The translations under genes and the position numbers were made by a program. Shown here in pieces: positions 1 to 64,000 of a stretch of 64,000 bases of DNA. Below the pieces are notes generated by a model. It was not told the origin of the DNA and made no database searches. It saw only the letters and a list, made by a program, of their open reading frames with translations. This DNA is from Maribellus sp. YY47 (lineage in GTDB: Bacteria > Bacteroidota > Bacteroidia > Bacteroidales > Prolixibacteraceae). The DNA lies in NCBI RefSeq assembly GCF_023111095.1, contig NZ_JALGYW010000016.1:1-64000 (forward strand), written 5' to 3'. Numbering within the stretch: position 1 is the stretch's first letter; the number at the start of each line of letters is the position of its first letter.

Positions 1-38
1 ACAAACAAGATACCATTAAAATTAAAAGCTATAAAAGA

Positions 39-74
39 ACAGACCGTTTCAAAGCTAGCTTTGAAACGGTCTGT
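39..74 (-). terminator. Perfect 36-bp palindrome, probable terminator of the TCA operon
   Basis: The arms beginning ACAGACCGTTTC are perfectly self-complementary over 36 bp, with the centre between bases 56 and 57. It lies about 60 bp past the citrate synthase stop. Read on the minus strand it is followed by TTCTTTTATAG, a moderately U-rich tail, so an intrinsic terminator is the best reading. The upstream neighbour is outside the window, so it could also serve a convergent gene. Confidence 0.65.
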
Positions 75-136
75 GAATCTATTAACTTAGTCCAATAATC
101 TGTAACGCTTATTTAGGACTAGTCAGTTTTGAAATT

Positions 137-1456
137 TTAGCAATCTCCTGGTTTTCCATCAGCTTTTTCTTTAAACCAACTCATTGGGAACGAGCTTGGA
201 CGTTCGATCGGCAAACCGTACAAACGGTCGTAAACCAGCGAAGCCAATACTCCAAGCGATCGCGAAACGCCAAACAGTACCGTGTAAAAGTTGTGTTCCA
301 CAATGCCGTAGTGGTTCAGCAGCGAACCGCTGATTGCATCTACGTTTGGCCAAGGATTTTTGATCTTTCCGGTAGCTTCCAGAATAGGAGGGGCAACGCG
401 ATAAATCTGGTTCACCACATCAATCGTTTTATCGTGTTTGATGTATTTTTCGGCAAACTGTTGCTGAACCGTAAAGCGCGGGTCAGTGATCCGTAGAACC
501 GCATGTCCGTATCCGGGAACCACACGTCCGTTTTTAAGCGTGTTTTCGATATAATCGGCAATCTGCTCGTCGGTTGGTACGTCGGTGCCGATTTGCTCCA
601 GCATTTCGTTGATCCACGAAATCACTTCCTGGTTGGCAAAACCGTGCAACGGACCTGCAAGTCCTGTCATTCCGGCCCCAAACGAATAGTACGCGTTACT
701 TAGTGCCGAGCCAACCAAATGGGTGGTATGTGCCGAAACGTTTCCTCCTTCATGGTCGGCGTGGATCACCATATACAGACGCAAAAGGCGTTTTACTTCC
801 ACCGAGTCGAAACCCATCATGTGGGCAAGGTTACCTGCCCAGTCGAGGTTCGGATTGGGGTCGATGTGTTTGCCATTGTGGTACATGCGGCGGTAAATGT
901 AGGCGGCAATCCTTGGAAGACGGGCAATCAATGTCATCACATCTTCGTACATAAAATCCCAGTAATACTTTTTACCCACACCGGCACGATAGGCTTTCTG
1001 GAAAACCGAATCGTACGCCATTGCGATAATCGCTGTAGTGAACTGTGTCATTGGGCGGCTGTTTTTAGGCAGCGCGTCAATCACATCAAAAACGTGTTGT
1101 GGCACGTGGGCACGTGTTGCCCAATCTTTTGAAAGGTTTTCCACGTCTTCCTGCGTTGGTATCTCACCGATTAGCATCAGGTAGAATAAACCTTCCGGAA
1201 GCGGTTCACCATCAGCGTCGAGCTTTGGCAGTTTTTGCTGCAATTCCTGGATTGAATATCCTCTGAAACGAATCCCTTCGTTGGCATCGAGTTTCGAAGT
1301 CTCTGTCAACAAAGCGGGAATTCCTTTCATACCCGATAATACCTGATCGATGGTGACTTGTCCGAGAACGACATCGCCATGGTCTTTTCTGATTCTTTGA
1401 AATTCGGCCATACACTTGCTGGCCCTATCGAAAAATCTATTCTTAATGTATTCCAT
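137..1456 (-). CDS. gltA: Citrate synthase
   Basis: Condenses acetyl-CoA and oxaloacetate to citrate, the entry step of the TCA cycle, in the cytoplasm. The 439-residue protein shows the family motifs HADHEGGN (about 232-239), GPLHG (catalytic His about 271), PGYGHAVLR (His about 318) and DAISGS (catalytic Asp about 373). Length and motif style resemble the longer form that groups with mitochondrial enzymes rather than the hexameric E. coli GltA. It is the last gene of a minus-strand run that starts with aconitase, 30 bp after the bacterial-type isocitrate dehydrogenase, so co-transcription is likely. The start MEYIKNRFFD is the only early methionine before the conserved core. Confidence 0.95.
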   Translation of the reverse strand: MEYIKNRFFDRASKCMAEFQRIRKDHGDVVLGQVTIDQVLSGMKGIPALLTETSKLDANEGIRFRGYSIQELQQKLPKLDADGEPLPEGLFYLMLIGEIPTQEDVENLSKDWATRAHVPQHVFDVIDALPKNSRPMTQFTTAIIAMAYDSVFQKAYRAGVGKKYYWDFMYEDVMTLIARLPRIAAYIYRRMYHNGKHIDPNPNLDWAGNLAHMMGFDSVEVKRLLRLYMVIHADHEGGNVSAHTTHLVGSALSNAYYSFGAGMTGLAGPLHGFANQEVISWINEMLEQIGTDVPTDEQIADYIENTLKNGRVVPGYGHAVLRITDPRFTVQQQFAEKYIKHDKTIDVVNQIYRVAPPILEATGKIKNPWPNVDAISGSLLNHYGIVEHNFYTVLFGVSRSLGVLASLVYDRLYGLPIERPSSFPMSWFKEKADGKPGDC

Positions 1457-1486
1457 CTGTTATAATATTTGTTTGATTATTATTGA

Positions 1487-2752
1487 TTAATGCATGTTTT
1501 TGATAATCTCGTCCGCAAACTCTGAGGTTGTCAGCAAAGTGGCTCCTTCCATCTGAGAATGCAAATCGGATGTTACTTTTCGTTTGGCAAATACGTGCTC
1601 CATGGCATCGTAAACATGTTCGGCAGCTTCGTTCCAGCCCAGGTATTCCAGCATCATCACTCCCGAAAGGATCAGCGAGCCGGGATTGGCTTTTCCGGTG
1701 CCAGCAATATTTGGCGCCGTTCCGTGAGTGGCTTCAAAAATGGCATAGCCGCTTTGGTAGTTGATGTTTGCACCGGGAGAAATTCCGATTCCGCCAACCA
1801 TTGCTGCCAACTGATCCGAAATATAGTCTCCGTTCAGGTTCATGGTGGCAATTACCGAGTGGTCCCACGGGTGTAACAGCGATTCCTGTAAAAAAGCGTC
1901 GGTGATGCAATCTTTTACGATCACCTTACCGTCTTTCTTGGCTTCATCGAGTGCTTTGTCGGCATCCAGTTGGCCTTTTTCTTTTTTGATCTTTTCGTAC
2001 TGTCTCCAGGTGAAGGTTTGCAGCTTGAACTCCGTTTCAGCCAGGTCGTAACTCCAGTTTTTGAAAGCTCCTTCGGTGTATTTCATGATGTTCCCTTTGT
2101 GAACGATCGTTACCGAAGGCAGTTTTCGCTGAATGGCGTATTCAATGGCCGATTTGGTCAGTCGTACCGAGCCGTCTTTTGAAATCGGTTTTACACCGAA
2201 AGAAGAACTTTCCGGAAAACGGATCTTGTCCACACCCATTTCGTTGATCAGGAAATCACGAAACTTTTTACTCTTTTCGTCTCCAGCCATGTATTCGATG
2301 CCGGCATAAATATCCTCGGTATTTTCACGGAAAATATGCATGTCGACCATCGACGGGTAGCGAATGGGAGAGGGCACACCTTTGAACCAACGCACCGGGC
2401 GAAGGCAAACGTACAAATCCAGCGTTTGGCGTAGTGCAACGTTCAGCGAACGAATTCCTTCCCCAACCGGAGTCTGCAGCGGGCCTTTAATCCCGATTAA
2501 ATGCTCCTTAAAAGCGTCAAGCGTTTCCTGCGGAAGATAATTTCCGGTTTCCTTGTAGGCTTTTTCCCCGGCCAGCACCTCTTTCCATATCAGTCTTTTC
2601 TCATCGCCGTAGGCTTTGGCAACCGCTGCATCGAGCACCCGCTGCGAGGGGCCTGTAATGTCTTTGCCAATTCCGTCTCCTTCAATGAATGGAATCACCG
2701 GCTGGTCCGGTACAAAAAGCTTTCCGTTGACTATTTTGGTTTTATTTGTCAT
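1487..2752 (-). CDS. icd: NADP-dependent isocitrate dehydrogenase, bacterial (E. coli Icd) type
   Basis: Oxidatively decarboxylates isocitrate to 2-oxoglutarate with NADP. The core [15 protein letters not shown] near the N-terminus, SLNVALRQ with the phosphate-binding Ser region, [10 protein letters not shown] and [14 protein letters not shown] are all present, and 421 residues matches E. coli Icd (416). The open frame extends nine codons upstream, but the ATG at 2752 ([11 protein letters not shown]) places the start where homologues begin, so I prefer it. A second, distantly related NADP isocitrate dehydrogenase lies upstream in the same operon, with a GxxExxY cassette between them. Redundancy or condition-specific use of the two enzymes is inference. 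Confidence 0.94.
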
Positions 2753-2776
2753 CTCATTTCTTTTAAATTTCTCTTT

Positions 2777-2803
2777 CACGCAGATTACACAGAAAAACGC
2801 AGA
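2777..2803 (+). repeat. Left inverted repeat of the GxxExxY cassette
   Basis: 27 bp beginning CACGCAGATTACAC and ending ACGCAGA. It is the imperfect reverse complement of 3229-3255 (20 of 27 positions). It ends one base before the stop codon of the GxxExxY gene. Confidence 0.6.
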
Positions 2804-2804
2804 T

Positions 2805-3188
2805 TTATATATTGTTAGCTATTCGTTGTATTGCACTTGAGATATTATCGGTGTTGAAATTAACCAGTATGCCTAATTTTTTGTCGGCTAATTTCAGGTA
2901 CGAAACTGTTTGTTTAAAGTACAGTTTATTCATCGTTTCAACCGATTTTATTTCAATTATTACTTTGTTCTCCACCAATATATCAATACGAAATCCTTTT
3001 TCCAGGTTTTTACCTTTATAGTTTACTGGTAATTCAACCTGATGATCTACATCATAACCCATTTCCCGGAGTTCATAGATTAGAGCTGCCTCATAAACAG
3101 ACTCCAACAGACCTGGCCCAAGTGTATTGTAAACTTCAAATATTGCTCCTCTGATGTCGTAAGATATTTGATTTTCACTTAATTCCAT
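2805..3188 (-). CDS. GxxExxY protein (PD-(D/E)xK nuclease fold)
   Basis: A 127-residue protein with the defining GLLESVY motif (Gly26, Glu29, Tyr32) and a PD-(D/E)xK-like core: Asp69 in RIDIL followed by Glu79-Ile-Lys81 in IIEIKS. The family is named for this motif and is common, often multicopy, in Bacteroidota and other environmental bacteria; its biological role is not established as far as I know. Here it is complete. It lies between two isocitrate dehydrogenase genes in the same orientation, so it would be co-transcribed with TCA enzymes. The flanking inverted repeats suggest a separately acquired unit. Nuclease activity is predicted only from the fold motif. Confidence 0.88.
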
Positions 3189-3228
3189 AACTAATTTTCA
3201 CTTAAGTCAGGATAGTTTCTTGTTTTTG

Positions 3229-3255
3229 TCTGCGTACATCAGCGAAATCCGCGTG
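3229..3255 (-). repeat. Right inverted repeat of the GxxExxY cassette
   Basis: 27 bp whose reverse complement begins CACGCGGATTTCGC and ends ACGCAGA, matching the left arm at 2777-2803. It lies 40 bp upstream of the GxxExxY start and just past the stop of the upstream isocitrate dehydrogenase gene. Confidence 0.6.
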
Positions 3256-3264
3256 CACACTTAT

Positions 3265-4491
3265 TTAATTCAATTTAGCCTGAAGATTTTCATCCAGCGC
3301 TTCCAGGAATTGTTCGGTAGTCAGGTAGTGTTCTGCTTTTAATTCTGCACCGTAAACGATCAATGCAAGGTCCTTGGTCATTTTTCCTGATTCCACCGTT
3401 TCAATACAAACTTCTTCCAATGCATTGGCAAAATCGATCAACGGCTGGTTGTCATCCAGCTTGCCGCGGAAAGCGAGTCCACGTGTCCAGGCAAAAATCG
3501 ATGCGATCGGGTTGGTCGAAGTCGGTTTGCCTTGCTGGTGCTGACGGTAGTGGCGCGTAACCGTCCCGTGAGCGGCTTCGGCTTCCATCGTTTTTCCATC
3601 CGGAGTAATCAATACGGATGTCATCAGTCCAAGAGAGCCGAATCCCTGCGCAACGGTGTCGCTTTGTACGTCGCCGTCGTAGTTTTTACAAGCCCATACA
3701 AAGCCTCCGTCCCATTTCAATGCAGCAGCCACCATGTCATCGATCAAGCGATGTTCGTAGGTAATGCCGGCCGCAGCAAATTTATCCTTGAATTCTTCTT
3801 CGTAGATTTTCTGAAAAATATCTTTAAAACGACCATCGTATTTTTTCAGGATGGTGTTTTTGGTTGACATGTACAAAGGCCATCCTTTATCCAGCGCCTG
3901 GTTCATACACGAACGGGCAAATCCGGTAATCGATTCGTCGGTGTTGTACATGGCCATGGCCACTCCGTCGCCTTCAAAATCATAAACCTCGTGCGAAACG
4001 GTTTCGCCACCGTCTTCCGGTGTAAAGGTGATGGTTAGTTTGCCTCTTCCTTTTGTTACGAAATCAGTTGCTTTGTACTGGTCGCCAAACGCATGACGTC
4101 CGATGCAGATAGGCTGTTTCCATCCCGGTACAAGGCGTGGAATATTAGAGATCATAATCGGTTCGCGAAATACCGTTCCTCCCAGAATGTTACGAATGGT
4201 ACCGTTGGGCGATTTCCACATGTGTTTTAACCCAAACTCTTCCACACGGGCTTCGTCGGGTGTGATAGTGGCACATTTTACGCCCACACCGTATTTTTTG
4301 ATGGCATTGGCGGCATCCACCGTAATTTGGTCGTCAGTAGCGTCACGACTTTCAACTCCGAGATCGTAATATTTTAAATCGATGTCGAGATAGGGAAGAA
4401 TTAACTTTTGTTTGATGAAATCCCAAATAACCCTGGTCATTTCATCTCCGTCGAGCTCTACTACCGGGTTTTGAACCTTGATCTTTTGCAT
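3265..4491 (-). CDS. NADP-dependent isocitrate dehydrogenase, eukaryotic-type subfamily
   Basis: A 408-residue enzyme starting [20 protein letters not shown], the signature of the homodimeric subfamily that includes mitochondrial and cytosolic eukaryotic IDH. Other hallmarks are [28 protein letters not shown] and [15 protein letters not shown]. It catalyses the same isocitrate to 2-oxoglutarate reaction as the icd gene downstream but belongs to a clearly different subfamily. It follows aconitase by about 130 bp that contain a GC-rich hairpin element. Its position directly after aconitase suggests it is the original partner in this operon, but which enzyme carries the main flux cannot be read from sequence. 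Confidence 0.94.
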
Positions 4492-4553
4492 GGTCTTAAA
4501 TTTAATTTACTGATTATTATTGGTTTTTTATGGTGTTCCAATTTATGTTATAT

Positions 4554-4600
4554 CCCCGGGCTTCAGCCCGGGGTTATTTATGTTTAATCCTTTCAGGATT
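4554..4600. repeat. REP-like double hairpin between aconitase and IDH genes
   Basis: Two adjacent short hairpins. The first, 4554-4573, has arms CCCCGGGCT and AGCCCGGGG with a two-base centre. The second, 4586-4600, has arms AATCCT and AGGATT around TTC. Such paired hairpins in an operon gap look like a REP-type intergenic element. It could also act as a transcript processing or partial termination point between acn and the downstream IDH gene. A related ATCCT/AGGAT hairpin occurs upstream of gyrB at 45495-45508. Confidence 0.55.
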
Positions 4601-4618
4601 GTTTTTGCTTAATGGTTA

Positions 4619-6880
4619 TTAAGCGTTTTGTTGTTTGATCAAATTAAGCGCTGATCCTGCCTTGAACCATTCAATCTGTTGCTGATTGTAGGTGTGATTC
4701 AGTTTAATGCTGTCTTTTGACCCATCGGCGTGAACCACTTCAAGTGTCAGCTGCTTGCCCGGTGCAAAATCAACCAAATCAACAAAGTTGAAGGTATCGT
4801 CTTCCTGGATCAAATCGTAGTCGTTCTCGTTGGCAAAGGTTAATCCAAGCATGCCCTGTTTTTTCAGGTTGGTTTCGTGAATACGTGCAAAAGACTTCAC
4901 AATTACAGCCCGAACGCCCAAATGACGTGGTTCCATCGCTGCATGTTCGCGTGAAGAGCCTTCACCGTAATTCTGGTCTCCAATCACTACTGTCGGGATA
5001 CCCGCAGCTTTATACTGACGCTGAACTTTTGGGACTTCTTCGTAAGCACCGGTCAGCTGGTTTTTTACCTTGTTGGTTTCCTGGTTGAATGCATTTACTG
5101 CACCAATCAGCATATTGTTCGAAATATTGTCGAGGTGTCCGCGGTAACGCAACCATGGTCCGGCCATTGAAATATGGTCGGTGGTACATTTCCCAAATGC
5201 TTTGATCAGCAATTTGACGCCAGTAATGTTTTTGCCGTCCCATGCTTCGAAAGGCGACAGTAATTGAAGACGATTTGAATCGGGAGCAACATTTACCACT
5301 ACGTGTGAACCGTCTTCTGCGGGAGCCTGAAATCCTGCGTCTTCCACATCAAAACCTTTTGGCGGAAGTTCAAAACCCGAAGGTTCATCCAGTTTTACTT
5401 CTTCACCATTTTTGTTGGTCAAAGTATCGGTTTGCGGATTAAAGTCGAGACGACCGGCAATGGCCAGCGCTGTTACCATCTCGGGTGAGGTAACAAAAGC
5501 ATGCGTATTGGGATTGCCGTCGGCACGTTTCGAGAAGTTCCGGTTAAAGGAGTGAACGATGGTGTTCTTTTCCTGCTTGTCGGCTCCTTCGCGCGCCCAC
5601 TGACCAATACACGGGCCACAGGCATTGGCAAATACTTTTCCACCAATTTTTTCAAACGTATCGATAAATCCGTCGCGTTCGATGGTAAAACGAACCTGCT
5701 CCGATCCCGGAGTGATCGTAAATTCTGCTTTGGTGATCAAACCTTTTTCCTCTGCCTGTTTGGCAATCGATGCTGCTCTTGAAATATCTTCGTACGAAGA
5801 GTTGGTACAACTTCCGATCAAACCAACCGATATTTCAACCGGCCAGCCGTTTTCTTCGGCCACCTTTTTCATTTCCGAAACCGGTGTTGCACGGTCGGGT
5901 GTGAACGGTCCGTTCAAATGCGGCGCCAGTTCCGAAAGGTTGATCTCAATGAGCTGGTCGTAATATTTCTCAGGATTTGCATACACTTCCGGGTCGGCAT
6001 CCAGCACATCTTTCATCTGGTTAGCGATCGCTGCTACTTCCGATCTTCCGGTTGCGTTCAGGTAGCGCTCCATACTTTCGTCGTAAGCAAAAATACTGGT
6101 GGTAGCGCCCACTTCGGCACCCATGTTACAAATGGTTCCTTTTCCGGTGGCAGAAAGCGATTTGGCGCCTTCTCCGAAATATTCGATAATGGCTCCGGTT
6201 CCACCTTTTACGGTAAGAATTCCGGCCACCTTTAATATAATGTCTTTAGGTGAAGTCCAACCGCTCAGTTTGCCGGTAAGTTTCACCCCAATCATTTTAG
6301 GCATTTTCAGTTCCCAGGCCATTCCGGCCATTACATCCACGGCATCGGCACCACCAACGCCAATGGCCACCATTCCGAGTCCACCTGCGTTTACGGTGTG
6401 CGAGTCGGTTCCGATCATCATTCCCCCGGGGAAAGCATAATTTTCCAAAACTACCTGGTGAATAATACCGGCGCCTGGTTTCCAGAATCCGATTCCATAT
6501 TTGTTGGATACCGATTCCAGAAAATCAAAAACCTCTTTGTTGGCATCTTTTGCCACCGAAAGGTCGGTTTTTCCTTCCACCTGCGCCTGAATAAGGTGGT
6601 CGCAGTGAACCGTAGAAGGAACTGCGGTTCTTTTCTTCCCTGAATTTATAAATTGGAGCAGTGCCATTTGTGCTGTTGCATCCTGCATGGCCACCCGGTC
6701 GGGTGCAAAATCCACATAATCTGTACCTCTTCCAAAAGCTGCCAGTTCCTGAGTCTCAAAAAGATGTGCATATAAAATCTTTTCGGCATAAGTCATAGGG
6801 CGGTTTAAAAGTTCTTTTGCTTTTTGAACTCTTTTCGGTAGCTCTGAATACACTTTTTTGATAAGGTCTGAATCAAACAT
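4619..6880 (-). CDS. acn: Aconitate hydratase (mitochondrial-type aconitase)
   Basis: Interconverts citrate and isocitrate using a [4Fe-4S] cluster. The cluster ligands are visible as the Cys in [10 protein letters not shown] (about residue 358) and both Cys in CGPCIGQW (about 421 and 424). The substrate-binding [12 protein letters not shown] and the C-terminal swivel-domain motif [17 protein letters not shown] are present. Length of 753 residues matches mitochondrial aconitases rather than the about 890-residue AcnA/IRP type. The frame is open ten codons further upstream, but [14 protein letters not shown] at 6880 fits the family start. It is the first gene of the TCA operon. Confidence 0.94.
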
Positions 6881-7021
6881 AAGATATTTAGTTTTTTTGA
6901 ATATTATCAAGATTTATTCTGTCGCAATTTCTTAACAACAATACGCTATAAATGTTGATGAAAAGCCGATAGAATTTTACTATATTATTTTAGTTAAATC
7001 GATTGACTGATCTCATAAATT

Positions 7022-7045
7022 AAACCATTTTGTAAACAATGGTTT
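7022..7045. promoter_or_regulatory. Inverted repeat, candidate operator upstream of acn
   Basis: Arms AAACCATT and AATGGTTT form a perfect 8-bp dyad separated by 8 bp, about 140 bp before the aconitase start. The 24-bp spacing fits binding of a dimeric regulator. No promoter element was located next to it, so the role is a guess. Confidence 0.3.
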
Positions 7046-7243
7046 GTAATGTTGGTCACAGTTCTTTCAGCTTTTGTTTTTGCCGTCTGTTTAGCTTTAA
7101 AGGGTTTTAATATACTAATTTCTTCCCTTTTCCTGAAACCAATCCCAAACTAAATTTTGAAGGTCAGTATTGCTTTGAAAATGATAGTGAAGCACCCGGA
7201 TTGAGATGTAAAATGACGGTGGAGAAGCGTCGCTAAAAAACAT

Positions 7244-7280
7244 AAAAAAAGACTGCCGAAACGAGCGACAGCCTTTTTTT
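7244..7280 (-). terminator. Intrinsic terminator of the ABC transporter genes
   Basis: Arms GACTGCCG (7251-7258) and CGACAGCC (7266-7273) pair over 8 bp with two G-U pairs. They are flanked by seven A on one side and seven T on the other. On the minus strand it lies about 50 bp after the permease stop and ends in a U run; the symmetry would let it work both ways. Confidence 0.75.
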
Positions 7281-7328
7281 CGAGCTTTACTGATCAGTAC
7301 AAGTCCGGCGTGTTAAAAATCAGTGACC

Positions 7329-8294
7329 TTATCTTGAACGTATTTCACGACGCATAAATTGCAAATATGCCAGGCCAAAGAAAACCAGAGTTCCGGCCAG
7401 TAATGCGGTTATTTGCGGCCACACCAGCATCATGCTTTGTCCCAATGGAAGCGGACTGGGAATGGCACCACTCATTTGTTCCATGGTAAGCGGACCAAGG
7501 CTACGCACACCGGGAACAAGCAGGGTAGTGGTGGCATCGTCAAACAACTGTCCCGGGTTAAGGCGCATGATGTTTTGAATCAGTTTCTGAAGCGAAATCA
7601 ACTGGTTCTCACTGATCATCTGCGCAGGCGAAATGCCTTTGGCAATCACGTTCACAATCATATTATAGAATATGCTGAAGAATAACCAGATGGAAATTCC
7701 TGCAAGCGCCGAGGTAGTTGCCTGCCGGAACCTGACAGAAAACAGGATGGACAGGTTCAGCCAGAAAGCGACGTACACAATACTGACAATGGAGAACATC
7801 AGGATTCTGAGGACTTCCTCAGCAGTTGGCGGAATGCCTATGATGACGAGTCCAAATCCCAAAACCAGCAGATTTAGCGAGAAAAACAGGATGCTCAACA
7901 CGATAAGAGATGCCAGAAATTTGGCATTCAATACATAATCGCGGTAAATGGGTTGCGATAAAACGCGGCTAAGCGTTCCCTTGTTTTGTTCTGAGTTGAT
8001 CGCGTCAAAACCCATGCTGATTCCCAGCAATGGCCCCAGAAAACTGATGAAGACAATAAATGGCGGAAGCGTTCCGTCGGAAATCGTAAACAGTTTCAGG
8101 AAGAAAAAGGACTCTTCGGGATCGTTGCCTGGTTTGGCTGATGCAAAACCTGTAAAAGCCGTGTATAGCGAGCCGGTACAGGTAAGCAACACAATGGCCA
8201 GCATAATGATAAACCGCCAGCTTTTTATGGTGTCCGAGATCTCCTTGTTCACGATCACCCAAAACGGACGAACGATTGAATAGTTAGTTTGCAT
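7329..8294 (-). CDS. ABC-2 type transporter permease
   Basis: A 321-residue polytopic inner-membrane protein with about six hydrophobic segments: near residues 28-50, 85-115, 135-155, 170-195, 205-220 and 290-310. It has the ABC-2 pattern of an N-terminal soluble stretch followed by a large exposed segment around residues 55-80. It would form the membrane channel for the ATPase encoded immediately upstream; the two frames overlap by 11 bp, which indicates translational coupling. The motif GFDAINSEQNKGTLSRVLSQP is typical of ABC-2 permeases of the NosY/multi-copper type. The substrate is unknown. Confidence 0.85.
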   Translation of the reverse strand: MQTNYSIVRPFWVIVNKEISDTIKSWRFIIMLAIVLLTCTGSLYTAFTGFASAKPGNDPEESFFFLKLFTISDGTLPPFIVFISFLGPLLGISMGFDAINSEQNKGTLSRVLSQPIYRDYVLNAKFLASLIVLSILFFSLNLLVLGFGLVIIGIPPTAEEVLRILMFSIVSIVYVAFWLNLSILFSVRFRQATTSALAGISIWLFFSIFYNMIVNVIAKGISPAQMISENQLISLQKLIQNIMRLNPGQLFDDATTTLLVPGVRSLGPLTMEQMSGAIPSPLPLGQSMMLVWPQITALLAGTLVFFGLAYLQFMRREIRSR

Positions 8295-9258
8295 AAGCCG
8301 TTCCTCCTTCCATTAAATGATTATAAATGGCTTCAATGCCAAATTCCTTTTTATTCAGAAAATTAAGGTTGTAGCCTTCTTCCATGATCTTTTTTGAAAG
8401 CACGAGCGAAATATCTTCCGAAGAAAGCACTTTGAACAAGCCATTTTCTTCGCTTACCGAATCAATTTCACTCATGTTGGCAGCCAGGTTTTGAAACCAG
8501 CCGAGCGTCAGTTTTTTACCAGCTTCACGTGAATTATCGGCTCCCAGTTCGATCAGGTATCTTCCGCTTGTCAGTAATTTTTCCGACAAAGAGCGAATAT
8601 CGCCGATAGCCATAAGTTTTCCTTCCAGAAAAATTCCGATACGGTCGCAAACCTGCTGGACATGCTGCAAATCGTGCGACGAAAGCAGAATGCTGATTCC
8701 ATGCTCGTCGCGGAGTTCAACGACTAAGTTCAGAAAATCCTGCACGCCTTTTGGATCGATTCCGGAAGTAGGTTCATCCAGAATGATCACTTCGGGATCT
8801 TTGATCAGCACATCAGCCAGACCGAGTCGTTGCCGCATTCCTTTTGAGAATTTCCCGGTCTTTTTGTTTTTAACTCCTGTTAAGCCCACGCGTTCAATCA
8901 GTTCTTCTGCCTTTTTTGTTGCTTCTTTTCTTGGGATTCCGTTTAGCATGGCAGAATAAACCAGGTTTTCAAGAGCCGTCTGATCATCATAAAAACCAAC
9001 GTCTTCAGCGAGATAACCCACCTTTCTTTTCACCTCTATGGGGTGACTGGTTGAATCGATTCCACACACTTTTACTTCGCCGGCGCTTGGATCGGTCAGT
9101 CCCAGCATCATCAAAATGGTGGTTGATTTCCCCGAACCGTTGGGTCCGAGCAATCCAAATATTTCGCCTTTTCCGATGGTCAGGCTGAGATTGTCGACCG
9201 CGGTAAAATCGCCGTACTTTTTACTAATGTTTTGTAATTGGATAATTGGTTCGGCCAC
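8284..9258 (-). CDS. ABC transporter ATP-binding protein
   Basis: A 324-residue ATPase with Walker A GPNGSGKST (about 38-46), signature FSKGMRQRLGLADVL, Walker B VIILDEPTSGIDPKG and H-loop SSHDLQHV. The extra 100 or so C-terminal residues are typical of the ATPases paired with ABC-2 permeases. It overlaps the permease by 11 bp and starts four bases after the stop of the NEW3-domain gene, so the three genes form one operon. Export or extrusion is the usual direction for this class; the cargo cannot be read from sequence. Confidence 0.92.
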   Translation of the reverse strand: MAEPIIQLQNISKKYGDFTAVDNLSLTIGKGEIFGLLGPNGSGKSTTILMMLGLTDPSAGEVKVCGIDSTSHPIEVKRKVGYLAEDVGFYDDQTALENLVYSAMLNGIPRKEATKKAEELIERVGLTGVKNKKTGKFSKGMRQRLGLADVLIKDPEVIILDEPTSGIDPKGVQDFLNLVVELRDEHGISILLSSHDLQHVQQVCDRIGIFLEGKLMAIGDIRSLSEKLLTSGRYLIELGADNSREAGKKLTLGWFQNLAANMSEIDSVSEENGLFKVLSSEDISLVLSKKIMEEGYNLNFLNKKEFGIEAIYNHLMEGGTAYAN

Positions 9259-9261
9259 GGC

Positions 9262-10407
9262 TTACCTCCTTCCGTATTTTTTAAACAGAATTACAATACC
9301 CAGCAGTACCAGCACCACTATTACAATCCCGACCAATCCAACGGTTATCGGAGTTCTGACCGAAACCCGGAACGATGCAGATGAATTTACTTCGGGTGTT
9401 TTGGCGTCCATTTGAACCACATAGTCGCCCGGAATCGCTTTTTTAGCGGCTGTGATGGTTGCATAAACCGTTTCGGTTTGTCCCGGACCGATTTTGCTGA
9501 TTTTGGCCGGCTCAAAAGTTACGCTCCAGTCTTTGGGTTTCGATGCTTTTAATTCCACGTTTTCGAGATCTGTTGTGCCTCCGTTTTTGACCGTCAGTTC
9601 TATTTTCTTTTCCGATCCTGCAGTAATGTGCGCACTTAGCAAGCCCGACGGCGTGCTCAGATCCATTTCGTAAGTACCGGTGATCACTACTTCAAATTCC
9701 AGGTCGGCAGAGGTGGAACCCGAAACCGCTTTTACCGGAATTTTGTAGGTACCGGCTTTTACTGAAGGCGAAGGTTTTACTTCGTAGCTGATGCTTTTGG
9801 TGCCGTTGGCTTCCACTTCGGTGGAGGTGGCCTGCTTGTAATTGGGTTTTATAATCACACTCCAGCCACGCGGGGCATCTGCCATTAACGCATATTGCTG
9901 GTTGGTGGCGGTTTTGTTTTTGAGTGTGGTATTAAAGGTAAACGACGAACTTGAAGTTCCCTCCATGTTTCTCTGGTCGCAGGTAAATTCTGTTACGCTC
10001 GAACCCGCCGATGAAACATTGATGGTTAAGGGCAAAGAAACACTGCCTGCTTTCGCATAAAAAGTGTAATTGCCTTTCTTTATCTGGTAAGGAACGTCCA
10101 CTTTCAACGTGAGTGTTTTCTTTTCGCCCGGCAAAGTAGCCAGTTTGTCGATGTTGTAACCTCCTGCGGTGATGCTGTGATCCCAGGAGCGGGGAATGTT
10201 ACTCGCCGAGATGTCTTCGTTCCGGATCTTTGATCCATTGTTGATCACATCAATCGAGTAGCTAACCGAATTTCCCGGAGAGACTGAAACTTTTGTGTAA
10301 GGCGTATAAAGAACCAGGCTGTCGGTTTGTGCCTTACTTTGGCTGAATGAAAAGAACACCAAAAAAGTGCTAACGATAAAAGATTTGAGAAGTAGTAATT
10401 TGTTCAT
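9262..10407 (-). CDS. NEW3-domain membrane-anchored protein linked to the ABC transporter
   Basis: A 381-residue exported protein with an N-terminal signal peptide (hydrophobic to about residue 20, ending SQSKAQ). Three immunoglobulin-like beta domains follow, of which the last (about 245-345, with SAHITAGSEKKIELTVKNGG and PGDYVVQMDAK) matches the NEW3 type. A C-terminal transmembrane helix (about 353-373) ends in KKYGRR. This leaves the beta domains in the periplasm. NEW3 proteins are repeatedly found beside ABC-2 exporters in Bacteria and Archaea, and the four-base gap to the ATPase gene supports a joint function. The role of the protein is not known to me. Confidence 0.75.
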   Translation of the reverse strand: MNKLLLLKSFIVSTFLVFFSFSQSKAQTDSLVLYTPYTKVSVSPGNSVSYSIDVINNGSKIRNEDISASNIPRSWDHSITAGGYNIDKLATLPGEKKTLTLKVDVPYQIKKGNYTFYAKAGSVSLPLTINVSSAGSSVTEFTCDQRNMEGTSSSSFTFNTTLKNKTATNQQYALMADAPRGWSVIIKPNYKQATSTEVEANGTKSISYEVKPSPSVKAGTYKIPVKAVSGSTSADLEFEVVITGTYEMDLSTPSGLLSAHITAGSEKKIELTVKNGGTTDLENVELKASKPKDWSVTFEPAKISKIGPGQTETVYATITAAKKAIPGDYVVQMDAKTPEVNSSASFRVSVRTPITVGLVGIVIVVLVLLGIVILFKKYGRR

Positions 10408-10552
10408 GTCACTGATTTTTAGTTTTACATATTTATTGATTCAATAATAGTTTTCCGATGGCCGATAATTGCTTACAAGCAACCTGTATTACTGCGTTAA
10501 TAAATTGAAATCCGTTTAATAATAATGGAGTGATGGGAGGCGATAAAATGGA

Positions 10553-10873
10553 TTAACAGTGACTGTATGGGGGAGGAAGATCGTAAAAAAGCGGGTGATA
10601 CATCGTCCTGGTTTTAGCTGCAGGACGATTGGTTGCTAAATTACCTTGAGTGGTTTCAGTGTATCGTTTTACCGGACTTTCGGTAAGTTCAATGTCCGGA
10701 TTATCGTAATCGTCGGTTCTGAAAGCTGGGGTGTCGATGTTTTCGGAGAAGACATGCCCCGTGTAGACGCCTACATAAACTGTTGAACTATTCCCCTGAA
10801 TTTTTGAGATACTCTCAACTTCCGATCGGAGAAGAAAGCTAAATGCAAGAAATATTAAAACCAGTTTTTCCAT
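10553..10873 (-). CDS. Small predicted secreted protein of unknown function
   Basis: A 106-residue frame with a plausible signal peptide (MEKLVLIFLAFSFLL) and a polar, Asp/Thr-rich mature part ending PPPYSHC. I do not recognise the family. Two facts favour a real gene: a perfect TAnnTTTG element at 10932-10939 lies about 60 bp upstream in the right orientation, and the frame is free of competing longer frames. The terminal cysteine is noticeable but may be chance. It is separated from both neighbouring operons by over 100 bp. Confidence 0.5.
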   Translation of the reverse strand: MEKLVLIFLAFSFLLRSEVESISKIQGNSSTVYVGVYTGHVFSENIDTPAFRTDDYDNPDIELTESPVKRYTETTQGNLATNRPAAKTRTMYHPLFYDLPPPYSHC

Positions 10874-10931
10874 TCAAAATCTCTTTATTAAATCCACAGT
10901 TGAACGTAATAATTGCCTTTTTGAAGTGGTA

Positions 10932-10939
10932 CAAATTTA
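10932..10939 (-). promoter_or_regulatory. Bacteroidota -7 element for the 106-aa gene
   Basis: TAAATTTG on the minus strand is an exact match to TAnnTTTG, about 59 bp before the start codon. No good -33 TTTG was found at the expected 19-21 bp spacing, so this rests on the -7 only. Confidence 0.4.
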
Positions 10940-11122
10940 TTTAGTTTTTAATCTGAAAAGTGTAAAACAAAGTTAACGCGCGTTAAAAAATCTTGAATAT
11001 GTTTAGTAGAAATGAGTGGCATATTTTTCATCAAGCAATAAAATGGGCAACAAATGGAGAGCCCTTTCGATGGAAACTCCGATTATTCCTTAATTTGATT
11101 ACGCATCAGCACAACGCTGAAC

Positions 11123-11878
11123 CTAGATGGTAACAATACACGAATCGGGTAACCAGCCTTTGTTGCCGTCGGCCAATTTAATTTCTTTCCAGTTGTCAAG
11201 GCTGTCGGTTACATCAATTTTAACTCCTTCGTAAATCAGGAATAAATCGGTTCCGGTTTGCGATGGCGAGCTTTTCACGGTTACCCGCGGACAAAATACG
11301 ATGGCCTGGTTACGCTTGTTGATGACCGCTTTCTGATGTGCGGCCCACGAAAACGTAAATCCTGAAAACACAACAGCCAGTATTCCGAACCAAAAGGCAA
11401 AACGTTTGGCGGTGGAGTTCTTGCTAAACAAAAACAAACCCAGCAGCAAAAGGAAAAGTATAAAGGCACCAACACTGATGGCCGCCCAGGTATCTGTCGG
11501 GTATTTGTTGATGATCGATGATTTCCAGCGCAAAAAGAACGGCTTGGGCAATGCTTCGATTTTGGTTACCACAAACTGGTTGGCAATTTGCAGGTTAAAA
11601 GCGATATCTTCATCCTGCGGAGCCAGTTTTTTTGCACGCTCGAAATTTAGTATGGCGTTATTGATATCTCCGGCTTTGTAATACGCATTCCCGAGGTTGA
11701 AATACAGCTTGGCCGATTCCTGTCCGTTGGTCAGAATTTGTTCGTAAGCCGAAATGGCCTGTTGGTATTCTTCAGCTGTATAATGATTGTTGGCCTGCTC
11801 CCACAGTTCGGTGTTGTTTACCTGGGCGTTCAGGAAAGAGGGGAGAGCAAATAATATGATAGCAATTAACTTCTTCAT
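11123..11878 (-). CDS. batE: BatE, TPR and SH3-like protein of the Bat operon
   Basis: A 251-residue protein with a signal peptide (ending SFLNAQ) and two to three TPR units (about 22-115, with KLYFNLGNAYYKAGDINNAI). Two transmembrane segments near 132-152 and 163-180 follow, then a C-terminal SH3-like domain (about 190-251). This architecture and its position as last gene after batD define BatE. Bat proteins form an envelope complex linked to aerotolerance in Bacteroides fragilis, though the biochemical role is unsettled. The gene follows batD by 28 bp. Confidence 0.88.
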   Translation of the reverse strand: MKKLIAIILFALPSFLNAQVNNTELWEQANNHYTAEEYQQAISAYEQILTNGQESAKLYFNLGNAYYKAGDINNAILNFERAKKLAPQDEDIAFNLQIANQFVVTKIEALPKPFFLRWKSSIINKYPTDTWAAISVGAFILFLLLLGLFLFSKNSTAKRFAFWFGILAVVFSGFTFSWAAHQKAVINKRNQAIVFCPRVTVKSSPSQTGTDLFLIYEGVKIDVTDSLDNWKEIKLADGNKGWLPDSCIVTI

Positions 11879-11906
11879 TTCTTCTGTTGTAAACGGTGAA
11901 TGAACA

Positions 11907-13739
11907 CTATTTCTTAATTTGTTTCTCGAACCGGCTCATCGTAGCTTCTGCCTTTTTATAAAGCTCATGACGTGCTTCAGAGCCTCCCGACGGTGCATAA
12001 CGTGCAAATTCGCACTGATCGATCACATCTTCAAAATCAGTGATTACCTGCTGGTCCACATTTTTGTTGATCAGCCCGGCAACGGCGCTTTCGCGGTTCA
12101 GATCGGCCACCGGAATGCCCAGCTTGTCGCTGAGGTATCCCCAGAAGGCTTTCAGAATGGCATCGTGGAAAGCTTCGTTGTTGTTTTGCTTCATAAAGCC
12201 TGCTGCGGCCTTCAAACGTTTTGTGGCAACGCGGTTGGCCTTTTTGTTACGCACCAGCGCAATGTTGGCGTTTTCGCGTGCTTTCTTCCGGTAGATAATG
12301 TATAAGATGACAAACAACAAAGCACTTGCAGCATAGATCAGGTAAAACAATGCACTTCCGTAGAACGTGTCTCCTTTGGCCCGAAGCGACGGATTTCCCT
12401 GCTGGATGTAGCGGATGTCTTTGCCAATCAGCTGCAGGTCTTCTTTTCGCAACGAACTAACCACAGTGGCAGATTGCTCTTCCGTTCCCTTTTTCACATG
12501 CAGCGTGTATTCTGGCGTAGCTGCCGATTCGTAGCTCCCGGATGCGGGATTATACCAGGTGAACCTGATCGATGGGATGGTGTAATCTCCCTCAAAACGC
12601 GGCTGGAACAGGTATTCTATGGTTTTGGTGCCCGATGCTCCGCTGTCGCTGGCTTTTACGTTGTCGGTAGTACGCGGATCATATACTTCAAAGTCGCTGG
12701 GCAATTGAAGTTCGGGTGTACGAACCAGGCGGATGTTCCCGCTGCCGTTTATTTTTAGCGTAAGTGTTACCGCATCGTTGGTGGTAACGTTCTCGCTGCT
12801 GAGCTGCGAACTGATACTGAAATTACCAACGCCTCCCATAAAATCCTTGGGAGCTGCCGGCAGGTCTTTGACGTTTACCGTTACCTGATCGCTGGTTACA
12901 TGCGCTTTTACGTTGGTGTAATTATCGAAAAAGTCATCAAAAAAACTGCGTGCTTTTACCCGTTGCCGTACCAAAACCGACAGGCTGAACGGTTTAATCT
13001 GTAATTGACCGTTTTGTTGCGGGAACAAGATGGTTTTTTTCAGAATACCGACCTGGTAGATTTTGTTGTTGTATACTTCGCGCGTAAAATTGATCTGCTG
13101 CGGAATATCGATATCCTGGGTGTAAAATCCTTCGTAAGTCGGAAGGTTTACTTCGTCAAAATTATAAATCGGGATGTTGGGATCGACATAAAGTTTTACG
13201 GTAGAGATGATCTGCTCTCCGCGGTATACGTTTCTTTTGCTGAGTTCAGCACGTACAAATATGTTGTCTTTTCCCAGATCGATATTTTTTGTGGCTTCCT
13301 GTTGGGCTTGTCCACCACTGTTTTGTTGCTGTTGTTGCCGGGCAGGCTGCGATTGGGCTTTTACTACCTGTATGGTTAGCGAATTGGATTCAATCACCTT
13401 CCCTTTTACCTCAACAGAAGCAGGCCTGATTTCGAAAGTACCTTCTTTTTTGGAACGTAAAATATAGGTGTACGAGTACGTCGTTTCAGAAGTAGTACGT
13501 CCGTTTATGCTCTGAATACTGGTCGACTGACCGGTACTTGGCCCCATTAGTATCTGGAAATTATCGCTCAGTCCCGGGGGGAGCTGAAGTTTGTCACCCC
13601 GTTCGTTGAGTGTAAAACTTAATCTGAATTGCTGTCCGTTTTCCACGGCATTGGGAGCCGACATGGTAAAACGGGTGTCCTGTGCATGGGCAATTCCAAG
13701 TATGCTTACCAGAAAAATGTATGTTATCAGTGTCCTCAT
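11907..13739 (-). CDS. batD: BatD, oxygen tolerance family protein
   Basis: A 610-residue envelope protein: signal peptide to about residue 19 (GIAHAQ), a large beta-rich periplasmic region (20-460) of the BatD family, one transmembrane helix (about 464-483) and a cytoplasmic C-terminal domain. A Gln-rich linker lies near 134-150. The C-terminal part (YLSDKLGIPVADLNRES, ARYAPSG) is the usual BatD tail. It follows batC by a gap of about 140 bp that holds a short repeat, but orientation and order keep it in the operon. Confidence 0.9.
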   Translation of the reverse strand: MRTLITYIFLVSILGIAHAQDTRFTMSAPNAVENGQQFRLSFTLNERGDKLQLPPGLSDNFQILMGPSTGQSTSIQSINGRTTSETTYSYTYILRSKKEGTFEIRPASVEVKGKVIESNSLTIQVVKAQSQPARQQQQQNSGGQAQQEATKNIDLGKDNIFVRAELSKRNVYRGEQIISTVKLYVDPNIPIYNFDEVNLPTYEGFYTQDIDIPQQINFTREVYNNKIYQVGILKKTILFPQQNGQLQIKPFSLSVLVRQRVKARSFFDDFFDNYTNVKAHVTSDQVTVNVKDLPAAPKDFMGGVGNFSISSQLSSENVTTNDAVTLTLKINGSGNIRLVRTPELQLPSDFEVYDPRTTDNVKASDSGASGTKTIEYLFQPRFEGDYTIPSIRFTWYNPASGSYESAATPEYTLHVKKGTEEQSATVVSSLRKEDLQLIGKDIRYIQQGNPSLRAKGDTFYGSALFYLIYAASALLFVILYIIYRKKARENANIALVRNKKANRVATKRLKAAAGFMKQNNNEAFHDAILKAFWGYLSDKLGIPVADLNRESAVAGLINKNVDQQVITDFEDVIDQCEFARYAPSGGSEARHELYKKAEATMSRFEKQIKK

Positions 13740-13772
13740 TGTCTTGTAAAGCCTACAAAATTATTATTTTTT

Positions 13773-13805
13773 AGCTACGAGCCTCAAGCTGCGAGCTACG
13801 AGCTT
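13773..13805. repeat. Short degenerate AGCTACGAG-type repeat
   Basis: The batC-batD gap contains alternating AGCTACGAGC and AGCTGCGAGC units. A related run (AGCTGCAAGC, ATGAGCT) lies after truA at 25684-25727, which shows this is a dispersed intergenic repeat rather than part of batC. Confidence 0.5.
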
Positions 13806-13877
13806 TCTTATTTAATACAGGCGCAATTTTCTTTACGTTCCTCGCCTTAGACTTAGCCTTCGCCTTCGCCTTCTCTT

Positions 13878-14693
13878 CTACCACTCCTTCTCTGTCTGAA
13901 CTTTTTTTGCCAGAGCAGCTTTTTCTTTTTTTACCTTATCCTGGATCTTACGCTCATCGTTTTGCAGCGCCTGCAGCAACTGTTCAGCATCCTGTCTCGA
14001 AATTTTGTTCTGCTGCGGTTGTTGTTGCTGTTGCTGATCTTTATTTTGCTGATCCTTGTTCTGGTCCTGCTTGTTTTGATCCTGGTTTTTATTCTGATCC
14101 TGCTGATCTTTATTCTGATCTTGCTGGTCCTTGTTTTGGTCCTTATTCTGATCTTTATTTTGATCCTGCTGATCTTTGTTTTGGTCTTTGTTCTGATCCT
14201 GGTTTTGCTGATTTTGTTGTTGCTGCTGTTCCTGTTGTTTTTTCAGCATTTGTGCATAGGCCAGGTTGTATTTTGTTTCCAGATCAGAAGGATTTTCGCG
14301 CAGGGCTTTTTTGTACGATTCGATACTTTCATCCAGTTTGTTTTGCATCAGCTGGGTATTTCCCAGGTTGTGGTTGGCAAATGCACGTTCTACCGGTTCT
14401 TCCATTTTTTCGGCCAGTTCGCTGAATTTACCTTCCGCATCTTCAAAACGCTGTTGTTTGTACATCGCATCTGCCAGGTTGTAATTCCATTTCAGATCGT
14501 TGGGGCGTTCGTTCAGCGCTTTCCGGTATTCGGTTTCGGCATTGCTGAATTTTACCGAATCAATCTTGCTGGTATCCTGCACGGCTTCCATAAACAGCTT
14601 GTTGCCGTTACGGATGAATTTCCGCTCGTTCTGTGCAAATACACTGAGCGATATTGCTGTTAACAGTGCTATGAAATAGATTCGTTTCATCAT
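13878..14693 (-). CDS. batC: BatC, TPR protein with a long Gln/Asn/Asp/Lys repeat tract
   Basis: A 271-residue exported protein: signal peptide MMKRIYFIALLTAISLSVFA, then TPR units (about 20-160, including FANHNLGNTQLMQNKLDESI and LETKYNLAYAQML). A low-complexity tract of QDQNKDQ units of about 80 residues comes next, then a charged helical tail. The start at 14693 is set by AAAGGAG six bases upstream of tandem ATGATG codons; an open extension to 14720 lacks a signal peptide at its N-terminus. The tract is encoded by short DNA repeats (14040-14230) and may vary in length. It lies between batB and batD. Confidence 0.85.
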   Translation of the reverse strand: MMKRIYFIALLTAISLSVFAQNERKFIRNGNKLFMEAVQDTSKIDSVKFSNAETEYRKALNERPNDLKWNYNLADAMYKQQRFEDAEGKFSELAEKMEEPVERAFANHNLGNTQLMQNKLDESIESYKKALRENPSDLETKYNLAYAQMLKKQQEQQQQQNQQNQDQNKDQNKDQQDQNKDQNKDQNKDQQDQNKDQQDQNKNQDQNKQDQNKDQQNKDQQQQQQPQQNKISRQDAEQLLQALQNDERKIQDKVKKEKAALAKKVQTEKEW

Positions 14694-14754
14694 CTTAACT
14701 CCTTTCTCTTTTAAACTCAACGATTTTAAACCGCTGATCTTGCTTTTGCCTTTC

Positions 14755-15798
14755 CTAATTGGTCTTAAACAAATGAATGTTTTTCAGGAATTTGTTCTTC
14801 CTTTCGAGGATTACAAATTCGAGTAACAAAAGAAACAGACCCACCGCAAAGAAATACTGGAACTGGTCGTCGTATTCCGAATAGCTGCGCGATTCCATTT
14901 CCTGTTTTTCCATTTTATTGATCTCGTCGAAAAGCGAATTCAGTCCCACTTGTGCATTGTTGGCGCGAATGTAGATACCGCCGCCGGCTCCCGAGATTTG
15001 TTCCAGCATCTGTTCATTCAGTTTGGTGATCACTACTTTTCCGTCGCGGTCTTTCATGTAGTCGGTTTGCCCGTTCTTCAAAACCGGGATCGGAGAACCG
15101 GCCGGTAGTCCCATTCCGATGGTGTGCACTACGATGCCTTCTTCGAGTGCCGATTTGGCAGAGGCAATGGCATCGTCTTCGTGGTTTTCACCATCGGTAA
15201 TTACGATGATCGCCTTGTTGGCTTTGTCGCCCGGAGTGAACGAACGGTGTGCCAGGTCGATGGCAGCGCCGATGGCTGTCCCTTGCTTGGGAACAATCTG
15301 CGTATTTACCGAGTTCAAAAACAATTTGGCTGAATTGTAGTCGGCAGTGATCGGCAGCTGGGTATAAGCATCGCCCGCAAATACGATCAGCCCGATTTTA
15401 TCGTCTTCCAAACGGTCGATCAAACGTGAGATAGCCCGTTTGGCCCGTTCCAGACGGTTGGGCTGAATGTCTTCGGCCATCATACTGTTCGATACGTCAA
15501 GTGCAATGATCAGCTCAACGCCTTCGCGTTTTTCGGTTTTTAATTTTGAACCAAACTGCGGACGGGCAATTCCGGTAATAATGAAAGCCAGCGCCAGCAT
15601 CAGTATAATAAATTTCACCACCGGACGGGTACGTGAGCTGAAGGGCATCAGTTGCTCCAGCATTTCCCTTTTTCCAAATTTTTTCAATGCCCGGCGGCGT
15701 GCAATACGCGACCACGCAAAAAACAGGGTGAGTAGAGGAATGAGTAACAATCCCCATAAATATTCGCTATTTCCAAACCTAAACATTTCCATATTCAA
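14755..15798 (-). CDS. batB: BatB, VWA-domain membrane protein
   Basis: A 347-residue protein with two N-terminal transmembrane helices (about 13-30 and 60-80), a von Willebrand A domain (about 90-290) and a C-terminal transmembrane helix (about 318-335). The metal-ion-dependent adhesion site DVSNS is intact, with later TAIG and TDGENH motifs. It pairs with BatA, whose gene ends eight bases upstream. Such VWA proteins are thought to work with the MoxR ATPase encoded at the head of the operon. Confidence 0.92.
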   Translation of the reverse strand: MNMEMFRFGNSEYLWGLLLIPLLTLFFAWSRIARRRALKKFGKREMLEQLMPFSSRTRPVVKFIILMLALAFIITGIARPQFGSKLKTEKREGVELIIALDVSNSMMAEDIQPNRLERAKRAISRLIDRLEDDKIGLIVFAGDAYTQLPITADYNSAKLFLNSVNTQIVPKQGTAIGAAIDLAHRSFTPGDKANKAIIVITDGENHEDDAIASAKSALEEGIVVHTIGMGLPAGSPIPVLKNGQTDYMKDRDGKVVITKLNEQMLEQISGAGGGIYIRANNAQVGLNSLFDEINKMEKQEMESRSYSEYDDQFQYFFAVGLFLLLLEFVILERKNKFLKNIHLFKTN

Positions 15799-15805
15799 TC
15801 TTTAT

Positions 15806-16813
15806 TTATGGGATGGTTCTGAAAACCGTAATTCTCAAAAATAAACTCACGATCAAAAACAATGCCCCCAGTAACGCGAACGGCATAAATTCTTCCGATT
15901 TGCGGCTAAATTCGCGCACTTCGATCTTGGACTTTTCCAGGGCATCGATCTCCTTGTAAATCTCTTCCAGTTTTGAGTTGCTGGTCGCCCTGAAATATTT
16001 TCCGTCGGTAAGCGCCGATATTTTTTGCAGCGTTTCCTCGTCGATTTTTACTTCCATATCGCGCAACTGTACTTGTTCGCCAAAGGGAGTTTGCACGCGG
16101 AAAGGGTAGGGTGCGGTTCCTATCGATCCCACACCAACCGTGTAAACGCGTATTCCGAAGGTTTTGGCAATTTCGGCTGCCGTAACCGGAGCAACTTCTC
16201 CGCGGTTGTTTTCACCGTCGGTCAGCAGAATGACAACGCGGCTCACAGCTTCGCTGTCTTTCAAACGGGCCACGGCAGTTGCCAGTCCGTTTCCGATAGC
16301 AGTACCGTCTTCGATCATATTGCTGTGGATATCCTTGAACAGGTTCAGCAACACGGCGCGGTCGGTGGTCAGCGGACATTGGGTAAACGCCTCGCCGGCA
16401 AAAACAACCAGCCCCATGCGGTCGTACTCACGTCCGGAGATAAATTCCATGGCCACATTTTTGGCTGCTTCCAGCCGGTCGGGCTGAAAATCCTGTGCCA
16501 GCATACTGCTCGAAATATCGAGTGCCACCACAATGTCGATCCCTTCTGTTTCACTTGTTTCCCAGTTTTTCGACGATTGCGGACGGGCCAGTACCACTAC
16601 AAAAAAGGCCAGTGCAATTACAAAGCAAACATACACCAGGTGACGCAGGTAATGACGAATCGTCAACGGCGCCTTAAATACAGGTGCTGTAGTTGAAACC
16701 TGGATGCTTGCCGTATTTTTTTTCTGCCGGAAAATATACCAGATCGTCATGGGGATCAATACCCACAAAATATGTAACAGTTCCGGGTTCTTAAATGTCA
16801 ATCCTTCCAACAT
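15806..16813 (-). CDS. batA: BatA, VWA-domain membrane protein
   Basis: A 335-residue paralogue of BatB: helices near 11-28 and 55-76, a VWA domain (about 90-290) with the intact DISSS adhesion-site motif, GTAIGNGLA and TDGENNRGE, and a C-terminal helix (about 312-330). It begins six bases after the BatD-like gene stops. The gene order moxR, DUF58, BatD-like, batA, batB, batC, batD, batE is the classical Bacteroidota arrangement. Confidence 0.92.
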   Translation of the reverse strand: MLEGLTFKNPELLHILWVLIPMTIWYIFRQKKNTASIQVSTTAPVFKAPLTIRHYLRHLVYVCFVIALAFFVVVLARPQSSKNWETSETEGIDIVVALDISSSMLAQDFQPDRLEAAKNVAMEFISGREYDRMGLVVFAGEAFTQCPLTTDRAVLLNLFKDIHSNMIEDGTAIGNGLATAVARLKDSEAVSRVVILLTDGENNRGEVAPVTAAEIAKTFGIRVYTVGVGSIGTAPYPFRVQTPFGEQVQLRDMEVKIDEETLQKISALTDGKYFRATSNSKLEEIYKEIDALEKSKIEVREFSRKSEEFMPFALLGALFLIVSLFLRITVFRTIP

Positions 16814-16819
16814 CCTTCT

Positions 16820-17902
16820 CTATTTTATTTCAACTTCTTCCACGTTATCATCTTCTTCGCTTTTCTCTTCCGGCTTTTTCGCCACTTCCTTTTTGGTATC
16901 GTTAACAAAGAAGTAAGCATTCACCAGAGCCATGTTGTCGTCGTCGGGCAGCGGCTGATATTTTGCAAATTTCACGAGGTCGGCCAGTTGCAGTATTTGC
17001 CCCAGGTTGCCCAGCAATTTGTCGTTTAACAGACCTTTCTGTATCCGGAAACTTTCGAGGATTTCATCGGTCACCTGTTCCATGGCACGGATTTCAAAAC
17101 GATCCTCAATGTACACACGCAGGGCATCGGTGAGTTCGCTGTAATACTGCTTGGTTTTGCCTTGCTGCCATATTTTTTCCGATTTGATGCGGTCGAGCTC
17201 GCGAAGCGCCACCACATGCGCGGGTTCCTTTGGCTTTTGCGGCCGGGCAAAAATCGGCTGGTTTTTCTTCTTCCGTTTAATCGAATACAACAGGAAGAAA
17301 ATAATGGCGCCGATCAAGATGACCCCCAATATATACGGAGTAACCTCCTTCAGGGTCAGCGGAGCATCGTAAGGCATTTTTATATCGGTCGGTCCCTTGG
17401 TGGTGTCGATTTCCATCGAATACACATTTAAGGTTACACCGTTGGTGGGTACCGAATCGTTGAGCCCCTCAGTGGCTATTTTAAACCAGTAGGGCGGAAT
17501 GCGGTAACTTCCACTGTCGAAACAGGTAATGGTGTACGACTGTATCTGTTTGATGTAATCTTCCTGGTCGGCTTCAAAAGTGTCGATGGCCGAGCGGTTC
17601 AGCACTTCGATTAATCCTGCAATGGTATCCGGCACCTGCGGAAACTGAACATCCACATCTTTCGGATGATCGATCTGCAGGAAAAGTTTTACCTGGTCTC
17701 CCAGCAGGATATTGGTTGAATCGAGGCTGGCAGTGGCTTTTATCCGCTGCGCACTCACCTGACCATTTGCCAGAAAGAAAAGTAAAAGAACAAGCAAACC
17801 CGCCCATGAAATCAGCCTTCGACTCCGCTCAGGCTGACGGTCACAGTGAGCGTAGTCGAACTGTGGATTGCTTTTCAGTATTGTTTTTCGTATAGCGTTC
17901 AT
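16820..17902 (-). CDS. BatD-like membrane protein of the Bat operon, with a repeat inside the signal-peptide region
   Basis: A 360-residue protein from the start MNAIRKTILK at 17902, five bases after the DUF58 stop. It has a hydrophobic signal segment (ISWAGLLVLLLFFLANG, ending VSAQ), a beta-rich periplasmic domain (about 55-165), a transmembrane helix (about 188-208) and a charged cytoplasmic domain ending in an acidic tail. This is the uncharacterised gene usually found between DUF58 and batA; the beta domain recalls BatD. Oddly, residues of the signal peptide's N-region (FDYAHCDRQPERSRR) are encoded by a dispersed inverted repeat at 17818-17860. The signal peptide thus has an unusually long, charged N-region, and export should be checked. 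Confidence 0.75.
   Translation of the reverse strand: MNAIRKTILKSNPQFDYAHCDRQPERSRRLISWAGLLVLLLFFLANGQVSAQRIKATASLDSTNILLGDQVKLFLQIDHPKDVDVQFPQVPDTIAGLIEVLNRSAIDTFEADQEDYIKQIQSYTITCFDSGSYRIPPYWFKIATEGLNDSVPTNGVTLNVYSMEIDTTKGPTDIKMPYDAPLTLKEVTPYILGVILIGAIIFFLLYSIKRKKKNQPIFARPQKPKEPAHVVALRELDRIKSEKIWQQGKTKQYYSELTDALRVYIEDRFEIRAMEQVTDEILESFRIQKGLLNDKLLGNLGQILQLADLVKFAKYQPLPDDDNMALVNAYFFVNDTKKEVAKKPEEKSEEDDNVEEVEIK
17818..17860. repeat. Dispersed inverted repeat translated inside a signal peptide
   Basis: Arms TTCGACTCCGCTCA (17818-17831) and TGAGCGTAGTCGAA (17847-17860) pair with one mismatch around a 15-bp centre. This is a repeat type I know as widespread in Bacteroidota genomes. A half copy, TGAGCGGAGTCGAA, lies at 34756-34769 in this window. 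Here it lies in frame inside the BatD-like gene. Confidence 0.75.
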
Positions 17903-17907
17903 TTCTT

Positions 17908-18786
17908 CTATTTTAATGCCCGTTTCCGAAACAGGGTCATTAACGATTTCACATAATCTTCGTTGGTATTGATGGCTACATAATCCACGCCGCATTTTTT
18001 GAACATTACGTCAAGGCGCGTGGTGTGCTTTCTCCACCAGTCGGAATACATATTTCGGGTTCTGCGCGAACTGCTGTCGACCCACACATAATCGCCGGTT
18101 TCGGCATCCTTTAGTTTGATCATCCCGATCGAAGGCAGCTCGGTTTCCCGTTCGTCGAAAATTTTCAGTGCCACCACATCGTGTTTGTTGTTCGCGATCG
18201 ACAAAGCCATTTCCAGCTCCTTGTTTTCGTCCATAAAATCGGAAATCACAAAGGCCGTGCAACGCTTTTTGATGGCGTTGGTGAGGTAACGAATGGCTTC
18301 GGTAATGTCGGTGCCGCGGTCTTCGGGCTGAAAATCGATCAACTCGCGAATGATGCGCAGAATATGGCTTTTCCCTTTTTTCGGCGGAATGAATTTCTCG
18401 ATTTTGTCCGAGAAAAAGATCACCCCGATTTTATCGTTGTTTTGAATCGCTGAAAACGAAAGCACGGCTGACAATTCGGTGATCACATTCTTTTTGAGTT
18501 TTTCAAAAGTTCCAAACTCGCGCGATCCGCTCACGTCGATCAGCAGCATAACCGTAAGTTCGCGTTCTTCTTCAAAAACCTTTACGTAGGGATGGTTGTA
18601 CCGGGCGGTCACATTCCAGTCGATGTTCCGGATGTCGTCGCCAAACTGGTATTCGCGAACTTCCGAAAAAGCCATACCCCGTCCTTTAAAGGCGCTGTGG
18701 TATTCTCCCGCAAAAATATTCCGCGAAAGCCCCCGCGTCTTGATCTCAATCTTCCGTACCTTTTTTAATAAATCCGTTGTTTCCAT
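17908..18786 (-). CDS. DUF58 domain protein of the MoxR-Bat operon
   Basis: A 292-residue soluble protein carrying the DUF58 signature (FAGEYHSAFKGRGMAFSEVREY, then GDDIRNIDWNVTARYNHPYVK) and a degenerate VWA-like fold with DVSGS and, later, ISDFMDENKE. DUF58 proteins co-occur with MoxR AAA+ ATPases and VWA proteins. The frame extends four codons upstream, but METTDLLKKV at 18786 fits better. It follows moxR by about 80 bp that contain short repeat fragments. Function is inferred from family and neighbourhood only. Confidence 0.9.
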   Translation of the reverse strand: METTDLLKKVRKIEIKTRGLSRNIFAGEYHSAFKGRGMAFSEVREYQFGDDIRNIDWNVTARYNHPYVKVFEEERELTVMLLIDVSGSREFGTFEKLKKNVITELSAVLSFSAIQNNDKIGVIFFSDKIEKFIPPKKGKSHILRIIRELIDFQPEDRGTDITEAIRYLTNAIKKRCTAFVISDFMDENKELEMALSIANNKHDVVALKIFDERETELPSIGMIKLKDAETGDYVWVDSSSRRTRNMYSDWWRKHTTRLDVMFKKCGVDYVAINTNEDYVKSLMTLFRKRALK

Positions 18787-18865
18787 ACCAGAGTTCAAAG
18801 TTTAAAGTTCAGCGTTCAACGCAGTGTTTGAACAACTGTTAACTGCGACTGTCAACTGCGACTCG

Positions 18866-19861
18866 TTACGGAACCTCAACCGTATTCAAAATGTCGGTAA
18901 TAATTTCTTCCGAAGTAATGTTGTTGGCTTCGGCTTCGTAGCTTAAACCAATACGGTGACGCAACACATCGGGACAAACCGCGCGCACATCTTCCGGAAT
19001 TACATAACCGCGGCGTTTGATAAACGCATAGGCTTTGGCGGCCTGTGCCAGGCTGATTCCCGCCCTTGGCGAAGCTCCGTACGAAATCATGCTCGCATAT
19101 TTCTCCAGTTTGTATTCCCTGGGTTCGCGGGTGGCAAACACAATGTCAACAATGTATTTCTGGATTTTTTCGTCCATGTACACATCTTTCACCACGTTGC
19201 GGGCTTTGATAATGTCTTCCGGTTTCAGAATGGTACTGGTTTCGGGGAACTGACGCAACAGGTTCTGGTTGATGATCTGGCGTTCTTCTTCCTTTTTCGG
19301 GTAGTTGATCACCACTTTCAGCATAAAACGGTCAACCTGTGCTTCGGGCAGCGGGTAAGTACCTTCCTGCTCGATCGGGTTCTGCGTAGCCATTACCAGG
19401 AAAGGCTCTTCCAGCTTAAAGGTGTTGTCGCTGATGGTAACCTGGCGTTCCTGCATGGCTTCGAGCAAGGCCGATTGCACTTTGGCGGGCGCACGGTTAA
19501 TCTCGTCGGCCAAAATAAAGTTGGCAAAGATCGGCCCCTTTTTTATGCTGAATTCTTCTTTTTTCTGACTGTAAATCATGGTTCCCAGCAAGTCGGCAGG
19601 CAACAGGTCGGGCGTAAACTGAATACGCGCGAACTTGGCGCTGATGGTTTGTGCCAGCGACTTAATGGCCAGCGTTTTTGCCAGCCCCGGTACACCTTCA
19701 AGTAAAATATGGCCGTTCGACAAAAGACCGATCATTAAACTTTCTACCAGGTGTTTCTGACCCACAATTACTTTGTTCATTTCCATGGTAACCATGTCGA
19801 CAAATGAACTTTCTTTCTGAATCCTTTCGTTCAATTCTTTAATATCAACTGCTTGATTCAT
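18866..19861 (-). CDS. moxR: MoxR-family AAA+ ATPase
   Basis: A 331-residue AAA+ ATPase with Walker A GVPGLAKT (about 56-63), Walker B ILADEINR, sensor ATQNPIEQEGTYPLPEAQ and an arginine-finger region DRFM. MoxR ATPases act as chaperone-like remodelling factors for VWA proteins, here encoded as BatA and BatB downstream. It is the first gene of the Bat operon. No exact TAnnTTTG promoter element was found upstream. Confidence 0.94.
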   Translation of the reverse strand: MNQAVDIKELNERIQKESSFVDMVTMEMNKVIVGQKHLVESLMIGLLSNGHILLEGVPGLAKTLAIKSLAQTISAKFARIQFTPDLLPADLLGTMIYSQKKEEFSIKKGPIFANFILADEINRAPAKVQSALLEAMQERQVTISDNTFKLEEPFLVMATQNPIEQEGTYPLPEAQVDRFMLKVVINYPKKEEERQIINQNLLRQFPETSTILKPEDIIKARNVVKDVYMDEKIQKYIVDIVFATREPREYKLEKYASMISYGASPRAGISLAQAAKAYAFIKRRGYVIPEDVRAVCPDVLRHRIGLSYEAEANNITSEEIITDILNTVEVP

Positions 19862-20240
19862 ATCTGTTTTGTATTAATCTTATTATTTGTTCAGAATTAT
19901 TTCGAGATTCTTCGGTTAAATGAGTTAAAGACTAAGATCAGCATATTCTTTAGTGTGCAATATCTAAATTTCGGTTGGAACAAGGTGCCGACTGAAATCT
20001 CAATATTTCTTCGCCTTTTGCGGGCTCATGACCAAAAAATCGATTCGCCTTTAAATTCGAAGCACGAAAATAAAGTTTTGAATAGATTTATTGTCCCTTA
20101 TTGTGTTAAAAAGTTTTAAGGATGGCGGTTAACAAAAGAAAGTTAAACACGGATGTTGCCCCCCGGAGTATAGCCTTTGCAGATGACAGTTTAAATTACA
20201 TTCAAATGTTTCGGAACCTTCTTTTTAGAGGAAAGAAATA
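19862..20240. other. Divergent intergenic region, no recognisable feature
   Basis: 379 bp between the divergent moxR and 20241 genes. I see no coding frame with gene-like character, no terminator and no exact promoter match; TATAGCCTTTGC near 20171 is one base longer than the -7 consensus spacing. Confidence 0.4.
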
Positions 20241-21305
20241 ATGAAGGTTTTCCTATCTTGGCACGCTGAAAAAATAAGGGGAGGCAGTTTTTTCATTTAT
20301 TTCTTAATCATAAAAGTAGTGTTGAAATTATTCTTTTCGGTATTTGTTTTTGTTCTATTGAGTGCTGCATGTTGGGCGCAGAGCAGTTTAAACGGCAATG
20401 AATCGTATTTCGAAAACAGCTTCTTCGAGGTGGAGCATATGAACGATGTCGATTTGCTTTTCCCCAAAGGATCAGACGATATGGCGTTTACCTCCTCGTT
20501 TCTGTTAAAGGGTTTTATTAACCAGAAAGAAAGCCGCAACAGGCTGTTGTCGTTTGGGATCCGCTCCGATTTGTACACCAAAAGAGTGTGGGACAATTAT
20601 TATTTCGATTATACCGGAAGACTTCATGTAAGCGAATATTTTACCGAAATCAGCACCGCCGAGGTTTCGATGGTGAAATTTTTCAAACGAAATTTTGGTT
20701 TACAATTGGCCGGGGGAGTGGGCTTGTTAAACAAAAAGAAAGCCATTCCCGGGTTGGCCTTGTGGATACAGGGCGGAAGCGATGGTGCCGGCGGTTTTCA
20801 CAAAATCCTGGACAATATGGGAAAACAGCACGGGCAAATTAATGTGGGCCGCGATACCCTGACTGCCTTTGTGGTGTTTAGTCCTTCGGTGGCCTATTAC
20901 CTGAATGTATTTACCCGGCAGGGGCGTGCCCCGCATACCCTGGTTAGCGAAATCGGCCTGAATGTATGTACGAAACGCAACGGCAACTGGGCCTATTTTA
21001 ATAACGATTTAAGCCTCCATATGCTGCGCTTTCAGCTTTTAAACCGTTTGTTTATGATGAACCTCACCGGTGCCGGAGATTTTCGCCTTCACCGGGCAGG
21101 ACTAAAACTCGATGCCCGCATCGGAACAGAGCTTTCATACGGGAGGGTTTCGTTCGGATACGAGATTACCAAACAATACGGCAAGGAAAACATCGACTGG
21201 GTGGATTATACCGACGACGAAAATTTGTATAAACTCTACCTCAAAGTACGCTTAGGAAAGCACCGGTCGGCCTATTTCGATCCCGGAAAAGATAAGGCGA
21301 TGTAG
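20241..21305 (+). CDS. Predicted outer-membrane protein, possibly LpxR-like
   Basis: A 354-residue protein with an unusually long N-region (25 residues) before a signal peptide core, KLFFSVFVFVLLSAACWAQ. A GTG at codon 27 or TTG at codon 28 could be the true start and would give a normal signal peptide. The mature part has alternating aromatic beta-strand patterns suggestive of a barrel. EVEHMNDVDLLFPKGSDDM followed by a strand-rich segment and a GFHKILDN-type stretch recalls lipid A deacylase LpxR (DUF2219), but this is a weak resemblance read by eye. It is a lone gene with the repeat array directly after it. Confidence 0.55.
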   Translation: MKVFLSWHAEKIRGGSFFIYFLIIKVVLKLFFSVFVFVLLSAACWAQSSLNGNESYFENSFFEVEHMNDVDLLFPKGSDDMAFTSSFLLKGFINQKESRNRLLSFGIRSDLYTKRVWDNYYFDYTGRLHVSEYFTEISTAEVSMVKFFKRNFGLQLAGGVGLLNKKKAIPGLALWIQGGSDGAGGFHKILDNMGKQHGQINVGRDTLTAFVVFSPSVAYYLNVFTRQGRAPHTLVSEIGLNVCTKRNGNWAYFNNDLSLHMLRFQLLNRLFMMNLTGAGDFRLHRAGLKLDARIGTELSYGRVSFGYEITKQYGKENIDWVDYTDDENLYKLYLKVRLGKHRSAYFDPGKDKAM

Positions 21306-22210
21306 TTTAGAGTTCAGGGTTTAAAGTTCAGAGTTGAGTTCGTGGCGAATTTACAATTTCACAATTTAGCCATTTCTTCGCTCTCTGCTCCATGCTCCAT
21401 GCCCTTCAAGTTCAAAGTTCAGGGTTTAAAGTTCAGAGTTAGTTCGTGGCGTATTTACAATTTATCAATTTTACAATTTAGCCATTTCTTCGTGTAAAGA
21501 GTTGGCTTCGGTCTCCGTCCGTTCGTCAACGGTCGGCTCCCTCGCCATGACGCCCAATACGGGGTGTTCCGGCAGCGGACAGCAGCCGACAATCTCCAGT
21601 CACGACACCTTGTGTCCGCTGCCCCATGAAAATAGAAAGGAACGTCTTTGCGATTCGTCGGTCAGCCGACCGGCGGAGAAGCAATCTCATAAGAGCGTGC
21701 TGCTTTATTGTGCATACTGCCTGCTTCGCCCTTCGAGTTCAAAGTTCAGGGTTTAAAGTTCAGAGTTAGTTAGTAGCGAATTTACAATTTATCAATTTCA
21801 CAGTTTAGCCATACTTCGCTTTGCTCTCTGCTCCATGCTCTTCGCCCTTCGAGTTCAAAGTTCAGGGTTTAAAGTTCAGAGTTAGTTCGTGGCGTGTTTG
21901 CAATTTATCAATTTCACAATTTAGCCACTGCTTCGCTCTCTGCTCCATGCTCTTTGCCCTTCGAGTTCAAAGTTCAGGGTTTAAAGTTCAGAGTTAGTTC
22001 GTGGCGTGTTTGCAATTTATCAATTTTACAATTTAGCCATTGCTTCGCTCTCTGCTCTCTGCTCCATGCTCTTTGCCCTTCGAGTTCAAAGTTCAGGGTT
22101 TAAAGTTCAGAGTTAGTTCGTGGCGTGTTTACAATTTATCAATTTTACAATTTAGCCATTTCTTCGCTCTCTGCCCCATGCCCTTCGCTCTCTGCCCTCA
22201 TCTCCCTGCT
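21306..22210 (+). repeat. Array of about 112-bp direct repeats
   Basis: Each unit starts GTTCAAAGTTCAGGGTTTAA, continues with GTTCAGAGTTAGTTCGTGGC, then CAATTTATCAATTT, ACAATTTAGCCAT and a pyrimidine-rich TCTCTGCTCCATGCTC stretch. Units begin near 21311 (partial), 21410, 21737, 21853, 21965 and 22084, spaced 112 to 119 bp where uninterrupted. A second array lies at 24586-24887, and fragments occur at 18792-18815 and 34680-34728. The array has no gene-like frame; translated products are just the repeat in different frames. Confidence 0.85.
21493..21735. repeat. Unrelated insert within the 112-bp repeat array
   Basis: About 243 bp interrupts the second repeat unit. It is GC-richer and contains CTCGCCATGACG and GCGATTCGTCGGTCAGCCGA, resembling the rRNA-independent 'CGCAATGACG' dispersed repeats common in Bacteroidota. 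No gene is visible. It looks like one repeat element nested in another. Confidence 0.5.
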
Positions 22211-22398
22211 CAACAACACTTTATTGCCTATTGCGAGGTTTAAAAAGCTTCGCTACTTTTATAAGCATTAGTTTATCATCTTAACCCGGGCCACAGCAAT
22301 TGTCGGATTTTTTAGGAGAAGGAGCCCCAACTCGAAACAGTTATTACACTTTTAATGATGAGTAGTATGAATTGTTACCGAATTAATAAAAACACATT

Positions 22399-23448
22399 AT
22401 GGAAATTCTAGCTAAACTGAAAGTCTTGTCCGAGAAAATCGACACGATGAAAAATCAAATCCAGACGGAAGAAGCAACCAAAACAGCTTTTACCTTACCT
22501 TTTATCAATTTGTTGGGCTACGATATTTTCAACCCGATGGAAGTAGTGCCCGAGTTTACTGCCGACATAGGACTAAAAAAAGGCGAAAAAGTGGATTACG
22601 CTATATTTCAGAACGGAGCCCCGATTTTAATCATTGAATGTAAGCACTGGCAGGAAGATTTGAATGTGCACAATTCGCAGCTGTTTCGGTATTTTCATGT
22701 CACAAAGGCAAGATTTGCATTGCTGACCAACGGCATTGAATACCGCTTTTATACCGACCTGGAAGAGGCCAATAAAATGGATGAAAAACCATTCCTGGAG
22801 TTTAACATCACGCAGCTGAAAGATTCGGTGGTGAGCGAGATTGTAAAGTTTCATAAGTCTAATTTCGATGAAGAGAAGATATTCTCCAACGCCAGTTCGC
22901 TGAAATATACCAAAGAGATCCGGAAGGTTTTTAACCAGGAACTGGCCGAACCCAGCGATGAATTTGTACGGTTTTTTGCATCGAAAGTGTACAACGGGAG
23001 GCTCACCGAAAAAGTAATGGTACAATTTAAGGAACTGGTGCAAAAAGCCACTAACCAGCAAATAAGCGAGCGGGTTAACGATCGGCTTCAGAGTGCGCTA
23101 AACAAGGAAGAAGAAAAACAGACCGAACAGGAAATTCCGGTTGTAGAAGATGAAAACAAAGTAATTACCACCGAGGAGGAAATGGAGGCTTTCAGGATCG
23201 TGGTGGCTATTTTAAGAAGAAAGATTGGCAAGGAACGAATTTCTGCACGCGATACCCAGTCGTATTTTGGGGTGCTGCTCGACGATAATAACCGCAAGCC
23301 CATCTGCCGGCTGCACTTTAACAGCAGCAACAACTACATCGGTTTATTCGATGCCAACAAAAAGGAAACCCGGCACCCGCTCGGGAGCCTCGACGATATT
23401 TACGATTTCGAAAAACAGTTGTTGGAAACGGTTGGGTATTATGAATAG
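22399..23448 (+). CDS. HsdR N-terminal-type restriction endonuclease-like protein
   Basis: A 349-residue protein whose first 170 residues match the HSDR_N fold: a PD-(D/E)xK site with Asp66 (KVDYAIF), Glu80 and Lys82 (LIIECKHW), preceded by the conserved GYDIFNPMEVVPEF. The middle is helical with an acidic linker (about 230-265), and the C-terminal domain (265-349, RISARDTQSYFGVLLDD and RPICRLHF) is a small alpha/beta domain often fused to HSDR_N. There is no helicase, methylase or specificity gene nearby, so this is a stand-alone relative, not a type I system. Its role, possibly in defence, is unknown. It sits between two repeat arrays. Confidence 0.82.
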   Translation: MEILAKLKVLSEKIDTMKNQIQTEEATKTAFTLPFINLLGYDIFNPMEVVPEFTADIGLKKGEKVDYAIFQNGAPILIIECKHWQEDLNVHNSQLFRYFHVTKARFALLTNGIEYRFYTDLEEANKMDEKPFLEFNITQLKDSVVSEIVKFHKSNFDEEKIFSNASSLKYTKEIRKVFNQELAEPSDEFVRFFASKVYNGRLTEKVMVQFKELVQKATNQQISERVNDRLQSALNKEEEKQTEQEIPVVEDENKVITTEEEMEAFRIVVAILRRKIGKERISARDTQSYFGVLLDDNNRKPICRLHFNSSNNYIGLFDANKKETRHPLGSLDDIYDFEKQLLETVGYYE

Positions 23449-23580
23449 AAAATAATCACTTTCAGATGTTGTGAATCATCTCAAAATAAAAAAACAACGG
23501 CATAAAATACAATAACGACCCAAAGCTGCCCGTCATTGAGGCTTCGGAATGGAAAAACGACCCGAAATACCGCCCAGCAA

Positions 23581-23724
23581 GCGGAAGGAGTGCATGGGAG
23601 GCGGAAGGAAAGGATGGGAGGCCGGAAGGAACCGACGGTAGGCGCGAAGGGATGCACGGGAGCGCGAAGGAACGGACGGGAGAACGGAAGGAACGCATGG
23701 TAAGTGGGAAGGAACGCACGGGAG
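23581..23724 (+). repeat. Purine-rich 20-bp tandem repeat, about seven copies
   Basis: Seven units of 20-22 bp with consensus near GCGGAAGGAACGCACGGGAG start at about 23581, 23601, 23621, 23642, 23663, 23683 and 23705, with a partial eighth. The plus strand is almost free of T, giving strong purine asymmetry and many GG/GGG runs. It lies 94 bp before the start of the 218-residue gene. It could form G-rich secondary structure in DNA or RNA. An open plus frame (23490-23774) without an early ATG crosses it, and minus-strand frames read a seven-residue Pro/Ser/Phe period, which I treat as by-products of the repeat. Confidence 0.8.
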
Positions 23725-23817
23725 GCACGAAGCCGTGCCCCGGAATACTGAAAAGAAGCCGCTTTGCCGCATAGGGCAGGCGGTGCCAGATAAACACTTA
23801 AATTAAAACGATTTACT

Positions 23818-24474
23818 ATGGTAACCAACACAAAAACATCGGAAGCGTCGAGCCTCGAACAATGGAGGGTGGCGCTTGAAAATGCAACGCAACAGCCCCA
23901 GATCGCTACGCTGATCGGGGAAATGGGGTACGACTCCACCGTTATTGAACAGGGAAAGAACCTGCTGACCGAAACCCGCACCTTGTACGATGCGAACAAA
24001 ACCGAAGACGACGAAACCACCGAAGCTTCGGAGGCCTTTAAAAACGCGCGTAACGAACTCTCAAAACTTTATACCCGGCACCGGAAAAGAGCCCGGGTGG
24101 TTTTCCTCGACGAAGTGGTGCTGCTTCGCCGGCTGGCGCTCGACACAGATGTGCCGCGGCCCTATGTAAAATGGCTGGAAGCGGTTAAGAAATTTTACGC
24201 TGAAGCGGCCGATAGAGAAATTCAAACGCGGCTGGCCCTGCTGAAAATAACGCCCGAAGAAATTACGGCGGCTACCGACCTGATTGCCGTGGTGGAAGCC
24301 GCCCGCGCCAATTACCTGCGCGAAGCGGGCGAGTCGCAGGATGCCACTAAAATAAAAGACGAGGCGATGAACCGGATGGCCAACTGGATGAGCCGGTTTT
24401 ATTCCGTGGCACGCATCGCACTCGAAGATAATCCGCAGTTGCTCGAAGTACTCGGCAAACCTGTAAAAAGTTAG
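23818..24474 (+). CDS. Helical hypothetical protein of the accessory cassette
   Basis: A 218-residue, probably all-alpha, soluble protein with no signal peptide. Visible blocks are EQWRVALENATQQPQIATLI, RRLALDTDVPRPYVKW and a C-terminal VARIALEDNPQLLEVLGKPV. The tail pattern (an aliphatic-Asp-x-Pro-Gln-Leu-Leu-Glu-x-Leu-Gly end) recurs in uncharacterised bacterial proteins I have seen, but I know no function. An intrinsic terminator follows at 24542. The gene lies after the nuclease gene in the same orientation with the 20-bp repeat in between, so a shared function is possible but unproven. Confidence 0.7.
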   Translation: MVTNTKTSEASSLEQWRVALENATQQPQIATLIGEMGYDSTVIEQGKNLLTETRTLYDANKTEDDETTEASEAFKNARNELSKLYTRHRKRARVVFLDEVVLLRRLALDTDVPRPYVKWLEAVKKFYAEAADREIQTRLALLKITPEEITAATDLIAVVEAARANYLREAGESQDATKIKDEAMNRMANWMSRFYSVARIALEDNPQLLEVLGKPVKS

Positions 24475-24541
24475 TATTTGTTGGGGGTATACATGGGAAA
24501 GACCGTGAAAGTGATCCTTTCCGGTCAGCGTTTTCGCTTAA

Positions 24542-24572
24542 GCCGTCCTTTCCGTTAGGGCGGCTTTTCTTT
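24542..24572 (+). terminator. Intrinsic terminator of the cassette gene
   Basis: Arms GCCGTCCT and AGGGCGGC pair over 8 bp (one G-U) around TTCCGTT, followed by TTTTCTTT. It lies 68 bp after the stop of the helical hypothetical gene. Confidence 0.85.
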
Positions 24573-24585
24573 GCCGCTTCTCAGA

Positions 24586-24887
24586 GTTCAAAGGGAAAAG
24601 TTCAAAGTTCAGGGTTTAAAGTTCAGAGTTAGTTCGTGGCATATTTACAATTTATCAATTTCACAGTTTAGCCATTTTCTCATTCTTCCCGCTTTGCCCT
24701 CTGCTCCATGCTCTCTGCTCTCTGCCCTTGTAGTTCAAAGTTCAGGGTTTAAAGTTCAGAGTTAGTTTGTGGCATATTTACAATTTATCAATTTCACAGT
24801 TTAGCCATACTTCGCTTTGCCCTCTGCTCCATGCTCCATGCTCCATGCCCTTTGCCCTTCGCCCTCTGCTCTTCTCCCTGCCAATAA
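24586..24887 (+). repeat. Second array of the 112-bp repeat family
   Basis: Two units, beginning near 24602 and 24731, carry the same GTTCAAAGTTCAGGGTTTAA head and CAATTTATCAATTT core as the array at 21306-22210, in the same orientation. With the first array it brackets the nuclease and hypothetical genes. The truA promoter element follows directly. Confidence 0.85.
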
Positions 24888-24892
24888 AATAT

Positions 24893-24900
24893 TACCTTTG
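24893..24900 (+). promoter_or_regulatory. Bacteroidota -7 element of truA
   Basis: TACCTTTG matches TAnnTTTG exactly, 17 bp before the truA start codon. It begins right after the pyrimidine-rich end of the repeat array; no convincing -33 element is seen. Confidence 0.5.
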
Positions 24901-24917
24901 CGCAAAAGCAGGAAAGC

Positions 24918-25679
24918 ATGTCACACCGGTATTTTTTACAACTGAGTTACAACGGCACACGTTACCATGGCTGGCAGATTCAGCCCAATGCGGTGTCGGT
25001 GCAGGAAACGATCGAAAAGGCGCTGTCGACACTATTGCGCGAGTCGGTGGCGGTTGTTGGCGCCGGGCGCACCGATACGGGAGTACATGCTTCGTACTTC
25101 ATCCTGCATTTCGATTTGCAAAAGCCTGTTCCCAGCGGGCACGACCTGGTGTACAAGCTCAACAGCTTTTTGCCCAACGATATTGCGGTACAACGCTGCT
25201 GGCCCGTGAGCGAAGAAGCGCACGCCCGTTTTAGCGCCACTTCGCGTACTTATCACTACTTCATAACTACCGAGAAAGATCCTTTCTCCATTGAGACAGC
25301 CTATCGTTACACGCTTCCGCTGGATGTGGATAAAATGAATGAAGCGGCAGAAACACTTTTCCAGTACGAAGATTTTACCAGCTTTAGCCGCCTTCACACC
25401 GATGTAAAAACCAATAATTGCAAAATTTACCAGGCCGAGTGGAAAAGAGAAGGCACCGGGTTGGTGTTTGTCGTAAAAGCCGACCGCTTTCTCCGGAACA
25501 TGGTGCGGGCCATTGTGGGCACCCTGCTCGAAGTGGGTAAGGGAAAGCTTTCGGTAGAGGGCTTTCAACAAATCATCGAACTACAGGACCGCGGCGCTGC
25601 AGGGGCTTCTGCACCCGCACACGGTTTGTTTTTGGTGGATATTGAATATCCCGAAGCAATGATCAATTCAAAAATGTAG
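24918..25679 (+). CDS. truA: tRNA pseudouridine synthase A
   Basis: Converts uridines at positions 38-40 of tRNA anticodon stem-loops to pseudouridine. The 253-residue protein has the N-terminal [14 protein letters not shown], the catalytic Asp in [11 protein letters not shown] (about residue 52), DFTSFSR and the C-terminal [17 protein letters not shown]. Length fits bacterial TruA. It is a single-gene unit: a -7 promoter element precedes it and a bidirectional terminator follows. Confidence 0.95.
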
Positions 25680-25683
25680 GAAT

Positions 25684-25727
25684 AGCTGCAAGCTATGAGC
25701 TTTTGGCCATGAGTCATGAGCTGTAAG
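25684..25727. repeat. Short AGCTGCAAGCT/ATGAGCT dispersed repeat
   Basis: Degenerate alternating AGCTGCAAGCTATGAGC and ATGAGTCATGAGCT words after truA, related to those at 13773-13805. No gene is present. Confidence 0.45.
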
Positions 25728-25811
25728 TTGCTGACAAACTGCTGTTTTTCATCCTTATTCAATCCTAAGCTATAAATGGTTAGAGCAAAAAGGGTGAAAA
25801 TCTGTGAAATT

Positions 25812-25847
25812 AAAAGGCCCGGAAGAGTCAATTCTTTCGGGCCTTTT
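25812..25847. terminator. Bidirectional terminator between truA and the lipoprotein gene
   Basis: AAAAGGCCCGGAAGA (25812-25826) pairs with TCTTTCGGGCCTTTT (25833-25847) with one mismatch. A and T runs on both sides let it end both convergent genes. Confidence 0.88.
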
Positions 25848-25853
25848 ATTGCA

Positions 25854-26348
25854 TTATTTACTTAGTGCCACCAGATGTTCTTTCCAATGATCCGGAATTT
25901 CCGTTAATTGATATATTTGGAGGCTGGTCTGATCTGCCGTTGTATTTTTAGGGGTAAGTGTTTCAGTGATAAAGTCATCATCGAGTTTATACATTGCACC
26001 TGTGGCTGGGTCAACAATCAGCATTCCGATAAGTCCGCCAAAAAGAATATTTCCCCAATACCATCCGTCAAGCTTGAAGTAAATAGGGACCACTTTTTCT
26101 TCATATCCCGATTTTGAGAATTTAACACTGTAGCTGGCTTTTTTGAAAAAGCCGTCACCTGCCTTAAGATCAACTACAGCAGGAGTGTTTCCATTGTAAA
26201 CTTCTTTTCCTTTTTCTGAGGTAATAGAAATATTTGCTTCAGACGGGGTGCTGTTAATGCTAACGGAATAGATGCTCTTGCTTACAATACTTGCACAACT
26301 GGTAAGTAGCAATACTGCCAGAATAAAGGCTGTTGTTTTTAGTTTCAT
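25854..26348 (-). CDS. Lipoprotein with a PEGA-like domain
   Basis: A 164-residue lipoprotein: the signal peptide ends in the lipobox LLTSC (Cys18), followed by Ala-Ser with no acidic surface-export tract, so a periplasm-facing location is likely. Residues 25-95 (SINSTPSEANISI, GNTPAVVDLKAGDGFF, YSVKFSKSGYEEK) resemble a PEGA-type beta domain. A hydrophobic Gly-rich segment (about 100-115, WGNILFGGLIGMLIVDPATG) follows. I recognise the type but no function. It is monocistronic and convergent with truA. Confidence 0.75.
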   Translation of the reverse strand: MKLKTTAFILAVLLLTSCASIVSKSIYSVSINSTPSEANISITSEKGKEVYNGNTPAVVDLKAGDGFFKKASYSVKFSKSGYEEKVVPIYFKLDGWYWGNILFGGLIGMLIVDPATGAMYKLDDDFITETLTPKNTTADQTSLQIYQLTEIPDHWKEHLVALSK

Positions 26349-26560
26349 TTGATTAGGATTAAAATTAATAATAGTGCCTACTCCCGTTTATAGTCTTGTT
26401 TCGGCGTTTTTCAGACTTTATATCCTTTGATTTTTTGATGATGCAATGAAAAAGATTGTGTGCTTTAATTGTTGTTTATTGAGTTTTCAATTGCAGGTGA
26501 ATATAACGAATTTTCCATTCAAAATTTGGCGGATAAACCAGTGTTATGTAACATAGATTT

Positions 26561-27274
26561 TTACAAATTCACCCCAAACATATAGCCCACAAAGGCTGTC
26601 ATTCCCATGGCTGCCGTTCCCCAAAAGGTAATACGAAGAATGGCTTTCCAGATTTTAGACCCGCCTGTTCGGGCAGAAACGGCTCCCATGACCGCTAGGA
26701 ACAATATCGAAAATGCGTAAAGCGAATATTCCATATGTTTCAGGGGGAAAAAGATGGCGACCAGCACGGGCAAAATTCCTCCGGCCAAAAACGACAGGGC
26801 CGAAGCCAGTGCAGCCTGAATAGGATTCGCCTGGTTGATTTCATGTATGCCTAGTTCGTCGCGCACATGAGCCGCCAATGCGTCATTTTCTGTCATCTCG
26901 GTGGCAACCAGCAGCGCGGTTTCTTTTTTAAGTCCGCGTTTTTCATAAATGGCAGCCAAATAGTTTAATTCTCCAACCGGATCTTCTTCCAACTCCAGTT
27001 TTTCGCGCTCTATGTCTGCTTTTTCCAAGTCGGTTTGCGAACTTACCGAAACATACTCGCCGGCAGCCATCGATAAGGCTCCGGCCACCAGTCCTGCAAC
27101 AGCTGCCAAAACTACAGGTTCGCGGGTACTGCTGGCAGCAGCAACTCCAATGGCAATACTGGCGGTTGATAAAATGCCGTCGTTGGCTCCAAGAACAGCT
27201 GCCCTGAGCCAGTTGCTTCGGTGTACAAAATGCGGTGACAAATAATCGTCGAGGTCAAGTTTGATATGCGCCAT
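26561..27274 (-). CDS. VIT1/CCC1-family metal (Fe2+/Mn2+) transporter
   Basis: A 237-residue membrane protein with about five transmembrane helices. The family motif RAAVLGANDGILSTASIAIG is in helix 1 and SMAAGEYVSVSSQTD leads into a cytoplasmic helical domain rich in Glu (about 85-140, metal-binding in the family). Three C-terminal helices follow. Members export Fe2+ or Mn2+ from the cytoplasm. The start MAHIKLDLDDY at 27274 is preceded by AAAGGAAAA; the frame is open 15 codons upstream but without family similarity. It is a lone gene divergent from the B12 locus. Confidence 0.85.
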   Translation of the reverse strand: MAHIKLDLDDYLSPHFVHRSNWLRAAVLGANDGILSTASIAIGVAAASSTREPVVLAAVAGLVAGALSMAAGEYVSVSSQTDLEKADIEREKLELEEDPVGELNYLAAIYEKRGLKKETALLVATEMTENDALAAHVRDELGIHEINQANPIQAALASALSFLAGGILPVLVAIFFPLKHMEYSLYAFSILFLAVMGAVSARTGGSKIWKAILRITFWGTAAMGMTAFVGYMFGVNL

Positions 27275-27469
27275 TTTTCCTTTCAGTTTTGTTGAATCAA
27301 AAGTGCAAATATTTTTCATTTCTTAATTCCGGCGGAAACAAAGAATCAGGTTTTATTAACAAAGTATAAGCATTCATATAGAATTGTTTGAGCGGTTTTT
27401 CCGGATGAAATGTTTACAATAAACAGCAAAGACCTCAATTATAACAAGCCGGGAAATAAGTTTGATCGC

Positions 27470-27477
27470 TATATTTG
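27470..27477 (+). promoter_or_regulatory. Bacteroidota -7 element of the first cobalamin riboswitch transcript
   Basis: TATATTTG is an exact TAnnTTTG match and lies six bases before the riboswitch P1 strand. No TTTG is found 19-21 bp upstream. Its placement directly before the aptamer supports it as the transcript's promoter. Confidence 0.6.
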
Positions 27478-27482
27478 CTTCC

Positions 27483-27676
27483 GAATTTTGGTTCAAAGCT
27501 CATCAATCATGAGCAAGATGAAAAGGGAATCCGGTGCAAAACCGGAGCTGTACCCGCAGCTGTAAATCCCAATCGCTAAATGCGATTCGTGTTGTTGAAC
27601 TGCAAGCCACTGTCCGTCAGCCGACGGATGGGAAGGCATCAACAACCGGGATAAGCCAGAAGACCTGCCACAATTC
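27483..27676 (+). ncRNA. Cobalamin riboswitch 1 (btuF leader)
   Basis: The conserved cobalamin aptamer is clear: GGGAATCCGGTGCAAAACCG, GCTGTACCCGCAGCTGTAA, GCCACTG, GGGAAGG and the B12 box AGCCAGAAGACCTGCC (27654-27669). P1 can form between GAATTTTGG (27483) and CCACAATTC (27676). It lies in the 5' leader of btuF-btuR and should lower expression when cobalamin is bound. A near-identical leader precedes the btuB-like gene at 29254. Confidence 0.95.
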
Positions 27677-27689
27677 TTAGTTGTTAATT

Positions 27690-27780
27690 AAGCTTCGGGA
27701 TAAAAGCTTGAGAAATATTCGAAAAGTATTTTTCACCGGTTTATCCAAAGCTCCTTAAAAATGTTTATATGAGGAGGTTT
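27690..27780 (+). promoter_or_regulatory. Expression platform of riboswitch 1
   Basis: Two competing pairings are visible. AAGCTT (27690-27695) pairs with AAGCTT (27704-27709), while GGATAAA (27698-27704) is complementary to TTTATCC (27741-27747). Further on, CTCCT and TAAA upstream of the ATG can pair with TTTA and AGGAG just before and after it, leaving the start codon in a bulge. The same elements recur in leader 2. No U-run terminator is seen, so control of translation is the better inference. Confidence 0.5.
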
Positions 27781-28575
27781 GTAGTATTTTTTCTTTTGCT
27801 GGTTTCAGTTTCTGTGTTTTCACAGGATGCGAAACGGATTGTATCGCTTGCTCCGTCGGTAACCGATAATATTTACCTGATCGGAGGAGAAACGAAGTTG
27901 GTGGGCTGCACCAGCTATTGCACAAAAGCAGTGAGTGACGGAATTCAACAGGTTGGATCGGCCGTTCAGGTAAATGTTGAAAAGGTTTTTTCACTTCATC
28001 CTGATTTGGTTATTACGATGAAACTGACCAAGCCGCAGGATATCGAAAGCCTGCGAAAATTGGGGATAAAGGTGGAAGTGATGGAAACCCCCCGGAGCTT
28101 TGAAGAGATTTGTGCGCAAACGATGCACCTGGCCGGTTTGTTGGGATTGACAGCCCAAGCCGGTGAGATTGTTACTGCCGCAAAAAATCGGGTCGCGGAA
28201 ATCAAGCATGAGTCATGTTCTTTACCGGCCACGAAAGTCTTTTTTCAGATTGGTGCCAACCCGATTTACACGGTACTTCAGCATACGTATTTAAACGACT
28301 TTATCACGTTTTGCAATGCACAAAATATTGCTGAGGGGTTAACGGTTGGAACCGTATCGAGGGAAAGTGTTTTACTAAAGGCTCCCGATGTGATCATTAT
28401 TGCCGAAATGGGCGGTTACGGCAAAACCGAAAAGGAAATATGGGAGACTTATCGTTCGATTCCGGCGGTAAAAAACAAAAAAGTATGTTTGATTTCCTCG
28501 GAAACGTCGTGTAGCCCGACTCCCGCAAATTTTGTAAGCGCATTGGAGGATGTTTTTCAATTTATAAACGACTAG
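27769..28575 (+). CDS. btuF: Periplasmic cobalamin-binding protein BtuF-like
   Basis: A 268-residue exported protein (signal peptide ending VSVFSQ) with the class III substrate-binding fold: KRIVSLAPSVTDNIYLIGG, VNVEKVFSLHPDLVI and a C-terminal TPANFVSALEDVF. Control by a cobalamin riboswitch makes corrinoid the likely ligand. BtuC and BtuD are not in the window. The gene begins MRRFV, a word that is identical in DNA to the start of the btuB-like gene because the leader duplication runs into the coding region. btuR follows after four bases. Confidence 0.88.
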   Translation: MRRFVVFFLLLVSVSVFSQDAKRIVSLAPSVTDNIYLIGGETKLVGCTSYCTKAVSDGIQQVGSAVQVNVEKVFSLHPDLVITMKLTKPQDIESLRKLGIKVEVMETPRSFEEICAQTMHLAGLLGLTAQAGEIVTAAKNRVAEIKHESCSLPATKVFFQIGANPIYTVLQHTYLNDFITFCNAQNIAEGLTVGTVSRESVLLKAPDVIIIAEMGGYGKTEKEIWETYRSIPAVKNKKVCLISSETSCSPTPANFVSALEDVFQFIND

Positions 28576-28579
28576 GGAA

Positions 28580-29107
28580 ATGGAAAAGGGATTGGTACAT
28601 ATTTACACCGGCGATGGAAAAGGAAAAACAAGTGCAGCGGTTGGTTTGGCTATTCGGGCCTACGGACATGATTTAAACGTTGCTTATGCCTGTTTCCTGA
28701 AGCGACCTGGTTTGTACGGTTATAACGAGATAAATGTGCTGCGAAAACTCGGTGCAATGGTATTTGTTTTTACCGAAGGGCATCCGTTTTTTAACCGGAG
28801 TATTAACCTGGAAAAATTAAAACAGGATATCGAAATTGCCTTGCAACAACTTCAGTTGCTTATTCATTCAGAAAAGACCGACTTGCTGATTATGGATGAA
28901 ATACTGGTAGCTGTAAGGGATGGCTTCCTGGAAGAGCAAAGACTAATCGATTTTATCGGGGATAAACCCGCGACCTGCGAACTGGTGCTTACCGGAAGGG
29001 GAGCTACACCCGGATTAAAGGAAACGGCGGATTATGTTACAAATTTAACCAAGGAAAAACATCCCTTCGACCGGGGAATCCGTAGCCGGGAAGGAATAGA
29101 GTATTGA
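28580..29107 (+). CDS. btuR: Cob(I)alamin / cob(I)yrinic acid a,c-diamide adenosyltransferase
   Basis: Transfers the 5'-deoxyadenosyl group of ATP to reduced corrinoids. The 175-residue protein has the P-loop GDGKGKTSAAVGLAIRAYG, the ACFLKRPG segment and a Walker B-like LLIMDEILVAV followed by LVLTGRG, all typical of the CobA/CobO/BtuR family. It sits four bases after btuF in the riboswitch-controlled unit, so uptake and adenosylation are co-regulated. Confidence 0.93.
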   Translation: MEKGLVHIYTGDGKGKTSAAVGLAIRAYGHDLNVAYACFLKRPGLYGYNEINVLRKLGAMVFVFTEGHPFFNRSINLEKLKQDIEIALQQLQLLIHSEKTDLLIMDEILVAVRDGFLEEQRLIDFIGDKPATCELVLTGRGATPGLKETADYVTNLTKEKHPFDRGIRSREGIEY

Positions 29108-29216
29108 TTGATTTTCAGAATAAAAGATAGCAGGGGATTGGTTTTGCTGACCTTTAAAATTTCGAGTTTTGCCGAATAAAACATTGTTAACAAAAGAAGG
29201 AAACAATGAACAATCC

Positions 29217-29248
29217 TTGCACAGAAGAAAAGTTTGTGTTTATCTTTG
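29217..29248 (+). promoter_or_regulatory. Promoter of the second cobalamin riboswitch transcript
   Basis: TTGC (29217-29220), a 20-bp spacer and TATCTTTG (29241-29248) fit the Bacteroidota -33/-7 layout. The -7 element is exact and lies five bases before the aptamer. Confidence 0.65.
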
Positions 29249-29253
29249 TCGGT

Positions 29254-29448
29254 GAATTTTGGTTCGACTGTTCATGTATCATGAACTCGATGAAAAGGGA
29301 ATCCGGTGTAAAACCGGAGCTGTACCCGCAGCTGTAAGTTCCAATCGCTAAAAGCGATTTGTGTTGTTGAACTACAAGCCACTTTTCCGTATAAGCGGAG
29401 AGGGAAGGCATCAACAACCGGAGCAAGCCAGAAGACCTGCCACAATTC
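29254..29448 (+). ncRNA. Cobalamin riboswitch 2 (btuB leader)
   Basis: The same aptamer elements as riboswitch 1 occur: GGGAATCCGGTGTAAAACCG, ACCCGCAGCTGTAA, GAGGGAAGGC and the B12 box AGCCAGAAGACCTGCC. The aptamer and following platform are nearly identical to 27483-27769; the distance from P1 to the ATG is 288 against 286 bp. Differences are concentrated in peripheral stems such as the one after GCCACT. Confidence 0.95.
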
Positions 29449-29454
29449 CTGTTA

Positions 29455-29553
29455 AATAATTAAGCTTCGGGATAAAAGCTTGAGAAATATTCGAAAAAGT
29501 ATTTTTCACCAGTTTATCCAAAGCTCCTTAAAAAATTTTATATGAGGAGGTTT
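29455..29553 (+). promoter_or_regulatory. Expression platform of riboswitch 2
   Basis: It repeats the platform of leader 1: AAGCTT/AAGCTT, GGATAAA/TTTATCC, then CTCCT-TAAA before and TTTA-TATG-AGGAG around the start codon. The four-base loop between TAAA and TTTA differs (AAAT here, AATG in copy 1) while both stems are kept, which supports real pairing. Confidence 0.5.
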
Positions 29554-31473
29554 GTAATTTTTGGGATTTTAATGTTGGCTTCGGTCTGTGTTTTTGGCCA
29601 GGGGCTATTTACCGTGTTCGACACGGTTCACATTGGTGAGGTTGTTAGCTACGGGAGTTTGCAAAAGTACCAGTCGGGTGCGAAAATTGAGCAGATCAGT
29701 ACCCGTCAGTTTGAGCAATCAAAAGACGGAAACCTGGAGCAGCTGCTTTCGCGTACCCTGCCGATTGCGTTTAAGGCCGACGCAGGTGGTTTAGCTACCA
29801 TTCGTATTCGCGGATCGGCTCCCGATCACACCAGCATCAATTTTGGAGGAATAAACATTAACTCGCTTACCCTTGGTCAGACAAACGTAAGTAACGTTCC
29901 GCTTTATTTGTTCGACAACGTAAGCGTTCAGTTTGGCAGCGCCAGTTCTGTCAACGGATCGGGTAGTATTGGCGGTGCCATTCATTTGGGGATTCAAAAT
30001 AAGTGGACCGATGGTTTTCGGGGAGAAGCCCGTGTATCTCATGGTTCGTTTGGCGAACAATTGTACGGCACAAAATTGTTTTTTGGAAATGGAAAGTTTG
30101 AGTCAGGAACACGCTTTTATTATTACGCCAAAAAGAACAATTTCCCGTTTATGAATCCTAACTACCGCGATTTTGAAAACCAGATCTTCGAAATAAAAGA
30201 CCGGCAGCAAAACGCCAATGTCGAGAATTATGGCCTTTTGCAGGAATTAAACTACCGTTTTAACCGGGATGAATATTTTACTTTCAATATTTGGCTCGAA
30301 AAAGACTGGCATTTGATTCAGCAAAATATGCAAACCAATCTTTCCAGTCCCGAAATGAGGGAGGATTTAACTGACGATCATATTCGGGCTTTGGCAGCCT
30401 ATAAAAACCGGAAGAAGCCATTCAAATTTGAGATTAGTGGCGGTTATGTGTACGATAATTCTGTGAACAATCATAATACCGCCGATACCATTCAAACACA
30501 GCGTATTATTGGAGAGGCATTTGCCGAACACGATTTCAGGAAAAATGCGAGCTACAAAGTAGGGGCAAAGGCAACCCGGATTTACCCTACTGTTTATGCT
30601 TATTCCGCCTCGCTGGATCACGAGGACAGAATTGACTTTTATGCTTCGTATTACCAGCGCTTTTTTCAGAAACTGACAGCCACGGTAAATCTTCGGCAGG
30701 GATTTGTTACGGGTTTCGATGTGCCTTTCACTCCTGCCTTGGGACTGAGTTATCTCGCTTTTTCAAAAGAGAAATATGTTTTGAGCATCAGCGGAAATAT
30801 CTCGCGCAGCTATCGTGTTCCAACGTTTAACGATCGTTTTTGGGTTCCGGGTGGAGATCCGGATTTAAAGCCTGAAAAAGGAATGAGTTATGAGTTGGGA
30901 GCCAAATGGAGTTACTGCACTGCAGGCGTTTCCGGAAATATACAGGTAAATGCCTTTTGGATGGATGTTGATAACTGGTTGCTTTGGAAAAATGGCGGGG
31001 CATTCTGGTATGCTGAAAATGTTCAGAAAGTGGAAAGTAAGGGAATCGAATTAATGACCGACTGGCATTACCAAATTTTGGGATTGTCTTTTGAATCGGG
31101 GCTGAATTATTCATACAACCCGGCAGAAAGGGTAGAATCGATCAACGAAACAAACGCTTTGAACCGGCAACTGGAATATGTTCCCCTGCACAGCGGAAAT
31201 ATTTATACCACGGCCAACCTCCATTCATTCGATTTTACAATCGACGGAAGATATTCCGATAGCATGTACACCGACGAAGAAGTGAAAAATGTGCTTGATC
31301 CCTACTTTCTTTTAAATGCAACAGTCGGATACAAACTCAAAATAAATGATCAAAATAAACTACGTATTTCAGGAATGGTAAGAAACCTGCTTGATACTGC
31401 TTATCAAACAAGCTGGGGATATGCTATGCCGGGAATCAATTACAGAATAAGTGTTACATACAATTTTAAATAA
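29542..31473 (+). CDS. btuB: TonB-dependent receptor, BtuB-like
   Basis: A 643-residue outer-membrane receptor: signal peptide (MRRFVIFGILMLASVCVFG), plug domain (about 45-165 with LATIRIRGSAPDHTSINFGG and GSIGGAIHLG) and a 22-strand-type barrel ending in ISVTYNFK with the terminal aromatic-x-Phe-Lys pattern near the C-terminus. Riboswitch control points to corrinoid uptake. It forms a unit with the surface lipoprotein gene 25 bp downstream. No carboxypeptidase-like N-terminal extension is present, in contrast to SusC-type receptors. Confidence 0.9.
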   Translation: MRRFVIFGILMLASVCVFGQGLFTVFDTVHIGEVVSYGSLQKYQSGAKIEQISTRQFEQSKDGNLEQLLSRTLPIAFKADAGGLATIRIRGSAPDHTSINFGGININSLTLGQTNVSNVPLYLFDNVSVQFGSASSVNGSGSIGGAIHLGIQNKWTDGFRGEARVSHGSFGEQLYGTKLFFGNGKFESGTRFYYYAKKNNFPFMNPNYRDFENQIFEIKDRQQNANVENYGLLQELNYRFNRDEYFTFNIWLEKDWHLIQQNMQTNLSSPEMREDLTDDHIRALAAYKNRKKPFKFEISGGYVYDNSVNNHNTADTIQTQRIIGEAFAEHDFRKNASYKVGAKATRIYPTVYAYSASLDHEDRIDFYASYYQRFFQKLTATVNLRQGFVTGFDVPFTPALGLSYLAFSKEKYVLSISGNISRSYRVPTFNDRFWVPGGDPDLKPEKGMSYELGAKWSYCTAGVSGNIQVNAFWMDVDNWLLWKNGGAFWYAENVQKVESKGIELMTDWHYQILGLSFESGLNYSYNPAERVESINETNALNRQLEYVPLHSGNIYTTANLHSFDFTIDGRYSDSMYTDEEVKNVLDPYFLLNATVGYKLKINDQNKLRISGMVRNLLDTAYQTSWGYAMPGINYRISVTYNFK

Positions 31474-31498
31474 TCAACCTTTCAATAATTTACGAATA

Positions 31499-32818
31499 AT
31501 GAAAAAATTAAATTTTAGAATCTGGGCGCTACTGGTTTTGGCCACAGCATTTTTTACTGCTTGTACCGACGATGACGACCCAAAAGATGTAAAAGCTTGT
31601 TTTACTTTTTCTCCTGAAGAAAATATTCGCGTTGGAGATACTGTATATTTCTCCAACTGCTCGCAGGAAGCAACTGAATATGCCTGGAATTTCGGTGGTT
31701 CGGAAACTTCAAGCGAAGCCGAACCGTTTCATGTTTTTACTGAACCGGGAAGTTACGAAGTAAGTCTGGTTGCTACAAACGGAAGCCTGCAGAATAAAGC
31801 AACTTCCACAATTGAAGTTACTGCTGATCTGGCGTTTATTATCAATGCCGGAAGCTGGTCGGGCGATAAGTCAACCATTACAGCTTATAATAAATACGCT
31901 GATGAGGTGATCAACGGCTACTACAAATCGGCCAACGGACTTGACATTGTATCCAACATTCAGTTTGCCTACCATTACAACGGAAATATCTATTTTATGG
32001 GGAATGAAGTGGATGAAGTTTTCTATGTGAACGAAAATACTTTTGTGCAAACCAAAAACTCGATTAATGAAAACATTGTATCGCCGCGATATTGCCAGGG
32101 AAAAGGCAATTACCTGTATGTTTCGTGTTGGGGCGGAAGTGTTTGGGCCGATCAAAGTGTGTCGTATATCGCAAAAGTTAACGTGACTACCAACACGGTA
32201 GAAAAGAAAATTCCAATGGCAGGTGGGCCGGAAGGACTCGCCATTGCCAACAATAAACTGTACGCTGCCCTGAATTACAAAGACAGCGTGGCCGTAATGG
32301 ATTTGACAACAGAGGCAATTTCATACATTGCTTTACCTGCCGGAAATACACCTTCTTATTTTGAAAAAGATAATCACGATAACCTCTACCTGAACCTGGG
32401 AAGAAGATTGTCAGACTACACTACTCAAACCGGATTAGGATACATAAACACCACTACCGATCAGATCGAAGCAACATTTTCGCTGGATGGTGTAAGCAGT
32501 ACTTCGTATGTGGATGTTATGGCCTTCAATGCCGATTTTTCCAAAATTTATGTGATGACATCGGGTTTTGATGCCAACTGGAATGTGAGCGGGAGTGTGG
32601 CCGTTTTTGATGTGGCTACCAAAACTTTTGACGCCAGCAATCTGGTGGAAGGTATTTCAGGAATCAATGGTGTTGGCTTTTACGACGATAAAGTGATGTA
32701 TTTCGTTGCGCCAAGTGTTACCGGAAACGGAAAAATGGTGGCCTACCGTGAAGATGGAACCAAATTAAAGGAATATGGAACCGGTATTGCTCCGTTTATG
32801 ATTCTTTCAGCAGAATAA
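31499..32818 (+). CDS. PKD and beta-propeller surface lipoprotein, BtuG-like candidate
   Basis: A 439-residue lipoprotein from MKKLNFRIWALL. The lipobox FFTAC gives Cys22, followed by Thr-Asp-Asp-Asp-Asp, which fits the Bacteroidota lipoprotein export signal for surface display. A PKD domain spans about 35-105 (YFSNCSQEATEYAWNFGGS, FTEPGSYEVSLVA). The rest (115-439) is a repeated YncE-like propeller with GGPEGLAIANNKLYAALNY and MDLTTEAIS-type blades. In Bacteroides the propeller lipoprotein BtuG binds cobalamin and caps BtuB; location beside btuB under a B12 riboswitch suggests the same role here. The added PKD domain is distinctive. An open frame extends 16 codons upstream without signal-peptide character. 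Confidence 0.8.
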   Translation: MKKLNFRIWALLVLATAFFTACTDDDDPKDVKACFTFSPEENIRVGDTVYFSNCSQEATEYAWNFGGSETSSEAEPFHVFTEPGSYEVSLVATNGSLQNKATSTIEVTADLAFIINAGSWSGDKSTITAYNKYADEVINGYYKSANGLDIVSNIQFAYHYNGNIYFMGNEVDEVFYVNENTFVQTKNSINENIVSPRYCQGKGNYLYVSCWGGSVWADQSVSYIAKVNVTTNTVEKKIPMAGGPEGLAIANNKLYAALNYKDSVAVMDLTTEAISYIALPAGNTPSYFEKDNHDNLYLNLGRRLSDYTTQTGLGYINTTTDQIEATFSLDGVSSTSYVDVMAFNADFSKIYVMTSGFDANWNVSGSVAVFDVATKTFDASNLVEGISGINGVGFYDDKVMYFVAPSVTGNGKMVAYREDGTKLKEYGTGIAPFMILSAE

Positions 32819-32850
32819 GAATAGTAAAGTTTTTTTTGAAAATCGCAGAA

Positions 32851-32891
32851 ACCGGAATATCGCGGTCGTTCAAGGCCGCTCCCGGTTTTTT
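32851..32891 (+). terminator. Intrinsic terminator after the btuB unit
   Basis: ACCGG pairs with CCGGT and, inside, GCGGTC with GGCCGC, followed by TTTTTT. It lies about 30 bp after the lipoprotein stop. Confidence 0.75.
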
Positions 32892-32936
32892 AGAATGAAA
32901 TATTGCGACAAAATTTAAAATATGATTGCTTAATTG

Positions 32937-32987
32937 GGTACTGAAAAGTACCGGATTGTGAAATTGCCCCCGACAGCGGTCGGGGGC
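32937..32987 (+). promoter_or_regulatory. Two hairpins in the cobU leader
   Basis: A small hairpin GGTACT-GAAA-AGTACC (32937-32952) is followed by a very stable one with nine-base arms GCCCCCGAC and GTCGGGGGC around AGCG (32966-32987). The second ends in TTTTAC only 16 bp before the cobU ATG. It may be a terminator/attenuator or a REP-type element. Confidence 0.5.
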
Positions 32988-33002
32988 TTTTACTACTGAA
33001 GT

Positions 33003-33569
33003 ATGGCTGAAATTATTTTTGTTACAGGCGGGCAACGTTCGGGGAAAAGCAGCTACGGACAAACTTTGGCCGAGCAACGTTCTGATGCTCCGGTTTATCT
33101 GGCAACAGCACACATTTGGGACGAAGACTTTCAACAGCGCGTTAACCGTCATAAATCGGATCGCGGACAACAGTGGACCACACTGGAAGAGGAGGTAGAA
33201 ATAAGTAAGCTGGATCTCGATGGGAAAGTTGTATTGCTCGACTGCATTACGCTTTGGCTCACTAATATTTTTTACCAAAACAACAGCGATGTGAACGGGA
33301 GTCTGGAGCTGGCAAAAGCCGAATGGAACCGCTTGCTAAAGCAGGATTTTACCGCCATTGTAGTCAGCAATGAATTGGGGATGGGGGTTCATCCCGAAAA
33401 TGAACTGGCCCGAAAATTTGCCGACCTGCAGGGCTGGATGAATCAGTACATCGCTTCTTTAGCCAATGAAGTAGTGCTGATGGTTTCAGGAATACCCGTA
33501 AAAATCAAAGCCTCCTCCGGCCCCTCCAAAGGAGGGGAGTACGAGACATCACATGTATTTAATTCATAA
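33003..33569 (+). CDS. cobU: Adenosylcobinamide kinase / adenosylcobinamide-phosphate guanylyltransferase
   Basis: Phosphorylates adenosylcobinamide and adds GMP to give AdoCbi-GDP. The 188-residue protein has the P-loop VTGGQRSGKSSYG, the guanylylated-His segment RVNRHKSDRG, VVLLDCITLWLTN and VSNELGMGVHPEN. Family proteins normally end near VSGIPVKIK; here 15 further residues (ASSGPSKGG and so on) are encoded by a CCCCTCC/GGAGGGG inverted repeat at 33521-33537, a likely in-frame repeat extension. It heads a cobU-cobT pair. Confidence 0.93.
   Translation: MAEIIFVTGGQRSGKSSYGQTLAEQRSDAPVYLATAHIWDEDFQQRVNRHKSDRGQQWTTLEEEVEISKLDLDGKVVLLDCITLWLTNIFYQNNSDVNGSLELAKAEWNRLLKQDFTAIVVSNELGMGVHPENELARKFADLQGWMNQYIASLANEVVLMVSGIPVKIKASSGPSKGGEYETSHVFNS
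33521..33537. repeat. Inverted repeat forming the cobU 3' end
   Basis: Arms CCCCTCC and GGAGGGG flank AAA, within CTCCGGCCCCTCCAAAGG. The sequence type is a familiar dispersed element in Bacteroidota. It encodes part of the CobU C-terminal extension. Confidence 0.55.
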
Positions 33570-33595
33570 ATGCCAAAATAATAAACCTTATTAAA

Positions 33596-34678
33596 ATGAA
33601 AGATAGAACCGAGTATACCGAAATTAGAAACGCACCCGTTTCAAGCGGCGACAGCGGCCAGAACTCTTCCCTTAGGGGAGATTTCGAGGGGCTTCTTCAG
33701 CAAAAGATTAATCTTAAAACCAAACCGCTCGGATCACTCGGCCGGCTCGAAGAGCTTGCTTTCCAGACAGGTATGATTCAGCAAACGCTATCGCCGCGCA
33801 TTTATAATCCGTCAATGGTAGTTTTTGCCGCAGATCACGGCCTGGCCGATGAGGGAATCAGTCCGTACCCCAAGGACGTAACCTGGCAAATGGTGATGAA
33901 TTTCTGTGCAGGCGGTGCTGCCATCAATGTTTTTTGCAAGCAAAACGGTCTCGAACTGAAAGTTGTGGATGCTGGGGTGGATCATGATTTTCCCGCTGAT
34001 CTTCCTATTGTTTATGCAAAAATCCGGAAAGGCAGCCGAAACATGTACCGGGAACCTGCAATGACAATGGATGAATGCCGGGAAGCAATGAAGCTCGGTG
34101 CCGCAATGGTGGTGACAGAAGCAAAAACCGGCTGTAATACCATCGCTTTTGGTGAAATGGGAATCGGAAATACATCGGCTTCTTCACTGCTGATGCACAA
34201 ATTTACGGGTATTTCGGTGGAGGAATGTACGGGGCGTGGCGCCGGTCTGGACGATAAGCAGTTGGATAAAAAAGCATGTCTGTTAAAGGAAATAGCGGAT
34301 AAATACCGGGCAGAAACCCCTGAAGAAATACTGGCTGCTTTTGGCGGATTGGAAATTGCGGCGATGGTGGGTGCATTTTTGGAAGCTAAAAAGCAAAACA
34401 TGCTTATTTTAGTGGATGGTTTTATTGCTACTGTGGCTGCACTTACTGCTTCAAAAATGAATGCCGAGATGCTTCAGAATTGTATTTTTTGCCATCAATC
34501 GGATGAAAAAGGGCATAAACTGTTGCTGGATCATCTGAATGTAAAACCACTTGTAAATCTTGGTTTAAGATTGGGCGAAGGAACCGGTGCAGCTGTTGCT
34601 CTTCCGTTGGTTCGCTCGGCAGTTTCGTTCCTGAATGAAATGGCCAGTTTTGAGGATGCCGGAGTGAGTAACAAGTAG
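33596..34678 (+). CDS. cobT: Nicotinate-nucleotide-dimethylbenzimidazole phosphoribosyltransferase
   Basis: Makes alpha-ribazole phosphate from nicotinate mononucleotide and a lower-ligand base. Core motifs are KTKPLGSLGRLEELA, VFAADHGLADEGISPYP, MGIGNTSASS, GRGAGLDD and the C-terminal LRLGEGTGAAVALPL with the catalytic Glu. Of 360 residues, the first 38 or so before KINLKTKPLG are not typical of the family. They contain the product of a CTCTTCCC/GGGGAG repeat at 33664-33680. A start closer to the core would need a non-ATG codon, so the extension may really be translated. Confidence 0.93.
   Translation: MKDRTEYTEIRNAPVSSGDSGQNSSLRGDFEGLLQQKINLKTKPLGSLGRLEELAFQTGMIQQTLSPRIYNPSMVVFAADHGLADEGISPYPKDVTWQMVMNFCAGGAAINVFCKQNGLELKVVDAGVDHDFPADLPIVYAKIRKGSRNMYREPAMTMDECREAMKLGAAMVVTEAKTGCNTIAFGEMGIGNTSASSLLMHKFTGISVEECTGRGAGLDDKQLDKKACLLKEIADKYRAETPEEILAAFGGLEIAAMVGAFLEAKKQNMLILVDGFIATVAALTASKMNAEMLQNCIFCHQSDEKGHKLLLDHLNVKPLVNLGLRLGEGTGAAVALPLVRSAVSFLNEMASFEDAGVSNK
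33664..33680. repeat. Inverted repeat inside the cobT 5' coding region
   Basis: CTCTTCCC and GGGGAG arms around TTA encode SSLRG in the unusual N-terminal extension of CobT. It is probably the same dispersed repeat class as the cobU element 130 bp upstream. Confidence 0.45.
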
Positions 34679-35059
34679 TGTTCAGAGGCCAGAGTTCAAA
34701 GTTCAAAGTTTAGAGTTCAGAGTTCAGAGCAGTCGCAGTTTACAGGATGTCATCCTGAGCGGAGTCGAAGGATGGGGATGTATTGATTGAAGAATGATGA
34801 TTAACGATTTACGAGTGAAGAAGTATTGAGTGATCAGTTATAGTTTCAGTATTCAGTCTCAGAACTCAGTAAGGGAATTTAAATAGCGGATTAAAAATGA
34901 ACCGGCCATTGGCAAATAGCAGTAGGGAAACAGACAAATCTTCAGGAGTTTTAAACCATCTGCTGTGCCCTATGTGCCTGGTGTGGTTCAATAAAACTTC
35001 GTTCCTTCGAGTCTTTGTGTTCAGTTTTACAATTTAACAGTTTAACAATTTAGCGATTC
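34679..35059. other. Repeat-rich gap between cobT and cobS
   Basis: 381 bp without a gene. It begins with fragments of the 112-bp repeat family (AGAGTTCAAAGTTCAAAG, 34690-34728). It then holds a half copy of the TGAGCGGAGTCGAA element (34756-34769) and ends with ACAATTTAACAGTTTAAC and ACAATTTAGCGA, related to the repeat core. No exact promoter element for cobS is seen. Confidence 0.6.
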
Positions 35060-35821
35060 ATGATAAAAGAGTGGAAAATATTTTTGACAGCCGTGATGTT
35101 TTATTCGCGGGTTCCTGTGGGTAACATCGTTGGATGGAACGAGGAATTGCTAAACAAAGCCACGCGCTATTTTCCGCTGGTTGGTTGGATGGTGGGTGCC
35201 TTTGGGGCGTTGGTCTTTTGGGCCTCGTCGATGCTGCTTCCGGTATCGCTGGCAGTTTTGCTAAGCATGGTGGCCACGATTTTGTTTACAGGCGCTTTTC
35301 ACGAAGATGGCTTTGCCGATTTCTGCGATGGTTTTGGTGGCGGGTACACACCCGAGCGTATTCTCGAAATAATGAAAGACAGTCGCATCGGAACCTACGG
35401 CTCAATCGGATTAATTTCAATGTTGGGAATTAAATTTCTGGCCTTGTCGCACATCGATGTTATGCGAATTCCCTTCATCCTGATTGCCGGACATGCGGTG
35501 AGTCGCATTTTCCCTGTGCTGTTGATTTATTCCTCGGTTTACGCGCGTTTGGATGCCACCAGTAAAACCAAGCCTGTTGGAAAAGCCGATTCCGCTTTAT
35601 CGCTGCTGATAGCGGTAGTTTTTGGTGCAGTAGCTTTTGTTTTTCTGGGATGGAAAGAGATGGTTATAGTTTTGGCTGTTTTGTTATTGCTTACTTTCTT
35701 CTTCCGAAATTACATTACCCGAAAGCTGGGAGGATACACCGGCGATGTGCTGGGGGCACTTCAACAACTCTGTGAGGTGTGTTTTTATCTGGTTGTTTTA
35801 GCCATCCAATATTACCAATGA
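35060..35821 (+). CDS. cobS: Adenosylcobinamide-GDP ribazoletransferase (cobalamin synthase)
   Basis: Joins AdoCbi-GDP with alpha-ribazole (phosphate) in the inner membrane, completing the nucleotide loop. The 253-residue polytopic protein has the metal-binding HEDGFADFCDGFGGG motif (about 95-109), KDSRIGTYGSIGL and GYTGDVLGALQQL. It has about six hydrophobic segments. It heads an overlapping run cobS-cobC-cobQ-cbiB; cobC begins at an ATGA overlap with the cobS stop. Confidence 0.94.
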   Translation: MIKEWKIFLTAVMFYSRVPVGNIVGWNEELLNKATRYFPLVGWMVGAFGALVFWASSMLLPVSLAVLLSMVATILFTGAFHEDGFADFCDGFGGGYTPERILEIMKDSRIGTYGSIGLISMLGIKFLALSHIDVMRIPFILIAGHAVSRIFPVLLIYSSVYARLDATSKTKPVGKADSALSLLIAVVFGAVAFVFLGWKEMVIVLAVLLLLTFFFRNYITRKLGGYTGDVLGALQQLCEVCFYLVVLAIQYYQ

Positions 35822-36372
35822 AACTTTACGCAATCCGTCATACCAGTGTAGCCGTTAAACCCGGAATTTGCTACGGGCAAAGCGATGTGGATGTAGCTGA
35901 ATCATTTCATGAGGAAAGAAAAGCTGTGAAACTGGAGCTGTCCGGACTTCAGTTTGACAAGATTTTTAGCAGCCCATTGCAACGTTGCAGAAAGCTGGCG
36001 GAACATCTTTTCCCAAATCAGCCTATCCTTTTTGACAATCGTCTTAAAGAACTAAATTTTGGAGATTGGGAACTAAAAAGCTGGGACGAAATTTACCATT
36101 CGCCGGAAGGGAAGAACTGGATGGACGATTATCAGAACTTATCTACGTTGAACGGTGAATCGTATCCGCAGATGCTTGGGCGTATTGCCGAATGGCTAAA
36201 TGAATTGAAAGTAACAGAAATGGACAAGTCAGTAGTTGTTATTCATGCAGGAGTTATCCGCATCCTAAAACATTTAATTGAAGGACAGCCGATGGATGAC
36301 TTGTTTGCTTTGTTTAAACCGCCGTATGGGAGTGTTACAATTTTTGATCTGAAAGAAATCAATGGCAAATAA
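35818..36372 (+). CDS. cobC: Alpha-ribazole phosphatase, histidine phosphatase superfamily
   Basis: A 184-residue phosphoglycerate-mutase-fold protein. The catalytic motif is RHTSV (in place of the usual RHG), followed by GICYGQSDVD, FSSPLQRC, LKELNFGDWE and the second His in VVIHAGVIR. It removes phosphate from alpha-ribazole phosphate or cobalamin phosphate. The start at 35818 overlaps the cobS stop by four bases; an open extension to 35779 lies inside cobS and is not used. Overlap of 11 bp with cobQ supports co-translation. Confidence 0.88.
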   Translation: MKLYAIRHTSVAVKPGICYGQSDVDVAESFHEERKAVKLELSGLQFDKIFSSPLQRCRKLAEHLFPNQPILFDNRLKELNFGDWELKSWDEIYHSPEGKNWMDDYQNLSTLNGESYPQMLGRIAEWLNELKVTEMDKSVVVIHAGVIRILKHLIEGQPMDDLFALFKPPYGSVTIFDLKEINGK

Positions 36373-37837
36373 AAAGCAATTCCGCCCGATTATGTTTGTG
36401 GGCACAGGTTCCGATGTGGGAAAAAGTGTAATTAACGCTGGTTTTTGTCGCATTTTTAAACAGGATGGATTAACTCCTGCTCCATTTAAGGCGCAAAACA
36501 TGTCGCTGAATAGTTTCCCGACCCCCGATGGTTTGGAAATTGGCCGGGCTCAGGCAGTTCAGGCAGAAGCCTGCGGAATTCCCTGTCGCGTGGAAATGAA
36601 TCCGATCCTTTTGAAACCAACCGGATACATGGATTCGCAGATTGTTTTGCATGGAAAACCTTGGGCGAACAAATCGGCAAAAGCCTATTTTAACGAAACA
36701 GACCGCGACTTTTTGTTTAATGAGGCAATGAAAGCTTTTTCGAAACTGGAAGCTGAGTTTAATCCGATTGTGGTGGAAGGAGCCGGTAGTATTTCCGAGG
36801 TAAACCTGTGGAAAAAAGACATCACCAACATGCGCGTGGCGGTAGAGAAGAATGCTGCTACATATTTGATTGCCGACATTGATAAAGGCGGTGTTTTTGG
36901 CAGTGTTTATGGTACCATTTTGCTGCTTCCTGAGAATGAACGAAAACTGATTAAAGGCATTATAATCAATAAATTCAGGGGCGATATTTCGCTGTTTGAA
37001 GATGGTGCGCGAAAGCTGGAAGAGTTGTGCGGTGTGTCGGTTGTCGGTATTATTCCGCACTTTCGCGATATTTACATCGACGATGAGGATTCTGTTGTGA
37101 TTGATAAAAAGCGCTTTTCTTCGGTCGATGGAAAAATCAACATTGCGGTTGTCTTGCTAAAACACATGTCGAATTTCACCGACTTTAATCTGCTGGAACA
37201 AATTCCGGAGGTTAATCTTTTTTACGCTGCGACACCAGAAGATTTACACCAGTCGGATATTATCATTTTGCCGGGTTCAAAAAATACGATTTCCGATCTT
37301 TTGTTTTTGCAGCGGCAAGGAATGGCGACTGCCATTAAAAAAGCGCATCAACAGGGAAAGGCAGTTTACGGAATCTGCGGCGGTTTTCAAATGATGGGGA
37401 AGTGGGTGCGCGATCCCTTTCAGGTGGAAGGCGCTGTTGAAGCTGTTCCCGGGTTGGGGATTTTGCCGGTGGAAACAACCATTACAAATGAAAAAGTGAC
37501 GGAACAATGTTCTTTCACCTTTCAGAGCGAATTAAAAGGAAGCGGCTATGAAATTCATATGGGAGAAACAGTGGCTGAAAAGAATAGTCCGCTTTGTGTT
37601 ATTCACGGAAAAAAGAAGGACGGTTATTATTTGAACGACCTTACCTGGGGCACTTACATTCATGGGATTTTCGACAACAGTGAAATTATCAGCGCAATAC
37701 TGGCGGCTGTTGGAAAAAAGGTGACTGCCGGATTTGATTTTAAAAGCTTTAAAGAAGAACAATACGATAAACTGGCTGCTTTGATCCGCGAAAATGTGGA
37801 CATGGAATACATTTATAAAAGCATTCAACTTGACTGA
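36362..37837 (+). CDS. cobQ: Cobyric acid synthase
   Basis: Amidates four side chains (b, d, e and g) of adenosylcobyrinic acid a,c-diamide using glutamine and ATP. The 491-residue protein has an N-terminal synthetase domain (MFVGTGSDVGKSVINAGFC, QNMSLNSFPT, EGAGSISE, IADIDKGGVFGS). A class I glutamine amidotransferase domain follows with the nucleophile Cys in YGICGGFQMMG and the His in YIHGIFDN. Its presence shows capacity beyond simple cobinamide salvage. Confidence 0.95.
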   Translation: MANKKQFRPIMFVGTGSDVGKSVINAGFCRIFKQDGLTPAPFKAQNMSLNSFPTPDGLEIGRAQAVQAEACGIPCRVEMNPILLKPTGYMDSQIVLHGKPWANKSAKAYFNETDRDFLFNEAMKAFSKLEAEFNPIVVEGAGSISEVNLWKKDITNMRVAVEKNAATYLIADIDKGGVFGSVYGTILLLPENERKLIKGIIINKFRGDISLFEDGARKLEELCGVSVVGIIPHFRDIYIDDEDSVVIDKKRFSSVDGKINIAVVLLKHMSNFTDFNLLEQIPEVNLFYAATPEDLHQSDIIILPGSKNTISDLLFLQRQGMATAIKKAHQQGKAVYGICGGFQMMGKWVRDPFQVEGAVEAVPGLGILPVETTITNEKVTEQCSFTFQSELKGSGYEIHMGETVAEKNSPLCVIHGKKKDGYYLNDLTWGTYIHGIFDNSEIISAILAAVGKKVTAGFDFKSFKEEQYDKLAALIRENVDMEYIYKSIQLD

Positions 37838-38774
37838 CTATCCTGATATAATTTATCCTTTATTGGCAGGTTTTTTACTCGATCTGCTGATTGGCGATCC
37901 GCACTGGCTGCCGCACCCCATTCGTTGGTTTGGGTGGCTGATCTCCAAAGGCGAAACGCTGCTGAATAAAGGCGACAGAAGAAGATGGAAAGGCGCTTTT
38001 TTAACGATTGCATTGGTACTCTTTGTATTTTTTGTGCTTTGGTTTGGACTGATGTTACTACCAGAAAAATCAATCGTTTTTTATGTAATTGCTTCGATTC
38101 TTGTTTTTTTCGGACTGGCTAATCGTTCCCTTATTTACGAATCATTGCTGGTAATTCGCAGGTTGAAACAGGAAGGTATCGAAGCCGGCCGAAAACAGTT
38201 GAGTAGGATTGTTGGGCGTGACACTTCGAATCTCAACGAACAGCAAATCAGAACGGCAGTACTCGAAACGCTGGCAGAGAATCTAAGCGACGGAGTGATT
38301 GCACCGCTTTTTTATTTTGCCATTGGCGGCGTTCCCGGCATGTTTGCCTACAAAATGGTCAACACGCTCGATTCGATGATAGGTTATAAAAACGACCGGT
38401 ACCGCGAATTTGGCTTTTTTGCTGCCCGCCTCGACGATGTGCTGAATTTTATTCCGGCCCGTTTAACTGCTTTTTTGATGGTGTTGGTAACTCTTCGCAG
38501 GAGAGGATTCTCATACCTTTTCAAGTTTGGAAACCAACACAGCAGTCCCAATGCAGGTTACCCGGAAGCTGCTTTGTCAGGAATTTTAAATTGCCGTTTT
38601 GGTGGCCCCAACATTTATCACGGAAAACTGGTGAAGAAGCCCTTTATTGGCTTAAATTTCAGAATTTTGAGTGACAGTGATGTGTACAAAAGTTGCGGAA
38701 TCAATATGGCAGTAGCCTTACTATCCGTTTTTTTGATTTGTGTATTTTTTATGTATAATTTCAGGATACTCTGA
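37794..38774 (+). CDS. cbiB: Adenosylcobinamide-phosphate synthase
   Basis: Attaches aminopropanol (phosphate) to cobyric acid in the membrane. The 326-residue protein shows AGFLLDLLIGDPHWLPHPIRWFG, the central NLSDGVIAPLFYFAIGGVPG, KMVNTLDSMIGYKN and a C-terminal NAGYPEAALSGIL. About four to five membrane segments are visible. The ATG at 37794 gives a 44-bp overlap with cobQ; a TTG at 37830 (LTDYPDI) would reduce it to eight bases and match the family start better, so the start is uncertain. It is also called CobD in some organisms. Confidence 0.92.
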   Translation: MWTWNTFIKAFNLTDYPDIIYPLLAGFLLDLLIGDPHWLPHPIRWFGWLISKGETLLNKGDRRRWKGAFLTIALVLFVFFVLWFGLMLLPEKSIVFYVIASILVFFGLANRSLIYESLLVIRRLKQEGIEAGRKQLSRIVGRDTSNLNEQQIRTAVLETLAENLSDGVIAPLFYFAIGGVPGMFAYKMVNTLDSMIGYKNDRYREFGFFAARLDDVLNFIPARLTAFLMVLVTLRRRGFSYLFKFGNQHSSPNAGYPEAALSGILNCRFGGPNIYHGKLVKKPFIGLNFRILSDSDVYKSCGINMAVALLSVFLICVFFMYNFRIL

Positions 38775-38838
38775 ATTTCTGTATATCTTTCACCTCTCGA
38801 TTCAATCTGACCGTTGATTCCGAAAAGAAAGAATCTCT

Positions 38839-40077
38839 ATGAATGCATACCTTTTTATAATAGGCCTTTGTGTCGTAATTATCATTTCGTTTTTTACCAA
38901 CATCCTGGCAAAACGCACCAACATCCCGAGTGTACTGGTGCTTATTGTAATGGGAATCGGAATTAATCAGCTTTTACTTTCGCTGAATATTGTACCTGGT
39001 TTCTTTAGCTCGCTTGAAATTCTGGGAATCGTTGGTTTGATCATGATTGTACTTGAAGCGGCGCTCGATCTGGAGTTAACCCGCGAAAACTGGCCCATTA
39101 TCTGGAAATCGTTTACCATTGCCGCTTTATCCTTAGTATTCACCTCTTTCACCCTCGCTTTTTTATTGAGGTTCTATATGCCCGAAATGAGTTTTATGAG
39201 GGTGTTGGTGTATGCTTTGCCGCTTTCCATTATGAGTAGCGCCATTATCATTCCGAGTGTTGGTAACCTGGTAAAATACAAAAAGGAGTTTCTGATTTAC
39301 GAAGGCACTTTTTCTGATATCCTGGGGATTATGTTTTTCTACATGATGGTGGAGAATGCTGACGTGGAAGGAATGCGCCAGCTTAGTTTTGTGGTAGTCG
39401 GGAATATTTTGCTGACCCTTTCTGTTTCAGTGGTGTTAAGTTATGTGTTGTTGTACATTATTCAGAATATTAGGGGAGAAGCCAAATTTTTCCTGTTTCT
39501 GGCCGTGCTGATTATGCTTTATTCGGTGGGGAAACTGTTTCACCTGTCGTCGCTGTTGATTATTTTAATGTTTGGCTTATTGCTTCGGAATCATAAACAT
39601 TTATTGTTCTGGAAATTAGAAGAATGGCTGAAAGACGACCGGATTGAACGTTTGTACGATCAATTTAAAATGATTACCATCGAGACTTCTTTTGTGGTAC
39701 GAACATTTTTCTTTGTGGTTTTTGGAATGACCCTTCCTTTATCTTCGCTTCTGAGTTGGCGGGTTTGGCTGATTAGCGCCGTATTTTTGCTGGTTACCTA
39801 CGCCCTGCGTTTTCTGTTGTTTACAGTCATCGAAAAGAAAGATATACTTCCACAGGTGTTGATCTCGCCGCGTGGTTTAATCTCCATATTGTTGTTTTTT
39901 GCCATACCTGATTCGCTAAAAATCGAAGGTTTTGAAAACGGCATCCTTTTCCTTGTGATTATTGCCACCAGTATTATCATGGCATCGGCATTAATTGCCT
40001 ATCGTAAAAAAGAAACCACAATAGTTGATCAAGGTTTAGCACCAATGGGTGGAGAGATGATGGAGGTAGAAGAATAA
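38839..40077 (+). CDS. Cation:proton antiporter (CPA family)
   Basis: A 412-residue membrane protein with about 11 hydrophobic helices. It has the conserved NIPSVLVLIVMGIGI segment in helix 2 and ALPLSIMSSAIIIPSVGNL with FSDILGIMFFYM in the ion-pathway helices. It belongs to the Na+/H+ or K+/H+ exchanger superfamily but lacks C-terminal TrkA domains. The ion is not predictable from sequence. It is a single gene ending at a bidirectional terminator; TATATCTTTCACC about 60 bp upstream is one base off the -7 consensus. Confidence 0.85.
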   Translation: MNAYLFIIGLCVVIIISFFTNILAKRTNIPSVLVLIVMGIGINQLLLSLNIVPGFFSSLEILGIVGLIMIVLEAALDLELTRENWPIIWKSFTIAALSLVFTSFTLAFLLRFYMPEMSFMRVLVYALPLSIMSSAIIIPSVGNLVKYKKEFLIYEGTFSDILGIMFFYMMVENADVEGMRQLSFVVVGNILLTLSVSVVLSYVLLYIIQNIRGEAKFFLFLAVLIMLYSVGKLFHLSSLLIILMFGLLLRNHKHLLFWKLEEWLKDDRIERLYDQFKMITIETSFVVRTFFFVVFGMTLPLSSLLSWRVWLISAVFLLVTYALRFLLFTVIEKKDILPQVLISPRGLISILLFFAIPDSLKIEGFENGILFLVIIATSIIMASALIAYRKKETTIVDQGLAPMGGEMMEVEE

Positions 40078-40094
40078 TCAGAATAAAGGGCATT

Positions 40095-40126
40095 AAAAAA
40101 GGTTGCCTTGACTGACAACCTTTTTT
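40095..40126. terminator. Bidirectional terminator between the antiporter and rpoD
   Basis: AAAAAAGGTTG (40095-40105) pairs perfectly with CAACCTTTTTT (40116-40126) around a 10-base loop. It serves both convergent genes. Confidence 0.88.
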
Positions 40127-40134
40127 CAAAATTT

Positions 40135-40995
40135 TTATCCCAGATATGTTTTTAGTAATTTGCTTCGCGATGTATGTCTTAATCGTCTGATAGCTTTTTC
40201 TTTTATCTGTCGAACCCTTTCCCGGGTTAATCCAAATCGTTCACCGATCTCTTCTAATGTCATTTCCTGGCACCCTATGCCAAAAAACAGTCTGATGATG
40301 TCGCTTTCACGTTCGGTCAATGTCGCTAACGCGCGATGAATCTCCTTTGACAATGATTCCATGATAAGGCTGCGGTCGGCATTGGGCGAGTCGTTGTTTA
40401 CCAACACGTCGAGCAGACTGTTGTCTTCACCGTCAACAAACGGTGCGTCTACAGATACATGACGTCCGGAAACCCGCAAAGTGTCAGCCACCTTGTCGGC
40501 AGGGAGTTCCAGTGAATCGGCCAATTCTTCAGGCGATGGTTTGCGCTCGTGTTCTTGCTCAAATTTCGAAAATGCTTTGTTGATTTTGTTCAACGAACCT
40601 ACCTGGTTCAATGGCAAACGAACGATACGCGATTGTTCAGCAAGAGCTTGAAGAATCGACTGGCGGATCCACCATACTGCGTAAGAAATAAACTTAAAAC
40701 CGCGGGTTTCATCGAATTTTTCAGCTGCTTTAATCAAGCCGAGGTTTCCTTCGTTAATAAGGTCCGGTAAGCTAAGTCCCTGATTTTGGTACTGTTTTGC
40801 TACCGAAACCACGAAGCGAAGGTTCGCCCTGGTTAATTTTTCCAAAGCAGCCTGATCTCCTTTTTTAATCCGCTGTGCTAACTCTACTTCTTCTTCGACA
40901 GTAATTAGTTCTTCCTTACCAATTTCCTGCAAATACTTATCTAAAGAGGCACTCTCACGGTTAGTGATTGACTTTGTGATCTTTAGCTGTCTCAT
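40135..40995 (-). CDS. rpoD: Primary sigma factor RpoD (Bacteroidota type)
   Basis: A 286-residue sigma-70 protein without region 1.1. Region 1.2 begins [20 protein letters not shown], region 2 has [39 protein letters not shown] and [14 protein letters not shown]. Region 3 holds [12 protein letters not shown], and region 4 ends with the helix-turn-helix [21 protein letters not shown]. This short form is the housekeeping sigma factor of Bacteroidota, which recognises TTTG/TAnnTTTG promoters, and its own promoter at 41017-41047 fits that consensus. Confidence 0.95.
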
Positions 40996-41016
40996 ATAAT
41001 TTTCTTAAAAATCGTG

Positions 41017-41047
41017 CAAATATAGAACATAAATTATTACCGGTCAA
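41017..41047 (-). promoter_or_regulatory. rpoD promoter
   Basis: On the minus strand TTGA (41044-41047), a 19-bp spacer and TATATTTG (41017-41024) match the Bacteroidota -33/-7 layout. The -7 element is 21 bp before the rpoD start, giving a very short leader. This is the best full promoter match in the window. Confidence 0.75.
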
Positions 41048-41099
41048 GGAGAAACAAACGATCTATTTGTTGTTAATACAAAGTTAAAGATTGATGCTT

Positions 41100-42539
41100 C
41101 TATTTTCCAACTCCAAATACAAAATAAGCTGGTTCTCCACTAGGATACACTCCTTCAACTAAAATTCCTCCTCTCGCGTTTCCTATCTCTCTCTTAAAAT
41201 CATTGACTTCATAAATCGGTTTTTTGTTCACGCTGGTAATCACAAATCCTTTTTCAAGTCCGGCATCTTTCAGCTTTCCTTTATCCAGCTTTGAAATCAT
41301 GATTCCGTGGTCAATATCCAATTTATTCTTCAATTCGTTATCTACTGCGACAAACTCAGCACCCAATACACTTGCGTTATCTCTTACTATTTGCGTGTCG
41401 CCATGTCTGTTACGCAAAGTAACTGTAAATTGTTTCTTTTCATTGTTACGCAGGACGTCAACTTTTACATCATCCCCGGGACGGTACTGGCTTATTTTTT
41501 CCTGCAACTCGGCCGATGTCTTTACTTTTTCTCCGCCAACGCCAATAATTACATCATCAGCCTTAATTCCGGCTTCTTTTGCAGCACCGTTTTCGGTAAC
41601 AGCTCCTACATAGACTCCTTCAACACGTTCAAGGTTTAATTTGTTCGCGATTTCTGCATTTACATCACCAATATTTACTCCAAGCAATGCTCTTTGTACT
41701 TCACCATACTTCTTCAAATCTTCAACAACCTTTTTTACGATGGTTACCGGTATGGCAAATGAATATCCTGTATATGAGCCTGTTCTGGATGCAATCGCTG
41801 CGTTTATTCCTACCAGATTTCCCTGTTGATTTACCAAAGCGCCTCCGCTGTTTCCAGGGTTCACCGCCGCATCGGTTTGGATAAAAGATTCGATGGAATA
41901 AGTGTCTTCGTTGATTCCCAGGTTACGGGCACGTGCGCTTACGATTCCGGCAGTAACTGTCGAAGTAAGGTTAAACGGATTCCCAACGGCAAGCACCCAT
42001 TCGCCTAATTGCAGGTTTTCCGAATTTCCGTAGGTGAGGAAGGGCAGATCTTTAGCATCAATTTTTAATAAAGCAAGGTCGGTTGAAGGATCGGCCCCCA
42101 CAAGGCGAGCTTCAAATTCACGCTTGTCGTTCAGGATAACTTTTATTTTCTGCGCATCTTGAATAACATGATTATTGGTAACGATAAATCCGTCTTCAGT
42201 TAGAATTACTCCCGATCCAAAACCTTGCTGAACTTGTGGTTCGCTTCTTCTGAAACCAAAAAACTCGTCGATAAACGGATTACCGCTCGACCACTGTCCG
42301 GTACGAACGGATTGAGTAGCGATGTGTACAACGGTGTGGATGGATTTTTCTGCTGCGAACGTCAAATCGGGTAGTGTCTGTTCACTGTTGGCCGGTAAAC
42401 TGGCATATCTGATGGCTGGTTCTTCTTTTACTGTTACAACTTGTGGTTCATTGAAGAAGGTGCTGTAAGCCCAAACTGCAACAAATGCACCCGCAATCAC
42501 AAGTAAAAATGTGAATGATATTCTTCCAAACTTCTTCAT
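41100..42539 (-). CDS. htrA: Periplasmic serine protease, DegP/HtrA (Do) family
   Basis: A 479-residue exported protease-chaperone: N-terminal signal anchor (MKKFGRISFTFLLVIAGAF), trypsin-like domain (about 75-260) with His in VTNNHVIQDA, Asp in STDLALLKID and Ser in NPGNSGGAL. A first PDZ domain (about 270-360, LLGVNIGDVNAEIA) and a shorter second PDZ (about 385-475) follow. It degrades or refolds misfolded envelope proteins. The start at 42539 is chosen over an upstream in-frame ATG because it begins the signal sequence. It has its own -7 promoter element. Confidence 0.94.
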   Translation of the reverse strand: MKKFGRISFTFLLVIAGAFVAVWAYSTFFNEPQVVTVKEEPAIRYASLPANSEQTLPDLTFAAEKSIHTVVHIATQSVRTGQWSSGNPFIDEFFGFRRSEPQVQQGFGSGVILTEDGFIVTNNHVIQDAQKIKVILNDKREFEARLVGADPSTDLALLKIDAKDLPFLTYGNSENLQLGEWVLAVGNPFNLTSTVTAGIVSARARNLGINEDTYSIESFIQTDAAVNPGNSGGALVNQQGNLVGINAAIASRTGSYTGYSFAIPVTIVKKVVEDLKKYGEVQRALLGVNIGDVNAEIANKLNLERVEGVYVGAVTENGAAKEAGIKADDVIIGVGGEKVKTSAELQEKISQYRPGDDVKVDVLRNNEKKQFTVTLRNRHGDTQIVRDNASVLGAEFVAVDNELKNKLDIDHGIMISKLDKGKLKDAGLEKGFVITSVNKKPIYEVNDFKREIGNARGGILVEGVYPSGEPAYFVFGVGK

Positions 42540-42582
42540 GATAGTAAAATTTAATTCATTAAACAATTGCATTCCATGCGAT

Positions 42583-42590
42583 CAAATTTA
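42583..42590 (-). promoter_or_regulatory. Bacteroidota -7 element of htrA
   Basis: TAAATTTG matches TAnnTTTG exactly, 44 bp before the htrA start. No clear -33 element; the preceding TGGCAG is discussed under rejected observations. Confidence 0.5.
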
Positions 42591-42776
42591 CTGCCAGTTT
42601 GTCGTGATGACACCAGGCTTCGATTGTATTTTGCATAATTTAACAACACAACCCCAACATTGTTAAAAATATACAACCGAATTTCGAGTTGGATGAAATA
42701 TTGTCAGGTTTCAGGCATTGTTGGCTTTTAACCTTATCTGACAAGACTTTGCTTTAAGAATTACAGTTTTGTTTGA

Positions 42777-43358
42777 TTATTTTTCAGGAACAACAAACCA
42801 CTTAGAGTCCAGCTCAATTTCTTTATAATTTTCGATGTGGTCTATGGCATCTTCAACGTTGGTAGCAACATAATACAATTCGCGGTATATCGGTTTGGCG
42901 AATTGTTCGGTGTAGGAAACTTCAAATTGTTTAAAAAGATGGTCGAAGAATCCGTTGGTGTTGATAAATACAATGGGCTTGTGGTGATACGAAAGCTGAC
43001 GGAGTGTTATTACTTCCAGTATTTCTTCGAGAGTTCCGAAACCACCGGGTAAAGCGATAAATGCATCCGAGAGTTCGCGCATTTGGGCTTTGCGTTCCAT
43101 CATGTCTTTTGTAACAATTACTTCGTGCGAATTATCCGAGGCAAGCGAACGGCGGATCATCTTTTCCGGAATAATTCCAATCGTTTTTGCTCCCGCTTTG
43201 CTGGCCGCGATGGTAACTGCTTCCATTAAACCAACGTTTGCGCCGCCATTGATCAGTACATGCTTGTTTTTCCCAATCAAAGCTCCCAGTTTTTGGGCTT
43301 CATCAAAATATATAGTCGAAATGGCATTGCTCGAAGAACAGAAAACGCAAATATTCAT
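42777..43358 (-). CDS. LOG-family protein (TIGR00730), nucleotide 5'-monophosphate phosphoribohydrolase
   Basis: A 193-residue Rossmann-like protein with the family signature PGGFGTLEEILE and an early GGANVGLMEAV. Characterised members release the base from cytokinin riboside monophosphates or ordinary nucleotides such as AMP. EKMIRRSL and the N-terminal ICVFCSSS are typical. It is a single gene placed between the gyrB terminator and htrA. Confidence 0.9.
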   Translation of the reverse strand: MNICVFCSSSNAISTIYFDEAQKLGALIGKNKHVLINGGANVGLMEAVTIAASKAGAKTIGIIPEKMIRRSLASDNSHEVIVTKDMMERKAQMRELSDAFIALPGGFGTLEEILEVITLRQLSYHHKPIVFINTNGFFDHLFKQFEVSYTEQFAKPIYRELYYVATNVEDAIDHIENYKEIELDSKWFVVPEK

Positions 43359-43398
43359 TTTTATGAAATTGAGTGTTATGTATTTAGTTTTGAGAAAA

Positions 43399-43423
43399 GA
43401 AAACCGGGATTTACCCGGTTTTC
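43399..43423 (-). terminator. Terminator of gyrB
   Basis: GAAAACCGGG and CCCGGTTTTC pair perfectly around ATTTA, followed on the minus strand by TTTTCTC. It is about 75 bp after the gyrB stop and just upstream of the LOG gene. Confidence 0.7.
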
Positions 43424-43497
43424 AAAATATCTTGAATGAAATTTTTAGCCTGAATGAGAATTGTCTCACTACTCAGTACTAAAATCTCAGTACTTTA

Positions 43498-45483
<1,986 letters not shown>

Positions 45484-45522
45484 TTAAATATTTTATCCTT
45501 TTCAGGATGCTTTAAAATAAAA

Positions 45523-45565
45523 TAGTTTCCCTGCAGACTTTATGGTTAGTCTCTGAAGGAAACTA
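45523..45565 (-). promoter_or_regulatory. Stem-loop in the gyrB leader
   Basis: TAGTTTCC and GGAAACTA form the outer stem, and AGACT/AGTCT the inner one, with an internal loop between. It lies in the roughly 140-nt leader between the -7 element and the gyrB start and could affect gyrB expression. The role is unknown. Confidence 0.4.
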
Positions 45566-45617
45566 GTTGATTTTCAAGTTCTTGTTGTATGTGATAAAAG
45601 ATTTTGAAATCACCCGT

Positions 45618-45625
45618 CAAAGATA
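45618..45625 (-). promoter_or_regulatory. Bacteroidota -7 element of gyrB
   Basis: TATCTTTG matches TAnnTTTG exactly. It is 144 bp before the gyrB start codon. The upstream segment is T-rich and has no clear TTTG at the -33 position. Confidence 0.5.
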
Positions 45626-45910
45626 AAAAAAATACCCGGAATACCATTCTTTTCGAGAGGAATTAAGGGGGTATTTTTTAACAACTTATTAACGTGAAAA
45701 TGAGTGAAATAAATGCGGGCTGAAGGCAATAAAATAATCCTGATCTCAAGAAAGTACCAACAGGTATGAAAGTGAAGATTTTTACTCCTATCCGGGATTT
45801 GTTCTTAATGAAGAATATCTAATGTAGAATTCCCAAATTTCAATTTTCAGGATTTTGTTGGATATTTTTCATTCATTATTGAGAATTGGATATTTTTAAA
45901 AATTGACTTT

Positions 45911-45938
45911 CAAAAAAAAGGGAGCTCGAAGCTCCCTT
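45911..45938 (-). terminator. Terminator of the TPR/beta-barrel unit
   Basis: GGGAGCT and AGCTCCC pair around CGA; on the minus strand the stem is followed by eight T. It lies 20 bp after the beta-barrel gene stop. Confidence 0.9.
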
Positions 45939-45956
45939 GTCTATCTGGTTGATGAT

Positions 45957-47747
45957 TTAAAACGCATAACTTATACCGGCTAATGCATTCATGCTTTGAA
46001 CCGGGTATCCCAGCCATTTTTCGTACTGCTGAAATCCAAAATTATTTAGCTGGGCAAATACCGAAAACTTGCTGGTGAGCTGGTAATTCGCTTTCAGGTT
46101 CAGGTCGAATACCGTTTTAAGCGTATTGATTTTATAAACGGCATCGGGAGTTATACCGGGAATGGCCGGATCGAAATCCTGGCTTTGCAAAATCAAGGCC
46201 TTGCATTCGCCCATCAGGTAAACATCGGTTGAAACGCTCAACTGATCTGAAATTTTGTACCCAAGAGAAAAAGTGGCATCCCAGTTCGGAAGGTTCCAGG
46301 CTTCCTCTTGTTTATCGGTTTTGTATTCATAATAATTCACCGACAACGAGAGGTCTACTTTATCCGACGACGCATGAAAGATCTCGGCATTCAGTTTTAA
46401 ACGGTCGATATCGTCGTACAGCACCGCAAATGTATTGTCGACGATACGAGGATTTGGATTGATCTCGGTGCTCGGATAGAACGTTTCGTTCAGGTAATAC
46501 AGGGGCTGATCTCCTGTGATCGAATATTCAGCCGAAAATTTGAAAGCTGTCTTTCTGGAGAACTTGCCATCAAAACCTCCGTAGAACCTGATTTTTTGCA
46601 TCGAACTTTTTACATCGTGTTCGGGATTCACAAACGGATTTTCGTAAGCAATTTTTGAATAGTAATTGTTGATGTGTTCTCCGTCGATACCGGCGTAAAT
46701 ATTGATGATTTCTTTTACCGGTGCCCAGTTGGCCCTTATTTCAGGAGCAATTTTTGCTTCGGTGTCGGTTGTATTATCCATGATATACCACGCGCCCAGT
46801 CCCAGTTTTAAGTTAGCGGTTTCGTTTCCGATGTACCAGGCCGGCTTGGCGAATAAAATAGTCGTTGAATGTTTGTCGAGCGTTGTATCGGCCGGGATAA
46901 AGATATTACTGGCCTGTGTGTATTCAAGTCCGGCCTCGAGCATGCCAATTCCCACCTGCATCGGAGCACGGAAATTAGTGGTGAAATTGGCGAAATGTTC
47001 TTTTTGTTCGGTTTTGGTGCCAAAAAAGTGGTAGTCGAACGAAAAGCCGAATTCCTGTTCATCGATATCGGCGCCAATATCGTCCAGGTCAATATGAAAG
47101 CTTCCCTGGGTAAATGACTGTTTTGTGCCGAAATAATTGATTTGTTGATCGTCGCGTAAAAGCAACTCTTGTACGCCTTCTTCTCCCGGATAACCGTAAT
47201 AGTTAAAACCGTCGTTTTTTATGGCGCCGTTTACAGATAGTACCGAGGTTTGGATCGTGTGTTTTACAAAAAGCTCCGCTTCGTTGTGCATAAACGGAGC
47301 ATCCACTTTGTCGCCTCCGGGCAACTCAATGTCTCCGTAGGATGAAAGGTGTTTTCCGTGAATCCCGAAAATGGTATTTTTCGAGTTTACATTATTAAAA
47401 AAAACTTCAGCATAAGGCTTGTAATAACTCCCGAAACCTGCGCGAACCAAGCCGTATCCGCGCTGGATCGTTGGAGTGGTTTCAACAGTGGCTGCTTTTA
47501 ATGGTGAAAACGAGAATGTACTAAAAACCGGCTGACTCTGAATTGAGTATTTGAAAGTTGGCTTTTCAGTTTGTTCTTCATCGATTTCAGGCATGCTGTT
47601 TAGTTTGTTGGCATCCGAAATGGTGGGGACAAAGGCACGGGTAACTTCCACTTCCCGTCTCAGTGTGTCGGTTTGTGTTTGCGCCTGCGCCGAAAGACCT
47701 GCTCCGGCAATAATGGAAAGAAAAATATATTTGAATGTTCTGTACAT
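45957..47747 (-). CDS. TonB-dependent receptor-like outer-membrane beta-barrel without plug
   Basis: A 596-residue outer-membrane protein: signal peptide (ending LSAQAQ), a short conserved N-terminal stretch (REVEVTRAFVPTISDANKLNSMPEI) and then alternating beta strands to a C-terminal YAF. There is no plug domain, so it is a barrel-only relative of TonB receptors. The gene follows the large TPR gene by 11 bp. The pair (TPR then barrel) is conserved in Bacteroidota as far as I recall, but I know no assigned function. Confidence 0.75.
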   Translation of the reverse strand: MYRTFKYIFLSIIAGAGLSAQAQTQTDTLRREVEVTRAFVPTISDANKLNSMPEIDEEQTEKPTFKYSIQSQPVFSTFSFSPLKAATVETTPTIQRGYGLVRAGFGSYYKPYAEVFFNNVNSKNTIFGIHGKHLSSYGDIELPGGDKVDAPFMHNEAELFVKHTIQTSVLSVNGAIKNDGFNYYGYPGEEGVQELLLRDDQQINYFGTKQSFTQGSFHIDLDDIGADIDEQEFGFSFDYHFFGTKTEQKEHFANFTTNFRAPMQVGIGMLEAGLEYTQASNIFIPADTTLDKHSTTILFAKPAWYIGNETANLKLGLGAWYIMDNTTDTEAKIAPEIRANWAPVKEIINIYAGIDGEHINNYYSKIAYENPFVNPEHDVKSSMQKIRFYGGFDGKFSRKTAFKFSAEYSITGDQPLYYLNETFYPSTEINPNPRIVDNTFAVLYDDIDRLKLNAEIFHASSDKVDLSLSVNYYEYKTDKQEEAWNLPNWDATFSLGYKISDQLSVSTDVYLMGECKALILQSQDFDPAIPGITPDAVYKINTLKTVFDLNLKANYQLTSKFSVFAQLNNFGFQQYEKWLGYPVQSMNALAGISYAF

Positions 47748-47758
47748 GTCTTCCGCTT

Positions 47759-50700
47759 TTATTTTTGTTTGATTTCCATTTGAAACGAACTGTCAACGGC
47801 GTTTTGTTGCTGACGGGCTTCTTTTTTCTGAATGGCTGTCAGTCGCCGGTTGGCCTCAGCTTTTATGCCGTCGTCGTCTTCGTTGTAATTCTCGGCCAGA
47901 CTTTTTAGTGTATGTTTTGCCTGGAATTGGTCGCCTTTGTCCTCATAAATATTGGACAGCAACAGGAATGCTTTTCCCAGCCAGTAGGTGTATGGCGTTC
48001 CTTTTTCAACAAAATCGATGATGGTTTCTTCCGATTTTGCGAGATTTTTGTTTTTGTAATGAATCTCTGCCAGTAAATATTTGGCTTCAGCTCCCTGTTC
48101 CAGTTGAGTATTTTTAGCTACATCGTTCAGCGGATCGATCGAAGAACTGAGGTTGCCCAGTTCGTAATTCGATTTTCCAATGGCATAATCAGCTTCATAT
48201 TTTAAAGCATCGCTGGTCACATCCTGTTTTTTTACTTTCCTGGCCGCTTCGATGGCTTGCTGGAATTGCTTAGCGCGCATGTAACATCTCATTTGACCAA
48301 CGTTGGCCTTCAGTATGTTCCATTTGCTGTTGGAAACCTTTTCCAGTCGATTGAACATGTTTAGCGCTACTTCGTAGTTTTCGGCGTTAAACTGCATTTC
48401 AGAAGCTTTTGAGAGGGCTGGTTCGCTAAACAGATTGTCGGGCTGATTGGCCACCCAGGTATAGTGTTCATTGGCTTCCTGGTAAACTCCGTCTTTGTAG
48501 AGCAATTCTGCCAGGTAAAAATGAGCATTTAACAGATAAGCTCCGTTTGGAAATTGTTCGAGGTAGTGACGGAGCTGCGTTCCTGCTTCTGCTTTCCCGT
48601 CCATGTAAAGGCGCTCAGCCGCCATATAAGTCAGCTGATCCTGTTCGGTCGCGCTAACGGTAGCTCCGCCTCCCAGGCGGTTAATGTAAGCGAAATATTC
48701 GTCCACGTTGTTTAGCTCCACATAGCAGTTTTTGATTCCAGAAAGTGCTGATTCAGCTTCCGGCGTACCGCGGTAATTTTCGGCTACGTCTTTGTATTGC
48801 TGCAGGGCTTTGTTGTAATCGCCATTGTTGTAGTTGATCAAACCCAGCTGCAACAAGGCTTTCCGGTAATACGAACTTTCAGGGTAAGTGGCAACCAGTT
48901 TCTGGTATTGCTGTACGGCATCGGGGTTTTTACCCAGGCGCTCGTTGGCGCGGCCCAATTCGTAAAGCGCATCGTCGGCATATTCCGATTGCGGAAAATC
49001 GCTGAGCAAACGATTCAGGTTGTCAATTTTTTCCTGATGTTTTCTTTGCAACCCCTGGCAAAAGGCAATTTGCAGCAGCGCATAGTCGGCATCAAAAATT
49101 CGCATGTTGTAGGCTTGCTGGTAATTTTCCACAGCCTGGTCGTATTTCGCTTTCTGGAAATAATAATCACCCAGTCGGTTGTAGGCATCGGCCTTTTTAG
49201 GTTGATCGCTGCCTGAACTTTTTGAAACAAATTGGCTGAATTGTCTGAATGCCGCTTCTTCGTCGTTCATTTTGAGGTAAGCATAACCCAGGTTATAGTT
49301 TGCCGTGCCCGATTCGGAAGTGGCAGTTGCTCCCGGTGTTTGTTCAAAACGGTTGTAAGCCAGAATCGCAGCATTGTAATCGCCCGAACGGTAAAGCGCT
49401 TCCGATTTCCAGTAAAGTGCACGGGCATTTATGTCGCGACTGTATTTTCCATTGTCGAGCGAGAGGTTGAAATATTCGATGGCTTGTTCAAAATCGCCGG
49501 CATTGAAAAGTTCCAATCCGCGGTAGAACGTAACGCGCTGATAGGCTTTTAGTACATCGGGTGTTTTATTCCTGATTTTTTCGATCGATTCGATGGCGTC
49601 TTTGTAATTCCGTGTCACCATGTACACATCTACCAAAATCCGGTAAGCTTCTGCATTCCGGTCCGAGTTCGGATATTCGCTGATGTAGCGGTCGAATGCG
49701 TTGATGGTTTCGTTAAACGGCGAGTACGAAAGTTCGTAGGTCAGTTTGGCATAGCTGAACAGGGCATCTTCCTTGATTTTTGGATTGAAATCAAACTCTG
49801 ATGCCGCGTTGAAAGCCGTTTTTGCTTTTTCTTTCTGATCGAGTCGAATGTAGCAGTCGGCCAAATGATAACAGGCGTTCTGCGTTAGTTCGTCTTCGCC
49901 GGTTGCTGCTTTTTCGAGCAGGGGAGCGGCGTCGGCGTATTTACCGGTTTGGTAATAACAAAATCCCAGGATGTAGTTTTCTTCCCGCGTTTTAGGCGCA
50001 GAGGTTTCAAAATAGGTTTCCAGGTAAGGTATCGCTTTGTTGTATTCTTTCAAATGAAAATACGAATCTCCGATGATTCTCGACAGCTCCGTTTTATGTT
50101 CCGTCTCTACCTCGTCGAGAATTGGAACGGTATAGTTCACCACTTCGCTGTATTTTCCCTGTTTGTAATAAATGTGGCTTACATAAATCGGAATCACCTG
50201 CGAATACGCCGGGTCGTTGTTCAGGGCTGAGAAACCCTGCAAGGCAGCGTCGTAATTTTCGTTTAAATACTGAATGTGTGCCCAGTAATAACCGGCAGGT
50301 TTGCTGTACAGATTGTTGGTGTTCCGGACCGCTTCAAATTCAGCCAGGGCTGCATTGTTGTTTTCCTCCACCAGGTTCGAATATCCGTTTTGGTACTGAA
50401 GCTCAATCCGGTCGTTTTCCGAAAGTTCGGCTCTGTCGACATTTTGAAAACTGCGGATTACCTTGGCATATTGGCGTTTTTCGAACTGAACTTTTCCTAT
50501 TTCGAACCAGGCCGTGTTGATATAAGGGCTTTCCGGATAGGTGGCAATAAAATTGTCCATCATTTTGTCGCCCGAACGGTACCCGGCATGCAGCGCACTG
50601 GCTGCTTTGAAAAATTCGGCTTCGGAATAAAATTCCGATTTTTCCTCCACCTTCTTCTGTATTTTTTCAAACTCACGAAATGCCGAAACAAACTTATTTT

Positions 50701-50830
50701 GCTGGTAAAGCTGTTTTGCAACCGCCACATCTTGTTCGAGTTGCGTGTAATAAGCTGTTTGCTGAGCGTAGGTTAGTGGTTGAAAAATAAGGATGAGCGC
50801 GAAGGATAAAATCAATGGTATTGTCTTCAT
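47759..50830 (-). CDS. Large exported tetratricopeptide repeat protein
   Basis: A 1023-residue protein with a signal peptide (ending QPLTYAQ) and TPR-like helical repeats over almost its whole length. Examples are YINTAWFEIGKVQFEKRQYA, SEYADDALYELGRANERLGK and YRKALLQLGLINYNNGDYNK, often in the YbgF/BamD-like style with a Pro between helices. It probably acts as a periplasmic or outer-membrane scaffold. It is translated 11 bp before the beta-barrel gene, so the two products likely work together. Charged tail ending FQMEIKQK. Confidence 0.85.
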   Translation of the reverse strand: MKTIPLILSFALILIFQPLTYAQQTAYYTQLEQDVAVAKQLYQQNKFVSAFREFEKIQKKVEEKSEFYSEAEFFKAASALHAGYRSGDKMMDNFIATYPESPYINTAWFEIGKVQFEKRQYAKVIRSFQNVDRAELSENDRIELQYQNGYSNLVEENNNAALAEFEAVRNTNNLYSKPAGYYWAHIQYLNENYDAALQGFSALNNDPAYSQVIPIYVSHIYYKQGKYSEVVNYTVPILDEVETEHKTELSRIIGDSYFHLKEYNKAIPYLETYFETSAPKTREENYILGFCYYQTGKYADAAPLLEKAATGEDELTQNACYHLADCYIRLDQKEKAKTAFNAASEFDFNPKIKEDALFSYAKLTYELSYSPFNETINAFDRYISEYPNSDRNAEAYRILVDVYMVTRNYKDAIESIEKIRNKTPDVLKAYQRVTFYRGLELFNAGDFEQAIEYFNLSLDNGKYSRDINARALYWKSEALYRSGDYNAAILAYNRFEQTPGATATSESGTANYNLGYAYLKMNDEEAAFRQFSQFVSKSSGSDQPKKADAYNRLGDYYFQKAKYDQAVENYQQAYNMRIFDADYALLQIAFCQGLQRKHQEKIDNLNRLLSDFPQSEYADDALYELGRANERLGKNPDAVQQYQKLVATYPESSYYRKALLQLGLINYNNGDYNKALQQYKDVAENYRGTPEAESALSGIKNCYVELNNVDEYFAYINRLGGGATVSATEQDQLTYMAAERLYMDGKAEAGTQLRHYLEQFPNGAYLLNAHFYLAELLYKDGVYQEANEHYTWVANQPDNLFSEPALSKASEMQFNAENYEVALNMFNRLEKVSNSKWNILKANVGQMRCYMRAKQFQQAIEAARKVKKQDVTSDALKYEADYAIGKSNYELGNLSSSIDPLNDVAKNTQLEQGAEAKYLLAEIHYKNKNLAKSEETIIDFVEKGTPYTYWLGKAFLLLSNIYEDKGDQFQAKHTLKSLAENYNEDDDGIKAEANRRLTAIQKKEARQQQNAVDSSFQMEIKQK

Positions 50831-51046
50831 GCTTTATGGTCTCATTTTTAGTGAATTAATCGACTTTTGACGTTTTTTGTCCGATATCAGTCGTATGCAT
50901 TTTATTGGAAATCTAAGATAGTTAATCTCAATTCTTCGGATGATTACTAATTGTTCGAATTCTTAACAAGAAACTGTTTATTTCTTTTGTTTATTATACC
51001 TTCGGACAAATATTTTCCGTTTAATTTGGTACTACAATCATTCCGG

Positions 51047-51769
51047 ATGGACAAAAAAATAGTTATACAACTGGAGCAGGCTGCTGTTTATCAAAGAGAA
51101 AATCTCATCCTTCTCGATGTCGATCTTCAGGTGAAAGCCGGAGAGTTTATTTATGTGATCGGAAAGGTGGGAACCGGCAAATCGAGCCTGATAAAAACGC
51201 TGAACGCGGAATTGCCCTTGTTCCAGGGAACCGGTGAAGTGCTGGGCTACCAACTGGCGGGAATTAAGCGGCGTGCCGTTTCGCAATTGCGAAGAAAAAT
51301 GGGTGTTGTATTTCAGGATTTCCGTTTACTTACCGACCGGAACGTTTTTCAGAACCTGGCGTTTGTGTTGCAATCAACCGGCTGGAAACAAAAATCAGCG
51401 ATAACGGAGCGTGTCATTGAGGTGCTGAATGTGGTTGGAATGCTTCATAAAAAGGATAAAATGCCTTACGAACTAAGTGGGGGCGAGCAACAGCGTGTAG
51501 TGATTGCACGGGCAATTCTGAACAATCCGGAAATTATTCTGGCCGACGAACCCACGGGTAATCTCGATCCGGAAACATCGGAAGAAATACTCGATCTTTT
51601 TATCCGGCTAAACAACGAAGGAAAAACCATTCTGATGGCGACACACGATTATGCGGTGATTGCCAAGAAACCTGCGCGAACACTGGTTTGTGCCAAGGGT
51701 AAATTGTCGGATTCGGATACCATCAAGGAAGAAATCGCTTTTGAAAACCTGCTCGAAGAGAACGGATAG
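51047..51769 (+). CDS. ftsE: FtsE-like ABC transporter ATP-binding protein
   Basis: A 240-residue ATPase: Walker [11 protein letters not shown]-loop [16 protein letters not shown], signature [15 protein letters not shown], Walker [12 protein letters not shown] and H-loop THDYAV. The FRLL and short length fit FtsE, which with FtsX links division to peptidoglycan hydrolases. FtsX is not adjacent. The start [11 protein letters not shown] at 51047 is preferred over a 32-codon open extension. It converges on the glycosyltransferase gene with one base between stops. Confidence 0.82.
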
Positions 51770-51770
51770 T

Positions 51771-52877
51771 TTATAGGAAAGGAGCGAACAGTTCCTTCAG
51801 AACCTGTTCTTCATTTTCCCAGATAAGATCGGCAGCAGCTACTTTCAGATATGTTTTCCACACTTTTCTTTTGGCCTGATCATTCAACGCATCCAGAATA
51901 TTTTCGGCCAATACTTTTGGTTCGAGTGAAGGAGTGATCGTTCCAACTTTGTATTGTGTGACAATGGCGGCCATTTCCGGTAAATCGCTTACCAAAACCG
52001 GTACCCGGGCCTGGATGTAATCAAAAAGTTTATTGGGAAGTGTATAGCGGTAATTCAGCCCCAGGTCTTCTTCTATCGAAAGTCCCAGATCGGCCTGAAC
52101 TGTTAGTTTTGAAAGATCTTCCAAAGGTAATCTTCCTTTGAATTCCACTTTGTTTTCGAGCTTTTCTTTGGCTACCAGTTCTTCCAGTTGTGTTCTGATG
52201 TCGCCATCGCCTGCAATTACCAGTTTTGCATCATCGATATAATGCATGGCAAGAATCGCCTGTTCCAGTCCGCGACCAACATTGACCGCTCCCTGGTATA
52301 AAATCATTCGGGTATCGGAAGAAGTTTGCACTGCTTGCGCCTTTTGTGCTAAAGGCAGGTTACGCAGTACTTTAAAATCTACTCCGTATTTTTTGCGGTA
52401 AACATTGGCAATAGAATTACAAACAGTGTAAGCATATTTTACTTTTGGCAATATTTTTCTTTCCACCCATTCCCAAATTTTCTGTGTCGGTGGTCGGTTA
52501 ACCAGCTCCGGAACCTGGGTAAAATATTCGTGACTGTCATACACCAACGTTTTGGCTTTACAGCGCGAAGCGAGGTAGTTTGCAGGCAGCGAATCAAGAT
52601 CGTCGGAAAGCAGGATATCGCACTTCGCAAAGAGCAGAAGCAGGAACAACCTGATGTTGTATTCGGCGTAAAAGCCGGGGCCTTTTTTGAAAATAAGTTT
52701 TATTCTTCGGGTGGGGTAGTTTCTGATTACATCGGCACTGTGCGGTAATTTCCGGCCTACGAGCAAAACATCGAAGCCCAATTTGTACAGGCTTGTACAA
52801 ATCTTGTGCACGCGGTTATCGGTAACCAGGTCGTTGGTTACTGAAACTATGATTCGCTTTTTGGTTGATTTTGCCAC
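51771..52877 (-). CDS. Family 4 (GT-B) glycosyltransferase
   Basis: A 368-residue GT-B enzyme: N-terminal domain with VSVTNDLVTDNRVHKICTSL and VYDSHEYFTQVPEL, C-terminal nucleotide-sugar domain with YQGAVNVGRGLEQAI, VIAGDGD and LNYRYTLPNKLFDYIQA. The EEDLGLNYRYTLPNK segment corresponds to the ExxxxxxxE region of GT4. Substrate unknown; envelope polysaccharide or lipid is the usual target. Confidence 0.88.
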   Translation of the reverse strand: MAKSTKKRIIVSVTNDLVTDNRVHKICTSLYKLGFDVLLVGRKLPHSADVIRNYPTRRIKLIFKKGPGFYAEYNIRLFLLLLFAKCDILLSDDLDSLPANYLASRCKAKTLVYDSHEYFTQVPELVNRPPTQKIWEWVERKILPKVKYAYTVCNSIANVYRKKYGVDFKVLRNLPLAQKAQAVQTSSDTRMILYQGAVNVGRGLEQAILAMHYIDDAKLVIAGDGDIRTQLEELVAKEKLENKVEFKGRLPLEDLSKLTVQADLGLSIEEDLGLNYRYTLPNKLFDYIQARVPVLVSDLPEMAAIVTQYKVGTITPSLEPKVLAENILDALNDQAKRKVWKTYLKVAAADLIWENEEQVLKELFAPFL

Positions 52878-52958
52878 TTGATAAATAATTCAGGATAAAG
52901 ATAGAAACTTTACTTCTTCCAAATTACTTTAAGCGGAATTGGATATTGTCTGAAACAG

Positions 52959-53579
52959 CTACAAAAATTTATCCCGGACAACGTTTTGGATAATGTCTAC
53001 GGTTTTATCTATTCCGAGAAAAGAAGAGTTCAGGCAAAGATGGTAAGAGCCGGAATCTCCCCAGGTTTTGTTGCTGAAGTAATTGTAATACCCGGCGCGT
53101 TTTTTATCCATTTTTTCGATAAACGAAGCTGATTTTTCGGGCGAAAGCTGATGAATTCGGGCCATTCTTTGTATACGGTCTTCAAGGTCAGCACTTATAA
53201 ATATATTTAAATTGTTTCCGAAGTCTTTCAACACATAGTCGGCACACCTGCCCACAAAAATGCACGATTCCTTTTCGGCCAGTTTGCGAATGATTTCACT
53301 CTGGATCTGAAAAAGGTTTTCATTGCTTAGAAAATACCCTGTATATATTTGGTACATCAGCGACGAACGCATGCCGAACATTCCGCCAAATAAGCTGTGG
53401 CTGTCTTTTTCGTCGGCCTTTTCAAAAAACTCCTTTCCCAGTCCGCTTTCTTCCGATGCAATCTGAATCAGTTCCCGGTCGTAATAGGTAATGCCCAGTT
53501 GTTTAGCCAGTTTTTGGCCAATTTCAAGGCCGCCGCTGCCAATCTGTCGTCCGATGTTGATGTGAAATTTTGCTGACAT
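52959..53579 (-). CDS. Cytidylate kinase-like family protein
   Basis: A 206-residue P-loop protein. The N-terminal INIGRQIGSGGLEIGQKLA is the modified P-loop of the cytidylate-kinase-like family (GSGG instead of GKST), followed by YYDRELIQIAS, FVGRCADYVL and a C-terminal LCLNSSFLGIDKTVDII. The start at 53579 follows GGAGGAAAACGCGAT and is 22 bp after the MATE gene stop; an open extension into the MATE gene is not likely. True substrate unknown. Confidence 0.85.
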   Translation of the reverse strand: MSAKFHINIGRQIGSGGLEIGQKLAKQLGITYYDRELIQIASEESGLGKEFFEKADEKDSHSLFGGMFGMRSSLMYQIYTGYFLSNENLFQIQSEIIRKLAEKESCIFVGRCADYVLKDFGNNLNIFISADLEDRIQRMARIHQLSPEKSASFIEKMDKKRAGYYNYFSNKTWGDSGSYHLCLNSSFLGIDKTVDIIQNVVRDKFL

Positions 53580-53601
53580 ATCGCGTTTTCCTCCTGTAAA
53601 T

Positions 53602-54951
53602 TTATGGTTTGATTTTGTTTTTCCGGTATTCAGCCAAAAGAAGATAACCCGCATTCAGGCTGGCAAGAAAGTCGGCGCTTGGCATGCTCATCCAAACCCC
53701 GTTTACGCCAAAAAATGAAGGGAAAATAAGCAGGGCAGGCAGTAGAAACAGTACCTGGCGGGTAAGCGAGAGGTAAATGGCTTTGCCCGGTTTTCCGATG
53801 CTTTGGAAAAAGTTGGATGTTACCATCTGGAATCCGACAATTGGGGCAGTAATAAATACAATTCTTAACCCGGTGGCAGCAATGTCAATCAACTCTTTTT
53901 CGCGTGTAAATACCGATGCCACTGCATGCGGAAAAAATTCACCTACCAGAAAGCCAAGCAGCATAACGCCGGTTGCCAGAAGTATGGTGTGGTTCAAAAC
54001 TTTTGTTACCCGTTCTGTTTGTCGCGCTCCGTAATTGTATCCGGCAATGGGTTGCATGCCCTGGTTAAGCCCCAGTACTACCATTGCAAATAAAAACATC
54101 ACCCGGTTAACGATTCCAAAAGCGCCAACGGCAAGGTCACCGCCATGGCGGGTAAGACTTTGGTTAATAATGATGACGATAACGGATCCGGCAACGTTCA
54201 TCGAGAAGGGAGAGATCCCGATGGCCAGCGAATCGAGAACAATCCGGCGCTTGAGTTTAAAGGTGTCTTTTTTTAGGTGGACCAGGTTGTTTTTGTTACT
54301 GAATATTTTGATTTGCCAAAGCAACATTGAAGTTTGTGCAAATACGGTTGCAATGGCGGCCCCCTGAATTCCCCAGTTCAGTACGAAAATAAAAACAGGG
54401 GTTAAAATGGCATTGATGATGACCGACAAAATCGTGGTAGTCATGGCCTTCTTGGGTTGACCGGTAGCCCTGAGCAACGCATTTAATCCGAGGTACATGT
54501 GGGTGATCAGGTTGCCGAGCGAAATAATTACCATGTAATCGTGTGCGTATGGAATGGTATCTTCGCTGGCTCCAAAGAAATACAGGATCGGATCGAGAAA
54601 GGTTAGCACAACTACAGAATAAAGAATGCCCAGAATTAGGTTTAGTACAAACACGTTTCCCAATATACGGTTGGCCGAAGCATAATCTTTTTGCCCCAAC
54701 CGCAGCGACATAAGCGTGGAAGCACCAACGCCAACCAGCGAACCGAATGCTGCGCCGAGGTTCATTAACGGAAAGGTAATCGCCAGTCCCGAAATGGCGA
54801 GTGCGCCTACTCCCTGGCCTATAAAAACACTGTCGGTGATGTTGTACAGCGATGTGGCGGTCATGGCAATTACCGATGGAATGGCATACTGCAAAAGCAG
54901 GCGCCATACATTCTCGGTGCCCAGTGCCGCTGTCGATTTGTTTTGCTCCAT
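53602..54951 (-). CDS. MATE family efflux transporter
   Basis: A 449-residue protein with 12 hydrophobic helices in two homologous halves. The N-terminal YAIPSVIAMTATSLYNITDSVFIGQGVG and the second-half ALGINP-type ISPFSMNVAGSVIVIIIN plus GLNQGMQPIAGYNYGA are typical. It exports organic cations or drugs with Na+ or H+. A -7 promoter element lies about 60 bp upstream, and the cytidylate-kinase-like gene follows in the same unit. Confidence 0.92.
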   Translation of the reverse strand: MEQNKSTAALGTENVWRLLLQYAIPSVIAMTATSLYNITDSVFIGQGVGALAISGLAITFPLMNLGAAFGSLVGVGASTLMSLRLGQKDYASANRILGNVFVLNLILGILYSVVVLTFLDPILYFFGASEDTIPYAHDYMVIISLGNLITHMYLGLNALLRATGQPKKAMTTTILSVIINAILTPVFIFVLNWGIQGAAIATVFAQTSMLLWQIKIFSNKNNLVHLKKDTFKLKRRIVLDSLAIGISPFSMNVAGSVIVIIINQSLTRHGGDLAVGAFGIVNRVMFLFAMVVLGLNQGMQPIAGYNYGARQTERVTKVLNHTILLATGVMLLGFLVGEFFPHAVASVFTREKELIDIAATGLRIVFITAPIVGFQMVTSNFFQSIGKPGKAIYLSLTRQVLFLLPALLIFPSFFGVNGVWMSMPSADFLASLNAGYLLLAEYRKNKIKP

Positions 54952-55011
54952 ATTCTTATTCAGGCTAACTAAATCTGGGAAAAGTTAAGAAAAACAGGTT
55001 TAATGTGCCTG

Positions 55012-55019
55012 CAAAATTA
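55012..55019 (-). promoter_or_regulatory. Bacteroidota -7 element of the MATE gene
   Basis: TAATTTTG matches TAnnTTTG exactly, 61 bp before the MATE start. The -33 position is not convincing. Confidence 0.45.
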
Positions 55020-55184
55020 CTTTTGTTTTGCCGGAAACCGGGGAAAGGACCGGTTTATTATCAAGTAGAGCTTCTTTTCTTAATATTATCTGTTGTGGAG
55101 AACACTTACATACATTCAGAGAAATGAACACCTGTACGTTTGCGAATTAAAAACGGATCGTGCTGCAAAGTTGTGCAATTCGTC

Positions 55185-55192
55185 TATTTTTG
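55185..55192 (+). promoter_or_regulatory. Bacteroidota -7 element of murB
   Basis: TATTTTTG matches TAnnTTTG exactly, 17 bp before the murB start, giving a short leader. Confidence 0.55.
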
Positions 55193-55209
55193 CAGCAAAA
55201 TACTGATTC

Positions 55210-56226
55210 ATGATTCGCTTTTTTGAAAACTACTCGCTCAAAGACCACAATACTTTTGGGATAGATGCCAAAGCCAAATACTTTTTCGAATTTACAGAGG
55301 TTCAGGATCTTGCAGTTTTTTTGCGCGACAATAAAAGCTGGCGCGACGAAAAACTAATCGTATTGGGTGAAGGGAGTAATATTCTCTTTTTGAATGATTT
55401 TGACGGTTTGTTGATTCATCCGAAAGTGCCCGGAATTTTTTCGGTACACGAAGACCGGCAGTGCGAATGGATTGAGGCAGGCGCTGGTGAATTGTGGGAT
55501 GACCTGGTGGAGTACGCTGTTGCCTATGGATTGGGTGGTGTTGAAAATCTTTCGTTGATTCCCGGAAAAGTGGGGGCTGCACCGGTTCAGAATATTGGCG
55601 CGTACGGACAGGAAGTTTGTGCAGTAGTGGAAAAAGTAAAAGGTTTTGACCTGGAAAAGGAAGAAATTACTGAATTTAAAGCGGAAGAATGCCGCTTTGC
55701 CTACCGCGACAGTGTTTTCAAAAGTCACCTGAAAAACCGTTTTATCATTACTTCGGTGGTTTTCCGGCTCGAGAAGTTTCCCGAATTTAAACTGGGCTAC
55801 GGCGACCTTGAAGCAAAAGTAAAGGAAAAAGGCGATGTTAATTTGCACACCATTCGCAAAGCGGTAATTGAAATCCGTTCATCAAAATTACCCGATGTAA
55901 AAGAGCTGGGTAACGCCGGTAGTTTTTTCAAAAATCCGGTAGTGGAGGCGTCACTGGCAGAACGTTTAAAAGCTGAATTCGAGACGCTCCCCGTGTATCC
56001 GGCAGGAGAGGGAAAAGCAAAAATGGCGGCAGGCTGGTTGATTGAACAGGCCGGTTGGAAAGGTGTGCGCGAAGGTAATGTTGGCGTACATGAAAAGCAG
56101 GCGCTCGTGCTGGTAAATCATGGAAATGCCACTGGAAAAGAAGTGTGGGATTTCTCGGAAAAAATCAAACAATCGGTTTATGCAAAATTTGGTGTGGAAC
56201 TGGAGCGCGAAGTGAATTGCGTCTAG
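55210..56226 (+). CDS. murB: UDP-N-acetylenolpyruvoylglucosamine reductase
   Basis: FAD-dependent reduction of UDP-GlcNAc-enolpyruvate to UDP-MurNAc in peptidoglycan synthesis. The 338-residue protein has NYSLKDHNTFGIDA, the FAD-binding VLGEGSNILFLNDFDG, ENLSLIPGKVGAAPVQNIGAYGQE, YRDSVFK, the catalytic Ser in GNAGSFFKNP and the C-terminal catalytic Glu in LEREVN. Length and motifs fit type I MurB. It is a single gene convergent with cheB. Confidence 0.95.
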   Translation: MIRFFENYSLKDHNTFGIDAKAKYFFEFTEVQDLAVFLRDNKSWRDEKLIVLGEGSNILFLNDFDGLLIHPKVPGIFSVHEDRQCEWIEAGAGELWDDLVEYAVAYGLGGVENLSLIPGKVGAAPVQNIGAYGQEVCAVVEKVKGFDLEKEEITEFKAEECRFAYRDSVFKSHLKNRFIITSVVFRLEKFPEFKLGYGDLEAKVKEKGDVNLHTIRKAVIEIRSSKLPDVKELGNAGSFFKNPVVEASLAERLKAEFETLPVYPAGEGKAKMAAGWLIEQAGWKGVREGNVGVHEKQALVLVNHGNATGKEVWDFSEKIKQSVYAKFGVELEREVNCV

Positions 56227-56239
56227 TTTTTGCAGATTA

Positions 56240-56806
56240 TTATTGTGTGACGATAAGTTGATTTAAATAAGCAGGTATTTCTTCCAAATCGAGCCTGATA
56301 TCGGGTTGGGCTGTTCTTAATGCAAACCTTGGCATTGTTGGCGAAATTGCATGACATGGATTTTGAATTATCGTCTTTCCTCCCATTTGTTTGATGATTC
56401 TTAGTCCGTTAGCTCCATCCGAATTTGCACCTGTCAGTATAATGCCAATAAGTTGGTTTTTATAGGCCCACGCTGCAGTTTCGAAAAGCACATCAATCGA
56501 TGGTCTTGAAAAATTCAGCTTTTTTTCTGTCGATAAAGAGAAACAAGAGTTATCCTCAATTTGGAGATGGTAACCCGGGGGGGCAAAGTAAATATAACCA
56601 GGAAGTACAGGTTCGTTAGCTTCTGCTTCTTTTACTTCGAGTTCACAGTCTTCATTCAAATGACGAATAAAAAAGTCGTTGCTGTGTTCGCCAATGTGCA
56701 ATACAACAACTACAGGAATTGGGAAATCCTTTTTTAGTTCCGGCAAAATCGTTTTCAAAGCTTCCAGTCCGCCATGTGAAGTGCCTATGACAATAGCCCG
56801 ATACAT
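56240..56806 (-). CDS. cheB: CheB-type protein-glutamate methylesterase, catalytic domain only
   Basis: A 188-residue methylesterase domain without the usual receiver domain. Catalytic residues are visible as Ser in GTSHGGLEAL, His in VVVLHIGEHS and Asp in LTGANSDGANGL. The stop of cheR and the start of cheB share one base (TGATG), so the two are coupled. No chemoreceptor, CheA or CheW gene is in the window. The target may be a non-chemotaxis signalling protein; the adjacent hybrid kinases are the obvious candidates. Confidence 0.9.
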   Translation of the reverse strand: MYRAIVIGTSHGGLEALKTILPELKKDFPIPVVVVLHIGEHSNDFFIRHLNEDCELEVKEAEANEPVLPGYIYFAPPGYHLQIEDNSCFSLSTEKKLNFSRPSIDVLFETAAWAYKNQLIGIILTGANSDGANGLRIIKQMGGKTIIQNPCHAISPTMPRFALRTAQPDIRLDLEEIPAYLNQLIVTQ

Positions 56807-57648
56807 CAGATTATTCTCTTCTTAAATATTTTTTGTCTTTGGTCGATGGTATCAAATTTACTTTCAACCGAGGTAAATTTCAAACTTTCTTTGGTGCCGA
56901 GGCATAATATTCCCGATGGTGTCAGGCTTTCGTGAAACAGGTTCAGTACTTTATCCTGTAATTGCTTCTCAAAATAGATCAATACATTCCGGCACATAAT
57001 CAGGTTTACTTCAGCAAAAACACTGTCGGTTACCAGGTTGTGGTCGGAGAAAACAACGCGGTTGGCAAACATTTTATCAATCATTACCGAACCGTACATC
57101 GACTTGTAGTAGTCAGCCAGATTTCTCTTTCCTCCCGATTTTAAGTAGTTGTTCTCATACTGTTGCATGTCCGACAGCTGATAAACACCTTCTTTGGCAA
57201 TTTTGAGCACCTTTCGGTTAAAATCAGTGGCATAGATCTGGCAGCGATCCAATAGTCCCTCTTCGTAAAGAAGGATTGCCAAAGAATACACTTCCTCGCC
57301 GGTAGAACATCCGGCATGCCATATTTTGAAGAAAGTATAGGTTTTTAGTTTCGGAATAATATTTTCACGAAATGAAAGGTAGAACTCAGGATCCCGGAAC
57401 ATTTCAGTGACATTGATCGACAATTCATCCAATAATTCCCGGAAAAGGTCGGGCTCTCTCAGTACCTTGTTTTGTAAATCAGTTACTGTTTCCATATCCT
57501 TCAATCCAAGAAAGGCGAGTACCCTTCGTCGGACATGAGCTTTGCTGTAGTTTCTGAAATCATAACCGTATCTCAGGTAGATGCCTTCAAAAAGCAACTT
57601 TAGCTCAATGGCCAGTAATTCGGTATTTAATTCATAATAACTATTCAT
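56806..57648 (-). CDS. cheR: CheR-type protein-glutamate methyltransferase
   Basis: A 280-residue SAM-dependent methyltransferase. The N-terminal helical domain has SKAHVRRRVLAFLGL and the catalytic domain IWHAGCSTGEEVYSLAILL, LIMCRNVLIYFE and GILCLGTKES. It overlaps the upstream hybrid kinase by eight bases and ends at the cheB start, so kinase, cheR and cheB form one translationally coupled set. As with CheB, no methyl-accepting receptor gene is nearby. Confidence 0.92.
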   Translation of the reverse strand: MNSYYELNTELLAIELKLLFEGIYLRYGYDFRNYSKAHVRRRVLAFLGLKDMETVTDLQNKVLREPDLFRELLDELSINVTEMFRDPEFYLSFRENIIPKLKTYTFFKIWHAGCSTGEEVYSLAILLYEEGLLDRCQIYATDFNRKVLKIAKEGVYQLSDMQQYENNYLKSGGKRNLADYYKSMYGSVMIDKMFANRVVFSDHNLVTDSVFAEVNLIMCRNVLIYFEKQLQDKVLNLFHESLTPSGILCLGTKESLKFTSVESKFDTIDQRQKIFKKRII

Positions 57649-59263
57649 AGTTTACCAGGTACCCGTTTGCCTTTACCTTGAATCCTTCCTGCAATATATT
57701 TATCAGGTCTTTTTCAGAGAATGGTTTGCTTAAAAAGTTATTCATTCCCGCATCAATACAATTATTTTTATCCTCAGTCAGCGAATTGGCAGTGACAGCC
57801 GCAATATAAGTATGCGGAAAATTAACATTTTCCTTTTCATATTCGCGAATCATGGAGGTTGCTTCCAATCCGTCGAGTTCAGGCATTTGCATGTCCATGA
57901 AAATAATGTCGTATGGATCGGCGATGTGCATGTCGTAGGCTTCCCGGCCGTTTTGAGCGATATCGCTGTTGTATCCCAATTGTTTCAAAGATAGTTTAAA
58001 TACCTTTTGATTGATCAGGTTATCTTCTGCTATCAAAATCCGGATATCCTCGGGAAGCTGATACTTTAATTCTTTTTCTCTTTCTTCAACCGTCGATTTT
58101 TTGAGCGGGAGTCTAAAATAAAATTCAGAACCCTTTCCTTCGTCGCTGATTACATTTATCTCGCCGTTCATCAGGTTCACAAGGTTTTTTGAGATGGCCA
58201 GACCCAAGCCGGTTCCCCCGTATTTTCTTGACATGGATGATTCGGTTTGCCTGAATTCTTTGAAAAGAACTTGCTTGCCTTCTTCTGAAATGCCAATCCC
58301 GGTATCAATCACCCTAAACAGGATGCGTGCCGACTGTTCGAATTCGTCGACCAATTCGATGCGAATTTCGACTTTGCCATGAGGCGTGAACTTGATCGCG
58401 TTGTTCACCAGGTTCATCAGTATCTGGTTGATGCGTAGAGGGTCGCCACAAAGCACCGAGGGAACATTTTGGTCAATAGTATAACTGAAGTCGATGCCTT
58501 TTTCTTCGGCTTTAAACCGCAACAACAGGTATACGTTGTTCACCATTTCTTTTAATTGGAAACTAATATTCTCGAACTGAATCTGTCCGGATTCAATCTT
58601 GGAGAAATCGAGAATATCGTTGATGATCAACATTAAATTTTCGCCTGATTTGGCGATAATATTTGTTAGGTCCTGTTGTTCCTCGTTCAAGCCCGATTTT
58701 TGCAAAAGCCGCGATATTCCAATTACTCCATTTAAGGGAGTGCGGATCTCGTGTGACATATTGGCCAGGAACATTGACTTTACCCGTGTGGCTTCTTCGG
58801 CTTTTTCTTTTGCAATTTTCAGGTTCATATTGGCGACTTCCATTTCCCGAAGCAAATGGTCGAGCCTGACGCGCTGATTGTACAAATCCAGGAAGATTTT
58901 TACTTTTCCCCGCAAGACGTCGGGAATAACAGGTTTGGGGATAAAATCTACCGCGCCCGTTTCAATTCCTTTGATGATGTGTAAATCGCTTTGATGAATG
59001 GCCGAGACAAAAATAACAGGTACATACCTGGTCTTTTTGCGTTGCCGCATCAATTCCAGGGTTTCGTATCCGTTCATTTCGGGCATCTGCACGTCGAGTA
59101 TAACCAGCGCAAATTCATTTTTCATGGTAAGCTTTAACGCTTCCATACCCGAAGTGGCCCGTACAATATCGATATCAAAATCGTCAAGAATAGACTCAAG
59201 ACTTATCAGGTTTTCAAGGAGGTCATCAACAATCAGTATTTGGGGTTTGTTGCTTTCAGTCAT
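57641..59263 (-). CDS. Hybrid histidine kinase, REC-HisKA-HATPase-REC
   Basis: A 540-residue soluble kinase. The receiver at the N-terminus (about 8-125) has VILDVQMPEMNGYE, a short coiled coil (130-165) follows, then HisKA with the phospho-His in MSHEIRTPLNGV (about 165-230). The HATPase (about 275-385) has NNAIKFTPHG, DTGIGIS and GGTGLGLAIS, and the second receiver (about 405-530) has IIFMDMQMPELDG. It has no membrane or sensor domain, so it probably takes input through its first receiver from the large upstream kinase. It overlaps cheR by eight bases. Confidence 0.92.
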   Translation of the reverse strand: MTESNKPQILIVDDLLENLISLESILDDFDIDIVRATSGMEALKLTMKNEFALVILDVQMPEMNGYETLELMRQRKKTRYVPVIFVSAIHQSDLHIIKGIETGAVDFIPKPVIPDVLRGKVKIFLDLYNQRVRLDHLLREMEVANMNLKIAKEKAEEATRVKSMFLANMSHEIRTPLNGVIGISRLLQKSGLNEEQQDLTNIIAKSGENLMLIINDILDFSKIESGQIQFENISFQLKEMVNNVYLLLRFKAEEKGIDFSYTIDQNVPSVLCGDPLRINQILMNLVNNAIKFTPHGKVEIRIELVDEFEQSARILFRVIDTGIGISEEGKQVLFKEFRQTESSMSRKYGGTGLGLAISKNLVNLMNGEINVISDEGKGSEFYFRLPLKKSTVEEREKELKYQLPEDIRILIAEDNLINQKVFKLSLKQLGYNSDIAQNGREAYDMHIADPYDIIFMDMQMPELDGLEATSMIREYEKENVNFPHTYIAAVTANSLTEDKNNCIDAGMNNFLSKPFSEKDLINILQEGFKVKANGYLVNYE

Positions 59264-59282
59264 TTGTTTTTGATTTTCAATA

Positions 59283-62200
59283 CTAATTTTTATACAGCCA
59301 GATCTTCAGCATCGAAAACAATTTTTCTTCGTCTAAAGGTTTGGCCAGATAGTCGTTTGCCCCGTTTTTCAGAGCATTTTCATGGTCTTCTTTCATCGCT
59401 TTGGCGGTTAAACAAATGATTGGGATGTTTTTAATCTCCTTGGTTTGGCGAATAATTTGCATGGCTTCATACCCATCCATTACCGGCATCATAACATCCA
59501 TTAATATAAGATCAAAATCGTGGTTGTGTTTTAATATATCGAGTGCCGACTGTCCGTTGTCGGCTTCCGAAACGATAATTTCGCGTTCTTCCAGCATTTG
59601 TCCTAAGGCAAAAACATTTCGGATATCGTCGTCTACCACCAGTACTTTTTTGCCTTTGAAAATTAAGTCATCACTGGCCAGCGTGGTTTTCGATTTTATT
59701 TCGGGGATATTTTTGGATACCTGGTGTAAAAACAAGGTCACTTCGTCCATCAGGCGTTCGTCCGATTTTATCCCTTTCAGAATAATGGTATTGGTGTAGC
59801 TTTCAAGTTCTTTAATTTCCTGTTTGCTCATTTCCTTGCCCGTGTATACAATCACTTTTGGGATGGGAATGTGGTTTGATTTCAGCTTCTCCAACAGGTC
59901 TTTTCCTGAATAGTCGGGCAATCCGAGGTCGAGGATAATGCAATCGAAAGCGTCGTTACTCAACAATTGAAAGGCTTGTTCAGCCAACCCGGCTTCAACA
60001 ATGGTTAAGTCGAAATCAAACAATAAGGTTTTGATCAGTTCCCGGGTTTGAAGGTTATCTTCGATGATTAACATCTTCTTTAATGAACTGTCAAAATGTT
60101 TTTCGAGCGATTTTAGTGCATCAGCAAATTCTATCGTTTCGAGCGTTTTTAATTCAGACTGTTCTTTTTCCAAATCATGCTCGATAGGACTTATGACATG
60201 AACCGGTAATTTGCCCAGTAATTTGTGGTTCTTTAATTTCAGATAATCCTGACGGTTACCGGTAGCCAGTTCAACAGCAAGCATAATGGCTTTGGGCCTG
60301 TATTTTTCGGCCAGGATCAGTCCGTCGCGGATGGTTGAAGCAACAATAACCTTGTATCTCTTCTCGCGGGCCTGCTGCATTAATTTTTGTGCCTGTTCTT
60401 TTGATGGATGAATAACCAAAACAGTTTGTCCGTCTCCGGTTTCGTTTCGGTCGTCGTCCAGGAAAGGAACTAAAGTTGGTTCTCCGGCGTCTGAAACAGT
60501 TTGTTTTTTATGAATTTTTATTTCAGTCTTAGGTTCTTTTGGGGCTGCTTCTGCGGTTAATGTTGGTTGGGATTTATCAACGGGCATAAAAATGTAGAAC
60601 GTAGAACCCCGGTTAACGCGGCTTTCCAATTGAATCTCGCCCCCCAGCATTTTTATCAATTCACGTGAAATGGAAAGACCGAGACCGGTTCCTCCGAATT
60701 TTCGCGAGATGCTTCCATCTGCCTGCTGGAAGGCTTCAAAAATGAGCTCCAGCTTTTCTTCCGGTATACCAACGCCGGTATCCGATATTCTGATACAGCA
60801 TGAATTTGCACGCGTCAGTTCCGCAGACCTGAATTTTGTTTGATCAGGTGTTGGGATGAAAGCAACTTCTACCTTTCCAGTATTGGTGAACTTTAGGGCA
60901 TTCGATACCAGGTTTTTGATGATCTGCATTAACCGATAACGGTCGGTAAGCAGTTGGTGTGGGAAAGCAGCATCGATGTTTACGTCAAAAGCAAGCCCCT
61001 TATCTTCGGCCATTGCATTAAAACTCATCGATATTTCATCTTTCAAATCAGTCGTCAGAACTTGCATGAGTTCAATGTTCATTTTCCCTGATTCAATCTT
61101 TGACAGATCCAGAATTTCATTGATTAAATGAAGCAAATCGGAGCCGCTCTTGTAAATGATTTTTGCCGATCGAACCTGATCCTCGGTCAAATTTCCCTTT
61201 TTATTGCTGCTCAATAAATTTGATAAAATCAATAAACTATTAAGCGGTGTTCGCAGCTCATGCGACATATTCGCCAGAAATTCAGACTTGTACTGGCTGG
61301 CCTGCTGTAGTTCTTTGGCTTTATTTTCAAGTAGCTCGTGCGTTTCAATAAGTTCACGGTTTTTTACGCTAATGTCTTCCTTTTGCACTTCCAGTTGACG
61401 GGTTCGTTCTTCCAGTTCCTCGTTGGCCACACGTAATTCTTCTTGCTGCACCTGTAATTTCTTCTCATTTTCGGTGAGCACTTTGGCGTGTTCGGTTAAT
61501 TCTTCGTTAGCCACCCGAAGTTCTTCCTGTTGTACTTGTAGCTCACTGGCCTGGTTCTGTGTTTCCTTCAGAAGTTCGTTTGTTTTTATCCGGCTTGCTG
61601 CCGAGTTGAGTTTAATGGCAATAATTTCAGAAACCGGATGAAGCAGTTCCAACTCGATTGAGGTGTATTCGTATAACGACGATAATTCAATTACCCCAAA
61701 CAATGAATCATTAAAAATTAACGGGACGATCACGGTTTGTCGCGGCTTGTAATTGCCGGTTGCCGAAAAGGTGGAATACAAATCGTCAGGAATGTCAGCA
61801 AGAATTTTCATTTGTTTCGAATCGGCGACCTGGCCAACGATTCCTTCGTTCAGCTTTATTGTTTTGTTTGTTTTATTCTCTTCAATTCCCAGGTAATTCA
61901 GTAGTTCCAGACGTTGATTGTCTCTGTTGAAGTAATAAAAAGCAGCCAGTTGAGAATGCAATGTTTCGCTTAGAAAATGGATGGATTGCTGGGCTATTTC
62001 CTGGAGCGTATCGTTACTGTTGAGTTTTTCATTAATGATGTTGATGCCGGTTCGGTACCAGGTATCCTGCGTAATCTTTTCGTGAGATTCTTTTAGCTTT
62101 ATTACCATCTGATTCAGTGCAATGGATAACTCATCTTCATCAGAAAGAGGAGTGATCTGATTGCTGTAATCGCCGCCGGCTACTTTCTTGGTATATTCGA

Positions 62201-63041
62201 TTACTTCGCGAAAACCGCTTTGTAGTTGGCGGAACGACCGGGCCAGTTCCCCAATCTCGTTTTTAGAATCAATGGTAAGATCCGTCTTAAGTTTGCCTTT
62301 TGCGATAAGCGCAAATTGTTTAACCATTTCGTTAATCGGTACTCTTATCGATTGGGAAATATAAAAGGAAATAATTCCAACACTGAATACCAGTACTAAA
62401 ACGATCAGGATGATGCCGAGATACAACAACCTGTTGACAAAACCGATTAAATCATTAATTGAACGGGCAAAATCAGTATGAAAAATCTGCATCTGATCCA
62501 GGTCCTTTTCTAAAAATGAATCAATGGCATTGTTGTCGTTTTGATGATTGACTATTTTATCGTGAATGCTTTTCCCCAATTTGTACCCTTCCATTGCAAT
62601 TAATTGTGCCTGTTGTAACTCCCTGGGGTTGAATAATCGCATTAATTTGAGCCTGCCTGCCATCAAATCAGCATTTGAACGCTTATAATCATAAGCTTCC
62701 TGGTAGTAATAGTACAGGGTATCACTAAACTCTTTTTTCGAAAGTTTTGCTAACTGATCGAGGTTGCCAAAGGTGTACGACATTGCATTGGCTTGCCCAA
62801 TTTTAGTCAAGGCTCGTTTACGCAATGCTTCATCCCTAAACATTTCATAACGATAGTAGTCTTCAATGCCTTTCTGAAAAGTAAGATTGTGAACTCTTTC
62901 GGCATTAATAACCAGACTTAGTGTTTTGCCGGTGTTGTAAAAATAGTTTGAGGTGATGCCAAGGAGGATTAAACTTAGAAACGGAAAAATACTTAAAATC
63001 CGAAGTTTGAGTCGGATCTTAAGATCACTAAATTTATACAT
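59283..63041 (-). CDS. Large membrane hybrid histidine kinase with HAMP, GAF, coiled coil and three receiver-like domains
   Basis: A 1252-residue kinase. Order: transmembrane helix (about 14-33), periplasmic helical sensor (35-200), transmembrane helix (207-230), HAMP (230-290), GAF (about 345-490) and a long coiled coil with repeated LQVQQEELRVANEEL (500-585). HisKA (MSHELRTPLN, about 590-655) and HATPase (NALKFTNTG, GGTGLGLSIS, 700-815) follow. Then comes a degenerate receiver lacking the acceptor Asp (885-975, AIMLAVELATG), a receiver with CIILDLGLPD (1000-1110) and a receiver with LILMDVMMPVMDG (1135-1250). It heads the cheR/cheB cluster and has its own promoter with an adjacent inverted repeat. 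Confidence 0.92.
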   Translation of the reverse strand: MYKFSDLKIRLKLRILSIFPFLSLILLGITSNYFYNTGKTLSLVINAERVHNLTFQKGIEDYYRYEMFRDEALRKRALTKIGQANAMSYTFGNLDQLAKLSKKEFSDTLYYYYQEAYDYKRSNADLMAGRLKLMRLFNPRELQQAQLIAMEGYKLGKSIHDKIVNHQNDNNAIDSFLEKDLDQMQIFHTDFARSINDLIGFVNRLLYLGIILIVLVLVFSVGIISFYISQSIRVPINEMVKQFALIAKGKLKTDLTIDSKNEIGELARSFRQLQSGFREVIEYTKKVAGGDYSNQITPLSDEDELSIALNQMVIKLKESHEKITQDTWYRTGINIINEKLNSNDTLQEIAQQSIHFLSETLHSQLAAFYYFNRDNQRLELLNYLGIEENKTNKTIKLNEGIVGQVADSKQMKILADIPDDLYSTFSATGNYKPRQTVIVPLIFNDSLFGVIELSSLYEYTSIELELLHPVSEIIAIKLNSAASRIKTNELLKETQNQASELQVQQEELRVANEELTEHAKVLTENEKKLQVQQEELRVANEELEERTRQLEVQKEDISVKNRELIETHELLENKAKELQQASQYKSEFLANMSHELRTPLNSLLILSNLLSSNKKGNLTEDQVRSAKIIYKSGSDLLHLINEILDLSKIESGKMNIELMQVLTTDLKDEISMSFNAMAEDKGLAFDVNIDAAFPHQLLTDRYRLMQIIKNLVSNALKFTNTGKVEVAFIPTPDQTKFRSAELTRANSCCIRISDTGVGIPEEKLELIFEAFQQADGSISRKFGGTGLGLSISRELIKMLGGEIQLESRVNRGSTFYIFMPVDKSQPTLTAEAAPKEPKTEIKIHKKQTVSDAGEPTLVPFLDDDRNETGDGQTVLVIHPSKEQAQKLMQQAREKRYKVIVASTIRDGLILAEKYRPKAIMLAVELATGNRQDYLKLKNHKLLGKLPVHVISPIEHDLEKEQSELKTLETIEFADALKSLEKHFDSSLKKMLIIEDNLQTRELIKTLLFDFDLTIVEAGLAEQAFQLLSNDAFDCIILDLGLPDYSGKDLLEKLKSNHIPIPKVIVYTGKEMSKQEIKELESYTNTIILKGIKSDERLMDEVTLFLHQVSKNIPEIKSKTTLASDDLIFKGKKVLVVDDDIRNVFALGQMLEEREIIVSEADNGQSALDILKHNHDFDLILMDVMMPVMDGYEAMQIIRQTKEIKNIPIICLTAKAMKEDHENALKNGANDYLAKPLDEEKLFSMLKIWLYKN

Positions 63042-63063
63042 GGGCTTGTAATTGATTTTCGGC

Positions 63064-63071
63064 CAAAAGTA
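63064..63071 (-). promoter_or_regulatory. Bacteroidota -7 element of the large hybrid kinase
   Basis: TACTTTTG matches TAnnTTTG exactly, 23 bp before the start codon. The -33 position falls into the inverted repeat at 63091-63109. Confidence 0.5.
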
Positions 63072-63090
63072 ATTAATGATTCTATATCAG

Positions 63091-63109
63091 AACGCATGTA
63101 ATATGCGTT
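63091..63109. promoter_or_regulatory. Inverted repeat at the -33 region of the kinase promoter
   Basis: AACGCAT and ATGCGTT form a perfect 7-bp dyad with a five-base centre, 20 bp upstream of the -7 element. Position and symmetry suit an operator bound by a dimeric regulator. No U run follows it, so it is not a typical terminator for mltG. Confidence 0.4.
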
Positions 63110-63242
63110 AGTTATAAATAATTTATTGTTGACAGGTCAAATCAAGTTTGAAGAGATACTTAATGCCAGCCGGAATAAAAATTCAGTTTTGAAGGAGTTT
63201 TTTGACAGGCCGTACAATGGTGAATCAGAAATATTTGCCGGG

Positions 63243-63998
63243 TTATTTGTAAATCCTGTTTTTATCGAGTGCCGCACGGTATTTGGCCGCATTTCGGTTA
63301 TGTTGCGCCAATGTTTTGGCAAAATTGTGGTAGCCCGAAAAATCTTCTTTGGCACACATAAAAACAAAGTCGTGTTTTTCGTAATTCAAAACGGCATCAA
63401 TCGCGCTCACCGAGGGGAAGCAGATTGGTCCCGGAGGTAATCCCGTATTTTTATAGGTATTGTACGGAGAATCAATCTCGAGGTGTTTGTTGATGATTCG
63501 GCGAAGCGAAAAGTCGCCAACGGCATATTTTATCGTAGGATCGGCCTGGAGCGGAATATTTCGATGCAGGCGGTTAACGTACAATCCTGCCACGCGTTGC
63601 AGTTCGTCCGATTTTGCGGTTTCTGATTCAACAATCGATGCAAGAATGGAAACCTGCACCGGCGATAATTCCATGGCTTCCGCCTTGCTTTTTCTGTCCT
63701 GGTTCCAGAAACGCTCGTACTCGCGGTACATGCGGGTGCCAAATTCCTCGGCATTGGTGGTCCAGTATATTTGGTAAGTATTCGGGATAAACATCGTACG
63801 GTACGTTTCCGCGTCAAATCCTCGTTCCTTAATCTCCTGTTCGTTCGAAAAAAGTTGCAGAATGGCCAACGAATCGGCCCAAATGTATTTGCTTACTTTT
63901 CCGGCCAGGTCTTCTTTAATCCGGACGTTGTTAAACGTTAGGTTTACCGGATCCTGACTGCCGCTTCTGAGTTTGTTGACCAAAGCATTGGTACTCAT
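63243..63998 (-). CDS. mltG: Endolytic transglycosylase MltG, 5' part outside the window
   Basis: The C-terminal 251 residues of a YceG/MltG protein, which cuts nascent glycan strands and helps set glycan length. Visible motifs are FIPNTYQIYWTTNAEEF, the catalytic Glu in ILASIVESETAKSDE, NRLHRNIPLQADPTIKYA and SPYNTYKNTGLPPGPICFPS. Family proteins are about 330-350 residues with an N-terminal transmembrane helix. The methionine at the window edge is therefore internal and the gene continues beyond 64000. Confidence 0.9.
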   Translation of the reverse strand: MSTNALVNKLRSGSQDPVNLTFNNVRIKEDLAGKVSKYIWADSLAILQLFSNEQEIKERGFDAETYRTMFIPNTYQIYWTTNAEEFGTRMYREYERFWNQDRKSKAEAMELSPVQVSILASIVESETAKSDELQRVAGLYVNRLHRNIPLQADPTIKYAVGDFSLRRIINKHLEIDSPYNTYKNTGLPPGPICFPSVSAIDAVLNYEKHDFVFMCAKEDFSGYHNFAKTLAQHNRNAAKYRAALDKNRIYK

Positions 63999-64000
63999 GT

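Follow-up and report, generated by a model that had tools for sequence, protein, structure and literature searches.

The window, the whole stretch of 64,000 nucleotides of Maribellus sp. YY47 analysed here, contains a short cassette in which a GxxExxY gene is bracketed by inverted arrays of short repeat units, in the gap between two isocitrate dehydrogenase (icd) genes of an operon (Table 1). The names icd, citrate synthase, and aconitase were assigned to the operon genes by eye. Under this naming, the statement of the preliminary description that the unit splits two isocitrate dehydrogenase genes was upheld, with the GxxExxY gene and both flanking icd genes on one strand. GxxExxY is the single long open reading frame (ORF) of the unit. 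The ATG matched in relatives was used as the start of the downstream icd gene, and a GTG at 2779, which falls inside the array, was set aside.

Table 1. Features of the cassette and its operon neighbors, in positions of the window.
Feature	Position	Strand	Basis and details
Whole cassette (array, GxxExxY gene, inverted array)	2777..3255	-	Repeat comparison and motif scan; G063 lacks it at this gap
Upstream end array	3229..3255	-	Gene sense CACGCGGATTTCGCTGATGTACGCAGA; units CGCGGAT / CGCTGAT / CGCAGAC; 13.0 of 13.5 points
Downstream end array, inverted	2777..2803	+	+ strand CACGCAGATTACACAGAAAAACGCAGA; units CGCAGAT / CACAGAA / CGCAGAT; 13.0 of 13.5 points
GxxExxY gene, 127 aa	2805..3188	-	TIGR04256 142 bits, PF13366 138 bits, pLDDT 94.9, fold 4ic1
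Isocitrate dehydrogenase, operon neighbor upstream of the cassette	3265..4491	-	Named by eye
Second isocitrate dehydrogenase, operon neighbor downstream of the cassette	1487..2752	-	Named by eye

Two 27-bp sequences in inverted orientation had been described around the gene, matching at 20 of 27 positions and with the left copy ending one base from the stop codon, and both observations were confirmed. Among the inverted repeats listed between positions 2000 and 4200, this pair is the longest; shuffling the two gaps 400 times never gave as good a match, and the stop codon begins at 2805. Each copy is an array of three 7-nt units of the form C-R-C-N-R-A-K, with unit starts 9 and 10 nt apart; the third unit of the downstream array (CGCAGAT) runs to 2804, and the gene-sense sequence is TCTGCGTTTTTCTGTGTAATCTGCGTG. 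When the first 124 kb of the contig were scanned for the motif with a threshold of 13 of 13.5 points, the two window arrays were returned and no third, and the reversed-motif control gave one match. The seven mismatches in 27 positions could be those of a weak repeat that surrounds an ordinary gene by chance, but the result of the shuffles and the recurrence of arrays at other GxxExxY loci (see below) leave this explanation with a negligible probability.

The window gene scored 142.1 bits against TIGR04256 (cut-off 35), which places it in the GxxExxY family, and well above the cut-off of 22 for PF13366; Pfam returned only PDDEXK_3 and a weak SfsA match for the gene, and no HUH (Y1) transposase match in the window unit. 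Among 92 aligned GxxExxY sequences, E79, K81, Q93, G24, G26, and L108 were invariant, and D69, Y97 (90% or more), and H90 nearly so. We take the D, E-x-K, and Q-x3-Y residues to be RecB/Cas4-type PD-(D/E)XK motifs. An AlphaFold2 model built from the 92 sequences (mean pLDDT 94.9, pTM 0.89) had chain B of 4ic1 (SSO0001, a Cas4) as its closest solved structure (probability 1.00, E 1.9e-3, TM 0.53–0.57), followed by lambda-exonuclease entries. Fold and conserved residues liken the protein to Cas4 and lambda exonuclease, although it is only 127 aa long and the search of solved structures with the model gave no match at E <= 0.001. With a moderate fold match, we predict a nuclease with a PD-(D/E)XK fold of RecB/Cas4 type. 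Purifying selection on the GxxExxY gene at the icd gap was shown in three ortholog pairs, the third of which was saturated, with dN/dS of approximately 0.08 for the other two (dN 0.088 and dS 1.125; dN 0.017 and dS 0.250). PMC8934634 reports a GxxExxY domain with a cas4 gene and a reverse transcriptase beside it. Literature on GxxExxY, TIGR04256, and PF13366 gave no account of end arrays or cassettes, with subscription journals mostly outside the search, and the repeat-unit strings had one literature match, which was a primer from a study of Bacteroides fragilis.

The comparison of the icd gap among relatives that the preliminary description had proposed revealed cassette-free states in congeners. 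Among 27 icd loci fetched, 19 of the genus had both icd genes adjacent: the gap held an intact cassette in 5/19 (the window, L054, L055, L058, and L062), a broken cassette in 2/19 (L050 with a stop and L061 with a frame shift), the arrays minus the gene in 2/19 (L052 and L057), another hairpin in 4/19 (L051, L053, L056, and L059), and none of these in 6/19, where it was 13–140 bp long. The nearest relative, G063, with icd 98% alike, is one of these six, and its gap is 13 bp. The other hairpin is approximately 100 bp long and reads CTGTCATTTCGAACGCAGAGAGAAATCTGT...TTCGAAATGACA. The states of the gap were intermixed on the icd tree, and the GxxExxY genes of this gap formed one group (support 90) with two subtypes approximately 0.6 apart, spread over the host tree. 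A single insertion of the icd cassette was not upheld; the two subtypes fit either an old insertion with exchange or repeated insertion.

At a second operon gap, which separates two ABC-transporter genes, 21 loci of another genus were compared and showed the same turnover. The gap held an intact GxxExxY gene in 2/21, a decayed one in 1/21, and a gene of the S23 four-helix family (TIGR02436) in 3/21, and two unrelated protein families therefore use one gap. Solo array hairpins were found in 4/21, a single array in 1/21, another hairpin in 3/21, other sequence in 2/21 (one a longer ORF), and a short gap of 17–48 bp in 5/21. The hairpin in L319, L324, and L331 is of a third type, CTAAATCTCCCCGAAGGGGAGACTT... 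or a variant, and the longer ORF in L337 (G035) resembles, by eye, a protein of phage antirepressor/BRO type.

That the GxxExxY gene and its end arrays form one inherited unit, gained and lost in operon gaps, is well supported. A resident gene with a host function, flanked by arrays that serve as operators or mRNA hairpins, would be in keeping with the purifying selection in three ortholog pairs (one saturated) and with the closeness of the arrays to start and stop. However, the gene is patchy among congeners, gene-less arrays occur at the same gap, intact copies stand alongside broken ones, and solo arrays are dispersed over genomes, and we consider a resident gene hardly probable.

The association of arrays with GxxExxY was examined in 60 genomes of the family, 48 of which had a GxxExxY match (up to 17 in one genome). 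From 209 matches, 114 loci were taken, comprising the best match per genome plus 80 down the score list; several loci at contig ends or with stops were omitted, as was the broken copy L006/L007. An ORF was obtained for 112, and 200 bp of flank was available on either side of 108. The CRCNRAK-type array motif (threshold 12 points, within 200 bp) was drawn from family loci and is therefore not independent of this set, in which arrays in any orientation were detected at 70/108 GxxExxY loci versus 3/28 S23 loci from the same genomes, arrays in the expected orientation at 68/108 versus 0/28, and arrays on both sides at 38/108 versus 0/28 (Fisher p 2e-7 for the association); 38/108 GxxExxY loci were below threshold. 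Upstream arrays in the expected orientation were found at 48/110 loci within 150 bp, 13/108 at 150–300 bp, and 4/108 at 300–450 bp, with 9, 5, and 3 in these bins for the reversed-motif control.

In a motif-free test, the upstream flank was scored against the inverted downstream flank, and a score of at least 12 was reached by 62/108 own pairs versus 56/864 mismatched, 6/432 shuffled, and 2/105 distant pairs. S23 genes are a valid negative control for CRC-type arrays and were rejected as one for inverted repeats; because they have inverted arrays themselves, that control was taken from other ORFs, 15/142 of which scored at least 12, with four of the 15 (L054, L055, L058, and L062) being GxxExxY genes of the icd gap. 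The two end copies of one cassette were often imperfect matches.

A cross-phylum set comprised the best 80 of at least 581 confirmed loci in named genomes, and 69/80 of these had an array scoring at least 12 within 200 bp (41/52 in Bacteroidota and 28/28 not labelled Bacteroidota), compared with 23/780 shuffled flanks and 0/80 at 600–800 bp out, where some loci were without DNA. Among these best 80 of at least 581, the non-Bacteroidota titles include Cyanobacteria, Planctomycetota, Acidobacteriota, Nitrospirota, SAR324, Ignavibacteria, Chlorobiota, Neomarinimicrobiota, Desulfobacteraceae, Geobacter, and Lamprocystis. The reversed-motif control was not clean (22/80, again for the best 80 of at least 581), probably because a backwards array partly fits the motif; genome-wide, reversed matches were rare (19 versus 739). 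The CGCAAAG clade is over-represented in the set because the best 80 of at least 581 loci sit close to L045, and at least one locus is a duplicate (L223 and L162 of the congener G010, which have identical proteins, are one locus). Bacteroidota-type GxxExxY cassettes at L227 and L253 lie on contigs labelled as Bifidobacterium breve and Carnobacterium MAGs and are probably misbinned. Independent of the derivation of the motif were the 28 non-Bacteroidota loci (two with doubtful MAG labels) and seven plasmid records.

These plasmid records were the 7/72,556 with GxxExxY; an array scoring at least 12 was present in 4/7 and absent in 3/7, and in the six annotated records the gene was in sense with both neighbors (e.g., between fabD and fabG). 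Carriage by phages or plasmids was rejected, given a phage collection without a match and the few plasmid records, and 24 viral stretches that were checked included no relative.

The window's genome itself has seven TIGR04256 matches, two of them fragments of one broken copy. The other GxxExxY copies inspected in it had multi-unit repeats nearby with differing sequences, of the unit kinds CACAAAG, CGCAAAG, CACGGAT, and CGCTGAT, with the copy of the last kind (L004) scoring under threshold. One fixed 27-bp end was rejected as the mark of the unit, the unit sequence varying among loci of one genome. Accordingly, of the minimal, transposase-free unit with its own ends that had been proposed at the outset, the single gene with recurring ends stands, but not a single conserved 27-bp sequence. 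A strict pattern taken from the window end matched 11 genome sites at no more than two mismatches (0 for the reversed control); all except the window pair were distant from GxxExxY genes, and several formed inverted pairs, separated by some tens of bases, within a longer repeated element. At L008, L010, L012, L015, and L016, the repeated element has an inverted array pair at its center. L010 is a solo element of approximately 280 bp in the window's genome; the corresponding site in G063 is empty and aligns cleanly. No inner sequence common to the cassette and the solo copies was seen by eye.

Strict arrays numbered 739 in the 60 family genomes versus 19 control matches. The number of arrays followed that of GxxExxY genes (rho 0.52, or 0.45 as a partial correlation that controls for S23 number and genome size), with a partial correlation of -0.12 with S23 number when GxxExxY was held fixed. 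Twelve of the 60 genomes were without a GxxExxY match, and six of these 12 still have 3 to 20 arrays (20 in G011). G043, G049, and G007 have 111, 74, and 77 arrays and 2, 4, and 7 GxxExxY matches, respectively. Neighbors were ordinary at 20 loci picked for solo arrays, and no cargo gene was seen there by eye. The expectation that the ends always flank GxxExxY genes thus held in part: the ends recur at GxxExxY loci (70/108 in the family; 69/80 across phyla, for the best 80 of at least 581), but gene-less arrays lie elsewhere. Repeats without the gene in unrelated contexts had been named in the preliminary description as a refutation; we take the gene-less repeats to be solo copies, akin to MITEs, and do not see them as refuting the cassette.

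End type was compared with protein clade on a tree of 182 of 192 GxxExxY proteins, many forks of which are weak. Unit position 7 (G or T), the last base, required three changes on the tree, compared with an average of 23.2 after label shuffling; the corresponding figures were 13 and 36.1 for the second base, 19 and 33.1 for the fifth base, and 35 and 60.6 for the combined unit label, with none of 300 label shuffles as low in any of these cases. The family set alone behaved likewise (29 changes versus 48.9; 0/300 as low). Three units were found in 152/190 arrays, three being the least that the method returns. Spacings were 8 and 8 with AG units and frequently 9 and 10 with AT units. What had been described as 27-bp ends are arrays of three units of approximately 8–10 nt that differ between protein clades.

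One 19-member clade (SH-aLRT 98) accounts for 18 of the 38 family loci that have no CRC-type array, and a second end type, in which TGTCTGAA precedes units that end in GATT (..GATT..GATT), was found at 17/19 members of this clade versus 2/173 other GxxExxY loci and 0/28 S23 loci, the pattern having been drawn from flanks in the analysed set itself. The TGTCTGAA ends had 77 copies in 22/60 genomes and none in the control, and they occurred in 11/15 genomes with a typed clade gene versus 11/45 others (p 0.0014), a co-occurrence that is partly circular because ends beside the genes count. In G013 (84% complete, no GxxExxY match), 14 TGTCTGAA..GATT ends were found; in 11 regions fetched from it (L357–L367), the TGTCTGAA ends were intergenic and no cargo gene was seen by eye. 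The match of clade to end type suggests that the protein recognizes its own ends, although the same agreement could arise from joint inheritance without recognition.

The S23 genes share this architecture with other units. Inverted multi-unit arrays of their own were found at 16/28 S23 loci, with units such as GAACTCAG, GCTTGCAA, GTAGTGA, and CAGTGGT (L105–L134 flanks; L318, L320, and L327). S23 proteins are by family not nucleases, so a nuclease is not required for this architecture. In sense with both neighbors were 26/27 S23 genes (0 antisense), and among 93 GxxExxY loci with both neighbors visible, 79 were sense, 2 antisense to both, and 12 mixed. According to PMC4990558, S23 is the family of rRNA intervening sequences. 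The 23S rRNA intervening sequences resemble the cassette in having one small ORF in an inverted-repeat hairpin, sense within a transcript; unlike them, the cassette lies between icd genes rather than in rRNA and encodes a different protein family, and S23 genes in the analysed genomes also occupy operon gaps, with different array units. An intervening element at the RNA level, in which the arrays would fold in the operon transcript, the hairpin be processed, and the unit spread via RNA, is in keeping with the sense bias of both GxxExxY (79 to 2) and S23 (26 to 0) and with the intervening-sequence family to which S23 belongs in that source. Nonetheless, the need for a host promoter also explains the strand bias, the predicted fold is that of DNA nucleases of Cas4/lambda-exonuclease type, and solo arrays also occur in other gaps, which may not be transcribed, making spread via RNA improbable.

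At the icd gap, the ABC-transporter gap, and the solo element, no target-site duplication was seen by eye, the flanks having diverged, and no exact insertion boundary was found. The cassette could be a passenger, moved by host activity on arrays or hairpins (template switching, recombination, or a transposase in trans), with the protein having another role. The unrelated S23 genes in the same architecture with other units argue for such a passenger, as do the commonness of solo arrays, also in some genomes without a GxxExxY match, and the failure to see a target-site duplication. Against it stand an end type that tracks the GxxExxY protein clade, array numbers that follow GxxExxY rather than S23 once each is held fixed, and retained nuclease motifs; on balance, we regard a passenger as unlikely, if still a serious contender.

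In REP/RAYT systems, an enzyme gene lies between inverted short repeats, many gene-less hairpins occur, and repeat type is matched to enzyme clade. The GxxExxY cassette is alike in that its gene is flanked by inverted repeats also occurring as solo copies. However, RAYT is an HUH (Y1) transposase whereas the cassette has a PD-(D/E)XK protein, the repeats there are single palindromes rather than three-unit arrays at the ends, and the GxxExxY cassette spans phyla (best 80 of at least 581 loci). MITEs and insertion sequences similarly have inverted ends, gene-less copies, and presence or absence at a site, but the cassette is without a transposase and without a target-site duplication that was found. 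A homing endonuclease gene interrupts its own recognition site; the solo array pairs resemble gene-less cassettes and are a candidate site only.

Our preferred reading, held with about equal belief and doubt, is a REPtron-like, transposase-free cassette in which the RecB/Cas4-like nuclease acts on the ends that flank its gene. Because end type goes with protein clade, a nuclease acting on the arrays is the simplest account, and we infer from this its part in cassette movement. The cassette, placed sense-wise in an operon gap, would be transcribed by the host operon, and the GxxExxY nuclease would bind the unit array of its own clade and cut at or near the array ends, perhaps extruded as hairpins. 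Cutting would help to copy or move the cassette into other intergenic gaps, with the protein as the presumed driver, and gene-less solo arrays may be moved in trans by the same GxxExxY nuclease. More broadly, we tentatively propose, while leaning against it, a new class of mobile unit with matched three-unit end arrays and clade-specific ends, in which GxxExxY and S23 compete for operon gaps and the nuclease, possibly as an oligomer, reads the array and spreads cassette and solo arrays across phyla without a transposase, plasmid, or phage.

If GxxExxY gene and arrays are one mobile unit, a common protein family would gain a role, and a large class of three-unit repeats, dispersed between bacterial genes, would be accounted for. 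The family would also offer many natural pairs of enzyme and site, with binding specificity readable from the flanks, and reading the locus as a cassette makes the function of GxxExxY directly testable.
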